This document shows, piece after piece, positions 1 through 64,000 of a stretch of DNA of 64,000 bases; position 1 is the stretch's first letter, and every line of letters starts with the position of its first letter. The DNA is from Thermotoga caldifontis AZM44c09 (GTDB lineage Bacteria; Thermotogota; Thermotogae; Thermotogales; DSM-5069), in the NCBI RefSeq assembly GCF_000828655.1, contig NZ_AP014509.1, forward strand, positions 310,001 to 374,000. Reading direction: 5' to 3'. Under the pieces are notes generated by a model, which was not told the DNA's origin, searched no databases, and was given only the letters and a program-made list of their open reading frames with translations. A program made the position numbers and the translations under genes.

Positions 1-1
1 C

Positions 2-208
2 TTTTTGAAGAGTTACAGTGAGGAAGATTTGACGGAGGAACGCCAGATCGCTGCGCTCTTCTACCTCGGTGAGACTAGCAAGCGCCTGGGAGAAAAGAAG
101 GAAGCGGTGCGCTGGTTCTCCGAACTGTTCAAAAGGTTCGGCAAGAGCGACTCGATCTATCTGAAACAGGCCAGACAGGAATGGCAGGAGGTCTCATTTG
201 CGGGATGA
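2..208 (+). CDS. C-terminal fragment of a DUF2225-like protein (5' end outside window)
   Basis: The frame is open from the first bases of the window and ends at TGA 206-208, so only the last ~68 residues are visible. They form a TPR-like helical pair (GETSKRLGEKKEAVRWFSEL) and end in an acidic ARQEWQE tail. That pattern is typical of the C-terminus of DUF2225 proteins, whose function is unknown. The TTG at 5 is probably an internal leucine rather than a start. The stop overlaps the ATG of the next gene (ATGA), which suggests co-transcription and coupled translation. The family call rests on a short tail and is tentative. Confidence 0.55.
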   Translation, partial: FLKSYSEEDLTEERQIAALFYLGETSKRLGEKKEAVRWFSELFKRFGKSDSIYLKQARQEWQEVSFAG

Positions 209-1920
209 AAATTATCAGGCTTACCGCGATATTTCTGTTGGTGATTCTGCTCTTTGCCTGCACACAGTACGACAGAGACATCCTCGAACAGATCAACAGA
301 AAGCTCGACGACTTCGAGTACAGGCTCGCAGCACTCGAAAGGAGCGTTTACACGAACCAGAAGGCCGTTGAAAATCTTCAAAGCGACGTGAAGAAGATCT
401 CCGACGAGCTTTCGACCGCGAAAAAACTCATCAGCGAGCAGAGGAGTATTCCAGCCGTTTCTCAGGAAGACGTGAACCAGATCCTGGCGCGCATCAACTC
501 GCTCGAGATGCGTTTCAATCAACTGTCTGTGGCCCTGAACGTTTCCGACATAAGACAGTTGATATACAAAATCTCTGACCTGGAAACGGCACAGAAACAA
601 CAACAGATCGCTTACGAGCGTTTTGTCAGGAACACCGAGGAACTGCTGTCCCAGGTGAACGCGGAAGAAACGGCAAAGAGACTGAGCAAGCTCGAAAACA
701 GCGTCACGTCGATATCGAACCAGATAGGCGAACTGCTCGAACTCTCCTCGAGACTGAGAGCACTTGAAAACGCGTTCGATGCACTTTCAATGAGCCCGCA
801 GGCTACCATCGTCGATGTGACGGGTTTGGAAAGAGAGATCTTCCAGGTGAAGTCGAAGATGCAGGAGCTCGAAGTCGGTTTGAGACGTGAGATGGAAAGA
901 AAGTTCGAAGAAATCTCTTCAAGACAGGCCCTGACCAGTCCAGCAGACCTGCAGCAGTACGTCGCGAACACCACGGCGCTCGTTCAACAACTCAACTTAG
1001 AGCTCGAGATGCTGCGCGGTGTGGTGAGGGAGTACGACAGAGAAAGGTTTCTCAGACTCGATCAGGATTACATCACTTACGTGGTGAAACCCAACGACAC
1101 ACTTTCGAGCATAATGAAAGCCTACGGGCTTGGTCAGGACAAACTCAGACTCATCGTGGAGCTCAACAACATCCAGGACCCAAACAAACTCCTCGTGGGC
1201 CAGAGAATAAAGATCCCCATAGAGGACAGGAGCAGGTTGTTCGCCTATCCTCTGGAAAAACCTCTCAGTTTAGAGGACGTGGTATCGACCTTCGGACGGC
1301 CCACAGGCACAGGTGTGACAACGGGCATAACGATCAGCCTGGAAAGAGGTTCTCGCGTGTTTTCAATCCTGCCTGGCAGGATCGTGAGCATAATGCAAAC
1401 TGAAAGTGGTTATTACGTGCGCATCGATCACGGGAACGGAATACTCGCGGTTTATGGAAACCTTTCGACAATCAACGTCACCGCCAACAGCTGGGTGAGC
1501 AGAGGGCAGACTCTGGGAACTGTGGACGGTTTGTTCCATTTCGAGATATGGATAGATGGAGAGCCGAGGGATCCTCTGCGCATCCTGCTGAAGTATGTGG
1601 GAAAATTCGAAGCCACTTTCTATTCTGAATGGGACGATGGAAAGCTACCCGAACATCCAACCTTCCGTGTCACGACGCTCGGAACGATCCCCAGGGAGTG
1701 GAGAACTCTCGCCGCGGATCCATCGGTGATCCCCCTGGGAAGCGTGGTGTACATACCACAGTTCGCCGATAAACCGAACTTTGGGCTTTTCGTCGTTGAG
1801 GACACTGGACTGCTCATAAAGAACAACATCATCGACATCTACGTCAACAGTCCGCAACTGGCCCTACAGAACATGCGCAGCGAGGTGGACGTGTACCTCG
1901 TTGCGCCGAACACGAGGTGA
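205..1920 (+). CDS. Lipoprotein with coiled coil, LysM, M23-like and 3D domains
   Basis: 571 residues. The ATG at 205 is preferred to an in-frame ATG at 181 because AGGAGG lies at 185-190 and the resulting N-terminus is a clean lipoprotein signal with a LFAC lipobox (Cys about 19). A long coiled coil follows (about 25-280), then LysM (about 289-338), a LytM/M23-like beta domain (about 370-460) and a C-terminal 3D double-psi barrel (about 468-565) with conserved Asp residues (LAAD, VVEDTG, NNIIDIY). The M23 part keeps HFE near residue 445. It seems to lack the first zinc His/Asp pair and the first His of the usual HLHFE, so it is probably not an active peptidase. The expected role is peptidoglycan binding or remodelling at the periplasmic face of the toga. 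It overlaps both neighbours by a few bases. Confidence 0.8.
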   Translation: MKIIRLTAIFLLVILLFACTQYDRDILEQINRKLDDFEYRLAALERSVYTNQKAVENLQSDVKKISDELSTAKKLISEQRSIPAVSQEDVNQILARINSLEMRFNQLSVALNVSDIRQLIYKISDLETAQKQQQIAYERFVRNTEELLSQVNAEETAKRLSKLENSVTSISNQIGELLELSSRLRALENAFDALSMSPQATIVDVTGLEREIFQVKSKMQELEVGLRREMERKFEEISSRQALTSPADLQQYVANTTALVQQLNLELEMLRGVVREYDRERFLRLDQDYITYVVKPNDTLSSIMKAYGLGQDKLRLIVELNNIQDPNKLLVGQRIKIPIEDRSRLFAYPLEKPLSLEDVVSTFGRPTGTGVTTGITISLERGSRVFSILPGRIVSIMQTESGYYVRIDHGNGILAVYGNLSTINVTANSWVSRGQTLGTVDGLFHFEIWIDGEPRDPLRILLKYVGKFEATFYSEWDDGKLPEHPTFRVTTLGTIPREWRTLAADPSVIPLGSVVYIPQFADKPNFGLFVVEDTGLLIKNNIIDIYVNSPQLALQNMRSEVDVYLVAPNTR

Positions 1921-2342
1921 TTCTTCTGGCATTCACCATCAAGAGTGAGTACGCGTTCAGAATAATTCTCTCAATCGCAGGGTGTGAAAAACTGACCTCG
2001 CTCACGAACGTTTGCAAGGGTACAAAGGTGCCGAAGGAGTTCGCAGAAAAGATCGTGCTCCAGTTGAGGAAGGCGGGTATTCTGAAAGCCAAGAGAGGTA
2101 GAAGTGGAGGATACGAGCTCGCGAAGGATCCCTCCCAGATCACGGCCTACGACATCGTGGCCGCGGTTGACGATCTGGAAAAGATCACAAAATGCAGCCG
2201 GGAGCTGTGCAACCGCGCGGGTACGGAAATCTGCACGATCAAAACCCTGGTGTGGGACAGGGTGATGGATTGCATCAGGGAAACTCTCACGAGAGTAACG
2301 CTTCAAGAATTGCTTGGAACCTGTGGGAGGGAAAAGGTGTGA
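1917..2342 (+). CDS. Rrf2 family transcriptional regulator with IscR-like cysteines
   Basis: 141 residues from a GTG that overlaps the previous TGA. The N-terminal winged helix (about 5-80) has Rrf2 hallmarks: SEYAFRIILSIA, a recognition region ending in KAKRGRSGGYELAK, and the ITAYDIVAAVD segment. Cysteines at 93, 98 and 106 have nearly the spacing of the Fe-S ligands of IscR and NsrR, so a redox or iron-sulfur signal is likely. No Isc or Suf genes are adjacent, so the target is unknown. The stop overlaps the next start (GTGA). No strong ribosome-binding site precedes the GTG, so translational coupling is the likely entry route. Confidence 0.85.
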   Translation: MILLAFTIKSEYAFRIILSIAGCEKLTSLTNVCKGTKVPKEFAEKIVLQLRKAGILKAKRGRSGGYELAKDPSQITAYDIVAAVDDLEKITKCSRELCNRAGTEICTIKTLVWDRVMDCIRETLTRVTLQELLGTCGREKV

Positions 2343-3295
2343 GAAAGGTTGTTCAAAACGTAGCGGACGACTTCTTCGAAATGCTCCAGTACGACAAGAA
2401 CCAGTGGCCGAACTACTGGAAGATCCTCAGAGCCAGACACGAGCCACTGATAGACGAGTACGAAAAGGCGTTGAACCTGTCACAAGAATGGACAGTCACT
2501 CTCTTGAAGAACATGGAGAGACGCAACCTCGACAGATTGATGCAGCACTGGCACTCGATCTCTCACGAACAGAAGTATCACTGTTCGAAACTGATCACGG
2601 CCAAGCACGAGCTTTTCGAACTCAACCGCGAAGAGTTCACGATCGTGCTCACCGGCTTGCTCGGCGTAAAGGACTGGGTCGCGGTCAGAGGTAAGCGCGA
2701 GTGGGTGATAATGATCGATCTTCTCAGTCTCTGGAACAAGAATCTGCTGAATGAGCTTCCGTACGTGGCGTACCAGGCAGCTTTGAGTTTCAAGAGGAAC
2801 GAAAGATACGGTGATTATCTCTCGAAAAAGGAACTGTTCCAGAAGCTTTCGAACGACATCGAAGAAGCCTTCAAGAAGGAAAGGATCGAAGAGGTCATGG
2901 AAAGCGTCTGCCGGATCCTTTATGAAAACGTTCCACACTACAACTGGGTTGGATTCTATCTGACCGACACGTCGAAACCCGACGAGCTCGTCCTGGGACC
3001 GTTCGTTGGTGAACCGACCGAGCACGTGAGGATTCCCTTCGGAAGGGGCATATGCGGACAGGCCGCTCAGCGAAAGACGACCTTCATAGTTGAAGATGTG
3101 TCCAAGGAGACGAACTATCTCTCCTGCAGCCCGAAGGTCCAGTCGGAGATCGTGGTACCCATACTCGTGAACGGACAGGTCTTCGGAGAGCTGGACATCG
3201 ACAGTCACGTACTCAACAGCTTCGATGAAACCGATAAAGATTTTCTTGAAGATATCTGTAAAAAGATCTCACAGAGGGTGATGGTGAAAGGATGA
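2339..3295 (+). CDS. GAF-domain protein related to free methionine-R-sulfoxide reductase
   Basis: 318 residues from a GTG at 2339, preceded by GGGAGG at good spacing. An earlier in-frame ATG (2192) lies inside the Rrf2 gene and gives a non-protein-like N-terminus. Residues 1-160 are helical, Trp-rich and unrecognised. The C-terminal half (about 165-318) is a GAF domain resembling fRMsr (MsrC/YebR), with VGFYL, LGPFVGE, RIPFGRGICG and SEIVVPI. Of the three fRMsr cysteines, two are visible (about C239 in RGICG and C263 in LSCS). The first is missing, its place being held by TEH. It may therefore be a methionine sulfoxide reductase with an altered resolving step, or a redox sensor. The stop overlaps the next ATG. 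Confidence 0.75.
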   Translation: MRKVVQNVADDFFEMLQYDKNQWPNYWKILRARHEPLIDEYEKALNLSQEWTVTLLKNMERRNLDRLMQHWHSISHEQKYHCSKLITAKHELFELNREEFTIVLTGLLGVKDWVAVRGKREWVIMIDLLSLWNKNLLNELPYVAYQAALSFKRNERYGDYLSKKELFQKLSNDIEEAFKKERIEEVMESVCRILYENVPHYNWVGFYLTDTSKPDELVLGPFVGEPTEHVRIPFGRGICGQAAQRKTTFIVEDVSKETNYLSCSPKVQSEIVVPILVNGQVFGELDIDSHVLNSFDETDKDFLEDICKKISQRVMVKG

Positions 3296-4431
3296 CAGTG
3301 AACGAACTTGTCAGAAAGGCTGCGAAGAAGCTCGAAACTCCCTTTCTGCTCATCGACCTCGACATCGTTGAAGACAACTACAGAAAGCTGGCAAACGCCA
3401 TTCCAGGCTGCAAAATTTTCTACGCAGTGAAAGCCAACAGCCATCCGAGGATCATCGAAAGGCTCAGAGATCTTGGAAGCAACTTCGACGTAGCCTCCGT
3501 GGGTGAGATCAACAAACTGCTGAGCCTTCAGATCACGCCAGACAGGATGATCTTCGCCAATCCCATAAAGAGGGAAAGGGACATCGCTTACGCGTACGAC
3601 ATAGGATTGAACCTGTTCGTCGCAGATTCACCCATGGAGCTGGAAAAGATCGCCGAAAACGCTCCGGGCTCTCAGGTGGTCATCAGGGTTGCGGTTGAGA
3701 ACAGGCACAGCGACTGGCCACTCTCGAGGAAGTTCGGTACCGACCCGCTGAGCGCGGTGCAGCTCATAGAACAGGCTGCCAGGCTCAGACTCCATCCTGT
3801 GGGTGTGAGCTTCCACGTCGGGTCGCAGAATTACGATCCCAAAAGCTGGTGGAACGCCATCGAGAGTGTGGCAAGAGTCTTCTACTGGGCTGAAAAGCTG
3901 TACGGGATCAACCTGCACGTGCTCGACATCGGTGGAGGCATGCCTGTGAAACATGTCAAGCCGATCCCGGACGTCGATGATATCGGTCGTACCGTCATGC
4001 AGGCTGTCAACGAGTTCCTGTACGGAGTGAACGATCTTCAGATCTTCGCCGAACCCGGTCGTTCCATGGTCGGCGACTCGGCCATACTGGTCACCAGGGT
4101 CCTGCTTAGGTGTCGGCGCGGGAGTGAAGAATGGGTCTACATAGACGCCGGAGTCTTCCACGGTCTGATGGAAACCATCGAGAACTTCCGCTACGAGATC
4201 GTCGTTGAAGGAAAAGAGAACGAACAGAAGATGCCCTTCGTTCTGGCAGGTCCCACGTGCGACAGCGTCGACAAGATCTACGACGATGCGATGCTCCCGT
4301 ACAACGTTACGCTCGATGACATTCTGTACTTCATAAACGCGGGGGCATACACGGTTGAGTACGCCACGAACTTCAACGGGATCCCTGGCCCGCGCGTGTA
4401 CTTCGTTCAGGATTTAGCTTCAACGATCTGA
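3292..4431 (+). CDS. Lysine/ornithine decarboxylase, PLP fold-type III
   Basis: 379 residues, the usual length for bacterial ornithine/lysine decarboxylases of the alanine-racemase fold. It should decarboxylate ornithine and/or lysine to putrescine or cadaverine in the cytosol for polyamine synthesis. The PLP-binding lysine is K48 in YAVKAN. Other family marks are SFHVGSQ, the phosphate-binding DIGGGMP loop, EPGRSMV, the active-site Cys in GPTCDSVD (about C323), and the C-terminal GAYTVEYATNFNG. Substrate preference cannot be read safely. The ATG overlaps the GAF gene's stop (ATGA). The 3' end overlaps the convergent YjbQ gene by 25 bp with no visible terminator. Confidence 0.9.
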   Translation: MTVNELVRKAAKKLETPFLLIDLDIVEDNYRKLANAIPGCKIFYAVKANSHPRIIERLRDLGSNFDVASVGEINKLLSLQITPDRMIFANPIKRERDIAYAYDIGLNLFVADSPMELEKIAENAPGSQVVIRVAVENRHSDWPLSRKFGTDPLSAVQLIEQAARLRLHPVGVSFHVGSQNYDPKSWWNAIESVARVFYWAEKLYGINLHVLDIGGGMPVKHVKPIPDVDDIGRTVMQAVNEFLYGVNDLQIFAEPGRSMVGDSAILVTRVLLRCRRGSEEWVYIDAGVFHGLMETIENFRYEIVVEGKENEQKMPFVLAGPTCDSVDKIYDDAMLPYNVTLDDILYFINAGAYTVEYATNFNGIPGPRVYFVQDLASTI

Positions 4432-4808
4432 ACGAACACCTCTCTCGCCCTCGGACCGTCGAATTCACAGAAGAATATGCGTTGCCAGGTACCGAGGGCG
4501 AGCTTTGCGTTCTCGATGGGGACAGTCACAGAAGAACCTATCAAGCTCGCCTTTATGTGAGCGTCGGAATTACCTTCCAGATGATGGTAGTTCGCGTTGG
4601 CGGGCACGATGTGTGACAGCCTCTCCACGATGTCCATCCGAACGGACCTGTCGGCACCCTCGTTGATGGTGATCCCCGCCGTGGTGTGTGGTACGAAAAC
4701 GAAACAGACACCGGATTTCACACCTGACTCCGCCACGATCTGCTGGACCTGGTCCGTGATATCAACCATTTCGACTCTCTGCTTCGTTCTGAGAGAAAAG
4801 CCCTTCAT
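4407..4808 (-). CDS. YjbQ/UPF0047 family protein
   Basis: 133 residues covering the whole single-domain UPF0047 family. Diagnostic segments are HTTAGITINEGAD, NSDAHIKASLIG and LGTWQRIFFCEFDGPR. Family members form trimers, and E. coli YjbQ has weak thiamine-phosphate-synthase activity; the physiological role is not settled. The gene is the third of a minE-side minus-strand run, 7 bp after minE, and overlaps the convergent decarboxylase gene by 25 bp. Family membership is clear and the function is uncertain. Confidence 0.9.
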   Translation of the reverse strand: MKGFSLRTKQRVEMVDITDQVQQIVAESGVKSGVCFVFVPHTTAGITINEGADRSVRMDIVERLSHIVPANANYHHLEGNSDAHIKASLIGSSVTVPIENAKLALGTWQRIFFCEFDGPRAREVFVQIVEAKS

Positions 4809-4815
4809 GACAGCT

Positions 4816-5097
4816 TCACTCGAACATGACGTTCGTTATGATGACTATATAACCGTTGTGCTCCTCGAACTCGACCTTGACCCTCTCAGGGGAAACCTTG
4901 AACGTGTCGCTCACCCAGGTGACGATCTTTTCCTTTATCTTTTCAGAGTTCTCTTCGAACTCGCTCTTGGGAACTATTTCGGTCACAGAAACTGGTCTTC
5001 TCCTTTCGAGAATCGCTTCGAGTCTCTTGTAAGCTGTGTCTCTGCTCTTCTCACGCTTTTTCTTCCTGCTGAAGAGGCCGAAGAACCACATCACCAT
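4816..5097 (-). CDS. minE: Cell division topological specificity factor MinE
   Basis: 93 residues. The hydrophobic, basic N-terminus (MVMWFFGLFSRKKKREKS) matches the membrane-targeting start of MinE. It is followed by the MinD-contact helix (AYKRLEAILERRRP) and an alpha/beta dimer domain with repeated short strands. MinE drives MinD off the membrane and so confines MinCD away from midcell. The start codon overlaps the minD stop, with GAGGAG just upstream. No minC is visible in the window. Sequence divergence is high, so position next to minD is part of the case. Confidence 0.88.
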   Translation of the reverse strand: MVMWFFGLFSRKKKREKSRDTAYKRLEAILERRRPVSVTEIVPKSEFEENSEKIKEKIVTWVSDTFKVSPERVKVEFEEHNGYIVIITNVMFE

Positions 5098-5912
5098 CAG
5101 CTCCTCTTTCGGCCGAAGAGATTTCTGAAGAAGGCAAGCAAACCTTTTTCCTGCACCTGCATCAGATCCTGATCCAGCGGTATGGTTTCCCCTTTGAGGC
5201 GTCTCGCGATGTTCTCGAAGACGCGCGTTATGCTCAGATCTCCGTTGAGTACAACGGGAATCCCTTTGTTCGTGGCGATTATGACGTCCTCGCAGTCAGG
5301 GATGACCCCGATGATCTCGAGCGCGAGCGTTGAGGCAACGTCCTGCTCGGTGAGCATCTCACCGGCCTTGACCATCTTCGGTTTGAACCTGTTCAACACG
5401 ACCTTCATCGTTTTTTCATCGAATCCAAGGTTCTCCAACAGACCAACGACCCTGTCGGCATCCGAGAGCGCTGGAAGTTCCGGGGTGGTGACTATCAGAG
5501 CCATCTCGGCCGGTGCGACCGCGTTCCTGAAACCTCTCTCTATACCCGCTGGAGAATCGATGAGTATGTAATCGAACAGGGGGTGGAGGGCCTTCACGAC
5601 CGCCTTCATATCCTCTGGTGAGACCATCTCTTTGGTTGCAACCTGGGACGTCGCCAGGAGGTACAAGTTGCGCTGCTGCTTGTGTTTCACCAGAGCCTCC
5701 TGGGCACTCACCTTACCGTTGACCACGTCGAGCAAGGTGTGAACGACCCTGTTCTCCAGTCCGAGCACCACATCCAGATTCTTCAGGCCGATGTCCGCAT
5801 CTATCACGCACACCTTTTCACCGAGTTTTGCCAGAGTGCAACCGAGGTTGGCAGTCACGGTTGTTTTGCCGACTCCACCTTTTCCAGACGTAACGACGAT
5901 GACTTTGGCCAC
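5097..5912 (-). CDS. minD: Septum site-determining ATPase MinD
   Basis: 271 residues of the ParA/MinD deviant-Walker ATPase family. The Walker A is KGGVGKTT (residues 10-17), with DADIGLKNLD and the DYILIDSPAG Walker B. The C-terminus ends in a short amphipathic helix (KGLLAFFRNLFGRKRS), the MinD membrane anchor, which separates it from Soj/ParA and FlhG. It cycles on the membrane with MinC and MinE to block polar division. The start is GTG with GGTGG/GGTGA a few bases upstream. It is the first gene left of the proposed replication origin and points away from it. Confidence 0.95.
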   Translation of the reverse strand: MAKVIVVTSGKGGVGKTTVTANLGCTLAKLGEKVCVIDADIGLKNLDVVLGLENRVVHTLLDVVNGKVSAQEALVKHKQQRNLYLLATSQVATKEMVSPEDMKAVVKALHPLFDYILIDSPAGIERGFRNAVAPAEMALIVTTPELPALSDADRVVGLLENLGFDEKTMKVVLNRFKPKMVKAGEMLTEQDVASTLALEIIGVIPDCEDVIIATNKGIPVVLNGDLSITRVFENIARRLKGETIPLDQDLMQVQEKGLLAFFRNLFGRKRS

Positions 5913-5993
5913 GAACGTTCACCACCCTGAGGAACTTTTTCGCATACATTTTACCACAACGACAGACGAACTGTTGATACCTACTACATGTTG

Positions 5994-6081
5994 TGTGGTA
6001 GATTACGCACCACAACATATGTAAAGGTGGTAGATTTCGTCGAAATTTGGCCCTACAAGCCATTTTTCTGGTGGTAGATTT
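5994..6081 (-). repeat. Minus-strand DnaA-box cluster
   Basis: Three boxes face left on the minDE side of the origin. Two of them (6026-6037 and 6070-6081) are identical, AAATCTACCACC on the minus strand, and match 11 of 12 positions of the T. maritima box. The third (5994-6005) matches 9 of 12. Their orientation is opposite to the right-hand cluster. Confidence 0.75.
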
Positions 6082-6177
6082 CTCCAAACTGTCATGGATA
6101 AAGGAATATCTCGACTTCATTGAAAAGTGGATAAACACAGTCAGAAATCGATCCTTCAGTTCTACCAAGCATTCAAA

Positions 6178-6279
6178 GAATTTACCACGCAAAGAATCTT
6201 GAGCTGAAGCCTATCTCGGTACTAATTTACCATTTTCTCCGAGAAATCTACCACGCAATTTACCACGCAACTTACCACC
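6178..6279 (+). repeat. Plus-strand DnaA-box cluster with three abutting boxes
   Basis: A box at 6178-6189 is followed by three boxes with an exact 12-bp period at 6244-6255, 6256-6267 and 6268-6279. The first and third of the triplet match 10 of 12 consensus positions, the middle one 8. Head-to-tail packing without spacer suits cooperative DnaA loading. A weaker TACCAT element lies at about 6223-6234. Confidence 0.75.
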
Positions 6280-6322
6280 CTGTCACGCTTCAAATTCTCT
6301 CTTCTGTAGCGCATTTTCGTTT

Positions 6323-6338
6323 ACGCAACGAGTTGCGT
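6323..6338. repeat. Perfect inverted repeat between the box clusters
   Basis: ACGCAAC at 6323-6329 and its exact complement GTTGCGT at 6332-6338 are separated by GA. It is too short for an mRNA terminator and has no T-run. It lies between the tandem DnaA boxes and the box next to the unwinding element, so a protein-binding site within the origin is more likely. Confidence 0.5.
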
Positions 6339-6342
6339 TACG

Positions 6343-6381
6343 GAATTTACCACCCCCTATTATTTACTACTACTACTAACT
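6343..6381 (+). other. Likely DNA unwinding element with DnaA-trios
   Basis: A DnaA box (6343-6354, 9 of 12) runs into a C5 cluster (6353-6357) and then into an AT-rich tract with four consecutive CTA triplets at 6367-6378. On the complementary strand these read 3'-GAT-5' four times, preceded by 3'-AAT-5'. Box, GC cluster and then trios is the order of the basal unwinding system described for bacterial origins, in which DnaA polymerises from the box onto one strand. Confidence 0.7.
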
Positions 6382-6450
6382 TAGAATTAGGATGGTAGAA
6401 TCTTCTTAGGATAGAAGCGGTAAGATTTTCCAAAATCTGGGGGCGATCGA

Positions 6451-7053
6451 ATGTTCGTGAGGAACTGGTTGAACGATGATTTTCCCTCCATCGGCGTGAA
6501 GGCGACGGTGCAGGAAGCTCTCAACCAGATGAGGAAATACAAAACCGACTATTGTGTGACCGTCGACGAAGAAGGAAGGTTCACCGGCTTCGTTTACAAA
6601 AACAGTATCGCGAACGCTGACCTTGGATCGTCCGTGGAAGATTACGTCGTGTTTCCCGACTTCTTCACCCACGAAGACAGTTACATAGAAGAAGCCGCGC
6701 TCACTTTCAGAGAATCCCAGGAACGCTGTTTGGCGGTCGTCGACTCGGACATGAAGGTGAAGGGTGTGATCACGCTCACCGAAGTGCTCGAAGCTTTCGT
6801 CGCCATAACTGCAATGGACGAACCGGGTGTTCGTATACTGCTCACGCTGCAGGATAAGCCTGGAGAATTGAAGAAGGTCCTTGACGTGTTCGCGCTGAAC
6901 AACATCAACGTACTCGCGGTGAACACGGTCAAACGTGACGGTTTTCGAAGCGTTTCCATAAAGGTGGATGCTTCGGAGCCTAAACAGATAGAAAGACTTC
7001 TCAAGGAACTTGGAATCGAATTTCTGAAAGTTGTGAAGGAGGAAGGCTTCTGA
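6451..7053 (+). CDS. CBS-pair plus ACT domain protein (AcuB-like)
   Basis: 200 residues. Two CBS motifs occupy about 1-120 (VQEALNQMRKYKTDYCVTVDE, then a second with RCLAVVDSDMKVKGVITLTEV). An ACT domain follows from about 127 (GVRILLTLQDKPGELKKVLD, with NINVLAVNT). CBS pairs usually bind adenosyl nucleotides and ACT domains bind amino acids, so a small cytosolic regulatory sensor is likely; AcuB-type proteins share this layout. The ligand and partner are unknown. The ATG follows GGGGGCGATCGA. It is the first gene right of the proposed origin and heads the plus-strand run that reaches RNase G. Confidence 0.85.
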   Translation: MFVRNWLNDDFPSIGVKATVQEALNQMRKYKTDYCVTVDEEGRFTGFVYKNSIANADLGSSVEDYVVFPDFFTHEDSYIEEAALTFRESQERCLAVVDSDMKVKGVITLTEVLEAFVAITAMDEPGVRILLTLQDKPGELKKVLDVFALNNINVLAVNTVKRDGFRSVSIKVDASEPKQIERLLKELGIEFLKVVKEEGF

Positions 7054-7058
7054 AAGAA

Positions 7059-7766
7059 TTGCTCCTGGCGGCGGTGCAGGGTGCGACAGAATTTCTGCCC
7101 GTTTCGAGCTCGGGCCACGTTCTTCTGTTCTCAAGATTCTTCCAAGTCGATGCGAACCTGCGGACAGTTGTGCTCCTGCACGCAGGAAGTTTGCTCGCGG
7201 TGGTCCTGTTCGTTCGCGGAGATATTTTGAGAGTTTTAAAAACATGGAGGATCCTTGTGAACCTCGCTGTTTCCACCGTCCCGGCGGCAGTTGTGGGCTT
7301 TCTCTTCGAAGAACACGTTGAGAGGGTGTTTGAAAATTCGACGTTTCTACCGCTGTTTTTCTCCATCACCGCGATGTTCTTGCTTCTGGCGTCGTTGAAA
7401 GAGGGAGACAGAAGCTTGGAATCGATGAACATCAAGCACGCGTTCCTGATAGGGCTCTTCCAAGCTGTTGCCGTTTTGCCGGGAGTTTCGAGAAGCGGAA
7501 TGGTCTTATCCGCCGTCACACTGCTCGGCTACAGGAAGGAAGAAGCCGTGAGCTACACGTTCCTGATGGCGATACCTGTGCTCCTCGGTGCGAGTTTGCT
7601 GAAATTGAGGCAAGCGGACGTGGTGATGAGTCCGATTTTCGTGGTTTCTTTCGTCAGCAGTTTGATCGCGCTCGCTGTGTTGAAAAAGATAGTCACGATA
7701 CGAAAATTGCGACTGTTCGCCGACTATTGTCTGGCGATCGCATTTTTGAGTTTTCTTCTGGGGTGA
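7059..7766 (+). CDS. uppP: Undecaprenyl-diphosphatase UppP/BacA
   Basis: At least 236 residues, shorter than the ~265 usual in E. coli. It is a polytopic membrane protein that dephosphorylates undecaprenyl diphosphate so that the peptidoglycan lipid carrier can be reused. Both signature motifs are intact: EFLPVSSSGH near the N-terminus and PGVSRSGMVLS in the second half. The conventional start is TTG 7059, but AAGGAGGA ends 15-16 bases upstream. A CTG at 7050 is in frame, has optimal spacing and would add Leu/Met-Lys-Glu, giving a more typical N-terminus. The true start may therefore be a rare CTG. Confidence 0.92.
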   Translation: MLLAAVQGATEFLPVSSSGHVLLFSRFFQVDANLRTVVLLHAGSLLAVVLFVRGDILRVLKTWRILVNLAVSTVPAAVVGFLFEEHVERVFENSTFLPLFFSITAMFLLLASLKEGDRSLESMNIKHAFLIGLFQAVAVLPGVSRSGMVLSAVTLLGYRKEEAVSYTFLMAIPVLLGASLLKLRQADVVMSPIFVVSFVSSLIALAVLKKIVTIRKLRLFADYCLAIAFLSFLLG

Positions 7767-7772
7767 TCCTCG

Positions 7773-8399
7773 GTGAAGTTCGAGGTTCTCGTACCTGGTG
7801 GAAGCATCAGATTTCCACCTTACGTGATGGCACCGTACTGTACCGTGGCGTTGCTGAGCGATGGGAAGAGACTCGTGCTCGTTGAACCTGGGGGATTTCC
7901 CAGCTGGGAGGCTCTGGAACGCGCGTTGAAAGAAAGGGGCATCAAACCACAGGACGTGACGGACCTCGTCGTGTCGCACGTGCACATGGACCACATTTTC
8001 TGCTCGATCTTTTTCACGAACGCTACGGTCCACGTCCACGAAAGATACAAGGACAAGAACTACGCGGCGTTCGGACCGATGAGTGGGCCTTTCTACAGCA
8101 TGGTTCTGGAAAGGTGGAAGGAAGTTCATACACTGAAGGATGGGGACGTGCTCTTCGATTGTGTGCGAGTGTTTCACACGCCGTACCATTCTTCAGAACA
8201 CATCTCTTTGCTGATAGAGACCGAGAACATGGGAAAGATCCTGATGCCCGGGGACATATGTTACAGCAGGATCGAGTACTTCGAATACATGAAAGGTTAC
8301 AAGAAGGACGCAGCGGGAGAATTCATCACGAAGATGTCTAAGGAGTGCGATTGGATCGTTTTCAGTCACGATGTTCCCATGAAGGTTGGAGGTGCGTGA
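7773..8399 (+). CDS. Metallo-beta-lactamase-fold hydrolase
   Basis: 208 residues with a complete binuclear metal site: H69-V-H71-M-D73-H74, H144 in SSEH, D162 in PGDICY and H200 in FSHD. There is no signal peptide, so it is cytosolic. The GTG start follows the uppP stop by 6 bp. The family covers glyoxalase II, lactonases, RNases and others. The residues beyond the metal ligands do not let me name the substrate. Its place between uppP and an AhpD-like gene gives no further clue. Confidence 0.8.
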   Translation: MKFEVLVPGGSIRFPPYVMAPYCTVALLSDGKRLVLVEPGGFPSWEALERALKERGIKPQDVTDLVVSHVHMDHIFCSIFFTNATVHVHERYKDKNYAAFGPMSGPFYSMVLERWKEVHTLKDGDVLFDCVRVFHTPYHSSEHISLLIETENMGKILMPGDICYSRIEYFEYMKGYKKDAAGEFITKMSKECDWIVFSHDVPMKVGGA

Positions 8400-8762
8400 A
8401 TGATAGAGGAGTTCATCGATTACAGGGCGAGGTTGAACAAACTGATACAGGAGAAGGGAAATCTCCACACGAAGCGGTTCATGAACCTCGACTCGCAGGT
8501 GTACGAAAAAGGCGCTCTGGATACGAAGACGAAGGAAATGCTCGGGCTCGTGGCTTCGATGGTGCTCAGGTGCAACGATTGCATCGCGTACCACATGATA
8601 AGGTTGTTCCAGCTTGGAACGAGCGATGAGGAATTCTTCGAGATCTTCAACGTGGCGCTGGTCGTCGGAGGTTCGATCGTGATTCCGCACCTCAGGAAGG
8701 CGGTCGAAATCCTGGAAGAGCTGAGGGAGCTCGAGAGGAATGGCAAGACTGTTTCTCTTTGA
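8400..8762 (+). CDS. Carboxymuconolactone decarboxylase/AhpD-like protein
   Basis: 120 residues, a single CMD domain. It has the AhpD-type redox motif C58-N-D-C61 with His65 in CIAYH, and the hydrophobic helices expected of the trimer/hexamer fold. With a CxxC and a nearby His a disulfide or peroxidase-related reaction is likelier than muconolactone decarboxylation. The ATG directly follows the previous TGA, and the 3' end overlaps polA by 23 bp, so the three genes are probably co-translated. Confidence 0.85.
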   Translation: MIEEFIDYRARLNKLIQEKGNLHTKRFMNLDSQVYEKGALDTKTKEMLGLVASMVLRCNDCIAYHMIRLFQLGTSDEEFFEIFNVALVVGGSIVIPHLRKAVEILEELRELERNGKTVSL

Positions 8763-11418
8763 TGGCACCGGTTTGGCCTTCAGGGCTTACTACGCGATCG
8801 ATCAGTCACTGAGTACGAGCAGTGGCGTTCCGACGAATGCCACTTACGGCTTGATGCGCATGATGATCAAGTTCCTGAGGGAACACGTCAGGGAAGGGGA
8901 CTATACAGGTTTCGCGATGGACAAAAAGACTAAGACCTACCGTCACGAGTTGCTGGCGGAGTACAAAGCTCAGAGACCATCCGCACCTGACGCGATGGTG
9001 CAGCAGTTGCCTTACATAAAGCGCGGGGTTGAAGCGCTCGGCGTGAAGGTGCTCGAATACGAAGGCTGTGAAGCGGACGATGTGATCGCAACGCTCGCAA
9101 AGAAGGGAGAAAGTCGTTTCGAAGAGATCTACATCGTGAGTGGAGACAAAGACGTGTTGCAGTTAGTGAGTGAAAAGATAAAGGTTTTCAGACCGATCAA
9201 GGGTATCTCGGAGCTCGAACTCTACGACGAACGAAAGGTCGTGGAAAAGTTTCAGGTGCCACCGAGGCGTATCGTCGATCTGCTGGCACTCGCGGGGGAT
9301 GCCGTCGACAACGTTCCGGGAGTGTACGGCATAGGTGCAAAAACAGCCGTGGAGCTGATAAACAAGTACGGTAGTCTGGAAGAGATATACGACAAGATCG
9401 ACAAGAACAGCAAGATAGGAAAATTACTCCTGCAGTACAGAGACGATGCGTTCAAGAGCAAGAAGCTCGTCACGCTCATGGTAGATCTGGAACTCGGTCT
9501 GGACTGGGAAGAACTCAGATACAGAGGGTTCAAGCAGGACGTGCTCGTTGAGTTTCTGAAGGAGCTCGAGTTTTCAAGCTTGATGAAAGAGCTCGGTCTG
9601 TACAGTCAGCAACCGGAGCAAACGCCCTACAAAACTGTCACGACAGAACAGGAGTTCGAACAGCTCCTGCAACGCATGCACAGCAGCCAGTACATCGTGA
9701 TAGATACCGAAACAGATTCTTTGGTCCCACTCGACGCACATCTGGTGGGTGTATCGATCGCCCTGCCCGACAAGACCAGTTACTACATCCCTGTGGGACA
9801 CAGGCGGGGACCCAACCTTTCCCTGGAAAAGGTTTTGAACGGTCTCAAACCCATTCTGGAGAACAGAGCCACCAGGATCGTCGGGCAGAATTTGAAGTAC
9901 GATTACTCCGTCTTCATGGTGCACGGCATCAGACCGAACGTACCGGCGTTCGATACGATGATCGCGGCGTACCTGCTCAATCCCGACGAGAAGAGGTTCG
10001 GACTGGATGAACTGGCTTTGAAATTTCTCAACTACAAGATGATGAGCTTCGAAGAACTGGTGAAGAGTTCTTCTCCTCTGTTCAGTGCGGTGACTTTCGC
10101 GGATGTCGACGTGAAGGATGCAACGAGGTATTCCGCAGAAGATGCGGATGTGACGCGCAGGCTGTACGAACTTCTGAACATGAGGTTGCACGAACAGGGC
10201 TTGATGGAGGTTTTTGAAAAGATCGAACTGCCCCTGATCCCCATCCTCGCGGAGATGGAGCTCACAGGAGTGTACATGGACGTTTCTTATCTGAAAGATC
10301 TGTCTATGAAATACAGCGCCAAGATGGACGAAATATCGAAACAGATATTCGAACTGGCTGGCGAAGTGTTCAATCTGAACTCTCCAAAGCAGACTGCGTA
10401 CGTGCTGTTCGAAAAGCTCAAGATCAAACCTAAGGGCAAAACACCCGGTGGCGAGCTTTCCACGAGGGCGGACGTTCTTGAAGACCTCGTCGATGAACAT
10501 CCCATCGTGCCGTTGATACTCTCCTACAGGAAATATCAAAAATTGAAATCCACCTATCTGGACGTGCTTCCCAAACTCGTTCATCCGAAGACAGGCAGGA
10601 TCCACACCAGTTTCCACCAAACCGGTACGGCAACTGGAAGACTGAGCAGTAGCGATCCAAACCTGCAGAATCTTCCGAGCAAACAGGAAGAAGGCAAAGA
10701 AATACGCAAAGCCATCGTGCCACAGGAGAAAGGATGGAAGATCCTGAGCGCCGATTATTCACAGATCGAGCTCAGAGTGCTCGCGCACATGAGCAACGAC
10801 GAGAACCTCATCGAGGCGTTCATCAAGGACAAAGACGTTCACACGTTCACGGCTGCCCGCATCTTCGGGATCAAAGAAGAGGACGTCGGTCCACGTGAAA
10901 GGTCCATAGGTAAAATGGTGAACTTCTCCATCATATACGGTGTGACCGCCTACGGTCTCTCACAGCGCACGGGGCTCTCCTACAAGCAGGCCGAAGCTTT
11001 CATAAAGGAATACTTCGAACTGTACCCACAAGTCAGGGAATACCTCACGAAGACGATCTCCTTCGCCAAGACCCAGGGACACGTCAGAACGCTCTTCGGA
11101 AGGAAGCGCGAGGTACCCCAGCTCAGATCCTCCGATCCTTCGGTCCGGCAGGAAGGTGAAAGGATCGCCGTGAACACGCCCATACAGGGTACGGCGGCCG
11201 ATATAATGAAGCTCGCGATGATCGCGGTCCACGATTTCATAAAACGGAACGATCTCAAGACGAAGATGATATTGCAGGTGCACGACGAACTCGTTTTCGA
11301 GGTGCCGAGCGAAGAGGCGGAGTTCGTTGCAGAGAAGGTAAAAGAGATCATGGAGGGAGTGGTAAAATTATCAGTACCGCTCAAAGTCGATGTGAAGCTC
11401 TCTGATCACTGGGAATGA
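8740..11418 (+). CDS. polA: DNA polymerase I with 5'-3' and 3'-5' exonuclease domains
   Basis: 892 residues, full length for Thermotogae PolA. A 5'-3' FEN-type exonuclease fills about 1-290 (YEGCEADDVIATL, SGDKD). The 3'-5' DEDD-Y proofreading domain (about 300-490) looks intact, with D322 and E324 in DTETDS, D388 in LKYDYS and D470 in YSAEDAD. The family A polymerase domain carries motif A (D672 in SADYSQIELR), the O-helix region (RSIGKMVNFSIIYG) and motif C (D849 in HDELVFEV). It acts in Okazaki fragment maturation and repair. The intact proofreading site contrasts with Taq polymerase. The start lies 23 bp inside the upstream gene. Confidence 0.97.
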   Translation: MARLFLFDGTGLAFRAYYAIDQSLSTSSGVPTNATYGLMRMMIKFLREHVREGDYTGFAMDKKTKTYRHELLAEYKAQRPSAPDAMVQQLPYIKRGVEALGVKVLEYEGCEADDVIATLAKKGESRFEEIYIVSGDKDVLQLVSEKIKVFRPIKGISELELYDERKVVEKFQVPPRRIVDLLALAGDAVDNVPGVYGIGAKTAVELINKYGSLEEIYDKIDKNSKIGKLLLQYRDDAFKSKKLVTLMVDLELGLDWEELRYRGFKQDVLVEFLKELEFSSLMKELGLYSQQPEQTPYKTVTTEQEFEQLLQRMHSSQYIVIDTETDSLVPLDAHLVGVSIALPDKTSYYIPVGHRRGPNLSLEKVLNGLKPILENRATRIVGQNLKYDYSVFMVHGIRPNVPAFDTMIAAYLLNPDEKRFGLDELALKFLNYKMMSFEELVKSSSPLFSAVTFADVDVKDATRYSAEDADVTRRLYELLNMRLHEQGLMEVFEKIELPLIPILAEMELTGVYMDVSYLKDLSMKYSAKMDEISKQIFELAGEVFNLNSPKQTAYVLFEKLKIKPKGKTPGGELSTRADVLEDLVDEHPIVPLILSYRKYQKLKSTYLDVLPKLVHPKTGRIHTSFHQTGTATGRLSSSDPNLQNLPSKQEEGKEIRKAIVPQEKGWKILSADYSQIELRVLAHMSNDENLIEAFIKDKDVHTFTAARIFGIKEEDVGPRERSIGKMVNFSIIYGVTAYGLSQRTGLSYKQAEAFIKEYFELYPQVREYLTKTISFAKTQGHVRTLFGRKREVPQLRSSDPSVRQEGERIAVNTPIQGTAADIMKLAMIAVHDFIKRNDLKTKMILQVHDELVFEVPSEEAEFVAEKVKEIMEGVVKLSVPLKVDVKLSDHWE

Positions 11419-11431
11419 GGAGGTATTTTGA

Positions 11432-11908
11432 ATGGACGCACGCATCGTGAACGCGTTGATAGCTGCGGTTGTTGGTACGTTGAAGACTCTGTTGAACATC
11501 ACACCGTCTGTGGGAAAGCCTGGAGTGTTGAAGGAGATCAAACCGAAGTATGACATGGTGACGGTCATAGGTTTCAGTGGTGGCACGGAAGGCAACCTGA
11601 TATACTCTTTCAGTCCAGACACGGCTTTGAAGATCGTTTCGAAGATGATGAACCTGCAGTACGATAACCTTGACGAACTGGCCATGAGTGCGATCGGGGA
11701 ACTGGGAAACATGATCGCCGGTGCGCTCGCCATGAACCTCGAAAAAGTTGGTTGCAGGATCATCATAAGCCCTCCGACGGTCGTGACCGGAAAGAATCTC
11801 AAACTCGCCGTGGAAGGGATCGCGATAAATCTCACGGCGGGCATCTTTGACACCGACGATGCGGAGATCATACTCGCCACGAAGGGTTCCATCAAGTACC
11901 AGCAATGA
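11432..11908 (+). CDS. cheX: CheX chemotaxis phosphatase
   Basis: 158 residues of the CheC/CheX/FliY family, close to T. maritima CheX in length. A single copy of the catalytic helix is visible: SAIGELGNMIAGALA, with the Glu and Asn needed to dephosphorylate CheY-P, followed by ISPPTVVTG. CheX terminates the chemotaxis signal, in solution and without the CheD partner that CheC uses. AGGAGGT precedes the ATG at good spacing. The stop overlaps the start of a small membrane ORF. The nearest other chemotaxis gene here is cheW (18097-18549). Confidence 0.93.
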   Translation: MDARIVNALIAAVVGTLKTLLNITPSVGKPGVLKEIKPKYDMVTVIGFSGGTEGNLIYSFSPDTALKIVSKMMNLQYDNLDELAMSAIGELGNMIAGALAMNLEKVGCRIIISPPTVVTGKNLKLAVEGIAINLTAGIFDTDDAEIILATKGSIKYQQ

Positions 11909-12072
11909 TGCTGATCATTGTTCTTTCGTGCATCTTGGTGATTTTGCTCATATTCGCTCTACGTTCCTTTGGAAAGGTGTCGGTTGAGTTGAAGAAGAAC
12001 TCGCTCTGGCTGATAGTCCTGTGTCTGGTTTTGCTCGCCATCTCTATACTGTTTCAGTTCCTGGGGGGATGA
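11905..12072 (+). CDS. Small membrane protein, 55 residues, two predicted helices
   Basis: An ATG that overlaps the cheX stop opens a 55-codon frame to TGA 12070-12072. The protein has a first hydrophobic helix (about 2-19), a short basic loop (RSFGKVSVELKKNS) and a second helix (about 33-52). No family is recognised. It is tightly packed, with overlap upstream and 3 bp to the next gene, and codon use looks like that of its neighbours, which favours a real gene. It may work with the membrane protein that follows. Confidence 0.6.
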   Translation: MMLIIVLSCILVILLIFALRSFGKVSVELKKNSLWLIVLCLVLLAISILFQFLGG

Positions 12073-12075
12073 GGC

Positions 12076-12702
12076 GTGAAACAGTTGAAAGAGCTTTTTG
12101 ATTTCAGGTCGAAACCACAGGAGCATCTGATGGCATATTGTGCCGCATTCTTCGTCGTTGCAAATTTCCTTGCGCTCATAGCTTCAGTACTGGTTGTCGC
12201 GACGTGGTCTGCTTTGGTCAACAGGTTCTTTGGAGTCACACAGGGTTTGGTGTTTCTGAGTGGTTTTGGATTGCTCCTGAGTTTTCTCAAGTGGCGTGGT
12301 CTGATACGTGAACTTCAGAAGCAACTGTCCGAGAGATTTCCGAATTACGCTTCATTGATTCTCGGCGGCGAGGAACTCTGGACGGTGCTCGCGCTCGCCA
12401 TTTCTGTTGCCGGTCTGTTCCTAACGCTCGTGGTTCCGTTTGGATTTTTGGTCTTGCTCGTTGGTCTGTGTCTGTTCGAGCACCAGACGTTCTCGATGTT
12501 GGTTTCGCTCGAGGAAAAGGAACAGAAATTCTTTTCCGAAAAACATCTGGAAGTCTCGAAGTGTTTTTCGGGAACTTACGATACCACGTATCTGATCTAC
12601 TCTCTCGTCACTTTGTATGGTCACAGTTTCGTGAAGATGCAAGAAAACTTCGAAGCGCTCGAATGTTATATCGAAGCCAGGGAGAAACTGCTCGGGAGGT
12701 GA
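12076..12702 (+). CDS. Membrane protein of unknown function
   Basis: 208 residues from a GTG preceded by GGGGGG. Hydrophobic stretches at about 20-45, 52-72, 100-122 and 123-140 suggest four membrane helices. A charged cytosolic tail of about 65 residues follows (EEKEQKFFSEKH to IEAREKLLGR). No family is recognised. It lies between the 55-residue membrane ORF and hpf. The ending GGGAGGT supplies the ribosome-binding site for hpf, so translation is probably coupled. Confidence 0.75.
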   Translation: MKQLKELFDFRSKPQEHLMAYCAAFFVVANFLALIASVLVVATWSALVNRFFGVTQGLVFLSGFGLLLSFLKWRGLIRELQKQLSERFPNYASLILGGEELWTVLALAISVAGLFLTLVVPFGFLVLLVGLCLFEHQTFSMLVSLEEKEQKFFSEKHLEVSKCFSGTYDTTYLIYSLVTLYGHSFVKMQENFEALECYIEAREKLLGR

Positions 12703-12706
12703 TCGC

Positions 12707-13228
12707 ATGAACTACAGGTTCACTACACGGGGCTTCGAGGCAACGGCCGCGATGCAACAGTACCTTGAAAAGAGGCTGGAAAAGGTCGACAGGGTGATCA
12801 AAGACGAGGAACTCGTATCGGCGGAGATCAAGGCCGAGAAAGACGCCGTGAACTACGTGGTGAAGGCGAACATCAACCTCAGGGGGAACGTGATCGTCGT
12901 GCAGGAGAAGGATCCAGATTTTTATGCGGCGATAGACGCCCTGTGCGATGCACTCGAAAAGAAGGTCAAGAAGCTCAAATCGACCATCAGAGACAAACAC
13001 AGAGAACCCAAGCATCTGGAAATACCGGCCATCGTTGAGGAAACGGAGGAGGATGTGGCCGAAACGAAAAGATTGCCACTGAACGTGATGCCTCTGGAAG
13101 AAGCGATCCTTCAGTTCAAGACGATGGACAGACAATTCTTCCTGTTCCGGAACAGTGAAACCAATGAGATCAATCTCTTACTCCTCAGGAAGGACGGCAA
13201 AATCAGCCTTTACGAATTCTTTGAGTGA
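12707..13228 (+). CDS. hpf: Ribosome hibernation promoting factor, long form
   Basis: 173 residues. The N-terminal S30AE/RaiA domain (about 1-100: MNYRFTTRGFEATAAMQQYL, then KDAVNYVVKANINLRGNVI) binds between the 30S head and body. A linker and the C-terminal dimerisation domain (about 120-173: LPLNVMPLEEAILQFKTMDRQ) make this the long form that produces 100S ribosome dimers in stationary phase. GGGAGGT precedes the ATG. It is followed at once by RNase G, giving a ribosome/RNA-turnover pair at the end of the run. Confidence 0.95.
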   Translation: MNYRFTTRGFEATAAMQQYLEKRLEKVDRVIKDEELVSAEIKAEKDAVNYVVKANINLRGNVIVVQEKDPDFYAAIDALCDALEKKVKKLKSTIRDKHREPKHLEIPAIVEETEEDVAETKRLPLNVMPLEEAILQFKTMDRQFFLFRNSETNEINLLLLRKDGKISLYEFFE

Positions 13229-13239
13229 GGTTTCACAGC

Positions 13240-14646
13240 GTGCCGGGTGTTCTGATCATAAACGTTCAAGAAGATCTCATCAGCGGTGCCATGCTCGAAG
13301 ATGGAGAACTTCAGGAGGTCTTCAGCGAGGAGAACGAGACCATAGCTGGCAACATCTACGTTGGCGTTGTACAGAAAATCGTGCCCGGCCTGAACGCAGC
13401 CTTCGTTGACATAGGCGAGAGCAGGAATGGATTTTTAAGAGTCTCGGACGTCGGCAAAGTCTACGTTCAACAGGTGCTGGCAGGAAAACAGCTTCAGGAA
13501 GGTTCAAAGATTCTCGTTCAGGTCAAACATGACGCGGTGGGACAGAAAGGCCCGCAGCTTACGTGCAAGCTTTCACTCGTGGGACGGTACGTGGTTTATT
13601 TTCCACTGTCACGTGCGAGGGGTGTCTCCAAGAAGATAGCCGACCAACGGGAGAGGGAAAGGCTGAAATCGCTGTTTTCGAAGGTTCAGAAGAACGAAGG
13701 GATCGTCATAAGAACGGCCGCGGAAGGGATGCCCGTGGAGACTATAGAAGAAGAGTTGCAATCGCTGAGGCAGGAATGGCAGCAGTTGCTACTCAGCTTC
13801 AAAAAATCGAGAAAGGTGAAACTGCTCAGATGTGAACCGACAGCGATAGACTACATCCTCAGAGAACGTCTGAACAAGAACGTGGACGAAATTTATGTGA
13901 ACGAAGAGAAGGTGTACGAGCGGGTCAAGCAGGAAGTCAAAAAGATCAGCAAGTCCATAGCGGTGCACTTCGTTGATGGAGACCTCTTCGAGCGGTTCAA
14001 CATATATCAGCAGCTGAACCTTTTGCAGAGGCGCACGATAGATCTTCCCAGTGGAGGATATCTGGCGCTCGATACGACGGAAGCGATGACCGTGTTCGAT
14101 GTCAACTCGGCGAGCTTCACCTCTGGTAAGAACCAGGCAGAATTGGCGTTCAACACGAACGTGGAAGCGGCCAAGGAGATAGCCAGACAGCTCAAGTTAC
14201 GCAACATCGGTGGAATCGTCGTGATAGATTTCATCGGCATGCCTGTCAAAGAGTATTACGACAGGTTGTTCAAAAAGATCCGGGAGGCGTTCGAAAAGGA
14301 TCCGGCACACGTCGAACTTCTTGGATTCACACGCCTTGGCCTGTTCGAGCTGACACGCAAAAGAAGAACCCCTTCGAGCGAACAGTTGCTCTTTTCACCG
14401 TGCCCCGTCTGTAAAGGTTCCGGTAGGGTTCTGTCTCCCACAGTCGTGCTCAAGAGACTGTCGAACGAACTGAGGAAGATGGATCTTTCCCAGTACGATG
14501 TGGTGAAGGTGAACCTGCACCAGCGATTCTCAGGCTACGCGGAGAAGATCAGGTCCATGATAGTTACGCACAAAGAAAAGATCAAGCTGACCTTCAACAA
14601 TCCCGATCCGAACGAGTTCGAGATAACGCTGTCGAAGAAATCTTAA
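13240..14646 (+). CDS. rng: Ribonuclease G/E family endoribonuclease
   Basis: 468 residues. GTG 13240 is favoured over the in-frame GTG at 13225 because GTGAGG lies about 9 bases upstream of it. An S1 domain (about 35-115, with NIYVGVVQKIVPGLNAAFVDIG) is followed by the RNase H-like core with the Mg-binding aspartates, D287 in FDVNSAS and D330 in VIDFIG. The Zn-link CPVCKG (C388, C391) joins subunits in the tetramer. It processes 5S/16S rRNA and decays mRNA from 5'-monophosphate ends. Without the long RNase E tail it is RNase G-like. Its stop overlaps the convergent fliD stop. Confidence 0.93.
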   Translation: MPGVLIINVQEDLISGAMLEDGELQEVFSEENETIAGNIYVGVVQKIVPGLNAAFVDIGESRNGFLRVSDVGKVYVQQVLAGKQLQEGSKILVQVKHDAVGQKGPQLTCKLSLVGRYVVYFPLSRARGVSKKIADQRERERLKSLFSKVQKNEGIVIRTAAEGMPVETIEEELQSLRQEWQQLLLSFKKSRKVKLLRCEPTAIDYILRERLNKNVDEIYVNEEKVYERVKQEVKKISKSIAVHFVDGDLFERFNIYQQLNLLQRRTIDLPSGGYLALDTTEAMTVFDVNSASFTSGKNQAELAFNTNVEAAKEIARQLKLRNIGGIVVIDFIGMPVKEYYDRLFKKIREAFEKDPAHVELLGFTRLGLFELTRKRRTPSSEQLLFSPCPVCKGSGRVLSPTVVLKRLSNELRKMDLSQYDVVKVNLHQRFSGYAEKIRSMIVTHKEKIKLTFNNPDPNEFEITLSKKS

Positions 14647-16436
14647 CGGCTGTTACTCCTCAAGCTCGAGAACTGTGCGAGCCATGCACCCTGTGCCTGC
14701 ATCCTCGATACGACTTCTTCCATCGCTGAGAACTTGCTCCAGAGGTAGGCTTCCCGTTTCTGTAAGCGTTCGAGCATGTTTTCAAGTTGTTTCGCCAGAT
14801 TCCTCATCTGTTTTGTGATGGTTCCGCTGATGCCCGCGATACTGTCTATTCTTCCTCCGAACTTCGTCAGTTCTCTCAAATAAGACTGCACCTGCTGTGC
14901 AAAGCCGTTCGTGTCACCGAAGAAGGCCCAGACCTTCTCAGGACTCTCCGTGAGGACCGTTCTCAATCTGTCTTCGTCGAGCTCGAGTTTCCCCATCTTC
15001 ATGTTTTGATAGCCGAAACTGCTCGTCCTTATGCCGATTTGCCACAGATAAGAAATGTCACCCTCTATACGCGTCGTTATGAAGCCTCTCAGTTTGAAAA
15101 AGATCTCGTTCAAAAGTGGATCTCTTTGAAGCACTCCCTGAAGCTTTTCTTCTTCAGAAAGCTCCTCTTCGTTCTTGCCCGTCACGGGCTTCTCATTGTA
15201 CTTGTTGTAGATGTACTCCATGAGCTGGTTCCATCTGTCGACGAACTCTTTTATCTTCGAAACCACAGAGTCCGTATCGTTTTCGACGCTGAAGCTCACA
15301 GGAGTTTGAATCAACTCCTTCACCTTTATGGACAGGCCCATGTAAGTGAGTTCGCTCGTGGAGGAATAAAGATCGATCCAGTTCACACCGTCGCTGCTCA
15401 ACTGAACGTGTGTCGTGCCACCGATGTTGAACTGACCAATGTCCAGGCCGAGCAACTGAAGAAGGTTGGTTCCGTTGTCTTCCAGCAGTATCGTGTTCGG
15501 ACCGGTTTTGTTCGAAGTGATGATCAACCTGTCCGAGTTCGCATCGTATTCGGCCCTCACACCAGCTTCACTCGTGTTGATCGCATCTATCAGCTGTTTC
15601 AAAGTCATGTTCACGTTGAAGCTTATTTCTGTTCCGTTGATCTTCAACGTACCGCTCTCGATAGAAACGCCCCTGTAAGTCGAGATCTGTGAGAGGGTTT
15701 TATAAATCGAGACGGCACCGACGGGCGCCGTACTGCGAAGAACGTATTTTCCGTTTTCCTGAACGACGGGTGCATCGTTGAGGTTGAAGACGAAACCGAA
15801 CGTACCGCTCTCTGTCCTGATCGCGAAAGCCTGTGCACTTTCCAAAACCAATCTTCCATCCTCGAATCTGACGTTACCAGACCCAAAGATGTCGTCGAGC
15901 TTATCGATGATGTCTGAGATCGTGTCACCCGTGGAGATGTTGACGGTGTGGACCGTCGCTCCGAGCTGGATCTTCAAAACCGAATCGGTTGGGTTGTACC
16001 TGTACGTCAGATCGCCGAACCTGGTGGAAAGGTCCACGTCGGGTCCTATGGTTCTTCCACTCACCATGGAGCTTCTGCTCGCGACGGACAGAACCTTGAT
16101 TTGATAACTTCCAACGACGGCAGTGGCGGAAGCGTTTATGGAAATCTCCTCCGACTCGATAGAAACCTTCTTGGCCAGAAGCGTCGCCTGAAGTTTGAAG
16201 TTCGACAGGAAGGTCTCGAAACTTTCGAGTTTTTCTTCCAGTTGCTGGTATGCTTTCTGCTTCAAACCCAGGCTCTCGTATTTCTGGTACAGTCTTTCAG
16301 CGGGCCTGGCTTCGATCTGCATCAACGCATCGACTATGTCGGCCGTGTTCAACCCCGATGCCAAACCCCCGAACTGTATGTTCGACGATCTGTAGCGAAA
16401 GTTTATGCTCGAAGCGATCTTCGATATTGCATCCAT
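14643..16436 (-). CDS. fliD: Flagellar filament cap protein FliD (HAP2)
   Basis: 597 residues. The N-terminal FliD_N region has FGGLASGLNTADIVDALMQI and a coiled segment. The central part is beta-rich and variable, with two repeats of the small flagellin-hook-like domain (TISDIIDKLDDIF, TLKQLIDAINTSEAGV). The C-terminal FliD_C coiled coil ends near MEEVVSRMQAQGAW. FliD caps the growing filament and directs flagellin folding. It lies 3 bp behind flaG and is probably driven by the sigma-28-like promoter upstream of flaG. Its last codon overlaps the convergent rng stop. Confidence 0.95.
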   Translation of the reverse strand: MDAISKIASSINFRYRSSNIQFGGLASGLNTADIVDALMQIEARPAERLYQKYESLGLKQKAYQQLEEKLESFETFLSNFKLQATLLAKKVSIESEEISINASATAVVGSYQIKVLSVASRSSMVSGRTIGPDVDLSTRFGDLTYRYNPTDSVLKIQLGATVHTVNISTGDTISDIIDKLDDIFGSGNVRFEDGRLVLESAQAFAIRTESGTFGFVFNLNDAPVVQENGKYVLRSTAPVGAVSIYKTLSQISTYRGVSIESGTLKINGTEISFNVNMTLKQLIDAINTSEAGVRAEYDANSDRLIITSNKTGPNTILLEDNGTNLLQLLGLDIGQFNIGGTTHVQLSSDGVNWIDLYSSTSELTYMGLSIKVKELIQTPVSFSVENDTDSVVSKIKEFVDRWNQLMEYIYNKYNEKPVTGKNEEELSEEEKLQGVLQRDPLLNEIFFKLRGFITTRIEGDISYLWQIGIRTSSFGYQNMKMGKLELDEDRLRTVLTESPEKVWAFFGDTNGFAQQVQSYLRELTKFGGRIDSIAGISGTITKQMRNLAKQLENMLERLQKREAYLWSKFSAMEEVVSRMQAQGAWLAQFSSLRSNSR

Positions 16437-16439
16437 CGT

Positions 16440-16808
16440 TCACACCTTCTCGTCGAAGAGAATGCCCATCAATTCTTGAAGGTTCTTTGCAATCTTCACG
16501 GCCACCTCTGGTGGGATCTGCCTGACGATCTCGCCAGTTTCTCTGTCCTTTATCTTGATGATTATCATGTTGAGCTCACGTTCTATCGTGAACTGGGCCT
16601 CAGTTTTGAAGAATCTGCTCAATTTTTCGAACGTTTTCCTGAGAGATTCCATCGTTTTTGAGAGATCAACGTTATCTTCTTCCTGCTTCCTGGAAGATTC
16701 TTCTACAGTCCTCTGAACGTTCAGTTGCAATTGCTTTAGGCTCCCGCTCTGAACTCTCTCCAGATCCATGTTGCGCCGGGGATCCATCCTCACAGGGTCG
16801 ATGTTCAT
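16440..16808 (-). CDS. flaG: FlaG family flagellar protein
   Basis: 122 residues. The charged, helical N-terminal two thirds are variable. The C-terminal FlaG signature is clear: FTIERELNMIIIKIKDRETG, then EIVRQIPPEVAVKIAKNLQ. FlaG proteins accompany fliD in many bacteria and influence filament length. The ATG follows AAGGGGTG. The short leader fits a start from the sigma-28-like element at 16839-16865. Confidence 0.9.
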   Translation of the reverse strand: MNIDPVRMDPRRNMDLERVQSGSLKQLQLNVQRTVEESSRKQEEDNVDLSKTMESLRKTFEKLSRFFKTEAQFTIERELNMIIIKIKDRETGEIVRQIPPEVAVKIAKNLQELMGILFDEKV

Positions 16809-16838
16809 TGTTCAACACCCCTTCTCTACCTATATTAT

Positions 16839-16865
16839 TGATCGACCGAGGTGTAAACTCCTTTA
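16839..16865 (-). promoter_or_regulatory. Sigma-28 (FliA)-like promoter of flaG-fliD
   Basis: On the minus strand TAAA (16865-16862) is followed after exactly 15 bases by GTCGATCA (16846-16839). The consensus is TAAA-N15-GCCGATAA; the -10 part matches 6 of 8. The predicted start near 16832 leaves a ~24-base leader before flaG. fliD and flaG are late flagellar genes under FliA in many bacteria, which supports the reading. Confidence 0.6.
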
Positions 16866-16892
16866 GCGTGGTGTAGAATTTGAGCGGTGAAC

Positions 16893-18137
16893 ATGAGAAG
16901 GCCTCTGGTGATCCTCTTACTCACGTTTGTGGTGAGCTGTTTTGCATACGTTGGTCTGAAGATCGCTCTGGCCTCAGACGAACAGAGCAAGAAGGTTCTG
17001 GACGATGTGGCCAGATCGATCCTTTTACTCGTTCCTGAGAACGTGCGTGTCGTTCTCGAAGCAGACCAGGTTAAGTTGACTGCGAACGAGCACATCGCAG
17101 TTGAAGAGGAATTCACGCTCAGTTTTTCCGTTACTTACGATGCGACGAAGAACAGCTATTACGCGAGCTGGGTGGAGTCTGGCAACGTGGTTTACAGCTG
17201 CAGCTACTCGCCGAAGGAAGAGAGGCCTTACCGGGACTTCGTAAGAGAGTGTGTGCACTATCCCTTAGAGAAGGCCGCACTCAGATTGTTGGTGAAGAAC
17301 GCCTTTGGAAAATACCTGCGCATCACTTACCATCCTTCTGTGGACGAGTACAGCAGTTTCAGTCCAGACGGTAAATATTTTGCCTTCATAACCGACAGAC
17401 TCGGTGGTAACAGGAACATAGCCCTGCTGGACTTGCAACAGGGAAGTCTCAGGATTTTGCCCGTTTATGGCAGCAGCGAGTACTTTCCGAGGTTCTCCCC
17501 AGACGGTACCAGACTCGCCTTTCAGGGATCGCTCCACGGTTTCTGGAACATCTACGTCATGCCCATCGAGGACCACGCGAAAAACATCGTCCTCATTTCT
17601 GCGGGCAACGCGCCGGCCTATTCGCCAGCCTGGTTCGACGCGAACACCCTTCTGTACGTGCAGGACACTGAGACCGGTAACGCCATGTATCGCGCCACAC
17701 TCGCTCGGCGTCGCACCAAACTGAACATAGAAGGCTTCGACATGGTGTTCTCTCCCACCGTGTACGGTCAGACGATCTACTTCGTGGGACTGAAAGAAGC
17801 GAACTTTGGAATCTACGCACTCACGCCCGAAGGAAGTGTCGTCTGCATAGAGGATGGTTTCTACAACGAACACGATCCTGCGATCTCACCAGACGGAAGG
17901 TACTTGGCTTATTCCTGCAACTGTCTCGGGTACTACGCGATATGGGTCAAGGATCTGCAGACGGGCGAAAAATGGTGCCTCACAGAAGGATTGAAGCAAG
18001 ACACATTCTATCCATCCTTCTCACCAGATGGACGACTCGTTGGTTTCAGCGCCAGCGAAGGTTTCTTCGAACCAGACATCTGGTTCGTGAGATTCTTCAA
18101 ACCTTCAGATGCTCAAGAGAAATCTTCTCTTCCTTAG
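16893..18137 (+). CDS. TolB-like beta-propeller protein, exported
   Basis: About 414 residues from ATG 16893, just behind GGTGA; a GTG at 16887 is an alternative. The N-terminus has a signal sequence (RRPLVILLLTFVVSCFA). After an N-terminal alpha/beta domain (about 25-150) come several PD40/WD40-like blades marked by repeated FSPDG or SPDGR motifs (SSFSPDGKY, PRFSPDGTR, AISPDGRY, PSFSPDGR). It resembles TolB, but no Tol-Pal genes are present, so the role in the periplasmic space is unknown. The 3' end overlaps the convergent cheW by 41 bp. Confidence 0.8.
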   Translation: MRRPLVILLLTFVVSCFAYVGLKIALASDEQSKKVLDDVARSILLLVPENVRVVLEADQVKLTANEHIAVEEEFTLSFSVTYDATKNSYYASWVESGNVVYSCSYSPKEERPYRDFVRECVHYPLEKAALRLLVKNAFGKYLRITYHPSVDEYSSFSPDGKYFAFITDRLGGNRNIALLDLQQGSLRILPVYGSSEYFPRFSPDGTRLAFQGSLHGFWNIYVMPIEDHAKNIVLISAGNAPAYSPAWFDANTLLYVQDTETGNAMYRATLARRRTKLNIEGFDMVFSPTVYGQTIYFVGLKEANFGIYALTPEGSVVCIEDGFYNEHDPAISPDGRYLAYSCNCLGYYAIWVKDLQTGEKWCLTEGLKQDTFYPSFSPDGRLVGFSASEGFFEPDIWFVRFFKPSDAQEKSSLP

Positions 18138-18549
18138 AGAGTATCTCTTCCGCGTTGAGTATGATCAAAAGTTCTTCTCCCAGTTTGGCTATTCCCAGTA
18201 TGAAGTTCGCGCGTGTGCCCCCAACACCGGTTGGAGGTTGCTCTATCTGTTTGTCGCTCAGTGTGAGCACCTCGTGCACCTGATCGACCAGCAGGCCGAC
18301 CTTTTTGTCCTTCATGTTGACGACAATGATCTTCGCGGAGCTCGATCTGCCCGTGCCTGGCATGGAAAACTTTTTCTTCAGGTTGATGATCGGGATCACG
18401 TTACCGCGCAGGTTCATGATGCCTTCGACGTAGTCGGCAGATTCTGGCAGTTTTACGATTTTTCCTACCTCCACTATGCTGTCTATGTTCATGATGTCGA
18501 GCGCGAACTTCTCCTCGCCGAGGGCGAAGCTGACGACCTTGAGTTCCAT
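18097..18549 (-). CDS. cheW: Chemotaxis coupling protein CheW
   Basis: 150 residues. The ATG at 18549 is preferred to a further upstream in-frame start because AGAGAGGTGAAA precedes it and MELKVVSFALGEEKFALDI is the normal CheW N-terminus. It has the two SH3-like subdomains, with YVEGIMNLRGNVIPIINLKK and VGLLVDQVHEVL. CheW links CheA to receptor arrays. It is the last gene of the carboxyltransferase operon, only 14 bp after the biotin carrier, an odd setting for a chemotaxis gene. T. maritima has a separate cheAWY operon, so this could be a second CheW. Confidence 0.93.
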   Translation of the reverse strand: MELKVVSFALGEEKFALDIMNIDSIVEVGKIVKLPESADYVEGIMNLRGNVIPIINLKKKFSMPGTGRSSSAKIIVVNMKDKKVGLLVDQVHEVLTLSDKQIEQPPTGVGGTRANFILGIAKLGEELLIILNAEEILSKEEKISLEHLKV

Positions 18550-18563
18550 ATTTTCACCTCTCT

Positions 18564-18986
18564 TCAACCTATGATGAGCAAAGTTTGCTGGGTCTCGACG
18601 TTGTCTCCTTCCTTCACGAGAACCTTGAGCACAGTGCCTTCGTGCTCGCTGATGATGTCGTTCTCCATCTTCATAGCCTCGAGGACCAGAAGTTTCTGAC
18701 CGCGCTTCACTTGCTGACCTTCGCTCACGTGCACCTTGACGATGAGCCCGGACATGGGCGCTTTGACTTCAACGCCACCAGTTTTCGGTGCAACTTGCTC
18801 CCTACGTTGTTCCACCTTGACAGGCTCTGGTTTCGCAGCTTGTACTGGTAACTGTTGTGGTTTTTCGACTTGTTGTGGTTTTTCAACCGTTTGTTGAACG
18901 GATTGAACGATCGGAGAACCTCCGATCTCCTCAACCTCGACGATGTATTCTTTGTTGTTTATCACCACCCTGAACTTGCGCGCCAT
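18564..18986 (-). CDS. Biotin carboxyl carrier protein of a decarboxylase/carboxylase
   Basis: 140 residues from ATG 18986, with AAGGAG upstream. The N-terminal segment (1-25) and a Pro/Gln/Glu-rich flexible linker (about 30-70) lead to a biotinyl domain (about 71-140) with the biotinylated K106 in EAMKMEND. It carries CO2 between the carboxyltransferase (19329-20870) and a membrane decarboxylase or biotin carboxylase. It corresponds to the gamma subunit of methylmalonyl-CoA decarboxylase. Its 5' end overlaps the OadG-like gene by 25 bp. Confidence 0.9.
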   Translation of the reverse strand: MARKFRVVINNKEYIVEVEEIGGSPIVQSVQQTVEKPQQVEKPQQLPVQAAKPEPVKVEQRREQVAPKTGGVEVKAPMSGLIVKVHVSEGQQVKRGQKLLVLEAMKMENDIISEHEGTVLKVLVKEGDNVETQQTLLIIG

Positions 18987-19318
18987 CCTCTCGCTCCTTT
19001 CCATCCGCTCTTTCTCCAACTCATCGTTCTCTCCTCAAGGGTGAAGACTCTTCCTTTTGGCTGTACTGTTGCCTTCTGCTCCGAGCTCATGTAGGCCATC
19101 AGCGCCCCGATTATGGCCGCCTCGATGGGTTCACTGGACTCTGGCTCCACCTTCTCTTCGGCCTTCACACTCGTTTCTGTTGCGGTGGTCGTGGTGTCGG
19201 AAACTTTGCGCTGTCTCGCCGTGAAGATCTTTCCCATTATCACGAAGATGGTGTACAGAATGACGAAAGTGAGAAAAACAGACCCCATGCCAACGACAAG
19301 AATTGTGGTGTTAGACAC
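18962..19318 (-). CDS. OadG-like small membrane subunit of a sodium-pumping decarboxylase
   Basis: 118 residues from GTG 19318, chosen because GAGGTGAGG lies just upstream; a GTG three codons earlier has no site. One N-terminal membrane helix (about 4-28) is followed by a basic stretch, a Thr/Glu-rich linker, then EPIEAAIIGALMAYMS near residue 65. This is the OadG/MmdD layout. Such subunits assemble the decarboxylase complex and anchor it to the membrane beta subunit. No OadB/MmdB gene is present in the window. Confidence 0.78.
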   Translation of the reverse strand: MSNTTILVVGMGSVFLTFVILYTIFVIMGKIFTARQRKVSDTTTTATETSVKAEEKVEPESSEPIEAAIIGALMAYMSSEQKATVQPKGRVFTLEERTMSWRKSGWKGARGWRASSGW

Positions 19319-19328
19319 CGTCCTCACC

Positions 19329-20870
19329 TCACAGGGGGATATTACCGTGCTTCTTCTTGGGCAGAGATTGGACCTTCGTTCGGCAGATCTCCAGAGCCCT
19401 CGCGATCCACTCCCTCGTCTTGGCTGGTTCTATGATCGCATCTATGTATCCACGAGATGCCGCCACGTAGGGGTTTGCAAACGTGTCTCGATAGAGTTTT
19501 ACCAGTTCCTTCCTCTTTTCCTCGGGGTTCGGTGCGCTCTCTATTTCCTTTCTGAAGATGATGTTTGCGGCCCCATCAGGCCCCATAACCGCGATTTCAG
19601 CCGTTGGCCATGCGGCGACCAGGTCTGCTCCGAGGTGCTTGCTGCCCATCGCGATGTACGCGCCCCCGTAAGCTTTTCTCAGTATAACGGTGATCTTCGG
19701 CACAGTTGCTTCGCTGTAAGCGAACAGAAGTTTTGCGCCGTGCCTTATGATACCGCCGTGTTCCTGCTGTACACCGGGTAGATAACCTGGGGTATCCACG
19801 AACGTTACGATGGGTATGTTGAAGCAATCGAGGAAGCGTATGAACCTGGCAGCTTTGTCGGAAGAATCTATGTCGAGCGAGCCTGCGAGCACCGAAGGCT
19901 GGTTCGCAACGATTCCCACGCTCATACCCGCGATCCTCGCAAAGCCCACGACGATGTTTCGAGCGAAATGCTTGTGCACTTCGAAGAAGCTACCCTCGTC
20001 TACGACCATCTCGATGACTTTCCGAACGTCGTAACTCTTCGTGGGCTCCACGGGTACAACGTCGTTGATCTCTTCGCTCATGGAAAGCGAATAGTCCCCG
20101 GGGATGTACTCGGGTTCCTCCAGATTGTTCTGCGGAATGTAAGAAAGGAGCTTTTTGATGATCTCGATGGCTTCCTGTTCGTTGGCCGCCAAAAAGTGGG
20201 CGTTTCCACTCTTGGAGTTGTGGACGTACGCACCGCCGAGATCTTCCTGGCTAATCTCTTCACCGGTGACGGCCTTGATAACGTTGGGACCGGTTATGAA
20301 CATCTTGGCGGTCTTGTCGATCATCACAACGAAGTCCGTTATCGCGGGTGAGTACACCGCTCCTCCCGCGCACGGTCCGGCGATGAGCGTGATCTGGGGT
20401 ATCACACCGGACGCGAGCGTGTTCCTGTAGAAGATTCCCCCATAACCGAACAGTGAATCGACACCTTCCTGAATCCTCGCTCCTCCCGAATCGTTGATAC
20501 CGATCAGGGGAATGCCCAGCTCCATCGCCAAATCCATGAGTTTCATGATCTTCTTCGCGTGCATTTCGCCCAGAGATCCGCCCATCACGGTGAAGTCCTG
20601 CGAGAAGACCGCGACCATCCTTCCATTGATCTTTCCGATCCCCGTCACAACGCCGTCACACGGAAGCTCTTCCTTGTCCAGGCCGAACGCCGTGGCCCTG
20701 TGCTTGACGAATTTGTCTATCTCCACGAAGGATCCTTCGTCCAGCAGGAGTGAGAGCCTCTCCCTGGCCGTCAGTTTACCCTGTGCGTGTTGCTTTTCTA
20801 TTCTTTCAGTTCCTCCACCGAGCTCAACTTTGTGTTCGAGTTCTCTGAGATTTCTGATCAATTCTTCCAT
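19329..20870 (-). CDS. mmdA: Methylmalonyl-CoA decarboxylase/propionyl-CoA carboxylase carboxyltransferase subunit
   Basis: 513 residues, the standard length for acyl-CoA carboxyltransferase beta-type subunits. Two crotonase-fold halves are visible. The N-half has ARERLSLLLDEGSF, QDFTVMGGSLG, NDSGGARIQEGV and the oxyanion loop GPCAGGAVYSPA. The C-half has FVDTPGYLPG, HGGIIRHGAKLL and KAYGGAYIAMGSKHLGAD. It transfers a carboxyl group between biotin and methylmalonyl-CoA or propionyl-CoA. The OadG-like and carrier genes next to it, with no biotin carboxylase, favour the sodium-pumping decarboxylase over the ATP-dependent carboxylase. The ATG follows GAGGGGG. Confidence 0.9.
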   Translation of the reverse strand: MEELIRNLRELEHKVELGGGTERIEKQHAQGKLTARERLSLLLDEGSFVEIDKFVKHRATAFGLDKEELPCDGVVTGIGKINGRMVAVFSQDFTVMGGSLGEMHAKKIMKLMDLAMELGIPLIGINDSGGARIQEGVDSLFGYGGIFYRNTLASGVIPQITLIAGPCAGGAVYSPAITDFVVMIDKTAKMFITGPNVIKAVTGEEISQEDLGGAYVHNSKSGNAHFLAANEQEAIEIIKKLLSYIPQNNLEEPEYIPGDYSLSMSEEINDVVPVEPTKSYDVRKVIEMVVDEGSFFEVHKHFARNIVVGFARIAGMSVGIVANQPSVLAGSLDIDSSDKAARFIRFLDCFNIPIVTFVDTPGYLPGVQQEHGGIIRHGAKLLFAYSEATVPKITVILRKAYGGAYIAMGSKHLGADLVAAWPTAEIAVMGPDGAANIIFRKEIESAPNPEEKRKELVKLYRDTFANPYVAASRGYIDAIIEPAKTREWIARALEICRTKVQSLPKKKHGNIPL

Positions 20871-20882
20871 GCCTATTCCCCC

Positions 20883-21290
20883 TCAATGGTGGCCTTCCAC
20901 CAGTTCGACGAGGACTCCGCCGACCGACTTTGGATGCAGAAACAGCACGCGCGTTCCGCCTGCACCGGGTCTTGGAGCATCAGAAAGGGGCTGAAAACCC
21001 AACTTCTTGGCGAGCTCAACCGCTTCGTCTATCCCCGTCACGTTGAAGGCGATGTGGTGGATGCCCTCTCCCCTGCTCTCCAGAAACTTGTTGATCTCCG
21101 ATTGTTCGTTGATGGGCTCCAAAAGCTCGATCTTGCTTTCTCCCACCTTCATCATGTAGACGCGTAGACCCCTTTCGGGAAGCTCTTCCGTGTGGACGTC
21201 CTTTAAACCGAGGAAATCGGTGTAGAACTTCAATCTTTCCGAAGCGTTTCTCACCGCGATTCCCACATGGTCTATCCTTTTAACCTGCAT
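20883..21290 (-). CDS. mce: Methylmalonyl-CoA epimerase
   Basis: 135 residues, a single vicinal-oxygen-chelate domain pair. ATG 21290 is preferred, with GGGAGGCGGAG upstream, over a TTG six codons earlier. Family marks are RIDHVGIAVRN at the N-terminus, KIELLEPINEQS, GIHHIAFNV and the C-terminal VGGVLVELVE, which hold the metal-binding His/Gln/Glu set. It interconverts the R and S forms of methylmalonyl-CoA, and its place before mmdA makes the substrate assignment firm. Confidence 0.93.
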   Translation of the reverse strand: MQVKRIDHVGIAVRNASERLKFYTDFLGLKDVHTEELPERGLRVYMMKVGESKIELLEPINEQSEINKFLESRGEGIHHIAFNVTGIDEAVELAKKLGFQPLSDAPRPGAGGTRVLFLHPKSVGGVLVELVEGHH

Positions 21291-21332
21291 ACACTCCGCC
21301 TCCCTCAAAATTTTGATGGGGCGAATGCCCCA

Positions 21333-21548
21333 TCACGCAGCTTCTTCGCTTTTCTCCTCTTTCTTGCTTTCGTTCTTTCTGTTGTCGGTGACGTAGAAGC
21401 CGCTACCTTTGAACACCACGGCAACCCTGCCTACGGATCTTTTCATCCGCGTGCCACAGTCGCAAACGACGGAAGGATTTTCGTTCATGCCGTGGAAGAC
21501 TCGTCTTTCTGAACCGCATTTCTCACACACGTACCTGTAGAACGGCAT
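21333..21548 (-). CDS. FmdB-type zinc-ribbon protein
   Basis: 71 residues. The ATG at 21548 has GGAGGTG upstream and gives the family start MPFYRYVC. A zinc ribbon is formed by C8, C11, C29 and C31. An acidic and basic low-complexity tail (KNESKKEEKSEEAA) follows. FmdB-like proteins are found beside many operons, often with CoA or amide metabolism, and act as putative regulators, but the function is not established. It heads the methylmalonyl-CoA operon, 42 bp before the epimerase. Confidence 0.85.
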   Translation of the reverse strand: MPFYRYVCEKCGSERRVFHGMNENPSVVCDCGTRMKRSVGRVAVVFKGSGFYVTDNRKNESKKEEKSEEAA

Positions 21549-21631
21549 CTGCACCACCTCCTGATCGATTCGTTCGTGTATCTCTCGTATATTATGCTAC
21601 CCAAACAATTTTGCCGAATGGTTAATACGTC

Positions 21632-22075
21632 TTAAATGAGGATCAAACCACGCTCGGCGTAAGCCTTCGCCAGGCAGAGCATCTGTCCCCAGCCGTAAGC
21701 ACAGCCAAGAGCGATCGGTAGTTCCCTCTCACCGTCGATGAGAACAGAGTCCTCGACCTTCAACCAGGTTCCTTCGTTTCCGTCCGGCGTGAACGTCATC
21801 TTCACTCTCGATCTGAATCCGTCTTCGTACTCGTACCACCAGAACTCGAAAACTTTCAGTGGTTGTATGAACACCACAACGCCCCTGTCTTCGACCACCT
21901 CGTCTGCCGTGATCCTCTTCCATCGAAAGCGGATCTGCCCGCCTTCGAAGAGCTCCATGCTCATACCGTCCGTGAACCACGGGTCCCAACCGTTTGGACA
22001 GACAAAGATGTTCCACAACCTCTCCACCGGCACTCTGAAATGCTCCACGAAGTGCATCTTCACAGTTTGAAGCAT
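21632..22075 (-). CDS. SRPBCC/AHSA1-domain protein
   Basis: About 147 residues if ATG 22075 is used; GTG 22063 and ATG 22057 are alternatives, and none has a strong ribosome-binding site. The fold marks are VEHFRVPVERLWNIFVCPNG near the N-terminus, FEGGQIRFRWKRI, VFEFWWYEYEDG and a C-terminal amphipathic helix starting GCAYGWGQML. These helix-grip proteins bind hydrophobic ligands in a cavity, and no partner or substrate can be named. It is transcribed away from the membrane protein at 22143. Confidence 0.75.
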   Translation of the reverse strand: MLQTVKMHFVEHFRVPVERLWNIFVCPNGWDPWFTDGMSMELFEGGQIRFRWKRITADEVVEDRGVVVFIQPLKVFEFWWYEYEDGFRSRVKMTFTPDGNEGTWLKVEDSVLIDGERELPIALGCAYGWGQMLCLAKAYAERGLILI

Positions 22076-22142
22076 ATGCAGCACCAGAACAATTCTACTA
22101 CGACGTTCTGATAAAATAAAAGTGTGCGAGGGGGATGAGTGA

Positions 22143-22865
22143 GTGAATTCAGAATTTCTCAAGCCTCACGTGGTTCTCGAACTCTGGTACCTCGTCGTAC
22201 CCATAAGTGTCTTCGTCGTCCTGGCCGCGAAATATTTGGAGAACATCCTCATGCCGATGCTCGGTTTCCTGCTCGGTGGATTCTTCCTCAGCCCGTTGCT
22301 CATCGAATGGATGGGTAAGGTGGAATTTCTTAAAGGTTTGCAGGAAAAATTGATCGAGAACTCCACGCTGAACCTCATCTTCGTGGTTGTCCTCGGTGTT
22401 CTGTGCGGAGCCGTGCTGTACGGTCTGTACAAAATCTTCGTCTTTCTGGTGGGATTTCTCGCGGGCGGTGCGCTCGGTTACTTCATAACTCTGATCGTTG
22501 TTCGGGGAAGAGAACTCGGCACCGTGGGTCAGTTCGACCTCAACGTGCTCGTCCCGGTAGGGGTGGGGATCGTACTGGGACTGATCTGCGGGCTGATAGC
22601 GGTTAGAAAAAGTGCTCAGGTGCTGGCTGTCATATCTCTACTCGTTGCGAGTTATCTGCTGGCCTTCTCTGCCGTCGGCTGGCTGTACGTGTGGATCACG
22701 AAGAGTCCCAAACAGGAAGTGTCGAAACTGTTCGAGAGTCAACCGATCGTCTTTGCGCTGATCTTCGTCTGGCTGATCCTTCTCGTTCTCGGACTGTTTC
22801 TGAATTTTCGAAAGAGGGCCAGACAGGCCCCCGCAGAAAAGGAAACCGGCAAGCTCAATCACTGA
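22143..22865 (+). CDS. Polytopic membrane protein, DUF4203/TMEM198-like
   Basis: 240 residues from GTG 22143, behind GAGGGGGATGAG. Six to seven hydrophobic helices are visible, several rich in small residues (MLGFLLGGFFLSPLL, FLVGFLAGGALGYF, VGVGIVLGLICGLIA). That glycine-patterned layout is seen in DUF4203/TMEM198-like proteins. The C-terminus is basic and cytosolic. No function is known. A TAAAAT at 22112-22117 may be its -10 element. Its 3' end overlaps the convergent thioredoxin gene by 11 bp. Confidence 0.7.
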   Translation: MNSEFLKPHVVLELWYLVVPISVFVVLAAKYLENILMPMLGFLLGGFFLSPLLIEWMGKVEFLKGLQEKLIENSTLNLIFVVVLGVLCGAVLYGLYKIFVFLVGFLAGGALGYFITLIVVRGRELGTVGQFDLNVLVPVGVGIVLGLICGLIAVRKSAQVLAVISLLVASYLLAFSAVGWLYVWITKSPKQEVSKLFESQPIVFALIFVWLILLVLGLFLNFRKRARQAPAEKETGKLNH

Positions 22866-23520
22866 TCAAGAGTACCCGGAAGACGCCGAGCTCAACGAGT
22901 CTGTTCGCGATGTCTTCTTTTCTCGTGATGTGAACTTTGAAGACATCGGGTTTGTCGATGGGCGAATCGACGAACACGGCGTTCGGATCGTTCTTCAGAA
23001 CGAAGTCGGCTTCCTCTGACGTTACCTTCAAGAGCTTTTTCTCACCCATGAAATCGTCCTTCTTCTTCGCGTACTGCGAGAAATCTTCCTTGATCTCCTG
23101 ATAAACGTACCTCAGTACCTGGGTGAACACGTTGGCCGGAGCGTAACCTGGTAGGTACACCAGTGGCGTGGCCTCGCTGGTCAAAAACCATGTGGTCGGA
23201 ACGCCACTGACATTGAAATAGTCGAACAACTGCGCGTAACTCATCGGCTGGCCGAAGATGTTCGTGATTTTCCTGGTGTCGTACATGGCCTCGACGAAGA
23301 TGAAGTTCGCCATGATCAGCTGTTTCACAGTTCTGTCGGTGAGCGTTTCATTCTTGAGCTTCGCGCAGTACGGACAGGTTTGGGTCGTGAAAACGATCGC
23401 CAGCTTTTTCTGTTCGATCTTCGCCAGCTTCGCCGCAACGTCCACGTCGTTCAGAAGAACGTTCTGTGCGAGATTGAAAACGGCGACGAGTGTGAAAAGA
23501 ATCACCGAGAACCTTTTCAT
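22855..23520 (-). CDS. Exported thioredoxin-fold protein
   Basis: 221 residues. A signal peptide (MKRFSVILFTLVAVFNLAQ) is followed by a thioredoxin domain with the active site C49-P-Y-C52 and a cis-Pro loop (VSGVPTTWFL). The C-terminal ~65 residues (after about 155) form an extra unrecognised segment. CPYC is the glutaredoxin-type dipeptide, which favours reduction or transfer over strong oxidation. It lies just after a CcdA-like gene, which would supply electrons across the membrane, so a periplasmic reducing pair is likely. GAGAGGAG precedes the ATG. Confidence 0.87.
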   Translation of the reverse strand: MKRFSVILFTLVAVFNLAQNVLLNDVDVAAKLAKIEQKKLAIVFTTQTCPYCAKLKNETLTDRTVKQLIMANFIFVEAMYDTRKITNIFGQPMSYAQLFDYFNVSGVPTTWFLTSEATPLVYLPGYAPANVFTQVLRYVYQEIKEDFSQYAKKKDDFMGEKKLLKVTSEEADFVLKNDPNAVFVDSPIDKPDVFKVHITRKEDIANRLVELGVFRVLLISD

Positions 23521-23533
23521 GCGATCACTCCTC

Positions 23534-24181
23534 TCATACGAACGCCTTTCCCGTGAGAATGAGCAACCCGAGGACTAAAAGCAGAGCGCTCGTTGCGTAC
23601 TTCAATACCCTTTCCCACAGAGGGGTTTTGAAGCTCACCTTGCTCAGGAGCTTCGATACAACCCCTCCGATCGTCAAGAAAGGTACAGAGATTCCGAGCG
23701 AGTAGATGAAGAGTAACAGCGCCCCTCTCAGGGCCGTTCCCCTGGTGGCAGCGATGGCGAGGATGGATGCGAGCACCGGGCTCGCACAGGGAATCCACAC
23801 CAGCCCCACACCGAGCCCCAGACCGATACCCGAGAAGATTCCACCCGCTTTGAACCTGTTGAGCTTGATGGCTTTCGGCCTGAAGAGCTGTATTTGAAGC
23901 AGGAACAGAACCGACATGATGATGACAAGCGTGCCTGCGGCGTAACGGAGCAGGTTCTTATCGAAGAAACCACCGAGCGTTCCCGATAGGGCGCCCAAGC
24001 TCGCGAACGTGGCGGAAAGGCCCAAGAAAAAGCCGATGATCCTCAAAAATGCGGCCTTCTTATCGTAGAACAGCAGCGCGAGAAAAGATGGAAGCAGTGG
24101 TAAAGCACACGGGCTCAGAAAGGATATGAAACCGTGAGCTAAAGCCGTCCAGACATCCACTTGAGTGAGCGTGATCGCCAT
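23534..24181 (-). CDS. ccdA: CcdA/DsbD-type transmembrane electron carrier
   Basis: 215 residues with about six membrane helices. The paired cysteine motifs of CcdA are present: FLSPCALPLLPSF near residue 25 and WIPCASPVLASI near residue 130. These two cysteines pass reducing equivalents from cytosolic thioredoxin to periplasmic partners, here most likely the thioredoxin-fold protein 13 bp downstream. ATG 24181 has GGAGGGT upstream. No cytochrome c maturation genes are seen, so general thiol reduction is the better guess. Confidence 0.9.
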   Translation of the reverse strand: MAITLTQVDVWTALAHGFISFLSPCALPLLPSFLALLFYDKKAAFLRIIGFFLGLSATFASLGALSGTLGGFFDKNLLRYAAGTLVIIMSVLFLLQIQLFRPKAIKLNRFKAGGIFSGIGLGLGVGLVWIPCASPVLASILAIAATRGTALRGALLLFIYSLGISVPFLTIGGVVSKLLSKVSFKTPLWERVLKYATSALLLVLGLLILTGKAFV

Positions 24182-24302
24182 CACTATCTACCCTCCATTT
24201 TTAGACTTGTTTTGTCGGAAATATTTTACCACAGTTCTTTGTCCGCGCGTTGTACAATCTAGTTTGGAAAGCCATGAACGTACGGTAAACGGGGGATGAT
24301 CG

Positions 24303-26378
24303 ATGAAAAGGGTTTTTGCACTGCTGTATCTTCTCTTTACCACGCTTTTTTTCTGCGAGCAAGTGAGGTTCGTCAGCGGTGATTTCTACCCTCCGTTCAT
24401 TTACAAAAACGAGCGGCAGCAAGTGGTGGGTATTTCGGTGGAGATACTGAAAGCGATAGAGAAGGTTTCGGATCTGAGGTTCGACATCGAATTGATGCCT
24501 TTCTCTGAAGCTTTGAAACTCGTGGAGACGGGGCACGCAGACATGATCAATCTGATCTTCAAAACGCCAGAAAGAGAGAAGATGTTTTTGTTCTCGAAAC
24601 CCATCCTGAGGGTTCAGAGCTTAGTGTGGGTCAGGAAAGAGCTGAAAGTGAATGATTTCAAAGAGCTGAGCGCCTTCGTTGTGGGCGTCGTCGAAGGCGA
24701 TGCGAACGAAGCCCTTTTGAGGCAAAAGAATCCTTCGGTCTTGGTCAAACGCTTCGAAAGTTTCCAGCAGCTGATCGAAGCTGTTGAAAACAGGGAAATA
24801 GATGCTTTCCTCATGGAAGATCTTACAGCGAGTTACTATCTCATAAAGCACGATCTTTACCATCTGTTCGAAAGTCTGCCACCGCTCTCTGTTGAATGGA
24901 CGTACTTTGCCTTCGCCCGAACGAAACCGCAGCTCGTGGAAAAGTTCAACGCGGCCCTGGACCGCTTGCCGAAGCGAGAGATAGAGAGGATCATCAACCT
25001 CTTCGTCAAACCCAGATTTTTCGTTCCGGCCTGGTTGTGGTGGTTCATACTGACTGGCTCGGTGGGCACTTTCTCAATTGTCATGATTCTACTCCTCATC
25101 AACAAGCGTTTGGAGCGTCTGGTCGCTTTGCGCACAGACGAATTGAGGAAGAAGAACGAAGAACTTCAAGCTTCTTACGAAGAGATCGAGGCGATGAATC
25201 AAGAACTGCAGGCGACCAACCAGGAACTCGACGCCATGAACCAGGAACTCAGGGCGACCAACGAGGAACTCGAAGCGATGAACCAGGAATTGATGAACCT
25301 CAACAAGCAATTGGAGGAAAAGACAAAGCAGGCGGAACGTTTCCAGAAAGGTTTCCAGGACGTTCTCGATCTGGCGAGCAAATTGACCTTCGAAACGATT
25401 CAGGAAAAAGAGTTCCTGCTGTCGGTTTTGAGAACGTTCAAGGATTATTTGCCAGCTTCCAGGGTTGCTGGGGTCGTGCTCAGATCTGTCAGTGAACCTG
25501 GCAAGACGCTGGTGTGCCTCACGAACGAAAAAGATCCAGTGATTCAGAGGATCGACGAAAGCTTCGATTTCGCATCGGAATCTGCGCGTGTCGAAATTCT
25601 GAAAACTGTCGCACGGTTTTGTGATGAAAAAGCCCCATCTGGTGTTGAACTCGTACCGATCGCCTCTCAAGATAGTGTACACGGTGTTTTGCTCTATTTT
25701 TCTGGGGGTGTCAGCGCCGTTGAGAAACAGTACGTTGAGAAGTTCGCACTATTCGTCGCCACGCTGCTCTCTCTGAGAAGCTACATGAGAGAGCAGGGAA
25801 TCTTCCAGAGAAGGCTTCTGAGCGTCGTCGTCAAGGCGCTTGAGTACTACGATTACTACACGAGGGGGCATTCTGAAAACGTCGCACGCTATGCGAGTTC
25901 GTTCGCAGAAAACCTTGGGCTCGACAAGAGCGTCATAAGACGTCTGTTCTGGGCGGGAATGGTACACGATGTGGGCAAGATCTTCGTGCCACAACAGGTT
26001 CTGAACAAGAACGGTTTCCTCTCGCCTGAAGAGTATGAGCTTGTGAAGATACATCCAGTCAAGAGCTTTGAGCTACTGAACGAGGCGGGATTGCAAGAGA
26101 TCGCGAAGATCGCGAAATACCACCACGAGCGTTACGATGGCAAGGGTTATCCGGATGGTCTTGTGGGTGACGCGATACCGTTCGAATCGAGAATTCTGGC
26201 TGTGGTCGATGCCTTCGACGCCATGACGACCAACAGACCTTACAAGGAAGCCATGACGATCGAAGAGGCGATCGTGGAGATCGAACGTTGTAGTGGTTCT
26301 CAGTTCGATCCCCACCTTGCTGAAGTGTTCGTAAAGCTGTTGAAAGAAAAGCCGGAACTCTTCCTCAAGAAAGGGTAG
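24303..26378 (+). CDS. Transmembrane receptor: SBP3 sensor, coiled coil, GAF-like, HD-GYP phosphodiesterase
   Basis: 691 residues. A signal sequence precedes a periplasmic amino-acid-binding-type SBP_bac_3 domain (about 20-240), then a membrane helix (about 243-268). A coiled coil with tandem 14-residue repeats (about 290-335) and a GAF-like region (about 350-490) follow. The C-terminal HD-GYP domain has the complete metal and signature residues: H555-D556 in HDVGK, then HHERYDGKGYP near 607-617 and VVDAFDAMT. It should hydrolyse cyclic di-GMP in response to an extracytoplasmic solute. The ligand is unknown. The stop lies just before kal, and the intergenic upstream has a TACAAT at 24253-24258 as a possible -10. 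Confidence 0.9.
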   Translation: MKRVFALLYLLFTTLFFCEQVRFVSGDFYPPFIYKNERQQVVGISVEILKAIEKVSDLRFDIELMPFSEALKLVETGHADMINLIFKTPEREKMFLFSKPILRVQSLVWVRKELKVNDFKELSAFVVGVVEGDANEALLRQKNPSVLVKRFESFQQLIEAVENREIDAFLMEDLTASYYLIKHDLYHLFESLPPLSVEWTYFAFARTKPQLVEKFNAALDRLPKREIERIINLFVKPRFFVPAWLWWFILTGSVGTFSIVMILLLINKRLERLVALRTDELRKKNEELQASYEEIEAMNQELQATNQELDAMNQELRATNEELEAMNQELMNLNKQLEEKTKQAERFQKGFQDVLDLASKLTFETIQEKEFLLSVLRTFKDYLPASRVAGVVLRSVSEPGKTLVCLTNEKDPVIQRIDESFDFASESARVEILKTVARFCDEKAPSGVELVPIASQDSVHGVLLYFSGGVSAVEKQYVEKFALFVATLLSLRSYMREQGIFQRRLLSVVVKALEYYDYYTRGHSENVARYASSFAENLGLDKSVIRRLFWAGMVHDVGKIFVPQQVLNKNGFLSPEEYELVKIHPVKSFELLNEAGLQEIAKIAKYHHERYDGKGYPDGLVGDAIPFESRILAVVDAFDAMTTNRPYKEAMTIEEAIVEIERCSGSQFDPHLAEVFVKLLKEKPELFLKKG
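25183..25310 (+). repeat. Tandem repeat inside the HD-GYP gene
   Basis: Roughly 42-bp units encode alternating EAMNQEL and (Q/R)ATN(Q/E)EL heptads, three full 14-residue turns. The repeat is in frame and codon-varied, so it is a selected coiled coil that connects the membrane helix to the output domains, not a simple DNA repeat. Confidence 0.8.
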
Positions 26379-26387
26379 GTGAGTTTC

Positions 26388-26777
26388 GTGAAGGCGATGC
26401 TGAGGGTACGCATGAGCGAGCACGACGCACATTACGCGGGAGGGTTGGTCGACGGCGCGAGGATACTGCAGCTCATGGGAGACGTTGCGACGGAGCTTTT
26501 GATCAGGCACGACGGCGACGAGGGTCTGTTGAGAGCTTACGAGAGTGTGGAGTTTCTCAAGCCCGTGTTCGCGGGAGATTTTCTCGAAGTGTACGGTGAA
26601 ATCGTCGAAGTCGGTAACACCTCGCGAAAGATGAAGTTTGAAGTTTACAAGGTGATCACCAACGCGCAGATTCCAGAACACCCCTCAGCCTGCGACGTGC
26701 TCGATCCACCCTTGCTCGTCGCGAAAGCCATTGCCGTGTGTGTGGTTCCAAAAGATAGACAGAGGAGGTCGAAGTGA
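26388..26777 (+). CDS. kal: 3-aminobutyryl-CoA ammonia-lyase
   Basis: 129 residues, a hot-dog-fold protein. GTG 26388 follows AGGTGA at short spacing and gives the family N-terminus ([16 protein letters not shown]); an earlier GTG at 26379 is less likely. Conserved stretches are [35 protein letters not shown] and [20 protein letters not shown]. Kal removes ammonia from 3-aminobutyryl-CoA to give crotonyl-CoA in lysine fermentation. Its immediate coupling to kce, which makes that substrate, strengthens the call. Confidence 0.88.
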
Positions 26778-27604
26778 TGGATAAGCTGATCATAACGGTT
26801 GCCGTCTGTGGGGCTGAAGTCACGAGGAAGGACACTCCTTACATCCCCATCACGCCCGAAGAGATCGCCCAGCAAACGTACGAAGCCTACTTAGCGGGTG
26901 CTTCCATAGTCCATCTGCACGTGAGGGACGAGAACGGCAATCCAACCCAGGATCCCGAGATTTTCAAGAGGACCGTTCGGTTGATAAGAAAGAAGTGTCC
27001 CGACATCATAGTCCAGGTTTCCACCGGCGGTGCCGTCTGGATGACTCCTGAGGAGAGGTTGCAATCTCTCGAAGCCGATCCGGATATGGCCACACTCACC
27101 ACGGGGACCGTGAACTTCGGAAACGACGTGTTCTACAACAGCATGCCAATGATAGAGAAGTTCGCCTCCGTCATGAAGGGGAAAGGTATCATGCCTGAGT
27201 TCGAGTGCTTCGATCTCGGGCACATAAACAACGCCATGGTGCTCGTCAAGAAGGGGCTGGTTCAGGGGCATCTCCACTTCGATTTCGTGATGGGAGTTCC
27301 GGGAGGGATCGCCGCAAACGCGAGGAACCTCGTGACGATGGTGGACAGTCTTCCACCGGGCGCCACCTGGTCTGTGGCCGGTATAGGCAGACACGAGTTT
27401 CCCATGGCGGCGATGGCGATAGTCATGGGTGGCCACGTGAGGGTCGGTCTGGAAGACAACATTTACATAGAGAAAGGAGTGCTCGCCAAATCCAACGCCG
27501 AGCTCGTGGAGAAGGTCGTGAGGCTGGCTAAGGAACTCGGAAGACCCATCGCGACGGCTAAGGAAGCCAGAGAAATTCTGCAGCTCGGGGAGAGAAAGAG
27601 ATGA
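26777..27604 (+). CDS. kce: 3-keto-5-aminohexanoate cleavage enzyme (BKACE family)
   Basis: 275 residues, TIM-barrel beta-keto acid cleavage enzyme. The zinc site is visible as H46 and H48 in HLHVRDE plus E226 in VGLEDN, with E14 in GAEVTRK. Kce condenses 3-keto-5-aminohexanoate with acetyl-CoA and splits it to acetoacetate and 3-aminobutyryl-CoA. BKACE members use many beta-keto acids, so substrate identity rests on kal next door. ATG 26777 has GAGGAGG at ideal spacing and overlaps the kal stop. No lysine aminomutase or kdd gene is in the window. Confidence 0.88.
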   Translation: MDKLIITVAVCGAEVTRKDTPYIPITPEEIAQQTYEAYLAGASIVHLHVRDENGNPTQDPEIFKRTVRLIRKKCPDIIVQVSTGGAVWMTPEERLQSLEADPDMATLTTGTVNFGNDVFYNSMPMIEKFASVMKGKGIMPEFECFDLGHINNAMVLVKKGLVQGHLHFDFVMGVPGGIAANARNLVTMVDSLPPGATWSVAGIGRHEFPMAAMAIVMGGHVRVGLEDNIYIEKGVLAKSNAELVEKVVRLAKELGRPIATAKEAREILQLGERKR

Positions 27605-29115
27605 GAGTTCTCATACTGGACTACGGATCACAGTACACACAGCTGATCGCGCGTGTTGTCAGGGAACTCGGTTACTACAGCCAGGTGGTTCAGCTGGACG
27701 AGGATGTGGACCCGTCCGACGTGGGGGCCCTCGTTCTCTCTGGAGGACCGGCCAGCGTGTACGAACCCGATGCGCCGAAACTTCCAGCCTGGTTCGGTGA
27801 GTACCGCGGTAAGGTGCTCGGTATCTGTTATGGAATGCAGCTGCTCGCGCACGAGCTCGGTGGAAAGGTGGAACGCGGTGAACTTGCGGAGTACGGAAGA
27901 ACGGAGATAAAAATAGTTGAGGAAGATCCGATCTTCGAATCCGTTCCGAGAGAAACCACGGTCTGGATGAGCCACTCGGACGTGGTGAAAGTTCTGCCCG
28001 ATGGTTTCAGAGCGACGGCTTATTCGAAAAACGGCATGATCGTTGCAGCCAGCGATTTTGAAAGGTTCTGGCTGTTGCAGTTTCATCCCGAGGTGCGTCA
28101 CACTCAGCTTGGAAGGCAGATGCTGCAGAACTTTCTCAGCAAGATATGTGGGCTGAAGCCGAACTGGAATCTGGAGGATTTCATCACCCGGAAGGTGGAA
28201 GAGCTGAGAAGAGAGTTGAAGGACAAGAGGGTGATCGCGGCGCTCTCGGGTGGTGTCGACTCCTCCGTGGCGTGTGTTCTGGTACACAGAGCGGTTGGAT
28301 CTAACTTGCGGTGCGTGTTCGTGGACCACGGTCTGCTGAGAAAGAACGAAGCGGAGGAAGTGATGAGGGTCTTCAAGAACATGCTCGGGCTCAACGTTGT
28401 GAAGATAGACGCAAAAGAGAGATTTTTGAGCAAACTCAAGGGTGTGGACGATCCGGAAAAGAAGAGGAAGATCATAGGCGAAGAGTTCATAAGGGTCTTC
28501 GAGCAGGAAGCGAAAAGTTACGGTGCGACCCACCTGGTTCAGGGCACGATCTATTCCGACGTGATCGAGAGCGCCAGGTCCGGTAAGAAAACTGCGGCGA
28601 TAAAGAGCCATCACAACGTTGGAGGACTACCGGAAAGGATGGATCTGAAGATCGTCGAGCCTCTGCGAAACCTCTTCAAAGACGAGGTCAGGATCGTCGG
28701 AGAGATGCTCGGTATCCCTCGCGACGTGATCCACAGACAACCTTTTCCAGGCCCAGGGCTCGCGGTGCGCGTTGTGGGGCCCATCGATGAGGAAAAGCTG
28801 GACATACTCAGGGAGGCCGACAGCATACTCATAGAGACATTGAAAGAAACGGGCTGGTACGAGAAGGTCTGGCAGGCCTTCGCGGTGTTGCTGCCAGTAA
28901 GATCGGTCGGTGTCAGGGGTGACAGGAGGGCGTACGACTACGTGCTCGCGATAAGGTGTGTTGACAGCGTTGAGGGTATGACCGCTGACTGGTCGAAAAT
29001 TCCACACGACGTGTTAGACTTGATATCGCGCAGGATCTTGAACAGCGTCAAAGGAGTAGGGAGGGTAGTGTACGACATCAGCTCCAAGCCACCAGCGACG
29101 ATCGAGTGGGAATAG
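27601..29115 (+). CDS. guaA: GMP synthase (glutamine-hydrolysing)
   Basis: 504 residues, normal for the two-domain fused enzyme that aminates XMP to GMP. The N-terminal class I glutaminase has C76 in LGICYGMQLL and the His-Glu pair in FHPEVRH. The synthetase half has the PP-loop ALSGGVDSS, FVDHGLLRKNEAEEV and the dimer domain with RQPFPGPGLAVR and IEWE at the C-terminus. The ATG overlaps the kce stop, so a purine gene is co-transcribed with two lysine-fermentation genes, which has no obvious metabolic logic. Confidence 0.97.
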   Translation: MRVLILDYGSQYTQLIARVVRELGYYSQVVQLDEDVDPSDVGALVLSGGPASVYEPDAPKLPAWFGEYRGKVLGICYGMQLLAHELGGKVERGELAEYGRTEIKIVEEDPIFESVPRETTVWMSHSDVVKVLPDGFRATAYSKNGMIVAASDFERFWLLQFHPEVRHTQLGRQMLQNFLSKICGLKPNWNLEDFITRKVEELRRELKDKRVIAALSGGVDSSVACVLVHRAVGSNLRCVFVDHGLLRKNEAEEVMRVFKNMLGLNVVKIDAKERFLSKLKGVDDPEKKRKIIGEEFIRVFEQEAKSYGATHLVQGTIYSDVIESARSGKKTAAIKSHHNVGGLPERMDLKIVEPLRNLFKDEVRIVGEMLGIPRDVIHRQPFPGPGLAVRVVGPIDEEKLDILREADSILIETLKETGWYEKVWQAFAVLLPVRSVGVRGDRRAYDYVLAIRCVDSVEGMTADWSKIPHDVLDLISRRILNSVKGVGRVVYDISSKPPATIEWE

Positions 29116-29137
29116 ACTGAGTCTTTACCTTGCCTCT

Positions 29138-30253
29138 TTGATAAGGAATTTCAGCATTCTGAACTACGACATGTTGCTCCAGCTCAGGATGAGGGAGTTA
29201 TCCATAGACCTGTTCTCCATAAGCCTGCTGTCGAGCATCAACAGCGCCGTTGGAAGCCTTGCAACACCTTTCTGGGGAGCGCTCAGCGACGAATCCAGAA
29301 GCAGAAAGAAAGTTCTCTCAGTGGCGATACTGATCGCTTTGATCGTTCTACCGGGTTACACCCTCGCGAGACGGGCCGTGCATTTTTTCCTGGTGGCGAC
29401 GATCTTCACCTTTTTCTCGAGTGCGTTCGATCCCATCTCGATGGCAATATTCGTTGAATCTTCAAAGCTCGACAGCAGTGTCATCGTCAGCCTGGTGAAC
29501 GCGGTGAACTCCTTCGGACTGGGTTTTGGAAGGATCGTGGTCTCACCCTTGTTGAGGTTCTTTTCCGTCACCCAGGTGATGCTGATACTGTTCTTCATCG
29601 CGTTGACGATGCTGTACTTCATCGAGAAATCCGTGGTAGTTCCACACCAGCGATACGAAGTTCAGCGGACGAACCTTCAGAGAATCTTCTCCGCGATAAG
29701 TTCGAAACACATTTTGAAGAAGAACAATCTCTGGGCGATGTATCTGGGCTCCTTCCTGAGACAGCTCGGCATAGGTGGCACCTTCGCGTTGATCGCCGTT
29801 TATTTGGTCGAAGAGATGAACTTGAGCAAATCCGTAACGATCCTTCTTTCTTCTGCGAATCCTTTCATGCAAATACCTTCGCACTTCCTTGCAGCCCTCT
29901 TGATGCGCAGAATCGCGAGCAAGTACGTCGCGGCCTTGGGTATGTTCGCCTCTGGTATCGGGGCGCTGCTGTTCGTTCCAGCAGATTCCAAACTGACCGT
30001 CCTCGTGGCCTACGCAGTCTCTGGCCTCGGATTCGGCACGTTCATCAACGGTGCGACGAAATTCGTTATAGAGAACGTGCCCGTGAACAGGAGAGCGGAG
30101 TTTCTCGGCCTGCTGACATCGGTCAGATCCTTCGGGAGCCTCTTCGGTCCCTTACTCGCCGGCTGGCTCGCGACTTTTTCGTTCAGGCTCGTGTTCATCA
30201 CCATGGGTGCAGCGATGATCGCTGGATCGATCATAACTTTGAATTGCAAATGA
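29138..30253 (+). CDS. MFS transporter, start uncertain
   Basis: At least 371 residues with about 11-12 helices. The conserved loop after the second helix reads PFWGALSDESRSRKK, a typical MFS motif. Internal symmetry is clear, with a second PSHFLAALLMRRIASKY loop. TTG 29138 is the only ordinary start after the guaA stop, but it cuts into the first helix. The frame is open back to 29069 (inside guaA), and a CTG at 29117 would give SLYLASLIRN. The substrate is unknown. A bidirectional terminator at 30301-30343 ends it. Confidence 0.8.
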   Translation: MIRNFSILNYDMLLQLRMRELSIDLFSISLLSSINSAVGSLATPFWGALSDESRSRKKVLSVAILIALIVLPGYTLARRAVHFFLVATIFTFFSSAFDPISMAIFVESSKLDSSVIVSLVNAVNSFGLGFGRIVVSPLLRFFSVTQVMLILFFIALTMLYFIEKSVVVPHQRYEVQRTNLQRIFSAISSKHILKKNNLWAMYLGSFLRQLGIGGTFALIAVYLVEEMNLSKSVTILLSSANPFMQIPSHFLAALLMRRIASKYVAALGMFASGIGALLFVPADSKLTVLVAYAVSGLGFGTFINGATKFVIENVPVNRRAEFLGLLTSVRSFGSLFGPLLAGWLATFSFRLVFITMGAAMIAGSIITLNCK

Positions 30254-30300
30254 CTCGCGTTGCGATGAAATTGGAAATCGCCGATCGTACCGCACGAAAA

Positions 30301-30343
30301 CAGAGGAGTGGCTGAGCCTGGATCAGCGCTGCTCTGGTTTTTC
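30301..30343. terminator. Bidirectional intrinsic terminator
   Basis: CAGAG (30301-30305) pairs with CTCTG (30332-30336). Inside it AG pairs with CT and GCTGA pairs with TCAGC around a 7-base loop, with small internal mismatches. On the plus strand the stem runs into GTTTTTCC, which suits the MFS gene. On the minus strand it runs into TTTTC, which suits the rsmE operon. The stem includes the stop codon of the small unknown gene at 30323. Confidence 0.65.
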
Positions 30344-30709
30344 CTGCAATCTGAACAGATCGGTCCTCTCGGTGTTGGAGAGGAGAGCCTTCCTTCTGTG
30401 CGCGGCGTTGAGAGCCATCCTCTTGAGGATCGCCGGAAGGTCGCTTTTGGTTAGAATTTCCTCACCGATGATCTGTTCCAATTCTTTCGACAGTTTGTAA
30501 CCGTTCTCCGTCTCGGGCTCGAAGCGAACGTGGTCCCAGTGGTTCCTCGTGATCGATGGGTTCACTCTGTTCAAAAGCTTCAGCGCGAATTCAACGAAAA
30601 CATCGCCCGTTTCTTCCGGTCTCTTCACGGCGGACAATCTCTCACGATAAGCACTCTCGAGCTCTTTCTCGAACTTCACGAAGGAAAGGACCTTTTCACC
30701 CTTCTTCAT
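30323..30709 (-). CDS. Conserved-looking hypothetical protein
   Basis: 128 residues, charged and mostly helical, with no family I can name. ATG 30709 is preferred because GAGGAGG lies 7 bases upstream; an ATG two codons earlier overlaps the rsmE stop. Notable stretches are NPSITRNHWDHVRFEPETEN and AHRRKALLSN. Lack of signal or membrane segments suggests a cytosolic protein. It is the last gene of the serS-rsmE operon and its stop lies in the terminator hairpin. Confidence 0.7.
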   Translation of the reverse strand: MKKGEKVLSFVKFEKELESAYRERLSAVKRPEETGDVFVEFALKLLNRVNPSITRNHWDHVRFEPETENGYKLSKELEQIIGEEILTKSDLPAILKRMALNAAHRRKALLSNTERTDLFRLQEKPEQR

Positions 30710-30711
30710 GA

Positions 30712-31395
30712 TCATCCCTCCTCAAGAGGATCGTTGAGAAAATACATCAAACCCATCACGAGCAGGGCCGCGGTCTCAAATCGGAAGATGGTTTCTCCCA
30801 GATTGAACAGCCTGTACTTGGAGCGCAGCGATTCCAGTTCCGATTCGGTGAAATCACCTTCCGGGCCCACGACGATGTTTCTGTACTGGGCCGCCTGTGT
30901 CAACGTCAGAGGCTCGCCGGACTGGTGGAGCACGAACGTCTTCGATGGTTCTACGGGTAGATCCAGATTGTCCAGGACCTGAAGCTCTGGAAATCTACAC
31001 CTTGCGCACTGTTTCGCGGCGTTTCTGATCACGAGTTTTATCTTCTCCACCTTGTCGCTGTAGGATCTACCCCTGCTCGGTTTGTAGACCACGATCCTCG
31101 CTATTCCAACCTCGACCGCTTTTTCAACGAGCCACCTGAGCCTTTCCCAGTGCTGCGATGCCACGCACAGGGTCACTGGCAGTATTTTTTCTCTTCTCTC
31201 TTTAGACTCCATTATTCGCGCGATGGATTCGTTCTTCCCTATCTTCAGAATCTGGCAACGGTACAGCTTACCCTCTCCATCTGTGATGAATACCTCTCGC
31301 TCCTCCCGGATCCTGACGACCTTCAAATGTTGTGTTTCGTGCGCGTCCAGGACGATGAATTCACCGTTCGGTTTTCCGTAGAAGAGGTGGGGCAA
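30712..31395 (-). CDS. rsmE: 16S rRNA m3U1498 methyltransferase RsmE
   Basis: 227 residues. An N-terminal PUA-like domain (MPHLFYGKPNGEF to about 70) is followed by a SPOUT domain whose knot carries VGPEGDFTESELE and LGETIFRFETAAL, the SAM-binding signatures of RsmE. The start is a TTG directly after the serS stop, with GAGGTGA inside the serS end as ribosome-binding site. It methylates U1498 of 16S rRNA in the assembled 30S subunit. Confidence 0.94.
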   Translation of the reverse strand: MPHLFYGKPNGEFIVLDAHETQHLKVVRIREEREVFITDGEGKLYRCQILKIGKNESIARIMESKERREKILPVTLCVASQHWERLRWLVEKAVEVGIARIVVYKPSRGRSYSDKVEKIKLVIRNAAKQCARCRFPELQVLDNLDLPVEPSKTFVLHQSGEPLTLTQAAQYRNIVVGPEGDFTESELESLRSKYRLFNLGETIFRFETAALLVMGLMYFLNDPLEEG

Positions 31396-32670
31396 TCAGG
31401 GGATCACCTCGCAACCTAAGTACGGCTGCAACGCCTTCGGAACGTCTATCCTTCCGTCGGGCCTCTGGTAGTTTTCCACGATCGCCACCAGCGCCCTCCC
31501 GATCGCCACGCCCGAACCGTTCAGTGTGTGGACGTAATCGAGCTTTCCGTCTTTTCTTCTGTATCGGATGTTTCCCCTGCGTGCCTGAAAGTCGGTATCG
31601 TTGCTGCACGAGGAGATCTCTTTGTACGCGTTGTACGAGGGCAACCAGACTTCTATATCGTAGGTCTTCGCCGCGCCGAAACCCATGTCGCCGGTGCACA
31701 GCAGTACCACCCTGTAGGGTAACTCGAGCCTCCTGAGCACTTCCTCCGCATGCCTGACGAGCGTCTCCAGATCTTCGAAGGAACGCTCAGGTGTCGTCAG
31801 CCAGACGAGCTCGACCTTGTCGAACTGGTGCTGTCTTATCATGCCTCGCACGTCCTTACCGTAACTGCCCGCTTCCCTCCTGTAACAGGGTGTGTACGCT
31901 GTGTACAGCAAAGGAAGCTGCTTCTCTTCTAAAATCTCATCGGCCCTGAGGGCGACCAGGGGTACCTCCGCCGTTGGTATCAGGAACAGGTCGTCCGAAT
32001 CTATCCTGTACGCCTCTTCTTCGAACTTCGGTAGCTGGCCCGTGATCGTCATCGTGCTCCGCTTGACGAGGTGTGGCACCCAGACTTCGGTGTAGCCGTG
32101 TTCTTTGGTGTGGAGATCGAGCATGAAGTTTATGAGTGCGCGCTCGAGCCTTGCGAATGCGGAGTACATCACGGTGAACCTCGAACCGGAGAGTTTGGCA
32201 GCCCTGTCGAAGTCCATCAGGCCCAGCTGGGGTCCCAGGTCCCAGTGTGCTTTGGGTTCGAAGTCGAACTTCCTCGGTTCTCCCCACCTTCTGACCTCGA
32301 TGTTGTGCGTCTCGTCCGGCCCGATCGGTACGGATTCGTGCGGGATGTTCGGCACGTAGAGCATCAGTCTGTTCAGCTTCTCTTTCACTTCGTCGAGTTC
32401 TTTCTCGATCGCGTCGATGCGTTCACCTATCTTTTTTCCTTCTTCCATAAGCTGGTTCGCTTCCTGCTCATCGCCGCGGGCTTTGGCCTGGGCGACGCGT
32501 TTTGAGATGCTGTTCCTCTGAGCCCTCAGCTGGTTCACCTCGTTCGTGAGCGACCTCACCCTCGTATCCAGCGAGACGATCTCATCAACGATGGAAGGAT
32601 CGTAGTTTCTGTTCTTCAGGGCGGTCCTCACCTTTTCAGCGTTTTCCCTAAACATGCGTATGTCCAGCAA
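31396..32670 (-). CDS. serS: Seryl-tRNA synthetase
   Basis: 424 residues, the bacterial length. The N-terminal antiparallel coiled-coil arm (about 1-105) grips the long variable arm of tRNA-Ser. The class II core has motif 2 ([14 protein letters not shown]) and motif 3 ([17 protein letters not shown]), with TAEVPL for serine binding. The start is TTG with GGAGGAGTGATG upstream. It follows the LptA-like gene by a few bases, so translation and envelope genes share a transcript. Confidence 0.97.
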
Positions 32671-32676
32671 GTTTCA

Positions 32677-33297
32677 TCACTCCTCCACAACGAGTTCAAC
32701 CCTGGCGTTCGTCGCGCTCATCTCATCGCCAGCGGTTTTGATCTCGACAGCGTCGGCCCACATTTTCAGATTCTTCTCGTGGTCCACAAGGACCACCGAA
32801 CCCGTCAGCCTGATCAATCCGGAGTTTCTATCGTAAAACAGGGCGTTCGCGGATGCTTCGATCTTCCCTTTCACGACGCGAACTGGTGTGTCCGTCTGAA
32901 AAACGTTTTTGTCCAGATCGATCGACAATCTCTCGGTGTTGAGAAGGACGACGTCGGAGCTTCCTTTGTCGATTATCTTCGCCTGAACGTTGCCCACCAG
33001 CATACCCGTTTTGGTCTTCAGATCGTACTTCAAGTTCGTCGCCGTTGCCTCGCCGTTCTCGAATTCCACGAACGTTGAGGTCGCGTCGATCAACCTCCAT
33101 TCGTTCAGCAGCTTCGTCACGAGCATGGATTGACAAAGAAGCTTCAGCTTGTCTTCCTCGACCTCAACCCTCACGTTTCCTTCGTAATAGGCTCTCTCCT
33201 TTTCGGGTTTGACGTAATTAGAAACGATGTGTACGGTTTTGGCGAACGTCGGGACCAGAAGGGTTAGCAACAAAACGATCGAGAGCGTTTTTCTCAC
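32677..33297 (-). CDS. LptA/OstA-like exported protein
   Basis: 206 residues. A signal peptide (RKTLSIVLLLTLLVPTFA) is followed by repeated short beta strands in the pattern of the OstA/LptA jellyroll: AYYEGNVRVEVEEDKL, NLKYDLKTKTGMLVGNVQA, ALFYDRNSGLIRLTGSVVLV. LptA family proteins bridge lipopolysaccharide across the periplasm. Thermotogae do not make ordinary LPS, so a different lipid or a structural role in the toga is likely. GTG start with GGAAGGTGA upstream. It lies between the Omp-alpha-like gene and serS. Confidence 0.8.
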   Translation of the reverse strand: MRKTLSIVLLLTLLVPTFAKTVHIVSNYVKPEKERAYYEGNVRVEVEEDKLKLLCQSMLVTKLLNEWRLIDATSTFVEFENGEATATNLKYDLKTKTGMLVGNVQAKIIDKGSSDVVLLNTERLSIDLDKNVFQTDTPVRVVKGKIEASANALFYDRNSGLIRLTGSVVLVDHEKNLKMWADAVEIKTAGDEMSATNARVELVVEE

Positions 33298-33303
33298 GAA
33301 GCT

Positions 33304-34449
33304 TCACCTTCCCATAGAGAATATGAGTGCTATCAGTCCGATCGCGACACCCGCCGCCCCAACGATGTAGGCCGTGTTCAGGTTGGACTGGAGGGTTTTG
33401 TTCTTCAGCTCGAGTTCGTCGATCCTGCTCTTCAGCCTCGAAAGGTCCAGAGACGCGAGGTTTTCTTCGAGGACTTTCAAATCCTGCTCGAGCTTCGAAG
33501 CCCTCTCGACCAGACCCTGGATCTGGTTTCTGAGTTCCTCCACCTGCTGTTTCGAGGCGAAGTTCTCCAGCGCGATCAGTCTGTTCTGGAGATCTTGGAT
33601 CTGCTGTCTCAATCTGTTGACCTCCTCGGCTCTGTCCGTGAGCTCCTTTTTCTGCAGGGCGAGTTCGTTCTGCAGGCTCTTCAACGTTACGCTGAGCTTG
33701 CTCTCGGAGGCGGATATCTTCTGATCGACGAGGCTCGAAAAGGCGTTGAATTCGTTCCTCGTGGAATCTTTGAAACTCGTCAACTCTGCGAACGTCTGAT
33801 CCAGCCTTTTCGAAAGCGCATCGACGGAGGACTTCAGCGTGGAAAGCTGCTGGGATAGGCTCGAAATCTGGTCATTGATCTTAGTTTGCTCGCTCGAAAG
33901 TTTTTCCAGATCGTTCTGCTGCGCCTGAACCTGTTTGAACAGGTCTGAACTGAGTTTCTCTACGGAGTTCACCCTTTCAACCAGTGCGTCTATCCTGGCG
34001 AGTTGAGCTTCCTGGGCTTTGATGTAATCCACGATTTGCTTCTGCACCTGTGCGAAGAGTTCCTGAGAGAGCCTGTCGAGCTGGCTTTGAATGTTCACCG
34101 TGGCCGTTTCGAGCTCTCTCAATCTCTGGTCGTAGGTCTTGTAGGCTGATTCGATACCCAGCATCTTCGCGGAGACCTCTTTCTGAGACTCTGCGAGCGC
34201 TGAAAGTCTTTTGGAAAGCTCGTCCAGCTGGAAGTTCTTGATCGTTCTGTATATGTACTGTGCGATGTCGAACCTGGTGGTCAACAGGCCTCCTCTGAAG
34301 TTTCCGTTCTCGTCCAGTTCCATGATTCTGTTTTCGATCACGAACGACACGGGAACGTAGATGTCCAGAACGGGAGAAACATCCTTGATGTTCAGCTGGG
34401 CGAACAGAGAGCAACCGATCAATGCGAACAGAACGACCATCTTCCTCAC
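33304..34449 (-). CDS. Omp-alpha-like toga rod protein
   Basis: 381 residues. GTG 34449 is chosen because GGGAGGTGA lies 5 bases upstream and the signal peptide (MVVLFALIGCSLFAQ) follows directly. The mature protein has an SLH-like N-terminal module (about 18-70, with NGNFRGGLLTTRFDIAQYI) and a ~270-residue coiled-coil rod. One C-terminal membrane helix (TAYIVGAAGVAIGLIALIF) is followed by MGR. This matches Omp-alpha of T. maritima, which spans the periplasm and links the cell wall to the toga. Its ribosome-binding site lies over the end of the PEGA gene. Confidence 0.82.
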   Translation of the reverse strand: MRKMVVLFALIGCSLFAQLNIKDVSPVLDIYVPVSFVIENRIMELDENGNFRGGLLTTRFDIAQYIYRTIKNFQLDELSKRLSALAESQKEVSAKMLGIESAYKTYDQRLRELETATVNIQSQLDRLSQELFAQVQKQIVDYIKAQEAQLARIDALVERVNSVEKLSSDLFKQVQAQQNDLEKLSSEQTKINDQISSLSQQLSTLKSSVDALSKRLDQTFAELTSFKDSTRNEFNAFSSLVDQKISASESKLSVTLKSLQNELALQKKELTDRAEEVNRLRQQIQDLQNRLIALENFASKQQVEELRNQIQGLVERASKLEQDLKVLEENLASLDLSRLKSRIDELELKNKTLQSNLNTAYIVGAAGVAIGLIALIFSMGR

Positions 34450-34450
34450 T

Positions 34451-35860
34451 TCAATCACCTCCCACCGTGACGTTGATCGTTTTCCCTGGCTCAACGATCA
34501 CTTCCTTTTCCCAGCCGACGGTGCTCACTTTCACAACAGAAGGTTTCACTGGATAGAATAACACAGGTGAAAGACCTGCAAATTCTGAATTCACATAGCA
34601 TTCGACGACGCTGTCGCTGAAGATGCAGAGATAACCGAGATCTTCCGGGGAGAACGTGTACAGTTTGCCGGCGGAGAATTCGACCGTTCTCTCTCTTGCT
34701 TCGACCTTCACCGTGTGGAAACCTTCAGGCAGGTAGATCAAAGATGGCGGTCTGTAAGTTATGCCCTCGACAGTGTAGACGGTGCTTCTGTCGCCCAGAA
34801 GGAGGACGGTCGCCACATCGAACCTCACTTCGATTCGTTCGTCCCTTGAAAGGTCTACCAGACCCATCCACCTTTTCTCACCGAGCCTCGCCTCGATCAG
34901 ATGGATCGACTGCGGCAGTTTCACGCTGGTCGGTCCGCGTCCAGCGCTCTTTCCGTCCACGAAGATCAAAGCCTCTTCTGGCGCAACGACATCGAGCCGA
35001 AAGAGTTTCGGTTCGAGTGGTACGTAAAGGTAGTTCTGTCCCTGCTTGAGTTCGACCGTGATCGATCTCTCTTCGTAACCTACAGCCTTGACGAGGATCG
35101 TCCTCTCACCGAGCGGAAGATCGGTGAAAACCGTGTTCTGAGGCTGCACTCGATCGTCTATCTGAACGATCGCGTGCGAGACGCTGGATTGAACGAGCAA
35201 TCTGGCGCTCGGTGTGAGAGTGAATTCGAACTGTTGAGTTTCGTCGTCGGAAACTCTGATGTTCTGCACCAGGGAAAAGTGGTCCGGCGCCTGTAGTTTT
35301 ATCTGGTAATCTCCGGCGGGCAGTTTCAAACTCTTCGGAGTTTCACCGACGAACTGGTTCTGGATCCACAGCTTCGCGGCGGGCTTCGAAACGATCTGGA
35401 CCGTTGGGGTGTTCGACAGTTCAACCCGCAATTTTTTCTTCTCGTGGGCTTGAAGCGATACGGACCTTTTCGTTCTGCAGAAACCTTCTTTCTGGAGCGT
35501 TATCTCGTAGTTTCCAGGTTCGAGTTCCATTTCGAGAGGCGTTCGACCCACCAGAACTTTGTTGATCCAGACGGACGCGCCGTCCGGCACACTCTCGATC
35601 AGCAAGTTCGCAGAAGCCTGCAGCTGGACGAAGTAAGTCTTTTCTGGATCGCTCAAAAAGATAGACTTGGTCAGATAACCTGGTTTCACGAGCGTCAGCG
35701 TCGCTGGCAGGCTCACCTCGAACTGCGCGACGCCGTTTCTGTCCGTCACGGCGAGCAGGACAGAGCCCAGCCTCACTTCGACGTTCGGGACGTTCGTCAC
35801 CAGCGTGACGGCGATGCAGAGTTGAGAAACCAGCAACAGCACCATCAAGAGCTTCTGCAT
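34451..35860 (-). CDS. Exported PEGA-domain repeat protein
   Basis: 469 residues. A signal peptide (QKLLMVLLLVSQLCIA) precedes a chain of small beta domains of the PEGA type: VWINKVLVGRTPLEMELEPG, LWIQNQFVGETPKSLKLPAG, IFVDGKSAGRGPTSVKLP, and a C-terminal YVNSEFAGLSPVLFYP. PEGA domains are found in surface and envelope proteins. The Gly-x-Pro/Ser turn after a short hairpin is seen in each copy. The gene overlaps marR by 16 bp and the next gene by its ribosome-binding site, so this is one transcription unit with the Omp-alpha-like and LptA-like genes. Confidence 0.82.
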   Translation of the reverse strand: MQKLLMVLLLVSQLCIAVTLVTNVPNVEVRLGSVLLAVTDRNGVAQFEVSLPATLTLVKPGYLTKSIFLSDPEKTYFVQLQASANLLIESVPDGASVWINKVLVGRTPLEMELEPGNYEITLQKEGFCRTKRSVSLQAHEKKKLRVELSNTPTVQIVSKPAAKLWIQNQFVGETPKSLKLPAGDYQIKLQAPDHFSLVQNIRVSDDETQQFEFTLTPSARLLVQSSVSHAIVQIDDRVQPQNTVFTDLPLGERTILVKAVGYEERSITVELKQGQNYLYVPLEPKLFRLDVVAPEEALIFVDGKSAGRGPTSVKLPQSIHLIEARLGEKRWMGLVDLSRDERIEVRFDVATVLLLGDRSTVYTVEGITYRPPSLIYLPEGFHTVKVEARERTVEFSAGKLYTFSPEDLGYLCIFSDSVVECYVNSEFAGLSPVLFYPVKPSVVKVSTVGWEKEVIVEPGKTINVTVGGD

Positions 35861-36270
35861 TTTTCCATCTCTTTCCTCAAGACTTCGAGCAATCTCAGGA
35901 GTTCTTTCGAGCGTTCTTCCCCGATCCTTTCCAGAACCCTACCTATGAATTCCACCCGTCTTTCTATCACGTTCTCGATGATCCTTCGTCCTTCGTCCGT
36001 GACGGACAGCATGTACACTCTTTTGTCCGCTCCACGCCTTCTTTCGACATATCCAGCGTTCTCGAGCCTTTTTACGATTCCACTCAGCGTGCTCTTGGCT
36101 ATGCCAAGGGACTGGCTCAGATCGACCATCTTCACAGGTCCTCTGAAGTAAAGTCTCTGCAACAGGTCGAACTGGGCGCTCGTGATGGAATATTCCTTCA
36201 GCACGAGCCTTCCCTCGACCTTCACGATGAAACAGATCTCCCTGAGGAGCTTTTCGATTTCCTTCTTCAA
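35845..36270 (-). CDS. MarR family transcriptional regulator
   Basis: 141 residues with the MarR winged helix: ITSAQFDLLQRLYFRGPVKM, LSQSLGIAKSTLSGIVKRLE and the wing YVERRRGADKRVYMLSVTDEG. Dimerisation helices flank it. The start is TTG with GGAGGGAGGAAG upstream. It lies directly before, and overlaps, the PEGA gene, so it may regulate the envelope genes that follow, or its own operon. No ligand can be named. Confidence 0.92.
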   Translation of the reverse strand: MKKEIEKLLREICFIVKVEGRLVLKEYSITSAQFDLLQRLYFRGPVKMVDLSQSLGIAKSTLSGIVKRLENAGYVERRRGADKRVYMLSVTDEGRRIIENVIERRVEFIGRVLERIGEERSKELLRLLEVLRKEMEKCRSS

Positions 36271-36947
36271 GCTTCCTCCCTCCCCTTGAGGTTCAGAGCC
36301 ACGGTGATCTCGCCTTTCACATCTTTAAAAATCTCCAGTGCCTCGCTGACCTTTCCCCTGTACAGTTGCTGAAACATCTTCGTCATCTCCCGGGCGATGA
36401 AGATCTCGCAGTCTCCAAAGATTTCCAGTATGTCCTTCAGCGTTGCCTGCATCCTGATCGCCGCCTCGAAGAAGATGAGAACGAGTTTTTTTCCCTTCAA
36501 TTCTCTCAAGAGTTTTCTCCTCTTCTTGCCGCGCGGCAGGAAACCCACGAACATGACGCGTGAGGTGTCGAAACCGCACAGCGCCATCGCACTCGTCAGG
36601 GCGCTGGGACCCGGCATGACGTCGAGCTCGATACCCTTCCTCCAGCACGCATCGACCAGGTAACCTCCAGGATCGGCGACACCCGGCATCCCTGAATCGG
36701 TGACCAGGCACACTTTCTTCCCCTCGCTGAGGAGCTTCAGGATCATCGGTATGCTCTTGGTCTGGTTGTGAACGCCGTAGGAAAGAAGCTGTTTGTTCTC
36801 GATCCTGTAGAACTTGAGCAACTTCAACGTCCTTCTGGTGTCCTCGGCGAGGATGACGTCCGCTTCTCGCAGCGCCTTGATGGCCCTTATCGTCATGTCG
36901 AGCATGTTGCCGATGGGAGTACCGACGATCGTCAATTTACCGGGCAA
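36267..36947 (-). CDS. rsmI: 16S rRNA (cytidine-1402-2'-O)-methyltransferase RsmI
   Basis: 226 residues, somewhat shorter than E. coli RsmI. The tetrapyrrole-methylase fold shows VGTPIGNMLDMTIRAIKAL, AEDTRRT, the SAM loop VTDSGMPGVADPG and MPGPSALTSAMALCG. The usual SDAGTPG reads SDSGMPG here. It 2'-O-methylates C1402 in the decoding centre. TTG start with AGGAGG upstream, inside the end of the ligase gene. It is the second of two rRNA methyltransferase genes in this run, with rsmG. Confidence 0.94.
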   Translation of the reverse strand: MPGKLTIVGTPIGNMLDMTIRAIKALREADVILAEDTRRTLKLLKFYRIENKQLLSYGVHNQTKSIPMILKLLSEGKKVCLVTDSGMPGVADPGGYLVDACWRKGIELDVMPGPSALTSAMALCGFDTSRVMFVGFLPRGKKRRKLLRELKGKKLVLIFFEAAIRMQATLKDILEIFGDCEIFIAREMTKMFQQLYRGKVSEALEIFKDVKGEITVALNLKGREEA

Positions 36948-37669
36948 CCGAACTGAACCTCCTTCTCGTAAATTCGATTCAGGAGCTCGAAGCTGAGTGT
37001 GAAACTTTCGGCTGGTCCGAACGACTCACAGAACGAATCGATCAAGCTCTTCTCGAGCTCTTCCAAGGTAACATCTTTCACTTCCTGAAGGCCGACGAAC
37101 TTCTCTTTCAAACTGTCCGGATCCAGGTTCAGGCATCGTGCGTATTCTTCGACGTGGCTTTTCAGCAGTATCGAGCCGTGTTCGAGCACGAAGTCTCTGG
37201 TCCTCATCTGCGCGCTGCCAACGAGCTTTTTCCCATCGAGTGTTATTTCGTACATGCCTGGCGAATCGAAGCATGCGGGACTCTTCGCCGTCGTTCTCTT
37301 TCGAACTTCCATCTTCACATCGAATCCGAGCCTTCTCACCGCCAGAAAGATCCTCTCGCTCACGGTTCGATGGAACTCCTCAAGGTTCTTCGTAGCGAGT
37401 TCGTGCGAGGCTGGCACGACGAACGCGTACGTGAGTTCATCCTGGTGCAGCACGGCCCTGCCGCCCGTGGGTCTGACGACGCATTCTATGCCTTTCTGTC
37501 TCATGTAATCCACGTTCAGTTCGATCCGTTTCTGGTGTCTCCCGAGAGACAACGTCGGTCTTGCCCAGGTGTAAAGCCTGAGCAAAGGTTCTTTGACCGT
37601 CTCTGCGAGAACCACGTCCATCGCCATGTTCGTCTTTCCGGGAAAGTTCCACGTTCTCAGCAACAGCAT
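36932..37669 (-). CDS. Lipoate-protein ligase/octanoyltransferase (LplA/LipM family)
   Basis: 245 residues of the biotin/lipoate A/B ligase fold. RPTGGRAVLHQDELTYAF is the substrate-binding loop, and the catalytic lysine is about K148 in DGKKLVGSAQ. C133 in SPACFDS aligns with the acyl-carrying cysteine of LipM octanoyltransferases, so octanoyl transfer from ACP is as likely as ATP-dependent lipoate ligation. No LplA C-terminal accessory domain is present. The ATG follows GAGGGTGAAGG. It overlaps rsmI. Confidence 0.85.
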   Translation of the reverse strand: MLLLRTWNFPGKTNMAMDVVLAETVKEPLLRLYTWARPTLSLGRHQKRIELNVDYMRQKGIECVVRPTGGRAVLHQDELTYAFVVPASHELATKNLEEFHRTVSERIFLAVRRLGFDVKMEVRKRTTAKSPACFDSPGMYEITLDGKKLVGSAQMRTRDFVLEHGSILLKSHVEEYARCLNLDPDSLKEKFVGLQEVKDVTLEELEKSLIDSFCESFGPAESFTLSFELLNRIYEKEVQFGCPVN

Positions 37670-37679
37670 ACCTTCACCC

Positions 37680-38381
37680 TCACAGGGGACGTTTCAAAAT
37701 CTTCTTCGTGTCCCTCGGATAGATTGGCTCGGTCGGTGCGAGCTTTCTGAATTTCAGAAGCGTTCTCTTCTCACCGCTCAGAAGTTCGTAATCAACGTTT
37801 TGTTCCAGGTGGACTCTCAACAGTTCCATCGCCCTTTTCGCTTGCTCTACCTCTTCCAACCAGTTTGGACCCTTGTAAAAGAGCAACGATCCTTCCACTT
37901 TGCAGAACGGCACGCAGAGTTCGAGCAAAATCCGTAAGGTTGCCACCGCGCGTGCGGTAACGTAGTCGAAGCTCTCTCTGTATCGATCGGCGAGGTTTTC
38001 CACCCTCGCACAGACCACTTCCACGTTCCTCAAGCCGAGTGCTTCTACAGTCCTCGAGAGCCAGGCAGTCTTCTTCTTCGACGAGTCGACCAGGACGGTC
38101 CTCGTCGGAAAAACTACCGATAGGATCACACCCGGTACCCCTCCACCGGTTCCGACGTCGAGCAGATCGCCCTCAATGCCCTCGATGGGCAAAAGAACGT
38201 CGGCAACGTGTTTGTGCACAGCCTCTTCAAAATCGTCGATCCCAGATAGGTTCATCGGTGCTTCGATCAGCGCGAGCAAGTAGCGTGCGATCAGCTCGAT
38301 CTTGCGTTCGTTCAGTTCCAACCCGTAGGCCCTCAGGATCGCTGCGACCTTCTCGCAGTACTGCGAGATTTCCCGTTGCAT
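37680..38381 (-). CDS. rsmG: 16S rRNA m7G527 methyltransferase RsmG
   Basis: 233 residues from ATG 38381; a GTG one codon upstream is possible. The SAM-binding loop is LLDVGTGGGVPGVILS, with TVLVDSSKKKTAWLSR and YVTARAVATLRILLEL following. It methylates G527 of 16S rRNA. In many bacteria gidB lies with gidA or parAB near the origin; here it follows polC. An inverted repeat occupies most of the leader (38392-38419). Confidence 0.95.
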   Translation of the reverse strand: MQREISQYCEKVAAILRAYGLELNERKIELIARYLLALIEAPMNLSGIDDFEEAVHKHVADVLLPIEGIEGDLLDVGTGGGVPGVILSVVFPTRTVLVDSSKKKTAWLSRTVEALGLRNVEVVCARVENLADRYRESFDYVTARAVATLRILLELCVPFCKVEGSLLFYKGPNWLEEVEQAKRAMELLRVHLEQNVDYELLSGEKRTLLKFRKLAPTEPIYPRDTKKILKRPL

Positions 38382-38391
38382 CACGCACCGA

Positions 38392-38419
38392 GTTCACCCG
38401 GCGATGAAAGGGGGTGAAC
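38392..38419. repeat. Inverted repeat in the rsmG leader
   Basis: GTTCACCC (38392-38399) and GGGTGAAC (38412-38419) are perfect complements around a 12-base spacer, in the 67-bp gap between the polC stop and the rsmG start. There is no T-run in either direction, so it is not a standard terminator. The copy nearer rsmG includes GGGTGA about 10 bases before the start, so folding could hide the ribosome-binding site. Confidence 0.55.
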
Positions 38420-38448
38420 TACCTCCTTAAGACTATTGTACAGATTTT

Positions 38449-41400
38449 TCAGAACAGGCTGATCTGTTCCTTCTCCGGCAGGCCTTCGAGTTCGACGTAC
38501 TTTCTGAAGATATCGAGGTGTGCTTTGTTCAGCTTCGTCCTCTTCAAGATGTCTTCGAGGGAGCTGAAGGGTTTATCGTTCCTCGCTTTGACTATGGATT
38601 CGGCGACGTTGTCCCCAAGGTTAGGAAGTTTGTTGAATGGGATCCTGAGCTTCTTTCCTTCTATGAGGAAGAGTTTCGCGTGCGATTTGTTTATGTTCGG
38701 AGGCAGGAAAGAAAAGCCACGCGCGAACATTTCCAGCATGACTTCGAGAGTTGTTTCTGCCGCCTTGTCGCGCACGTCTTTTTCGCTCAAGGTGGAGAGT
38801 TCTGCCAGTTTCTTCCTGACCAGCTCTGGCCCATACAACGCCGCGTCTATGTCGAACTCTTCTCCCTTCAGAGTGAAGAAGGCTGCGTAGAAGGCGAGAG
38901 GATGGTGAACCTTGAAGTACGCGATTCTGAACGCCATGCTCACGTAGGCGGCGGCGTGCGCCTTCGGGAAGAGGTACTTTATGCGTTTGCACGATTCTAT
39001 GTACCACTCGGGCACACCCAGCTCGCGCATGAGTCTTTCGTCTTCCTCGCTCAAACCCTTACCCTTTCTCACGTTCTCCATGATCTTGAAAGCTTTGGAT
39101 GCGTTCATACCCATTTTGATGAGGTAGTTCATGATGTCGTCCCTGCAGGCGATGACCTCGGACAGCGTGGCTTTGCCCTGTTCTATCCAGTCGCGTGCGT
39201 TGTTGAGCCAGACGTCCGTACCGTGGGAGAGCCCGGAGATCCTGACGAGGTCGGCGAAGCTCTTCGGTCTCGTTTCTGTGAGCATACCCCTGACGAACTG
39301 CGTTCCGAATTCGGGAATTCCCAGAGTCCCAACGTCGGTCCTGTTGTCCAGATCCTGGGGTTTGATGCCCAGCGGTTCGAGGCTCGAGAAGATCCTGAGC
39401 GTTTTCTCATCGTCCATGGGTACGTTCATCGGGTCTATACCTGTCAAGTCCTTCAGGATCTTGATGAAGGTGGGATCATCGTGACCGAGCGCGTCTATCT
39501 TGACGAGATCGTCGTGGATGGATTCGTAATCGAAGTGCGTCGTGAACACCTTGGCTTCCTTCGTGTTCGCAGGATACTGCACCGGTGTGAAATCGTACAC
39601 CTCGAACTCTTTGGGTATGATCATGAGACCTCCGGGATGTTGTCCCGTGGTCCTCTTCACACCCGTGATCGCCGTTGCGAGTCGTTCCATCTCGGCCTTT
39701 CTCACTTTCCTTCCGAGCTTCTCTTCGAAGGCTTTCACGAAACCGTAGGCCGTCCGCGACGCTATGGTGTTTATCGTACCCGCCCTGTAGACGTAGTTCT
39801 TCCCGAACAGTTCTTCAACGAACCTGTGGGCCTCATCCTGGTACTCCCCCGAGAAGTTCAGATCTATGTCCGGGACCTTGTCTCCTTCGAAACCCATGAA
39901 GGTTTCGAAGGGTATGTCCTGACCGTTGCGCTCGAGTGGCTTACCGCACTTCGGACAGTTCTTCCTCGGCAGGTCGAAACCGGAGCCGTAGCGTCCGGAT
40001 TCATCGAACTCTATGTAGTGACACTCTTTGCAGTAATAATGCGGTGGCAGCGGGTTGACTTCCGTTATGCCGAGCAGGTGCGCAACGAGCGAGGAGCCGA
40101 CCGAACCGCGGGAACCCACCACGTAACCGTCCGAGAGGGACTTGTCGACCATCTTCTTCGCGATCAGATAGAGCACCGCGTAACCGTGGTTTATGATCGC
40201 GTTGAGCTCCTTGTCGATCCGCTTCTGAACAGGTTCTGGCAGTGGATCACCGTAGATTTCGATGGCTCTGCGCATCGTCAGATCCTTGATCTGCTCCTCC
40301 GCCCCTTCGATCTTCGGTGTGTGAAGCTTCTTCTCGAGCGGTACGATGAATTCGATGCTGTCCGCGATCTGGTTTGGGTACCTGACGACCACATCGTACG
40401 CCTTCGCTTCGTCCTCCAGTATCTCCAGAGCGGCCTGCATCATTTCTTCGGTGGTCCTCAGGTACGCGTTCGGTTGTTCCTGGATCGTTTCACTCTGGGG
40501 AGCCATGAGGACTTTTCTGACCTTTTCATCCTCCGGGTCTAAGAAGTGCACATCACCCGTCATCACGATGGGTATCTTGAGTTTTTCTCCTATCTCGTAG
40601 AGTTTTCTGTAGACCTGCTTGAGTTTTTCGCGTGACAGGCCGAGATCGTTGATCGTCGGCAGCAGGTCCAGCGGCATGATCTCTATGAAATCGTAGAAAG
40701 ACGCGACCTCTTCGATCTCTTCTTCGTTCGCCCCGGACAGGATCTCCTGCACCAGTTCACCCGCCACGCACGCGCTTCCGATCAGAAGGCCTGCTCTCAT
40801 CGTCTGGAGCTCGCTCTTCGGAATACGGGGCACGCTGTGGAAGTACTTCACGTGCGCGTCGGAGACGAGTCTGTAGAGGTTCTTCAAACCTTCCCTGTTC
40901 TGGACAAGGATGGTGGCGTGGAAGGGTTTGGACTGGGTGACGAGCGCTTCCTTGTGAGAAGATTCGATCTTTCTGAAGCTCACCATGCCTTTTTCTCTCA
41001 GGATCTTCAAAAGCTCCAGAAACACCTTCGCGGTGACCTTCGCATCTTCGAGCGCCCTGTGATGCTTGAAGGTACCTATTTTGAAATGAGAGACGAGTTT
41101 TTCCAAATTGTAACTCGACAGTCGGACCAGCCTCTTCGCCAACGCGAGTGTATCCACGACCGGCAAGGTCCACTGAACGCCACAGACTTTCTCAACGTAG
41201 TGCCTGAGGAATCTGTAATCGAAGTTCGCGTTGTGGGCGACGAGCACGCTGTTTTCACAGAATTTCAAAAACTCCTTGAGTACCTCCTCGATCGGCGGTT
41301 GATCCTGAAGCATCTCGTCGGTGATACCGGTGAACTGAACGGTGAAACTGTCGAGTTTCTCCTTCGGTCTGATCAATCTGTGAAATTCCTGAACGATCTC

Positions 41401-42558
41401 TCCGTCTTCGATGGCGACGGCACCGATCTCTATGATCTCGTTGAACATGGGGTGGAGTCCCGTAGTTTCCAGATCCACGACCACGTATCGCCTCGACTGG
41501 ACATCGACGTCCTCACCGTTCAGTATGATGGGTTCCGCGTCGTTCACGATGTACGCTTCGATGCCGAAGATGGGCTTTATTCCATAATTTTTGCACGTTT
41601 CGAAGAACTGCGGTATGCCCTGCACCACGCCGTGGTCCGTGAGCGCGATCGCTTTCCAGCCCCATCTGGCAGCGGTCTTCACGTAGGCTTCTATGTCGAG
41701 AACGCTATCCAGATCGCTGAACTTGCTGTGCGCATGCAGTTCAACCCGTTTCTGTGGAGCTTCGTCCGTCCTGTCATGATTTTCAAGCCTTTCGAATTCA
41801 TCGACGTAGAGTGTGGGTTCTCCACTCTCATCGAACTTGAGCGTTCCATCGAAGAGCACGCGGTCCTGTTCCTGCACCGTGGCGAGAAACTTGTCTATGT
41901 TGCTGTTCGTCAACACGCACATGAGCGAATCGAGTTTGTCTGTTATGTACACAAAGAGGATGCGTTTCTTGCCCTCTCTCAGCTCCGTTTTGAAGACGGT
42001 TCCTTCGACCTTGACCTTGCCAGGTTCCGCCGGTAAGTTCGATGGGGTGTGAAATTTCGATGTCTTTCGCTTTTTCTTCGGCTTTTCTTCAACCACAACG
42101 ACGGGTTGTTCGACGATCTCCATGGGAGGCTGCACCACTTCTATCTCGATGGGCCTTTTCACACCCGTGAGCGCTTCTATCTTCTTGCTGACATCGCCCA
42201 GTTTTCCGTTGATCCTCTCTCTACCGAAGTCTCCGGTCACCTTCAGTACCACTCTATCTTGGAAAACGACGACATCGTGAACGTACGGAAAGCTACCGTT
42301 CAGCTCTTTTCTGAGTTTTTCAAGCTCTATGGTGGTCTCCGCGAACTGAAAAACAACGTGGGCACCGAATTCCTGAGAGAGTCTCTCACAGAGTGCCTGG
42401 TGGCGGGAGAACTGCTTGTCTACCCTGATGAGCAGGGTGTTGGTGATCGCGTCGAAAGTGACGTCGTGAACCGTACACGATTCTTCCAAACTCACTCCCA
42501 GCGATTCGGCTATCTGTTTCAGATCAGTTTTCGGGCTTTCAACGAACACTCTTTTCAT
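38449..42558 (-). CDS. polC: DNA polymerase III alpha subunit, PolC type
   Basis: 1369 residues, like PolC of T. maritima. ATG 42558 overlaps the ruvC stop and has CGGAGG upstream; open frame beyond it is ruvC in another reading. N-terminal domains (about 1-230) precede an OB fold and a PHP domain (HAHSKFSDLDSVLD). The PHP is split by a DEDDh proofreading exonuclease starting with VVDLETTGLHP (about residue 361). A zinc site (CKECHYIEF, NCPKCGK) precedes the catalytic PDIDLNFSGEY. Helix-hairpin-helix elements end the protein. It is the main leading-strand replicase. Confidence 0.98.
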   Translation of the reverse strand: MKRVFVESPKTDLKQIAESLGVSLEESCTVHDVTFDAITNTLLIRVDKQFSRHQALCERLSQEFGAHVVFQFAETTIELEKLRKELNGSFPYVHDVVVFQDRVVLKVTGDFGRERINGKLGDVSKKIEALTGVKRPIEIEVVQPPMEIVEQPVVVVEEKPKKKRKTSKFHTPSNLPAEPGKVKVEGTVFKTELREGKKRILFVYITDKLDSLMCVLTNSNIDKFLATVQEQDRVLFDGTLKFDESGEPTLYVDEFERLENHDRTDEAPQKRVELHAHSKFSDLDSVLDIEAYVKTAARWGWKAIALTDHGVVQGIPQFFETCKNYGIKPIFGIEAYIVNDAEPIILNGEDVDVQSRRYVVVDLETTGLHPMFNEIIEIGAVAIEDGEIVQEFHRLIRPKEKLDSFTVQFTGITDEMLQDQPPIEEVLKEFLKFCENSVLVAHNANFDYRFLRHYVEKVCGVQWTLPVVDTLALAKRLVRLSSYNLEKLVSHFKIGTFKHHRALEDAKVTAKVFLELLKILREKGMVSFRKIESSHKEALVTQSKPFHATILVQNREGLKNLYRLVSDAHVKYFHSVPRIPKSELQTMRAGLLIGSACVAGELVQEILSGANEEEIEEVASFYDFIEIMPLDLLPTINDLGLSREKLKQVYRKLYEIGEKLKIPIVMTGDVHFLDPEDEKVRKVLMAPQSETIQEQPNAYLRTTEEMMQAALEILEDEAKAYDVVVRYPNQIADSIEFIVPLEKKLHTPKIEGAEEQIKDLTMRRAIEIYGDPLPEPVQKRIDKELNAIINHGYAVLYLIAKKMVDKSLSDGYVVGSRGSVGSSLVAHLLGITEVNPLPPHYYCKECHYIEFDESGRYGSGFDLPRKNCPKCGKPLERNGQDIPFETFMGFEGDKVPDIDLNFSGEYQDEAHRFVEELFGKNYVYRAGTINTIASRTAYGFVKAFEEKLGRKVRKAEMERLATAITGVKRTTGQHPGGLMIIPKEFEVYDFTPVQYPANTKEAKVFTTHFDYESIHDDLVKIDALGHDDPTFIKILKDLTGIDPMNVPMDDEKTLRIFSSLEPLGIKPQDLDNRTDVGTLGIPEFGTQFVRGMLTETRPKSFADLVRISGLSHGTDVWLNNARDWIEQGKATLSEVIACRDDIMNYLIKMGMNASKAFKIMENVRKGKGLSEEDERLMRELGVPEWYIESCKRIKYLFPKAHAAAYVSMAFRIAYFKVHHPLAFYAAFFTLKGEEFDIDAALYGPELVRKKLAELSTLSEKDVRDKAAETTLEVMLEMFARGFSFLPPNINKSHAKLFLIEGKKLRIPFNKLPNLGDNVAESIVKARNDKPFSSLEDILKRTKLNKAHLDIFRKYVELEGLPEKEQISLF

Positions 42559-43055
42559 GGCGAGAACCTCCGCTCGAACTCTCTCAGATGCGCGTGGCAT
42601 ATCGCTATCGCGAGCGCGTCGGCTGCGTCGTCCGGCCTCGGTTTTTCTTCGAGTCCCAGCAACAGCATGACCCACTTCTGAACGTCGGCCTTCGTCGCCT
42701 TCCCACTGCCGGTGACGGCCTTTTTGACCATCTGCGGTGTGTATTCAAAGATCGGAACGTCACACTCGACCACCGCGAGAAGCGATACGCCCCGCGCTTC
42801 TCCGACGGCGATCGCTGTGGTCACGTTTCTGTAGAAAAACAGCTGTTCCACGGCCACCTCATCCGGTGAATACTGTTCGACGATCTTTTTGATCTGATGG
42901 TAAAGGTTTTTCAACCTCAACTGGATAGGTTCATCTTTCTCTGTGATGATGACCCCGTGAGCAACGTGCTGCAACCTGTTCTTCGAAGCCTCGATGACGC
43001 CGTATCCGAACGTGCCAAAACCGGGGTCGAGTCCAAGTATTTTCAAAGGCAACAC
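42555..43055 (-). CDS. ruvC: Holliday junction resolvase RuvC
   Basis: 166 residues. The four acidic catalytic residues of RuvC are recognisable: Asp in ILGLDPG, Glu in AVEQLFFY, and two Asp in PDDAADALAIA. It cuts Holliday junctions symmetrically together with RuvAB, which are not in this window. The GTG at 43055 is one start; a TTG at 43046 with GGGGTG five bases upstream gives the usual RuvC N-terminus (KILGLDPG) and may be the real one. It shares a transcript with polC. Confidence 0.94.
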   Translation of the reverse strand: MLPLKILGLDPGFGTFGYGVIEASKNRLQHVAHGVIITEKDEPIQLRLKNLYHQIKKIVEQYSPDEVAVEQLFFYRNVTTAIAVGEARGVSLLAVVECDVPIFEYTPQMVKKAVTGSGKATKADVQKWVMLLLGLEEKPRPDDAADALAIAICHAHLREFERRFSP

Positions 43056-43076
43056 CCCAATCGGTGGGCAGTCATG

Positions 43077-43082
43077 ATTATA
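43077..43082 (-). promoter_or_regulatory. Perfect -10 element upstream of ruvC-polC
   Basis: The minus strand reads TATAAT in the 92-bp gap between the lepA stop and the ruvC start, about 22 bases before the ruvC GTG. No convincing -35 lies 16-18 bases upstream, so the promoter call rests on the -10 alone. It would let replication and repair genes be expressed apart from lepA. Confidence 0.4.
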
Positions 43083-43147
43083 TTCACCGGTGTGGGGCCG
43101 TGGTTTGCCCGAAGATTAAAAGTTGAGGTATGATTCCAACAGATTTC

Positions 43148-44959
43148 TCACTTTTCTTCCTCGCCTATTTTCAGTATCGCGAGGAACGCTTCCTGGGGGA
43201 TGCTCACCTGACCGATCTCTCTGAGCTTCTTCTTTCCTTCTTTCTGTTTCTCTAAAAGCTTCATCTTCCTGGTCACATCGCCGCCGTAACACTTGGCGAG
43301 CACGTCCTTCCTGAGCGCTTTGATGTCCGCCCTCGCGATGATGCGTCCCCCCGCTTTGGCCTGGATCGGTATCTCGAACTGATGCCTCGGAATGAGTTCC
43401 GCGAGTTTCTCCACGAGTTTCTTCGCGACCGCGTAGGCCTTGCTCTTGTGGACCAGTGTCGAGAGGGCGTCGACGGGTTCTCTGTTCACCAGGACCGTGA
43501 TCTTAACGATTTCGGATTCTTCAAAACCGAGCATCTCGTAGTCCATGGATGCGTAACCTCTGCTCATCGCCTTGAGTTTGTCGAAGAAGTCCGTGATGAT
43601 CTCTGAAAGCGGTGCTTTGAAATACATGATGATCCTGTTCTTTCCCGCATTCTCGGTGTGCTGGAGCGTGGCCCTCCGCTCGTTCTGCAGGTGCGTCATT
43701 ATGTTACCCATGTAATCGGTGGGCGTGATGATGGAGAGTCGAACGTAGGGTTCGTAGACCTTCTCTATGAGTTCTTCGTCGGGAAACTTCGCCGGATCGT
43801 TGACGATCAGCGTCTGACCGTTTCTGAGCAGAACCTTGTACTCCACGTTGGGAGCCGTCATGATCACGCTCATTTCGAACTCGCGCTCGAGTCTTTCTCT
43901 CACCACGTCCATGTGCAGCAGTCCGAGAAAGCCACACCTGAATCCAAAACCGAGTGCGGGCGATGTGGTCGGTTCGAAGGTCAAAGCCCAATCGTTCAGT
44001 TTGAGCTTTTCGAGTGATTTTTTCAGCTCCTCGTAGTACTCGGGCAGACCCGGGAAGACGCTCGCGTAGACCATGGGTTTCACGTCGCGATAGCCGGGTA
44101 ACGGTTCGGCTGCGGGCATCAGCGCGTTCGTTATCGTGTCACCGACCCTGGCTTCGGAAACCTCTTTTATACCCGCAATGACGTAACCGACCTCGCCGGG
44201 TCCCAGGCTGTCTGTCGGAACCATCGTTGGGGTGAAGACACCCACTTCCTCGACTTCGTAACGCCGGTTCGTCGACATGATCAGTATCTGGTCTTTCTTT
44301 TTCAGAACCCCATCGAAGATCCTCACGTACACGATGACTCCCCTGTACTTGTCGTACTTCGCGTCGAAGATCAGCGCCTTCAAAGGTTTGCTTGGATCTC
44401 CCTCCGGTGGCCTGACCCTCTCGATGATCGCTCTGAGGACCTGCTCGACACCTTCACCGGTCTTCGCACTCATTTTGAGCACTTCTTCCCTGGAGACTCC
44501 GAGCAGGTCCACCACCTGCTGCAGGCTTTCTTCAACGTTCGCGTTCGGAAGGTCTATCTTGTTGAGCACCGGCACTATATCCAGATCGTTCTCGATGGCC
44601 AGATAGCTGTGTGCCACGGTCTGCGCCTCTATTCCCTGCGAGGCATCCACTATGAGTACGGCTCCTTCGCACGCGGCCATACTCCTGCTCACTTCGTAGG
44701 AGAAGTCGACGTGGCCCGGCGTGTCTATGATGTTGATCTCGTAATCTTGACCGTCGTAGTTGTAGATCACCTTGACGGGTTGAGCCTTTATCGTGATCCC
44801 ACGTTCCCTCTCGATGTCCATCTGGTCGAGGAACTGATCGTGCATCTTCCTTGGATCGACAGTCTTGGTTATTTCCAGGATCCTGTCGACGAAAGTGGTC
44901 TTTCCGTGGTCTATGTGGGCGATCGTGCAGATGTTCCTTATGAACTTCGTGTCCTTCAA
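43148..44959 (-). CDS. lepA: Elongation factor 4 (LepA)
   Basis: 603 residues, full length. The GTPase has the P-loop AHIDHGKTT, the switch II DTPGHVDFSYEVSRS, and NKIDLP. Domains II, III and V follow, then the LepA-specific C-terminal domain (LAKCYGGDVTRKMKLLEKQKEG). It acts on paused ribosomes and in 30S maturation. The TTG start overlaps the stop of the P1 peptidase gene (TTGA), so the two are coupled. Confidence 0.98.
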   Translation of the reverse strand: MKDTKFIRNICTIAHIDHGKTTFVDRILEITKTVDPRKMHDQFLDQMDIERERGITIKAQPVKVIYNYDGQDYEINIIDTPGHVDFSYEVSRSMAACEGAVLIVDASQGIEAQTVAHSYLAIENDLDIVPVLNKIDLPNANVEESLQQVVDLLGVSREEVLKMSAKTGEGVEQVLRAIIERVRPPEGDPSKPLKALIFDAKYDKYRGVIVYVRIFDGVLKKKDQILIMSTNRRYEVEEVGVFTPTMVPTDSLGPGEVGYVIAGIKEVSEARVGDTITNALMPAAEPLPGYRDVKPMVYASVFPGLPEYYEELKKSLEKLKLNDWALTFEPTTSPALGFGFRCGFLGLLHMDVVRERLEREFEMSVIMTAPNVEYKVLLRNGQTLIVNDPAKFPDEELIEKVYEPYVRLSIITPTDYMGNIMTHLQNERRATLQHTENAGKNRIIMYFKAPLSEIITDFFDKLKAMSRGYASMDYEMLGFEESEIVKITVLVNREPVDALSTLVHKSKAYAVAKKLVEKLAELIPRHQFEIPIQAKAGGRIIARADIKALRKDVLAKCYGGDVTRKMKLLEKQKEGKKKLREIGQVSIPQEAFLAILKIGEEEK

Positions 44960-45948
44960 CCGGATCTACCCCCATCCAGGAGCCATTCGATCGGCATCGC
45001 TTCCGCCCTGGCCAGAAAACCTTCGACGGTTTCCGCGCAGAACAGAGCGTCGCACACGGCCTCGTAGACGCTTTCCACCGCAGCCCTGAAGAGTTCGTCG
45101 AACAGCTCTCTATCATCACTCACGTACCCTTTCTGCGTCGAGAACGCTATGCACACGTCCCCGCTGCCGTGATGACCCGGAGAACCCAGCATACCGAGAG
45201 CCAGGAAAGAATGCCTCGCAACCCTTTTCAGCTGTCTCGAATCGAGTGGAACGTCCGTTGCCAGAACGATCACGATCGAACCTTCGTTCTTTCTCACCAC
45301 GCCCATTTTGACGTGCTCACACGCTCTCTTGTTGAGGATCGTGAGATCTTCGAAGTTACCAAAGTTCGCAAGAACCAGTGCCCCAAGCACGTGTCCATCC
45401 TTCAGTTTCCTCGAGGCGCTGCCGATCCCACCCTTGAACCCGAAGCAAACCATGCCGGTACCGGCACCGACGGATCCGAGTTCGAAGGCTTCGTTAGCTT
45501 TTTCGTAAGCTTCCACAACGTGAGACGGTTTCACCGCGGGATAGAGTATGTCGTTCAGCAAACCATCGTTGCACTCGCCGATGATCGGATTGAGCGTTCT
45601 GAACCTCTTCTTTTTAGCGGCGAGTTCGACCACACCCTGAAACGCATAACCGACGCTGAGCGTGTTCGTGAGCACGATGGGGGTTTCTATCTGTCCGAGC
45701 TCTTCTATCTGCATCAAGCCTGCCGATTTTCCAAAGCCGTTCAGAACGGCGCACGCCGCAGTAACAGGTTTTTCGAAGATCTTCTCACTCGGCACGATCA
45801 CGGTCACACCGGTGCGAACGATGGTCGGTTCGTCCATGACGATACTGACGTGCCCTACGCGCACACCAGCCACATCGCTCAGAAGGTTCTTCTCTCCAGG
45901 CTCCAGTCTCCCGAAAGAGAGTCCATACTCTCTGAAGCGTGGACGCAA
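44956..45948 (-). CDS. P1 family (DmpA-like) aminopeptidase/amidase
   Basis: 330 residues. P1 family marks are DVAGVRVGHVSI at the N-terminus, TGVTVIVPS, FGKSAGLMQIEELGQIETPIVLTNTLSVG, GSVGAGTGMVCFGFKGGIG and GALVLANFG. Family members are Ntn-type enzymes that cleave themselves before a catalytic Ser/Thr and remove N-terminal residues from peptides or beta-amino acid amides. The exact cleavage residue is not certain here. There is no signal peptide. TTG start with GGAGGAAGGG upstream; TATAAT lies on this strand at 45969-45974. Confidence 0.87.
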   Translation of the reverse strand: MRPRFREYGLSFGRLEPGEKNLLSDVAGVRVGHVSIVMDEPTIVRTGVTVIVPSEKIFEKPVTAACAVLNGFGKSAGLMQIEELGQIETPIVLTNTLSVGYAFQGVVELAAKKKRFRTLNPIIGECNDGLLNDILYPAVKPSHVVEAYEKANEAFELGSVGAGTGMVCFGFKGGIGSASRKLKDGHVLGALVLANFGNFEDLTILNKRACEHVKMGVVRKNEGSIVIVLATDVPLDSRQLKRVARHSFLALGMLGSPGHHGSGDVCIAFSTQKGYVSDDRELFDELFRAAVESVYEAVCDALFCAETVEGFLARAEAMPIEWLLDGGRSG

Positions 45949-45999
45949 GGCCCTTCCTCCTTTGTGATATTATAAATTGGATTTTGGGAGGAAACCTTC

Positions 46000-46452
46000 G
46001 TGGAGAGTTTCTGCTACGAATCTGTCTTCGGTCCCATCTGTGTGAAGCTGGAAGAAGGGCGCGTGTGCGGCATAGAGCTCGGTGAAAGATGCGAAGGGAC
46101 TGTGAAACCGGACCAAGTCGTCGTGAAACAGCTCGACGAATATTTCAAAGGTGTCAGGACCCGGCTGGATTTTCCCGTGAAGGTTAGTGGAACGGAATTC
46201 CAGCTCAGAGTCTGGCAGGCTTTGAGGGATGTTCCCTACGGTTCCACGATCAGTTACGGCGAACTTGCGAAGAGGCTCAATACCTCTCCGAGGGCCGTCG
46301 GCCAGGCACTCAAACGCAATCCGTTACCTCTGTATTTTCCCTGTCACAGGGTGGTTGGTAAGAGCTCTCTCGGGGGTTTCAGCGGCGGACTCGAATGGAA
46401 GAAGAATCTGCTCGCACTCGAGCGTGGTGAAAGATGCGCTGGAGACTCATAG
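46000..46452 (+). CDS. ogt: Methylated-DNA-protein cysteine methyltransferase
   Basis: 150 residues. The suicide-repair site is C115 in FPCHRVVG. The recognition helix is GELAKRLNTSPRAVGQALKRNPLPL, with the conserved Arg finger. It transfers alkyl groups from O6-alkylguanine to itself. The GTG start follows GGGAGGAAA. The gap to the divergent peptidase gene is 51 bp and contains overlapping -10-like AT-rich elements (TATTAT, TATAAT). The 3' end overlaps mrcA by 19 bp. Confidence 0.95.
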   Translation: MESFCYESVFGPICVKLEEGRVCGIELGERCEGTVKPDQVVVKQLDEYFKGVRTRLDFPVKVSGTEFQLRVWQALRDVPYGSTISYGELAKRLNTSPRAVGQALKRNPLPLYFPCHRVVGKSSLGGFSGGLEWKKNLLALERGERCAGDS

Positions 46453-48356
46453 GTTTTCTGTGTGGGTTTTTCCTCACGATCGTGGTACTTTCCTACTTCT
46501 ACGTTCAGTTCACGAAGGATCTGCCATCGCCGGAGTCGCGCATACCGACGGGTCTATTGCTCATGTATTCGGACGGCACACCGATGTCTTTACCGCGGTC
46601 TTTCTGGGTCAGACTCGAGGACGTTCCTCCGTACTTTTTGAACGCCCTGCTGGTTTCTGAAGACAAACGCTTCTATTTCCATGTGGGCATCGATCCTCTC
46701 GGCATCGCGAGGGCCGTGGTGAGGAACATCAGCAGCATGTCGATCAGCGAGGGAGGCAGTACCATCACGCAGCAACTCGCACGGACCCTGTACCTTTCAC
46801 CGAAAGTGAGCTGGCAGAGGAAGATCAGAGAGATGTTCATCGCACTCTGGCTCGAAAGGCACAGGACGAAGGAAGAAATCCTGCAGATGTACATAAACTC
46901 TGTGTACATGGGCAACGGGCTTTATGGATTCGCCAGCGCGTCGAGGTACTACTTTGGAAAAGATCTGAGCGAGATCAACCTGAACGAGGCGGCACTCTTG
47001 GTGGGCGTGCTTCGCTCACCCGAGAACTTCAACCCGCTCAGGGACTGGCAGATCGCGAAGCGCAAGGCGAAAACGGTGCTGGACGCCCTGCTCGAGGAAC
47101 GTTACATAAGCGAGAGTGTTCATCGTCAGTCGCTGGAAGAGCTCGAGAGCATGAATTATTCAGGCAAGCCTGTGTTCAACATGGATGAAGAAGTGTTCTG
47201 GAGGGTGGTCAGAGAGCTCAAAGACATCGGTTACGGCCTGGACGAGCTGAGGCAGGGTTACAGGATATACACGACTCTGGACAGAAAGCTTTCGCAGGCC
47301 GCGCTGGGTCTGGCTCCAAACATCGTCGTCGAGGCGATAGACCCGATGTCCGGTGCGGTGCTGGTTTACAAAGGTGTCGGTCTGACCTATCCTGAAGGCA
47401 GGAGACTGCTCGGATCGGCGATCAAACCTCTGTATTACTATCTCGCCGTTCTGGAAGGCTGGTCAGTGGACAGCGAGCTGATCGATCTGCCGCTGAAGAT
47501 CGGTGACTGGACTCCTGAGAACTTCGACAAGCGTTACCGAGGCGTCGTCACGATGAGGCAGGCGCTCATCGATTCTCTGAACGTACCTTCGGTGAATCTG
47601 TTCATGCAGCTCGGAAGAGAAAAGGTGATCGATTTTCTCAAGAACGAGTTGAAGATCGAAGGTTATTATCCGAACGATATGACGATCGCCCTCGGCACGC
47701 TCGAAACCGCACCGGAGGAAGTTTTGAAAGCATACGCGGCCATCTTCAACGGCGGTGCCGTTCTGAAACCGTACATCGTGCAGCACATCGAGGATCCCAA
47801 CGGAAGAACAGTTTACGAAGCTTCTGTGAGGGTTATCAACGTTGTCATGGCCAGGAAACTCAGTCCCATGGAATCTTCGGCCGTCTTGCTCGATGTGATG
47901 CGTGAGGTCGTCGAGAGGGGAACCGGCGTGCGCGCACGGCAGAAGGTTCCCGTTGCTGGCAAGACGGGCACTTCTTCCAAAACGGCCTGGTTCGTCGGGG
48001 GTGATCAAACCTTCATCATGGCGGTGGCCGTGGACGGTGAAAACCTCACGGGGGGTGCCAACGCTGCCCCGATCTGGTCCCAACTCGTGTCCAACTACAA
48101 CTACCGTGGCAGAATGCCGAATTGGATCGTGCAGTCTCGTCTGACAGTGAAAACCACCCTGCCATCGCTGACGCTCGACGTGGACAGGATCATGCGGTGG
48201 CTCGAGGAAGGTTATTTGAGTCTTGAAACGCTCGCTGAACTCGTTTCCAAACTGGATAGTTCAGCCATGCTCGATTTTCTGAGCAGTGTGAACGAACGAT
48301 CTCCACAGCTCGCCAAACAGCTCTGGGAACTGATCAGAACGAAACGCACCTGGTGA
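46434..48356 (+). CDS. mrcA: Class A penicillin-binding protein 1A
   Basis: 640 residues. An N-terminal anchor helix (about 3-25) precedes the GT51 glycosyltransferase with VSEDKRFYFHVGID, EGGSTITQQLARTLYL and KIREMFIALWLE. The transpeptidase has the nucleophile S328 and K331 in GSAIKP, an SLN motif (DSLNVPS) and K510-T-G-T. A tail of about 70 helical residues follows. It polymerises and cross-links peptidoglycan in the periplasm. The start lies 19 bp within ogt. No outer-membrane activator domain is evident. Confidence 0.96.
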   Translation: MRWRLIGFLCGFFLTIVVLSYFYVQFTKDLPSPESRIPTGLLLMYSDGTPMSLPRSFWVRLEDVPPYFLNALLVSEDKRFYFHVGIDPLGIARAVVRNISSMSISEGGSTITQQLARTLYLSPKVSWQRKIREMFIALWLERHRTKEEILQMYINSVYMGNGLYGFASASRYYFGKDLSEINLNEAALLVGVLRSPENFNPLRDWQIAKRKAKTVLDALLEERYISESVHRQSLEELESMNYSGKPVFNMDEEVFWRVVRELKDIGYGLDELRQGYRIYTTLDRKLSQAALGLAPNIVVEAIDPMSGAVLVYKGVGLTYPEGRRLLGSAIKPLYYYLAVLEGWSVDSELIDLPLKIGDWTPENFDKRYRGVVTMRQALIDSLNVPSVNLFMQLGREKVIDFLKNELKIEGYYPNDMTIALGTLETAPEEVLKAYAAIFNGGAVLKPYIVQHIEDPNGRTVYEASVRVINVVMARKLSPMESSAVLLDVMREVVERGTGVRARQKVPVAGKTGTSSKTAWFVGGDQTFIMAVAVDGENLTGGANAAPIWSQLVSNYNYRGRMPNWIVQSRLTVKTTLPSLTLDVDRIMRWLEEGYLSLETLAELVSKLDSSAMLDFLSSVNERSPQLAKQLWELIRTKRTW

Positions 48357-50470
48357 ACATTTTTGTCGAGAGAGAAACGTCGATGAAAACTGTCATGAGT
48401 AGAATGAGATCCGTGTGGCTACGAAGGTACGCGTTCACAGTTTTGTTTTTGATCGTCTGTGTGGTTTCAGGTGTGATCATCTACTTCAAGGCGCGCATAA
48501 ACGCCAGTTATTTTGTCTTTCTGCCAGGATACAGTTCCAGGGCCGGTATAGAGCAGATAGACAACGAAGAGCTGAAGGCCTTTTTCAAGATCGTAAAGAA
48601 ATTCAACGATGGATCTCAATTCGTGGTGCTCGCACACCATCCTGAAGGTTTTTTAGCAGCCCAGGCGCTGCTCAGACTCAACGAACTTCAGAACCAACTT
48701 TCCAACCTTCCCTGCGTGAAAAACGTGCTCAGCGTCCTCAACTACAGCTTCAGGAAACCTTACTTCGATGGTTCGAAACTCGACGAAGAGATCCTCACCG
48801 ATCCCGAAGCGAGCTCCTTCATCTCGAAGGATGCAAGGTACGTGCTCTTGCACTGCACGCTGAGTCCAGGCTACAACGAGGACAAGGCTTTGAGTGAGAT
48901 AGAGAAGGTTTTGAACGATTTTCAAGATCTGAACGCCCTCGCCTTCGGCCAGCTTGTGATAAACAAACACCTTTTCCGCGAGATCATCCATCAGATCTCC
49001 ATCTATCCGGCCATCACTTTTCTGGTGATACTGCTCATCTTCTATCTGCAGACGAGATCTTTGAAGGCGAGCCTGGTTTCACTTTTGATACCAGTCGAAG
49101 CGAATCTGATCGTGTACGCTGTGGTCAGTTCGGCCGGTATCGAGCTCAACACGATGAGCGTCATGTGTGTGAGCTTCCTGCTCATCATCGGTTCGGCTTA
49201 CGGGCTACACTTTTACAACGGCGTGGTGAGGTTCAAAGATCGGGTGAGACAAGAGATGTTCAGACCGATCTTCTTTTCCATGTTGACCACCTGCGTCGGC
49301 TTTCTCTCTTTCCTGTTCGTTGAGATAACAGCTTTCAAGCATCTTGGACTCATGGTCTCTTCGGGTCTCGCACTCGTGTTTCTCATCCTGTTCACCTCTG
49401 GCTACGAACTTCTGCGCGAAGAGAGAGCCGTCCAGCACCGAACGGTCCTGCTCGGGTTCGGAAATGAAAGGCTTGGACGCGTCCTGCTGATGGTTTCGTT
49501 GATCCTGGTTGTGGTGACGTTTTTATCTCTGTCACGGATAGAAGTCGGCATGGACCAGGCTTCTTATTTCTCCAAGGGCAGCGATGTCGGAAGAGCTCTG
49601 GACATCCTCACGAAGCAGTTTTCTTACAGAGAGCCTGTGTACATCATGGTCGAGAAAGAGAGCCTCTTCACGGCGAAAGATTCTCAGCTCATCTCAGAAC
49701 TTCTGAACGAGCTGCGCCAGATTGAAGGTGTATCGTCGGTTCAGTTCCCCGTGAGCTATCCCGTACCGAGTCTGGTGCTGCTGTCACGTTTTCAGCCTGC
49801 GATACGTTACTTCGTGGCCGACGGCAAGACGGTCAGGATCGTCGTGAACATGACGGAGCAAGCTTACAGGAAGGCCGGAGAACTGAAGAACAGGATCACA
49901 CAGGTGTTGAAGAATTATCCAGATTACCACTTCACCGTTGCGAGTGCGGCGTTCATCGTGGATCAGATCAATGCGAGCATCGTCACCAGTCAGGCTCAGA
50001 GCCTGTCTGTCTCTTTGCTGCTGATCTTTGGCTCGGTCCTGTTCGCGTTCAGAAACGTCCTTCTCTCCTTGCTGATCGTCGTTCCCGTTCTGCTCACCGC
50101 GATTCTGAACTTCTTTTTCATCGCGCTGCTGGGGCTGAGACTCGACGTGGCCACATCCATCGTTGCCAGCATCCTCGTGGGATTGGTGGTCGATTACTCG
50201 ATCCACCTCGCACACGATATGAGAAGGACGAGGGACGTTTCTGCCTCCGTGAAGAACATCTCCATGCCGGTACTCGCCAACGGGCTGGGATTGATCGGAG
50301 GTTTCTGCGTCCTCAGCTTTTCGAAGCTTGCCCTGTTCAGAAACGTTTCGCTTTTGCTCATCCTCGGCATCGGTTTTGGACTCTCTTTCACGCTCCTCTC
50401 TCAGCCGATTCTGATAGAATGGTTCTTCAAGCGTACCACGAAGACTGAAAGAACTTCATGTGGTCACTGA
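48353..50470 (+). CDS. MMPL/RND-superfamily membrane protein
   Basis: 705 residues, about 12 membrane helices in two halves. Each half has one helix, a large periplasmic domain, then a block of five helices (about 215-345 and 545-700). Sterol-sensing-like signatures are NTMSVMCVSFLLIIGSAYGL and ATSIVASILVGLVVDYSIHL. MMPL and HpnN-type proteins move lipids or hydrophobic molecules outward using the proton gradient. The GTG overlaps the mrcA stop; an ATG at 48383 is an alternative. Coupling to PBP1A suggests an envelope lipid substrate. It ends inside the convergent glycosidase gene by 15 bp. Confidence 0.85.
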   Translation: MNIFVERETSMKTVMSRMRSVWLRRYAFTVLFLIVCVVSGVIIYFKARINASYFVFLPGYSSRAGIEQIDNEELKAFFKIVKKFNDGSQFVVLAHHPEGFLAAQALLRLNELQNQLSNLPCVKNVLSVLNYSFRKPYFDGSKLDEEILTDPEASSFISKDARYVLLHCTLSPGYNEDKALSEIEKVLNDFQDLNALAFGQLVINKHLFREIIHQISIYPAITFLVILLIFYLQTRSLKASLVSLLIPVEANLIVYAVVSSAGIELNTMSVMCVSFLLIIGSAYGLHFYNGVVRFKDRVRQEMFRPIFFSMLTTCVGFLSFLFVEITAFKHLGLMVSSGLALVFLILFTSGYELLREERAVQHRTVLLGFGNERLGRVLLMVSLILVVVTFLSLSRIEVGMDQASYFSKGSDVGRALDILTKQFSYREPVYIMVEKESLFTAKDSQLISELLNELRQIEGVSSVQFPVSYPVPSLVLLSRFQPAIRYFVADGKTVRIVVNMTEQAYRKAGELKNRITQVLKNYPDYHFTVASAAFIVDQINASIVTSQAQSLSVSLLLIFGSVLFAFRNVLLSLLIVVPVLLTAILNFFFIALLGLRLDVATSIVASILVGLVVDYSIHLAHDMRRTRDVSASVKNISMPVLANGLGLIGGFCVLSFSKLALFRNVSLLLILGIGFGLSFTLLSQPILIEWFFKRTTKTERTSCGH

Positions 50471-52285
50471 GTAGATCCTGTGGACGAAGGATCCTTCGTA
50501 ATTGTAGCTTTCAACTTTCTCCACGCGCCAGTTTTTCGGAAGGATCAGATCCAAGTTCACCTGTCTGTCCTCCAGGTTGACCACGTGGATTTTCAGTGTT
50601 CCGTCGCGCTCGAAACTGCTGACGATGAGAAAACCGTCGGATTCGATCGACCATGCCTGGTACGGTTTCACCAGTTCGATCAGTTCTTCCGCTTCGAACG
50701 GATGCGAGAAGGTATAGCAGTAGTTCAAATAGTTGAAGAACAGAAAGTTGGCCTTCTCCATCCTCTTTCTCCAGTTCGGATCGTTGAAGTACGCAGAGAA
50801 GTTAAGCAGGGAAAGTATCTGCTCGAGCATGAGCTGCTCTTCTGTTTTGACGCTCTGAACGAGCCTATCGTAGGTTTCTTTCCAGACGATCTTCTCGTTC
50901 CCGAAAGGTGAATAACCCAAGAAGATCTTCTTCCCACCAAAGTTTTTGATCTTCTCGAGCTCGGTTTCTTCGAATATGGGTGGTACCAGTAAGATTTCCA
51001 CACCGTCGAAGTTGTCCCACACGACCCTGTAATCTATTCCGTGCCTGATCAGTTCGTGCTGCGCCGCGAAGAAGGGCAAATACGTTCTCTCCCAGTGGAA
51101 CGTGAGCGAATCGTAAGGATGGAAGATCGCGATCTTGCCGGTCTTCTTTCCATAGCAGTCTTTCCAGACACCGTTTTCGCCTTTGAACCAGCTGTGGTAA
51201 TCTGCGATCTGCTTCCGAACGTTTTCGAACTCGTCGGCCGTGAGGAGCGTCCATCGACCGTTGTGGAAATATTCGGTGCCTTTCAAAACCATGATCGAAT
51301 CGTTGGCGTAGGCTTCTGCCATTCCCTGCAGATAGTTTCTGATGGGATAGACTGCGTCTGCACCTATGCCGAGCATGTAGGGTACCGAAGTGACTGGTTT
51401 CCCACTGGAGTGCGCGTGTGCGATCCTGTAGGTCATCGTGTTGAAAATCTGCAAGTTTTGAAACTTTCTCGGAAGCTGGTGGTTCTCTATCATGACCAGA
51501 TCCTGCACCCTGAAGGCATCCCTCAAGTCCACACCCGCCATGACTGCGAGTTTGCTCAGACACGCTTCGAACGAATTCGAAGAGATGATCACGTTCGGAT
51601 TGATCGATCTCGCAAGCTTTGAAAGTTGGCTCAAGGTGTCCCAAAGCACTCTTCTTCGCCAGATCAGATAAGCCCTCGACTCAACGTTCTCAGATAGGTA
51701 CTCAGGGATGCCTTTGACTTTGAAGCCCAAACCTTCCGCGAACTCTCTGAACTGTCTCTGGCATCTGTCGCAGTAGCACGGTCTGAAACCGAACCACGAA
51801 CCGAACACGTTGTCGAAGAAGACTCCGTCGGCCCCGGCTTCGACTATGCCCTTCACGATCTCAGCCAGATGTTGCCTCCACTCTCCGTCCGTGGGACAGG
51901 TCAGATACCGTCCCGAGTAGTAGTTGATCTTGTTTCCGTACTGATCCATCGCGTACCATCTCTTCGTCACGTGAGAACCATCGAAGACGACGTTCGAAAA
52001 TTGCACGTATCCGAAGACTTTCAATCCTTCTTCGTGGTACTCTGAGACCGTGCGTTTGAAGTACTCGTGGTCTTCCTTCTCGATCTCGGGTGGAAAGCCC
52101 CAGTTGTACGTGCAGTAGGCCCAGTTGTAGCCCATCTGGTTCAACCGCCTCGCCCCGATCTTCAGGCCTCCTTCGATGTGCACCTTTTCATCGATCGCCG
52201 TGCCAGGAAACTTCACCCTGTTTATCCTGATCGTTCCAGGGCCCGCCCACATGTAAACTGGAAAGTGGTTCCACTTCTCTACCAT
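50456..52285 (-). CDS. Putative TIM-barrel glycoside hydrolase with GH42-like domain order
   Basis: 609 residues without signal peptide. Residues about 1-380 look like a TIM barrel (GYNWAYCTYNWGFPPE, GLKVFGYVQFSNV, GADGVFFDNVFG), with the candidate acid Asp in FFDN and a cysteine knot CYCDRC. Residues about 385-490 (KIAIFHPYDS, GVEILLVPPIF, KKIFLGYSPFGNE) resemble the trimerisation (Rossmann-like) domain of GH42-type enzymes. A small C-terminal beta domain follows. I cannot place it in a numbered family. ATG has GGAGGTG upstream, overlapping the preceding gene. It is the last gene of the ABC-sugar operon and should be cytosolic. Confidence 0.7.
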   Translation of the reverse strand: MVEKWNHFPVYMWAGPGTIRINRVKFPGTAIDEKVHIEGGLKIGARRLNQMGYNWAYCTYNWGFPPEIEKEDHEYFKRTVSEYHEEGLKVFGYVQFSNVVFDGSHVTKRWYAMDQYGNKINYYSGRYLTCPTDGEWRQHLAEIVKGIVEAGADGVFFDNVFGSWFGFRPCYCDRCQRQFREFAEGLGFKVKGIPEYLSENVESRAYLIWRRRVLWDTLSQLSKLARSINPNVIISSNSFEACLSKLAVMAGVDLRDAFRVQDLVMIENHQLPRKFQNLQIFNTMTYRIAHAHSSGKPVTSVPYMLGIGADAVYPIRNYLQGMAEAYANDSIMVLKGTEYFHNGRWTLLTADEFENVRKQIADYHSWFKGENGVWKDCYGKKTGKIAIFHPYDSLTFHWERTYLPFFAAQHELIRHGIDYRVVWDNFDGVEILLVPPIFEETELEKIKNFGGKKIFLGYSPFGNEKIVWKETYDRLVQSVKTEEQLMLEQILSLLNFSAYFNDPNWRKRMEKANFLFFNYLNYCYTFSHPFEAEELIELVKPYQAWSIESDGFLIVSSFERDGTLKIHVVNLEDRQVNLDLILPKNWRVEKVESYNYEGSFVHRIYSVTT

Positions 52286-54090
52286 TTCGACACCTCCGTT
52301 TCTCCTCGTTCGATCTGTGAGATCACGGCCGCAGCGTAACCGCTCCAGGCCTGATGCAGCGACCCTCTATGAAAGCACGGTGAGTAGTACTCGACCAGGT
52401 TCACCCAGCCCCTTTCGAGCGAGTATCTCCACCAGCTGAGCAGAGGATAGGTGTAATCCAGACCGAATCGGGCCTTCGCCAGCGCGTACGCACAGCTCAG
52501 ATACGGCCAGCAACCCCCGTTGTGGTACCTGTAAGGAAACGCGCTCTTTCCAAACAGATGCGATCTCTTTCTGTAGTGGGGCCAGACAGTCATCACACCC
52601 CAGTCTCCGTAAGGCTGCTGGTGGTTGTTCCTCGTTTCCAGAAACTGCTCCATCTTCAAAAGAGAAGAGATGGCTCTTCGCTCGTCGGCAACATCGAAGA
52701 CGATCGAAACCACCGTGTCCAGGCTGATGTGATCTTCAACGTAACTACCGATGAAATCGACGAAGTAACCCTTTCCATCGTCGAAGAGGACCCCGTTGAA
52801 CCGCCTTCTTGCCCTCAGATAGTCCTCCTCGAAACGCTTCGCGGTCTCGTGCATGCCAGAAAGCGAGAGCAGTTTCGAAGCTTCCCTGAGTGCCGCGACG
52901 TGGAGCGCGGCATCGTAACTGACGTATCCGTTCCTGAACACGTTGTCGGCCCAGTCTTTGCAATCGAAGGGTTTCATGAAAAGGTCATCTCGAACGAACT
53001 TTTCAGCGTGTCTTAGGACCTTGACCACTTTGTCCAAGAGGGTATCAGAATCGACACGCTCTTTAAGGATCGAAACATCTTCAGTGACGTTCACGTACTT
53101 TGACAGCAACAGCACGAAGAGAAAGCCAGAATCGTGATGGTCACTCCACCAGTCGTTGTTGTACCTGACGTTCTCCATTATCGTACGGTTTTCTCTCCTT
53201 AGTTCCCTCAGCAAGGTCTTCTCTTCTTCCGTCAGGAACATGACGCCGCTGGGACAACCATCGTCGTGGACGGCGCTGGCCAGTGTCAGAATCTGATTCC
53301 TCACCAGATCGGTCCTCACACCGAGAACGCTCAGACAGGTCCAGAAAGAGTCTCTGAAGTAGGTTCTCGGCGGGAAAGAGTAGTTCACACCCGCGACGAA
53401 GGCGAAATTTTCCCCGAGATCTTTCCAGTTGCTGAGCGCCGTGTGGAGTGCGAAGAGGGCGAGACTCCTCACCGGCTCGTTCACATTTTCAGGAACGTGC
53501 CTTTTCAAAAACTCGTTGTAAGCGAGGTTCTCTTTCTGCTCATCGTGGCTTGATTTCTCGGTGGTGAAGCGAATCTTCAAATTTTTACCTTCTTCAGCTG
53601 TCAGTTCGAATTTGAACGATCTGTCGTTTTTTCTTTGAAAATTTTCGATCCTGCAGTTGAGTGTTTCGATCGTCACGAGCCCTGAGATGTTCATTTCAGA
53701 GCCGTTCACCGCGACGCTGAGCGGACTTCTGAAGCTGTAGGTTGCACCGAACGGAACTTTGAACTCCTTCTCTAAGGGGGCTTTGAATTCGATCGACAGT
53801 TTCTTCGTCCCCGCGATCTCCCACAGGATCGATCGACTGAAGGCTGAAGTGAAGATCTTCCAGCTCGCCCTTCCACTCTCGAACTCACATCCGTTCGGCC
53901 AGAGGGAGCATTTGGCTGGTCGTTGAAGTTCGATGTTGAGGAATTCGATCAAAAGGCCACTCTTTGAGGAGAACAACCGATGTGGCATTCCATCTTTCAG
54001 AATCATGGTCAGTTCCAGGTTTGACAGAACGTACTCTTTTGGAATTTCGTGCTCATAAACGATGGAATTGTTCAGGAAAGTGTACTTCAA
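52279..54090 (-). CDS. Six-hairpin (alpha/alpha)6 glycosidase-like protein
   Basis: 603 residues, no signal peptide. A beta-sandwich N-terminal domain (about 1-200) leads into an (alpha/alpha)6 barrel with FPPRTYFRDSFWTCLSVLG, NDWWSDHHDSGFLFVLLLSKY, KDWADNVFRNGYVSYDAALH and YHNGGCWPYLSCAYALAK. The HDSG, DWAD and NGG elements resemble GH63/GH37/amylo-glucosidase-type inverting enzymes, but no family is certain. TTG start behind GAGGGATGAAG, 10 bp after the permease gene. With the next gene it probably degrades the oligosaccharide brought in by the ABC system. Confidence 0.72.
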   Translation of the reverse strand: MKYTFLNNSIVYEHEIPKEYVLSNLELTMILKDGMPHRLFSSKSGLLIEFLNIELQRPAKCSLWPNGCEFESGRASWKIFTSAFSRSILWEIAGTKKLSIEFKAPLEKEFKVPFGATYSFRSPLSVAVNGSEMNISGLVTIETLNCRIENFQRKNDRSFKFELTAEEGKNLKIRFTTEKSSHDEQKENLAYNEFLKRHVPENVNEPVRSLALFALHTALSNWKDLGENFAFVAGVNYSFPPRTYFRDSFWTCLSVLGVRTDLVRNQILTLASAVHDDGCPSGVMFLTEEEKTLLRELRRENRTIMENVRYNNDWWSDHHDSGFLFVLLLSKYVNVTEDVSILKERVDSDTLLDKVVKVLRHAEKFVRDDLFMKPFDCKDWADNVFRNGYVSYDAALHVAALREASKLLSLSGMHETAKRFEEDYLRARRRFNGVLFDDGKGYFVDFIGSYVEDHISLDTVVSIVFDVADERRAISSLLKMEQFLETRNNHQQPYGDWGVMTVWPHYRKRSHLFGKSAFPYRYHNGGCWPYLSCAYALAKARFGLDYTYPLLSWWRYSLERGWVNLVEYYSPCFHRGSLHQAWSGYAAAVISQIERGETEVSKW

Positions 54091-54100
54091 TCTTCATCCC

Positions 54101-54916
54101 TCACTTGATCGCACCCGTCGTGATGCCCTTGACGAAATATTTCTGCAGGGCGATGAAGACGATCAGAACCGGTACCATGGACAGAACCGTCATGGCCAGC
54201 AAGGGACCCCACTGCACGATGTGCTCGCCCGCGTACGTACCGAGCGCGAGCTGTATCGTGTAGAGCTTCGGTGAACCCACGACGATCAGTGGCCACAGAA
54301 AATCGTTCCATCGCCAGGTGAAAGACAGCACGGCAAGCGCGGCGACGAGTGGTTGCGATAGGGGCAGAACGATCCTGAAGAAGATTTGAAACTCGTTGGC
54401 ACCGTCTATCCTCGCACTCTCTATAACGGAATCAGGTATCGCGGAGATCATGTACTTCTGCGCGAGAAAGATCCCCGTCGGTGTTGCCGCTGGTGGTATG
54501 ATGAGTCCCCACAGTGTGTTTATCATGCCGAGCTTGGACAGTACCAGATAGATCGGCACCATGATGACCTGAAGTGGAATCATGAGCGTGGAGAGGATGA
54601 ACGTAGAAACGTAGTTTTTGAATCTGAACTGGTACTTAGCCAGTGCGTACCCTCCCATCACGCTTATCAACACAGTCACGAGGGTGGCCGACAGAGAAAC
54701 CACGAAAGAATTTCTGAAGAACAGGCCGAACTGAGTCCTGTGCAGCACTTGAACGAAGTTGGTGAGTGTGGGTTGGCTGATCAGCTTCGGAGGCCATGAG
54801 AACAGATCTTTTTCCTCTTTGAAGCTCGAAAAGATCGTCCAGACGATGGGTGAGATGTACAAAAAAGCGAAGAGATAAACTGAAACGTTCAGAACGATCA
54901 GCAGCGCCTTTTTCAT
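54101..54916 (-). CDS. Sugar ABC transporter permease (MalG-like)
   Basis: 271 residues, six helices, MalG/UgpE type. The EAA loop that contacts the ATPase is visible as ESARIDGANEFQIFFRIVLPLSQP. An N-terminal cytosolic segment precedes the first helix (LLIVLNVSVYLFAFLYISP). ATG 54916 overlaps the stop of the MalF-like gene. A longer open frame upstream lies in another frame of that gene and is not used. There is no ATPase gene in the locus; a shared MsmK-like ATPase is likely encoded elsewhere. Confidence 0.93.
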   Translation of the reverse strand: MKKALLIVLNVSVYLFAFLYISPIVWTIFSSFKEEKDLFSWPPKLISQPTLTNFVQVLHRTQFGLFFRNSFVVSLSATLVTVLISVMGGYALAKYQFRFKNYVSTFILSTLMIPLQVIMVPIYLVLSKLGMINTLWGLIIPPAATPTGIFLAQKYMISAIPDSVIESARIDGANEFQIFFRIVLPLSQPLVAALAVLSFTWRWNDFLWPLIVVGSPKLYTIQLALGTYAGEHIVQWGPLLAMTVLSMVPVLIVFIALQKYFVKGITTGAIK

Positions 54917-55776
54917 ACTTCTTCCTCCAGGATCTTGAACTGAAGTAACGATAGTGTCACCAGGATCGCGAACAGGATCACAGACATGGCTGAAGCCATG
55001 CCAAGCTTGCGTTCGAGGAACGCCGTGTAATAAATCTTCTGCGCAAGCACGGTGGTGGCCGTTCCAGGACCTCCCGCGGTGAACACGTAGATGATCTCGA
55101 AGCTTCTCATCGACATGATCGTGCTCAGAACGAGTACCAGTACAGCTGTGGGTCTGAGCAACGGGAAGATGATCTTCCAGAACCTCACCCATCGGCCTGC
55201 ACCGTCTAAGGCGGCCGCTTCGTAAACTTCCGTCGGAATGGCTGTCAATGCCGAATTGAACATGACCATGAAATAACCTGCGACGTTCCAGACCGTGACC
55301 AGCACGACGCTCAGAAAGGCGAGCCTTCGATCCAGAAGCCAGGGAATCGGTGAAAGATTGTTCTTCAGAAGGAGTATATTGATCAAACCGGCATCGTAGT
55401 CGAGAAACCATTTCCAGGAAACGCCTATTATCGATGGAGATAGCAACCAGGGCCAGTAGAACAGCGCCCTCAGAAAAGCCCTGCCTTTGATGAGGTCAGA
55501 ACTCGTTATCACCGCAAGGAACAGAGAGGTGAAGAACGCGAGTGGAACCACCATGGCAGAGTAAATGAAGGTCCTCAACAAGATCTTTGGAAAACCGCTT
55601 TCGGCGCCGAACAGGTAACGGAAATTCGAAAGGCCCACGAATTTTCCCGAGAACCTGAGCATGTCGTAGTCCGTGAAGGAGAAGTAGAAGCTGCTCAGGG
55701 CCGGTGTAACGACGAAGATCGTGAATATGACAAGGTTCGGTAACAGGAAAAACCAGGCGTAGTACTGTCTCTTCAA
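54913..55776 (-). CDS. Sugar ABC transporter permease (MalF-like)
   Basis: 287 residues, about six helices, CUT1 class. The N-terminal helix is WFFLLPNLVIFTIFVVTPA, and the EAA loop is EAAALDGAGRWVRFWKIIFPLLRP. It lacks the large extra periplasmic loop of E. coli MalF. The start is TTG with AAAGGAG 10 bases upstream; this site lies directly after the intercistronic hairpin at 55798-55818. It pairs with the next gene to form the channel. Confidence 0.93.
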   Translation of the reverse strand: MKRQYYAWFFLLPNLVIFTIFVVTPALSSFYFSFTDYDMLRFSGKFVGLSNFRYLFGAESGFPKILLRTFIYSAMVVPLAFFTSLFLAVITSSDLIKGRAFLRALFYWPWLLSPSIIGVSWKWFLDYDAGLINILLLKNNLSPIPWLLDRRLAFLSVVLVTVWNVAGYFMVMFNSALTAIPTEVYEAAALDGAGRWVRFWKIIFPLLRPTAVLVLVLSTIMSMRSFEIIYVFTAGGPGTATTVLAQKIYYTAFLERKLGMASAMSVILFAILVTLSLLQFKILEEEV

Positions 55777-55797
55777 GTCCCATCTACTCCTTTGAAA

Positions 55798-55818
55798 GCC
55801 CGGGCGTGCTGCCCGGGC
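55798..55818 (-). promoter_or_regulatory. Intercistronic hairpin between binding protein and permease genes
   Basis: GCCCGGGC occurs twice as a perfect 8-bp inverted repeat around a five-base loop, in the 51-bp gap. On the transcribed strand it is followed by TTTC and then the AAAGGAG of the permease gene. Such stems often protect the binding-protein mRNA from 3' decay or stop part of transcription, so that binding protein exceeds permease. Confidence 0.7.
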
Positions 55819-55827
55819 CCTTCTGAA

Positions 55828-57063
55828 TCACTTTCCAGCGGCTTTTCTCAGTATCGCGGCCAGTTCTTTGAAGGCCTGCTCCGGTGTCTTCTCTTTCGCT
55901 ATCGCGGCTTTGATGTGGTCGTTTATCACCGTTCTGTTGGCCTGAACGATCGCCGCGGTGTCGGGATCGTACCAGTCGGGCACCATACTACCGCGTGTCG
56001 ATTCGGCCAGATCCTTCATAACGACGGCGTACACTTCACTGATCAACGGATCTTCGATCTTGACTTTGTCGGCCAGATCCTTGCGATCCGGTATGAGGTA
56101 GAGCTTGCCCGCGAACTCGGCCAGATTCTCCTCGTTCGTCAGGAAGAACGCCAGAGCGGCACCCTTCTCGGTGAACGGCACGATGTACTTTCCTCCGGTC
56201 ATCACGGCGCGCTCACGTTTGTACGGCCACATGATCACGCCCCAGTCGAACTTCAACTGTTCTCTGAACTGTGCGAGCATCCAGGTTCCAGACACGTACA
56301 TCGCTGCGAGTCCGTTCTGGAAGTATTTTGCAGGGGCATCACCCGTCAACCAGACGGCTTTGGGTATCAGATCTTCGTCGTGCAGTTTCACGAAGAACTC
56401 GAGCGCCTCGATGGATTCCTTCGAATCGATTATGATGTTCTTTCCTTCCCTGTCCCATATGCCTCCACCGAACACGTACAGCAAGTTCGAGAACCTGTAA
56501 GGACTGAAGTCGTAAACCAGCGCGTACCTCGCCGCACCGCTCTGCTTGATCTTCTTCATGGCTGCGTACCACTCGTCGATGGTCCACGGCCTGTCCTTGG
56601 GCGGTTCGATGCCAGCCTTTCTGAAGATCTCTTTGTTGTAGAAGATTGCGTGCGCGTCAGACGTGTAGGGGATACCAACGACCTTGTTGTACTTCTCGTA
56701 GAGCTTCTTGAAACCTGCTTTGTAGAAGGACACGTTTTCGAGCCATTCTTCGAACTTCATCCCTGTGTATTTCTCCACCAGCGGTTTCAGATCGATCGCG
56801 TAATCCACCCACGGGAGCAGATCCGTTTCTCTCGCCACGTCCGGTGGAGAGCCAGCCTTCGCCATCGCGGCAAGTTTGGGCTTGTACTCCAGATAGTAGG
56901 GCAGGTTCAGTATCACCACCTTTTCACCCGTTTGCTTCGTGAACCTTTCAGTCTGAGCCGTGATGAGGTCGAAATCAGGCCCATCGGTGAACCACATGAG
57001 CACGGTGTCTGCAAAGATCGATATCGCAGCGACTGCCAGAAGAACGACCAGCAACCTCTTCAT
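55828..57063 (-). CDS. ABC transporter sugar-binding protein
   Basis: 411 residues from ATG 57063, with GGAGGAGGTG upstream. A signal peptide (MKRLLVVLLAVAAISIFA) is followed by a cluster-B extracellular solute-binding domain (VLMWFTDGPDFDLI, GSPPDVARET, DAHAIFYNKEIFRKAGIEPP, GDAPAKYFQNGLAAMYVSGTW). No lipobox is seen, so it would be free in the periplasm or tethered otherwise. Many aromatic residues in the cleft fit an oligosaccharide. Substrate not known. It follows the ROK regulator by 28 bp. Confidence 0.93.
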   Translation of the reverse strand: MKRLLVVLLAVAAISIFADTVLMWFTDGPDFDLITAQTERFTKQTGEKVVILNLPYYLEYKPKLAAMAKAGSPPDVARETDLLPWVDYAIDLKPLVEKYTGMKFEEWLENVSFYKAGFKKLYEKYNKVVGIPYTSDAHAIFYNKEIFRKAGIEPPKDRPWTIDEWYAAMKKIKQSGAARYALVYDFSPYRFSNLLYVFGGGIWDREGKNIIIDSKESIEALEFFVKLHDEDLIPKAVWLTGDAPAKYFQNGLAAMYVSGTWMLAQFREQLKFDWGVIMWPYKRERAVMTGGKYIVPFTEKGAALAFFLTNEENLAEFAGKLYLIPDRKDLADKVKIEDPLISEVYAVVMKDLAESTRGSMVPDWYDPDTAAIVQANRTVINDHIKAAIAKEKTPEQAFKELAAILRKAAGK

Positions 57064-57091
57064 ACAAACACCTCCTCCCTGAAGATTCGAA

Positions 57092-58216
57092 TCACAGTCC
57101 CATGAACCTCTGCTGAACGGCAAAAACGGCTCCAAGCGCAACGTCGAAATCTTCGATCAAGCCTTTGTGCAGATTCAGATTCTCGTGGAACTGGGATGGA
57201 AGGATTTGCTTCAAAGTTGGTATCATTATTTCGACGATGCGTTCGTAATGTTTGTGCCCGATCCTGCCCTTGATGACGATTTGTTGTGGATCGAAAAGCA
57301 GTATCGCGTTCGCAAGGGCCGCGGCGACGTGCCTCAGACCACTGATCAACAGGCACTCGAATTTCCCGTCGATTTGCACATCGAAGATGTCTTCGACGTT
57401 CACCTTCGCATCTTTCAGTCTGATCGTGATCGCGTGTCCAGAAAAACGTCTTGCCAGATGCCCGAAATCTTCGATTTCACAAAGCTCAGGCTCTGAACGA
57501 TCCAGGTCTGTGACCATCCAGCCGAACTCCCCCGCCTTGCCGTAAAAGCCCTCATATATCTTCCCGTTCAGTAGAACTGCGGAGCCAAGACCGCTGTCTA
57601 TGAAAACGAAGAGAACGTTCTGAGCGCCTTTTGCAGCACCCACGCGGTGTTCGGCCAGTGCGGCAGCCTTCACCCTGTTCACAACGATCACGTTCAGGTT
57701 CAACCTCTCTGTCAGAACGGATGCAAGATCGAAGTTCGTCAGACCGAGCGCTGGTGCGGTCCTCACCACACGACTCGTCGGATCCACCATCCCTGCTATG
57801 CCTATGCCCACACCGAGGATCTTCTCCTTCGGCAAACTGTTTTTTTCGAGCGAGCGTTCCACTCTCTCCTGGCACAGATCAATGAGTTGATCTTTCTGCA
57901 AACTGTCGATCTTCTCCTGCTCCGAGTGGACGATGCGACCTGACAGGTCTGTGACGATCAGTTCGAAGTAACGTTCTTCCAGTTCGATACCGACGCAGTA
58001 CCAGGCATCGGGCACGAACTTCAGCGACACCTTTGGCCTACCGGCCGGCATCTTCCTCGTTCCAGATTCGACCACCAGGCCCATTTTGATCAACCTTGCC
58101 ACGACGTTCGTCACCAGTGGTTTGCTGATGGAAAGCTTCCTGGCTATGTCGAGCCTGGAAATGCCGGGATTGTCTCTTATCAGTCTCAGTATCGTCGCTT
58201 CCAGTTCTGTGAGCAA
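57092..58216 (-). CDS. ROK family transcriptional repressor (NagC/XylR-like)
   Basis: 374 residues. An N-terminal winged helix (LEATILRLIRDNPGISRLDIA, LSISKPLVTNVVARLI) is joined to a ROK sugar-kinase-like domain (VGIGIAGMVDPTSR, FVFIDSGLGSAVLLNGKIYEG, GKAGEFGWM). The usual zinc motif CxCGxxGCxE is replaced by EPELCEIEDF, so the structural zinc site seems lost. It likely binds an inducer sugar and represses its own operon. The start is TTG with GGAGGGG upstream; a promoter and overlapping palindrome lie just before it. Confidence 0.88.
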   Translation of the reverse strand: MLTELEATILRLIRDNPGISRLDIARKLSISKPLVTNVVARLIKMGLVVESGTRKMPAGRPKVSLKFVPDAWYCVGIELEERYFELIVTDLSGRIVHSEQEKIDSLQKDQLIDLCQERVERSLEKNSLPKEKILGVGIGIAGMVDPTSRVVRTAPALGLTNFDLASVLTERLNLNVIVVNRVKAAALAEHRVGAAKGAQNVLFVFIDSGLGSAVLLNGKIYEGFYGKAGEFGWMVTDLDRSEPELCEIEDFGHLARRFSGHAITIRLKDAKVNVEDIFDVQIDGKFECLLISGLRHVAAALANAILLFDPQQIVIKGRIGHKHYERIVEIMIPTLKQILPSQFHENLNLHKGLIEDFDVALGAVFAVQQRFMGL

Positions 58217-58229
58217 AACGGCCCCTCCA

Positions 58230-58251
58230 TTAGTTATCCCCCATTAACCAA
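58230..58251. promoter_or_regulatory. Candidate ROK operator
   Basis: TTAGTTA (58230-58236) and TAACCAA (58245-58251) form an imperfect inverted repeat (6 of 7) around 8 bases. It lies between the -10 element and the ribosome-binding site of the ROK gene, over the expected transcription start, a usual place for autorepression. Confidence 0.55.
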
Positions 58252-58255
58252 TATG

Positions 58256-58285
58256 ATGATAAAACCACAGTAACGTTTTTGTCAA
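58256..58285 (-). promoter_or_regulatory. Sigma-70-type promoter of the ROK/ABC/glycosidase operon
   Basis: On the minus strand a perfect TTGACA (58285-58280) is followed after 18 bases by TATCAT (58261-58256), 5 of 6 to TATAAT. The predicted start near 58249 is in the candidate operator and about 32 bases before the ROK start. Confidence 0.65.
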
Positions 58286-58495
58286 ACGACGAACCAGGTC
58301 ATCATCCCGTGAGAACTTTAAATAGCAGACAAAACCCGAGCTGTATTGACCACAAGCATCTAAATAGCCGTACGATTTAAGTTATCCACTGAAATCGATC
58401 TTTTGCTGGTTCGATGTTCAAACTGTTTAATCTTCCCAGTAGGTGAAACTGGTGTTCAACGTTCAAAAGTTTCTTCAACTGATGCAGCCGAAACG
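58286..58495 (+). other. Divergent leader before the GH130 gene
   Basis: 210 bp without a convincing gene. It holds two direct copies of TAAATAGC (58319-58326 and 58361-58368, 42 bp apart), a TTGACC at about 58346, and a small hairpin CCAGT-AGGTGAA-ACTGG near 58436. No clear promoter with matched -35 and -10 and no known riboswitch was recognised. The copies may be regulator sites for GH130. Confidence 0.4.
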
Positions 58496-59476
58496 GTGGG
58501 TGAACTGAGATCTTATGCAGGAGTAAAGAGACATTCCGGCAATCCCATACTGACGAGAAAGGATGTGCCGTACCCTTCAGCGCTGGTCTTCAACCCCGGC
58601 GTGTGCAAATACGGTGGAAGATATGTCATGGTGTTTCGCAACGACTATGGATCTTTTGAGGAACAGAGAATCGAAGGTACCAACTTGGGACTTGCGTTCA
58701 GTGAAGATGGAATCGAATGGGAAGTCTCGTCCGAACCTTTGCCCATGTTCGTTGATGAACCGGACGCGATCAGGATCTACGATCCCAGGCTGGTGGTCTT
58801 GGAAGGAAAACTTCTCATGACCTTCGCACTCGACACGTTTCACGGTATCAGGGCGGGCATCGCGAGCACGGAAGATTTCAAGAACTTCGAATTGATACAT
58901 CTTTCTACACCGGACAGCAGAAACATCGTACTCTTTCCAAGGAAAGTAAACGGTTACCACGTGAGACTCGAAAAACCGTTCCCCATGTACGGAAGGCTGG
59001 GAATGGAGAGGTTCGACATCTGGATCAGCTTTTCGCCGGATCTTCGGTTCTGGGGAGAGAGCAAACTGCTTTTGGCTGTGGAAGATGTGTCTTTTGCTAA
59101 CTGCAAGGTGGGGCCTGGGGCGCCACCTATCGAAACGGACAAAGGCTGGCTGGTGATATTCCACGCGGTCGATGTCGATCCGTCAAGGGGCAAGAACGGC
59201 TGGGAAGACAAATGGACCAAGCGCTACAGCGCAGGTGTCATGCTTCTGGATCTGGAAGATCCGACGAAGGTGCTGGGCGTACACGAACAGTCCATCCTGG
59301 CACCTGAAACAGAATACGAAATCAGTGGAGGTTTCAGGAACAACGTCGTTTTTCCAATAAGAGCCGTCCTGGAAAATGAAGAAGTGAAGATCTATCACGA
59401 CGCGGTGGACACGGCGATCTGCCTCGCGACGGCGAATGTGAACGAGCTGGTCGGGCTTTGTCTCAAAAATTCCTGA
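58496..59476 (+). CDS. GH130 family glycoside phosphorylase (mannosyl-phosphorylase-like)
   Basis: About 326 residues if GTG 58496 is the start; the frame is open back to 58403, and no start has a good ribosome-binding site, so the N-terminus is uncertain. The five-blade GH130 core begins near KRHSGNPILTRKDV and shows FNPGVCKYGGRYVMVFRNDYG, the catalytic Asp in IRIYDPRL, and GPGAPPIETDKGWLVIFH. GH130 enzymes phosphorolyse beta-mannosides such as mannobiose, Man-Glc or Man-GlcNAc. There is no signal peptide, so it works in the cytosol. It diverges from the ROK operon and is probably in the same regulon. Confidence 0.85.
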   Translation: MGELRSYAGVKRHSGNPILTRKDVPYPSALVFNPGVCKYGGRYVMVFRNDYGSFEEQRIEGTNLGLAFSEDGIEWEVSSEPLPMFVDEPDAIRIYDPRLVVLEGKLLMTFALDTFHGIRAGIASTEDFKNFELIHLSTPDSRNIVLFPRKVNGYHVRLEKPFPMYGRLGMERFDIWISFSPDLRFWGESKLLLAVEDVSFANCKVGPGAPPIETDKGWLVIFHAVDVDPSRGKNGWEDKWTKRYSAGVMLLDLEDPTKVLGVHEQSILAPETEYEISGGFRNNVVFPIRAVLENEEVKIYHDAVDTAICLATANVNELVGLCLKNS

Positions 59477-59504
59477 AGAACGTCCCTGACCCGGTGGTTC
59501 TTCA
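59474..59504 (-). terminator. Probable intrinsic terminator of the GPH operon
   Basis: TGAAGAAC (59474-59481) and GTTCTTCA (59497-59504) pair perfectly over 8 bp around a 15-base loop. On the minus strand the stem is followed by GGAATTTTTG. The loop is long for a terminator. The stem contains the stop codon of the convergent GH130 gene. Confidence 0.5.
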
Positions 59505-59580
59505 ATCGAGATCTTCGGTGCGTTGATCCCCGGGTCCAGCAGGATCGATCGTGAACCGAAACGAACGCCGTTGTACAACC
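59505..59580 (-). other. Gap after the GPH gene with a coding-like remnant
   Basis: Directly after the symporter stop the minus strand keeps an open frame (NGVRFGSRSILLDPGINAPK, then ISIEEPPG) with no start codon of its own except TTG 59578. It looks more like a protein tail than random sequence, but it is short and matches no family I know. It may be a decayed gene end. Confidence 0.3.
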
Positions 59581-61029
59581 TTATCGTTCCCCGAGCAGGA
59601 GCTTTTTCAGATGTTCTTCTTCCTTCGCCATCTCCTGTGGTAATTCCTCTCCTTTTCTCTTCATCTCCAGGATCGTCTTCAACTTCTCGTGCACGGATTT
59701 CGTCAAAGGATACTTGAGCGCTGCGAACAGACTCAGCAACAACAATCCCACCGGGAGCAACGCGAAGAAGAATCTCAAAGCCATAATGAACGATTCACTC
59801 TGCGGTTGCTGAACGAGTTTTTTCACTCCATCGACGATCTCTTCCTTCGGTGGTATGTAACCCGCCAGGGCGATGATGTTAGATATCAAGAACAGTCCCA
59901 CCGCGGAGCTGAGTTTCCTCATGAAGGTGAACAATCCTGAGTAGATTCCTTCTCGGCGCTGACTACTCCTGAGCTCGTCCGTATCCGGTATGTCCGCGAA
60001 CATCGAGTAGATCATGACCACCACGGAGCTGGTTCCAACACCCACCACCGCTGCAAACAGATAGATGACGAACGTTGGGCTCGTCGGTAGTATCGCGAAG
60101 CTGAAGAGCATCGCAACGATCCATACCGTCAGGCCGAGTATGAAGGCGGTCTTCTTTCCAAATTTTTTCCCCAGCGCCGACCAGAATGGAATGAAGAGAA
60201 TCTCAGAGATGAGCAGTGTCCCGAGGGTGAGGTTCGTGATCTGCCCCCTGTTCAGATAGTAGGTCATGTAGTACACTAAGATGCTCATGATGACGTCCAT
60301 ACTCAAAAAAGAGAACAGATACATCAAAAGGACTTGGACAAAGCTGCGGTTTTTGAACGGTTCGATGAAGTTTTCCCTGAAACTGAACTTCGTTTCCTTC
60401 CAGAATTCTGGCCTTTCTCTCGTGGCGGTGAAGACCAGTATGAAAGGCAGTGCGAAAAAGACTCCAAAGAAGGTGCCCATCACCGTGAAGCCTGTTCTGG
60501 GGGATGGGAAGCGTTTGACGATCTCCAGCGGCAGTATGGCGCACAGGACTGAAGAAAGCATCGAAAAGAACATCCTGAAAGAATTCAAAGAGATTCTCTC
60601 GCTGTAATCCATGGTCAGCTCGGGTGCGAGCGCGTTGTATGGAATCATGACCATCGTGATGATCGTGGCGAAGAAGATGTAACTGAAAAGTGCGTAATAA
60701 AAGCGCGATAACTCGCTGTGAAAATTGGGAACGTACCACATCAGGAAGAAGGAGAGGAAGATGAGAGGGATGCCTATCAAGAAATAAGGTCTGCGCCTGC
60801 CGAATCTGGTTCTGGTCTTGTCAGAGATGATGCCCATGATGGGGTCCGTGATGGCGTCCCAGATCTTGCTCACCATGATCACGGTTCCAGCCAGTGCCGG
60901 ATTGATGCGCATCACATCCGTGAGGAAGTAGAGATAGTAGGTACCGATGATTATGAAGGCTCCTCCTCCGTAGAGATCCCCAATACCGTAACCGATCTTG
61001 GTTTTCAGACTCAGCCTTTCTTTCTCCAC
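59581..61029 (-). CDS. GPH family sugar:cation symporter
   Basis: 482 residues, about 12 helices, glycoside-pentoside-hexuronide (MelB/XynB/YicJ) type. GTG 61029 has GGGGGTG six bases upstream. Signatures are KIGYGIGDLYGGGAFI, the Asp-rich DAITDPIMGIISDKTRTRFGRRRPY after helix 2, and SMFADIPDTDELRSSQRREG. It would import a sugar or oligosaccharide with Na+ or H+. The substrate cannot be read. It is the last gene of the isomerase-LacI-MBL operon. Confidence 0.9.
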   Translation of the reverse strand: MEKERLSLKTKIGYGIGDLYGGGAFIIIGTYYLYFLTDVMRINPALAGTVIMVSKIWDAITDPIMGIISDKTRTRFGRRRPYFLIGIPLIFLSFFLMWYVPNFHSELSRFYYALFSYIFFATIITMVMIPYNALAPELTMDYSERISLNSFRMFFSMLSSVLCAILPLEIVKRFPSPRTGFTVMGTFFGVFFALPFILVFTATRERPEFWKETKFSFRENFIEPFKNRSFVQVLLMYLFSFLSMDVIMSILVYYMTYYLNRGQITNLTLGTLLISEILFIPFWSALGKKFGKKTAFILGLTVWIVAMLFSFAILPTSPTFVIYLFAAVVGVGTSSVVVMIYSMFADIPDTDELRSSQRREGIYSGLFTFMRKLSSAVGLFLISNIIALAGYIPPKEEIVDGVKKLVQQPQSESFIMALRFFFALLPVGLLLLSLFAALKYPLTKSVHEKLKTILEMKRKGEELPQEMAKEEEHLKKLLLGER

Positions 61030-61071
61030 AAAACACACCCCCCACGAAGGAACGATTGTATCCGCGCGGTT

Positions 61072-61800
61072 TCACCTCACGTTGTCTGGATCGTACACCA
61101 GCACCGCAGAGCGGTGGGTGACGTAGAGCCCTTCGAAATTGCCAAAGTTGTAAGGTTGACCCACCAGCTTTCCTTCGACGACCAGCCGAACCGCCTCGAT
61201 CAGGTCTTTGAGGTGCTGAACATCGAAAATTTTCGACTCGGTGAGATGACCGTGGTATATCTTCTCGAAGCCATCGGTCTGCAAAAGCTTCTCGAGACTC
61301 TCAAGATAAACCGCGAGGGATAGACAACCTGGAAGATGCATCCACGTGTGCCCCGCGCCGATCGCATCCCCGCTGAACAAAAGCTTGTTCTGTCTGTCTA
61401 TCAGCACTACGGAGCCGGGTGTGTGACCGGGCACTTCGAAGACCTCCAGGCACCTCCCACCGAGATCGAAGACGTGCCCTTCCCTCACGTCCATGAACCT
61501 TTGCACTGGCACGTTCAGTTTGAACAGTTCTATTATGGAAAGGTCTCTGTGGTTGAGGTAAACCTTCTCGAACTGGTCTGCCTGCATGATGTGGTCCCAG
61601 TGTGCGTGGGTGATCACCACGGACAAAGGTTTCTTCGTGATCGATCTGACGAGAGCCTTCAGGTCCCCTTCACCCATGCCGGTATCGATGAGGAGCGCTT
61701 CACGTTCCCCTTCGACCAGGTACATACTGTCTTTCCTGTAATCAATGATGTGCCAAACACCTGGTTCAACCTGTGTGAAGGAATATTCGTCTTTCTTCAT
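61072..61800 (-). CDS. Metallo-beta-lactamase-fold hydrolase in the sugar locus
   Basis: 242 residues with the full metal site: H65-A-H67-W-D69-H70, the His in PGHTPGS, the Asp in FSGDAIG and the His in YHGHLTES. It is cytosolic and has glyoxalase II-like spacing, but its place between a LacI regulator and a sugar symporter suggests a sugar lactone or ester as substrate; this is a guess. ATG with GGGGGGTAGAG upstream. Confidence 0.82.
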   Translation of the reverse strand: MKKDEYSFTQVEPGVWHIIDYRKDSMYLVEGEREALLIDTGMGEGDLKALVRSITKKPLSVVITHAHWDHIMQADQFEKVYLNHRDLSIIELFKLNVPVQRFMDVREGHVFDLGGRCLEVFEVPGHTPGSVVLIDRQNKLLFSGDAIGAGHTWMHLPGCLSLAVYLESLEKLLQTDGFEKIYHGHLTESKIFDVQHLKDLIEAVRLVVEGKLVGQPYNFGNFEGLYVTHRSAVLVYDPDNVR

Positions 61801-61837
61801 ACTCTACCCCCCGATGATTGAGAGTCAGATTCGAACA

Positions 61838-62824
61838 TCAACCGATGCGCTTCACGCTGTTGCGCACGACCAGCTCGACATCAACGATCGTTTCTTCCCG
61901 GTCCAGCCTGCCGAGAACACCCTGGAACGCGGTTCTACCGAGCTGGAACCTGTCTATCCTCACGGTGGTCAGAGGGGGTGAAACTATCGATGAAAAGACC
62001 AGATCGTCCACCCCAACGACGCTCATATCTTCCGGAACTCGAAGCCCTTGATCGTTCAGACACTTTATGGCCGCGTAGGCGAAGATGTCGTTGTAGCAGA
62101 ACACCGCCGTTTCTCCACTCCACAGGTTCTTCAGGAAATCTTCGAACGTTCGGTAGGCATTTTCGAAACCCTCCGCAGAATTTATCACGCGGACCTGTGC
62201 CTCATCACCCGCGCCGTTCAGGAAGCCTTTCAACCTCATCTGAGATGTGAACTTGTGCGGCAGGGAGTTCAGCATCACGATCTTTCTGTGACCCATCTGC
62301 ACCAGATGTTTTGCAGCCAGATAGCCTGCCTTGATGTCGTCCGGCCTGACGGAGAGCAAGCCCTCATGGTGTGAACCAACCAGGACCACGTTTATTCCAG
62401 TGTTTCGAACCCAGAGCAGAAAGTCCCAGTTCTGCTGCGTCGAGGTGATTATCAGACCATCGACACGCCGTTCGATCAACCTTATGAGTGCAACCTTCTC
62501 CCTCTCTGGATCGCGGTAGCTGTTGACCAGGATCGTTTCGTAACCTTCCGCGTACGCGACTTCCTCTATACCCCTCAACACGTCTGCGTAGAACGGGTTC
62601 GAATTGTCGACTATCACGACGCCTATGATCCTGGTCTGACGGTTCCTCAAAGAGAGCGCCGTCTTGTCCTTGTAATAACCTATCTTCTCGGCGATCTGCA
62701 GGATCTTCTGCTTCGCCTCCGCACTCACGTAGCCTCTTCCTCGCAGCGCCCTCGACACGGTGTTTATGGAATATCCACTGAGCGATGCGATGTCCTTGAT
62801 CGTGGGTCTCTTCGCTTTCCTCAT
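61838..62824 (-). CDS. LacI family transcriptional repressor
   Basis: 328 residues. The N-terminal helix-turn-helix is PTIKDIASLSGYSINTVSRAL with the hinge helix following (YKDKTALSLRNRQT). The periplasmic-binding-like effector domain has IIGVVIVDNSNPFYADVLRGI, VDGLIITSTQQ, NDIFAYAAIKCLND and VVGVDDL. It should repress this isomerase/MBL/symporter operon until the inducer sugar binds. ATG follows GGGTGAAAAA, which overlaps the isomerase stop. Confidence 0.95.
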   Translation of the reverse strand: MRKAKRPTIKDIASLSGYSINTVSRALRGRGYVSAEAKQKILQIAEKIGYYKDKTALSLRNRQTRIIGVVIVDNSNPFYADVLRGIEEVAYAEGYETILVNSYRDPEREKVALIRLIERRVDGLIITSTQQNWDFLLWVRNTGINVVLVGSHHEGLLSVRPDDIKAGYLAAKHLVQMGHRKIVMLNSLPHKFTSQMRLKGFLNGAGDEAQVRVINSAEGFENAYRTFEDFLKNLWSGETAVFCYNDIFAYAAIKCLNDQGLRVPEDMSVVGVDDLVFSSIVSPPLTTVRIDRFQLGRTAFQGVLGRLDREETIVDVELVVRNSVKRIG

Positions 62825-62836
62825 TTTTTCACCCGC

Positions 62837-64000
62837 TCAACACACGCTGTTTTCCGAATATGGAACCGTCTCAAGTAATTCTACACCGAGCCACCGGAAC
62901 ATCTCCACCAGGTGCTTCGCCCAGTGGCCTCGCACGACCGCGAAGTGGTGTTCCAGCCTGTGACACATCAGCGTGTTCACGAGGTCCAGAACTTGAAGTT
63001 TCCTGCCCGTATGGTCCTTCAGGTTGGAGAACCAGCCCCTGCTGCCGTCGAAGGAAGGTTTCACATCGCCGAGGAATTCGCCTTCGAAGACGAACGCTTT
63101 TGTTCCGTTCTCAGTCAATCTCAGAACGGTCGCGGGCATCGGATCAACCACCATCTCCGAAACCGGCGCCACCTCCAGCCAGCCTTTCTCAGGATCGTAA
63201 GGACCCGGATTGAAATGTTTCTTCATGAACAGGCGGTTCGAATAAGACTTCATACCAACACCGCAGTGCCAGAACAGCAGGCTCTCGTCTTTCAGATCCA
63301 GGCTCACAACGTCGAAGAGCATCGCTGGATGATTGCTGATGAGTTTCAAAACGAGCATGCTCAGGGCTCCAAGCACATCCCCTTCGCACGCCACGACGAA
63401 GCCTTCATCGTTGAGGTAACCCATCGAAGCGCACGGCACCATGGAAAGTTCGCTCCTGAACCTGGGCCAGCACAACAGTGCGATCGCTCCACACTTTTCA
63501 GTTTCACAGATTTCTCTGAGCGTTCTTATCAGAGATGCGGCTGGACCGAGCGTTCTTTCGGAGAGCGAATCGATGCTTTCATGCCTCCGTTTCAGGTCCG
63601 CAACGACATCTTCAACGTCTTTCTGTTTTTGCATGAGATCTTTCAGCGTCTCGAACGGTACTTCTTTGATGTGCACACCGAAGATCTCTCTGATCCTTTC
63701 CGCATCGTACGCCAGACTGTCGAATCCTGGCGCGTGACCTCCGATCTGAACGATCCTTTTATCTTTCAGATTCTTCAGGGCGCTCAGGGCCCTGATGGTC
63801 ATGGAAAATCTCTCACGAAAAAGTTTTTCCTCCGCGTAACCGTAGAACCATTTGAATTTTTTGTGCGGGGCCGCGAGCTTCATCAAACTCGCGTTGAGAT
63901 TCATTGCGCAGAAAGAGTTCTGCGGCAAGGGGCCTGAATCCGATTGCTCTGGGACGGACCACAGGCCTATGAATGCATCCGTCTGAGCCAGAGTTTGTAC
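62837..64000 (-). CDS. L-fucose/L-arabinose isomerase-family protein (5' end outside window)
   Basis: At least 388 residues; the frame is open to the window edge, so the start is beyond 64000. The TTG at 63928 is internal. The first visible part, AFIGLWSVPEQSDSGPLPQN, has the shape of the FucI/AraA central domain. The C-terminal half has CWPRFRSELSMVPCASMGYL, ACEGDVLGALSMLVLKLI and a C-terminal EHHFAVVRGHWAKHLVEM with the His expected near the metal site. Family members interconvert aldoses and ketoses. Which sugar is used is unknown. It heads the visible part of the LacI/GPH operon. Confidence 0.85.
   Translation of the reverse strand, partial: VQTLAQTDAFIGLWSVPEQSDSGPLPQNSFCAMNLNASLMKLAAPHKKFKWFYGYAEEKLFRERFSMTIRALSALKNLKDKRIVQIGGHAPGFDSLAYDAERIREIFGVHIKEVPFETLKDLMQKQKDVEDVVADLKRRHESIDSLSERTLGPAASLIRTLREICETEKCGAIALLCWPRFRSELSMVPCASMGYLNDEGFVVACEGDVLGALSMLVLKLISNHPAMLFDVVSLDLKDESLLFWHCGVGMKSYSNRLFMKKHFNPGPYDPEKGWLEVAPVSEMVVDPMPATVLRLTENGTKAFVFEGEFLGDVKPSFDGSRGWFSNLKDHTGRKLQVLDLVNTLMCHRLEHHFAVVRGHWAKHLVEMFRWLGVELLETVPYSENSVC

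Follow-up and report, generated by a model that had tools for sequence, protein, structure and literature searches.

The window, a stretch of 64,000 nucleotides of the Thermotoga caldifontis AZM44c09 genome, contains four neighbouring genes on the minus strand, encoding a MarR-family regulator, a PEGA protein, an Omp-alpha-like protein (here, OmpA3) and an LptA homologue (Table 1). The identities proposed in an earlier, sequence-only reading are borne out, as all four are open reading frames with the expected Pfam or PDB matches. That reading also described the genes as overlapping. The MarR and PEGA genes do overlap, by 16 nt, whereas PEGA and OmpA3 are separated by 1 nt, and OmpA3 and LptA, by 6 nt. 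The four genes occupy the central part of a longer run of co-directional genes (rsmG-lplA-rsmI ... serS-rsmE) with gaps of 0–10 nt throughout; rsmI and the MarR gene overlap by 4 nt, and no internal promoter match was found on the minus strand within the run.

Table 1. Genes of the locus and its immediate context (positions in the window).
Feature	Coordinates	Strand	Evidence and remarks
MarR-family regulator, orthologue of T. maritima Tm0710	35845..36270	-	Pfam MarR 5.3e-13; PDB 2a61 2.2e-39
PEGA protein, secreted, N-terminal hydrophobic signal-like segment	34451..35860	-	PF08308 1.6e-38, 130.8 bits, 3 stretches
OmpA3, third Omp-alpha paralogue	33304..34449	-	GTG start at 34449
LptA homologue, periplasmic bridge protein, signal-like N-terminus	32677..33297	-	PF06835 and PF03968
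RsmI-type methyltransferase (context)	36267..36947	-	PF00590 3.9e-33
serS (context)	31396..32670	-	6 nt past LptA

The first gene encodes a winged-helix protein of the MarR family, as seen both with Pfam and with the PDB structure of Tm0710. Its orthologues are present in 49 of the 61 Thermotogota genomes that formed the comparison set, with identity of 38–94% across the class. A comparison of nine loci revealed no shared operator palindrome upstream of the MarR gene. As the four genes lie inside a longer housekeeping run, control of the cluster by MarR, assumed earlier, is unproven; any role of the MarR protein in the cluster is a putative one.

The LptA homologue was identified by several methods. 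It scores above the cut-off with two Pfam models, LptC (PF06835, 4.7e-9, 36.6 bits) and LptD_N (PF03968, 2.5e-8, 34.6 bits). A phmmer search of PDB yields no match, and a profile is required to reach the LptA structures (1e-4). Foldseek matches it to LptA 2r19 (1.6e-5), which serves as support only, the query being a low-confidence single-sequence model (pLDDT 56). The protein has the beta-jellyroll of the OstA/LptA type and, by inspection, a hydrophobic N-terminus ending in ...LLVPTFA|K. It is the only small OstA-type protein found per genome. Hence the LptA-like bridge proposed from the sequence is a real LptA homologue.

OmpA3 has a signal-like N-terminus, a degenerate SLH domain, a long coiled coil and a C-terminal hydrophobic helix. 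The same general architecture is known for T. maritima OmpA1 (TM0477) and OmpA2 (TM1729) (PMC3387000), to which OmpA3 is homologous. However, in the tree it forms its own clade (support 100/99), and its gene is flanked by PEGA and LptA, not by tyrS/ompB or ruvB, the tyrS and ruvB loci being situated elsewhere. By both tree and neighbours, the gene is neither ompA1 nor ompA2. Two further Omp-alpha paralogues have been mentioned for T. maritima, and thus the third copy had been counted earlier (PMC9388160). The SLH score of the T. caldifontis protein (15.1 bits) is under the cut-off of 20.8, while several orthologues, at 24.8–28.4 bits, pass it. The helical period is 3.56 in T. caldifontis, inside the range of its own shuffles, and 3.52 in T. 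neapolitana, far above the shuffles. Thus the protein described earlier as the rod linking the wall to the toga does belong to the Omp-alpha family, but that role was characterised for OmpA1, and OmpA3 is a different paralogue whose SLH domain is degenerate. Moreover, its length spans a twofold range among relatives, which is odd for a fixed spacer.

Gene order in the Thermotogota

PEGA and OmpA3 are adjacent in 42 of the 43 genomes with a PEGA match at the locus; the MarR gene is directly upstream in 42/49 genomes, and LptA is contiguous with the OmpA3 side, directly or after a gene for a patatin-like phospholipase, in 31/56. Hence the conserved clustering exceeds chance. In many genomes a second, degenerate patatin gene is also situated between OmpA3 and LptA. 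The patatin pair is absent from the locus in the genus of the studied genome, which has lost it.

The order MarR-PEGA-OmpA3-(patatin)-LptA is kept in families f1, f3 and the distant f9, and also in f2, where PEGA is missing from it. The conservation of gene order expected by the sequence-only reading thus holds for several families, but the uninterrupted four-gene order is limited to the family of T. caldifontis, where it is seen in 10 of 11 genomes, the eleventh being a fragmentary assembly. In several families LptA is found on another contig or at another site than PEGA-OmpA3.

LptF/G, LptD and the absence of LpxC

LpxC was detected in none of the 61 Thermotogota genomes, while four controls were positive. 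This agrees with the earlier description of the phylum as lacking ordinary LPS, and lipid A from the known route is therefore not the cargo: the LptA homologue is an Lpt-type bridge and not an LPS transporter. Nor is it an orphan, as LptB, LptF/G and LptD-like partners are encoded genome-wide. LptB exceeds the equivalog cut-off in 56 of the 61 genomes. LptF/G is present in 60, in frames of about 1100 aa; the match in T. caldifontis is LptF_LptG PF03739 (2.6e-79).

In about 54 of these 60 genomes the LptF/G frame runs on into a C-terminal LptD-like half. This fusion gene sits elsewhere in the genome, apart from the LptA locus. The LptD barrel model PF04453 has no match in the 61 genomes; it recognises just 2 of the 14 controls, the Bacteroides control that carries LpxC being among those missed, and profile and fold comparison was used in its place. 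The fusion profile matches PDB structures of LptD (8h1r, 5e-7; 5iv9, 2.7e-6) and LptG (1e-5). The AF2 model has a mean pLDDT of 82 and a pTM of 0.45, so that it does not give the relative placement of the domains. Foldseek matches this model to LptD (5.4e-23) and LptG (8.3e-15), and VIA assigns residues 3–358 to LptG (Z 27) and residues about 385–1090 to LptD (Z 17–21). Hence the N-terminal half has the LptF_LptG domain and fold, and the C-terminal half has the N-terminal jellyroll and the large C-terminal beta barrel of LptD, as seen by profile, AF2 and Foldseek/VIA.

Between the halves there is a hydrophobic, signal-peptide-like segment, which in 30 of 33 fusions is followed by SPase-I-like motifs. 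It aligns with the signal peptide and the first jellyroll of LptA (hhalign probability 96.8%, E 2e-10). The same fusion is present in Candidatus Bipolaricaulota, and a split version of it exists. We found no literature that deals directly with this fusion or with the locus in T. maritima.

Several known systems are similar in part. The E. coli LptB2FGC-A-DE system shares the LptA, LptB, LptF/G and LptD folds, whereas the Thermotogota have no LpxC, a single LptF/G gene and the permease-translocon fusion. Borrelia burgdorferi (BB0464-0466, BB0807/0808, BB0838) likewise has Lpt components in an LPS-less diderm, and its LptD homologue combines an N-terminal jellyroll with an enlarged barrel, as does the Thermotogota LptD half (PMC10353723). 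However, Borrelia has separate lptF, lptG, lptC and lptD genes, while the Thermotogota have one LptF/G fused to LptD and encode LptA with an Omp-alpha rod. A separate LptC gene, a difference from both E. coli and Borrelia, was not detected in the Thermotogota. The Lpt cluster of the Negativicutes and Halanaerobiales resembles the Thermotogota set in having a single LptF/G homologue and OstA proteins of about 200 aa (PMC5007114), but these bacteria produce LPS, and their cluster showed no clear LptD.

A possible route to the toga and its alternatives

The genome-wide presence of LptB, LptF/G and LptD makes a route to the toga plausible. The view of the four genes as a toga-building unit is likewise plausible. 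The preferred reading, to which we assign a probability of about 0.6, is that the cluster joins a toga-envelope pair, PEGA and OmpA3, with the LptA of a complete-looking, LPS-independent Lpt pathway featuring the LptF/G::LptD fusion. LptB would power the permease half of the fusion, while signal peptidase probably frees the LptD barrel at the segment between the halves, and the barrel would then insert in the outer membrane. LptA would take an amphiphile from LptF/G and hand it to LptD, which would place it in the toga membrane, on the side of the outer leaflet. The patatin-like phospholipase and its degenerate partner, in the many relatives that have them, may act on the lipid cargo by trimming or preparing it.

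The cargo could be either a glycolipid or surface lipoproteins, the latter as in Borrelia. In the lipoprotein case LptA-LptD would flip toga lipoproteins in the manner of BB0838. Borrelia possesses an Lpt set although it lacks LPS, and its surface lipoproteins depend on the LptD homologue (PMC10353723; PMC13317210); further, AmyA is among the toga hydrolases associated with the surface (PMC3387000). On the other hand, many relatives encode patatin-like lipases next to LptA, which favours an acyl lipid, and we consider the lipoprotein cargo possible but doubtful.

It is less likely that the locus is a neighbourhood without common function. In that case LptA would serve the Lpt pathway and PEGA-OmpA3 would be an unrelated wall-anchoring pair, the two simply sharing a housekeeping run (rsmI ... 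serS) that is old and strongly expressed. LptA adjoins serS in families f1, f6, f8, f9 and f11, and also rsmE in several families, so adjacency taken alone says little; in f4, f5 and f6 MarR, PEGA-OmpA3 and LptA are separated, and the short gaps extend all along the run. However, in f3 both flanks have changed, with other genes upstream and a miaA-type gene downstream, and serS is gone from the locus in both f2 and f3; even so, the core genes remain together. Moreover, Omp-alpha genes are again found near the fusion: it lies a few genes from ompA2 in Thermotoga and a few genes from MarR-(PEGA)-OmpA3 in Thermosipho-type genomes. Finally, an uncut LptF/G::LptD chain, anchored in both membranes and working at contact sites, would keep permease and translocon paired and would fit the continuous frame in two phyla, but it is improbable given the SPase-I-like sites, the split version, and a linker and jellyroll far shorter than the spacing of about 50 nm credited to Omp-alpha rods (PMC3387000).

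More generally, we tentatively suggest, at slightly less than even odds, that the Thermotogota and Ca. Bipolaricaulota share a non-LPS Lpt conveyor whose permease-translocon polyprotein is cut by signal peptidase, the Thermotogota LptA being co-encoded with OmpA3, PEGA and, ancestrally, a phospholipase pair. The fusion, which occurs in two phyla, fixes the pairing of permease and translocon. A genomic survey found the Thermotogae to lack nearly all outer-membrane genes studied, bamA excepted (PMC8871954). The near-universal presence of LptB, LptF/G, LptD and LptA without LpxC suggests that the toga is a genuine outer membrane which, after the loss of lipid A, has been supplied with non-LPS cargo through a bridge of the Lpt type. 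This bears on how the toga is built and on its possible descent from an outer membrane of the LPS type, and names candidate genes.

Gene run around the cluster and the OmpA3 rod

The four genes form the middle of a co-directional minus-strand run, rsmG, lplA, rsmI, marR, the PEGA gene, the Omp-alpha-like gene, the lptA-like gene, serS and rsmE, with intergenic gaps of −16 to +10 nt. In Pfam/NCBIfam the MarR and PEGA products match their families (5e-13 and 1.6e-38, respectively), while the LptA-like product matches LptC (4.7e-9) and LptD_N (2.5e-8), both above the curated cut-offs, and TIGR04409 LptC, also above its cut-off. The Omp-alpha-like product matches SLH only weakly (15.1 bits, below the cut-off), with a coiled coil and a hydrophobic C-terminus after the matching part; its gene likely starts at a GTG one base past the PEGA stop. 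The control of the cluster by MarR, proposed in the sequence-only reading, is a guess, since the run has no promoter match on the minus strand; no palindrome common to nine loci upstream of MarR was found. A small ORF past rsmE, without a Pfam match above the cut-off, is also found next to rsmE in other families.

Coordinates of the features discussed (plain numbers, window; L, loci)
Feature	Position	Remark
MarR, PEGA, OmpA3, LptA genes	32677-36270	minus strand
Likely OmpA3 start	34449	GTG
Small ORF past rsmE	30323-30715	
Fusion gene, own genome	L141:3431-6742	G000:C1, near 1.67 Mb; outside window
Separate LptF/G genes	L149:5410-7743	genome G051
Long OmpA3	L102:7385-9457, L103:5924-8230	family f9
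Second PEGA gene	L135:7187-9007	606 aa
Protein ending in F	L206:3340-4251	303 aa
Tandem LptA domains	L109:4956-5969, L130:5321-6313, L136:6294-8105	330-346, about 603 aa

Petrus et al. (PMC3387000) described OmpA1 (TM0477, in secG-tyrS-ompA-ompB) and OmpA2 (TM1729). In the window's genome both are encoded elsewhere than in the window, OmpA1 adjoining secG/tyrS (L206) and OmpA2 at L135. In a tree of 35 proteins, the main caveat of which is that coiled-coil alignments are error-prone, the window protein and 14 orthologues form one clade with support 100/99, apart from the OmpA1 and OmpA2 clades. The SLH scores of these orthologues are 24.8–28.4 bits, weakly above the cut-off, whereas those of OmpA1 and OmpA2 are 46–49 bits. 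We name the window rod, a third Omp-alpha copy, OmpA3. The third copy is not itself new, as two further Omp-alpha paralogues in T. maritima have already been mentioned (PMC9388160); no description of its neighbourhood was found in the literature searched. In the distant family f9, OmpA3 has 690–768 aa, about twice the usual rod length. A second PEGA gene, convergent with ompA2, adjoins it in the window's genome, and the protein ending in F, encoded downstream of ompA1, possibly corresponds to the OmpB analogue known from T. lettingae.

Conservation of the gene order

The gene order was surveyed in 60 Thermotogota relatives and the own genome, with search matches joined by position. Of the 43 genomes with a PEGA match at such a place, 42 have OmpA3 next to it. 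A close MarR occurs in 49 genomes, and in 42 of them it sits immediately upstream of PEGA or OmpA3. LptA follows OmpA3 directly in 11 genomes and via a patatin gene in 20. Since the PEGA and patatin matches were chosen as those at such loci, these are plain counts, not unbiased rates. The core of the proposed four-gene unit is kept across several families, but the plain MarR-PEGA-OmpA3-LptA order is confined to the window's family (10 genomes). The order MarR-PEGA-OmpA3-patatin-LptA is observed in f3 (9 genomes) and also in the distant f9 (2 genomes), which suggests that it is ancestral; Thermotoga (7 genomes of f2) has MarR-OmpA3-patatin-LptA without PEGA. Against linkage, LptA also adjoins serS and rsmE in f1, f6, f8, f9 and f11, and the three blocks of the cluster, MarR, PEGA-OmpA3 and LptA, lie apart in f4, f5 and f6.

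The active patatin of the relatives (Pfam 1e-33) has both GxSxG and DGG. Between it and LptA, a second patatin-like protein is encoded, most copies of which no longer have the aspartate of DGG or the final glycine of the nucleophile motif. In the window's genus both genes are missing at the cluster site, and its single patatin match lies elsewhere.

The LptF/G::LptD fusion

LptF/G (PF03739) is present in 60 of 61 genomes, almost always within a frame of about 1100 aa that joins a permease half to an LptD-like half. Fusion frames of at least 900 aa were found in about 54 of 60 genomes, and most of the rest are accounted for by contig ends or a stop codon. G051 yielded no fusion and has instead two separate LptF/G genes side by side; at L185 the fusion is split. 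A second phylum, Candidatus Bipolaricaulota/Acetothermia, also has the fusion (L190, L191, L193, L194, L197-L199, L203).

The C-terminal 720 residues contain an invariant TTC, with a PHY signature that is nearly invariant after it, and the chain end is beta-rich. Compared with the PDB, a profile of 15 fusions matches LptD (8h1r, 5e-7, residues 390–588; 5iv9, 2.7e-6, 389–818), and its N-terminal half matches LptG/LptF. The AlphaFold2 model (33-sequence alignment, mean pLDDT 82) was built for the protein of a relative in Pseudothermotoga (L159), whose best segment has 54% identity to the own-genome protein. It features helices and a jellyroll (1–356), a helix (360–379), a low-confidence linker, a second jellyroll (about 390–556) and a many-stranded barrel up to the C-terminus; with pTM 0.45, the relative placement of the parts is not fixed by the model. 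The best Foldseek matches are LptD structures (5.4e-23), with LptG next (8.3e-15), and VIA-align yields Z 27 to LptG over 3–358 and Z 17–21 to LptD over about 385–1090.

A hydrophobic segment, usually preceded by positive charges, lies past the last permease helix in all 33 fusions. Small residues resembling a signal peptidase I site follow it in 30 of 33 (AWA|QE in a Bipolaricaulota example), a count that is suggestive only, since the rule is permissive. A profile comparison pairs this segment, together with the first jellyroll of the LptD half, with the LptA signal peptide and jellyroll (96.8%, E 2e-10). We infer from these sequence features a putative internal signal peptide, cleavage at which would release the barrel.

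LptB exceeds the equivalog cut-off in 56 of 61 genomes, and PF03968 has no matches besides the LptA homologue and the fusion. No separate LptC was found, PF06835 matching only the cluster's LptA. Some lineages have two or three tandem LptA domains, as if the bridge were lengthened. LpxC was found in none of the 61 genomes, with four controls positive, which agrees with the LPS loss inferred for Thermotogae (PMC5007114). The survey in PMC8871954 states that, of the outer-membrane genes it studied, Thermotogae have almost none besides bamA, although it found lptB nearly everywhere; our searches contradict it on lptA, lptF/G and lptD. No description of the fusion or the locus was found in the literature searched, which took in few subscription papers.

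Possible route and cargo

Most likely, LptB2 and LptF/G would extract an amphiphile, LptA would carry it, and LptD would insert it into the toga membrane. Since LpxC is missing, lipid A is excluded as cargo by the known route. A precedent is the LPS-less Borrelia, which has an Lpt set (PMC10353723) and whose surface lipoproteins depend on its LptD homologue (PMC13317210). The patatin genes next to LptA would instead agree with a lipid cargo. In Thermosipho-type genomes a few genes separate MarR-(PEGA)-OmpA3 from the fusion gene, which in Thermotoga is similarly close to ompA2; this is a hint, second to the cluster itself, that rod and conveyor are linked. Such a link may be mechanical, the membranes being held at a bridgeable distance, or regulatory.
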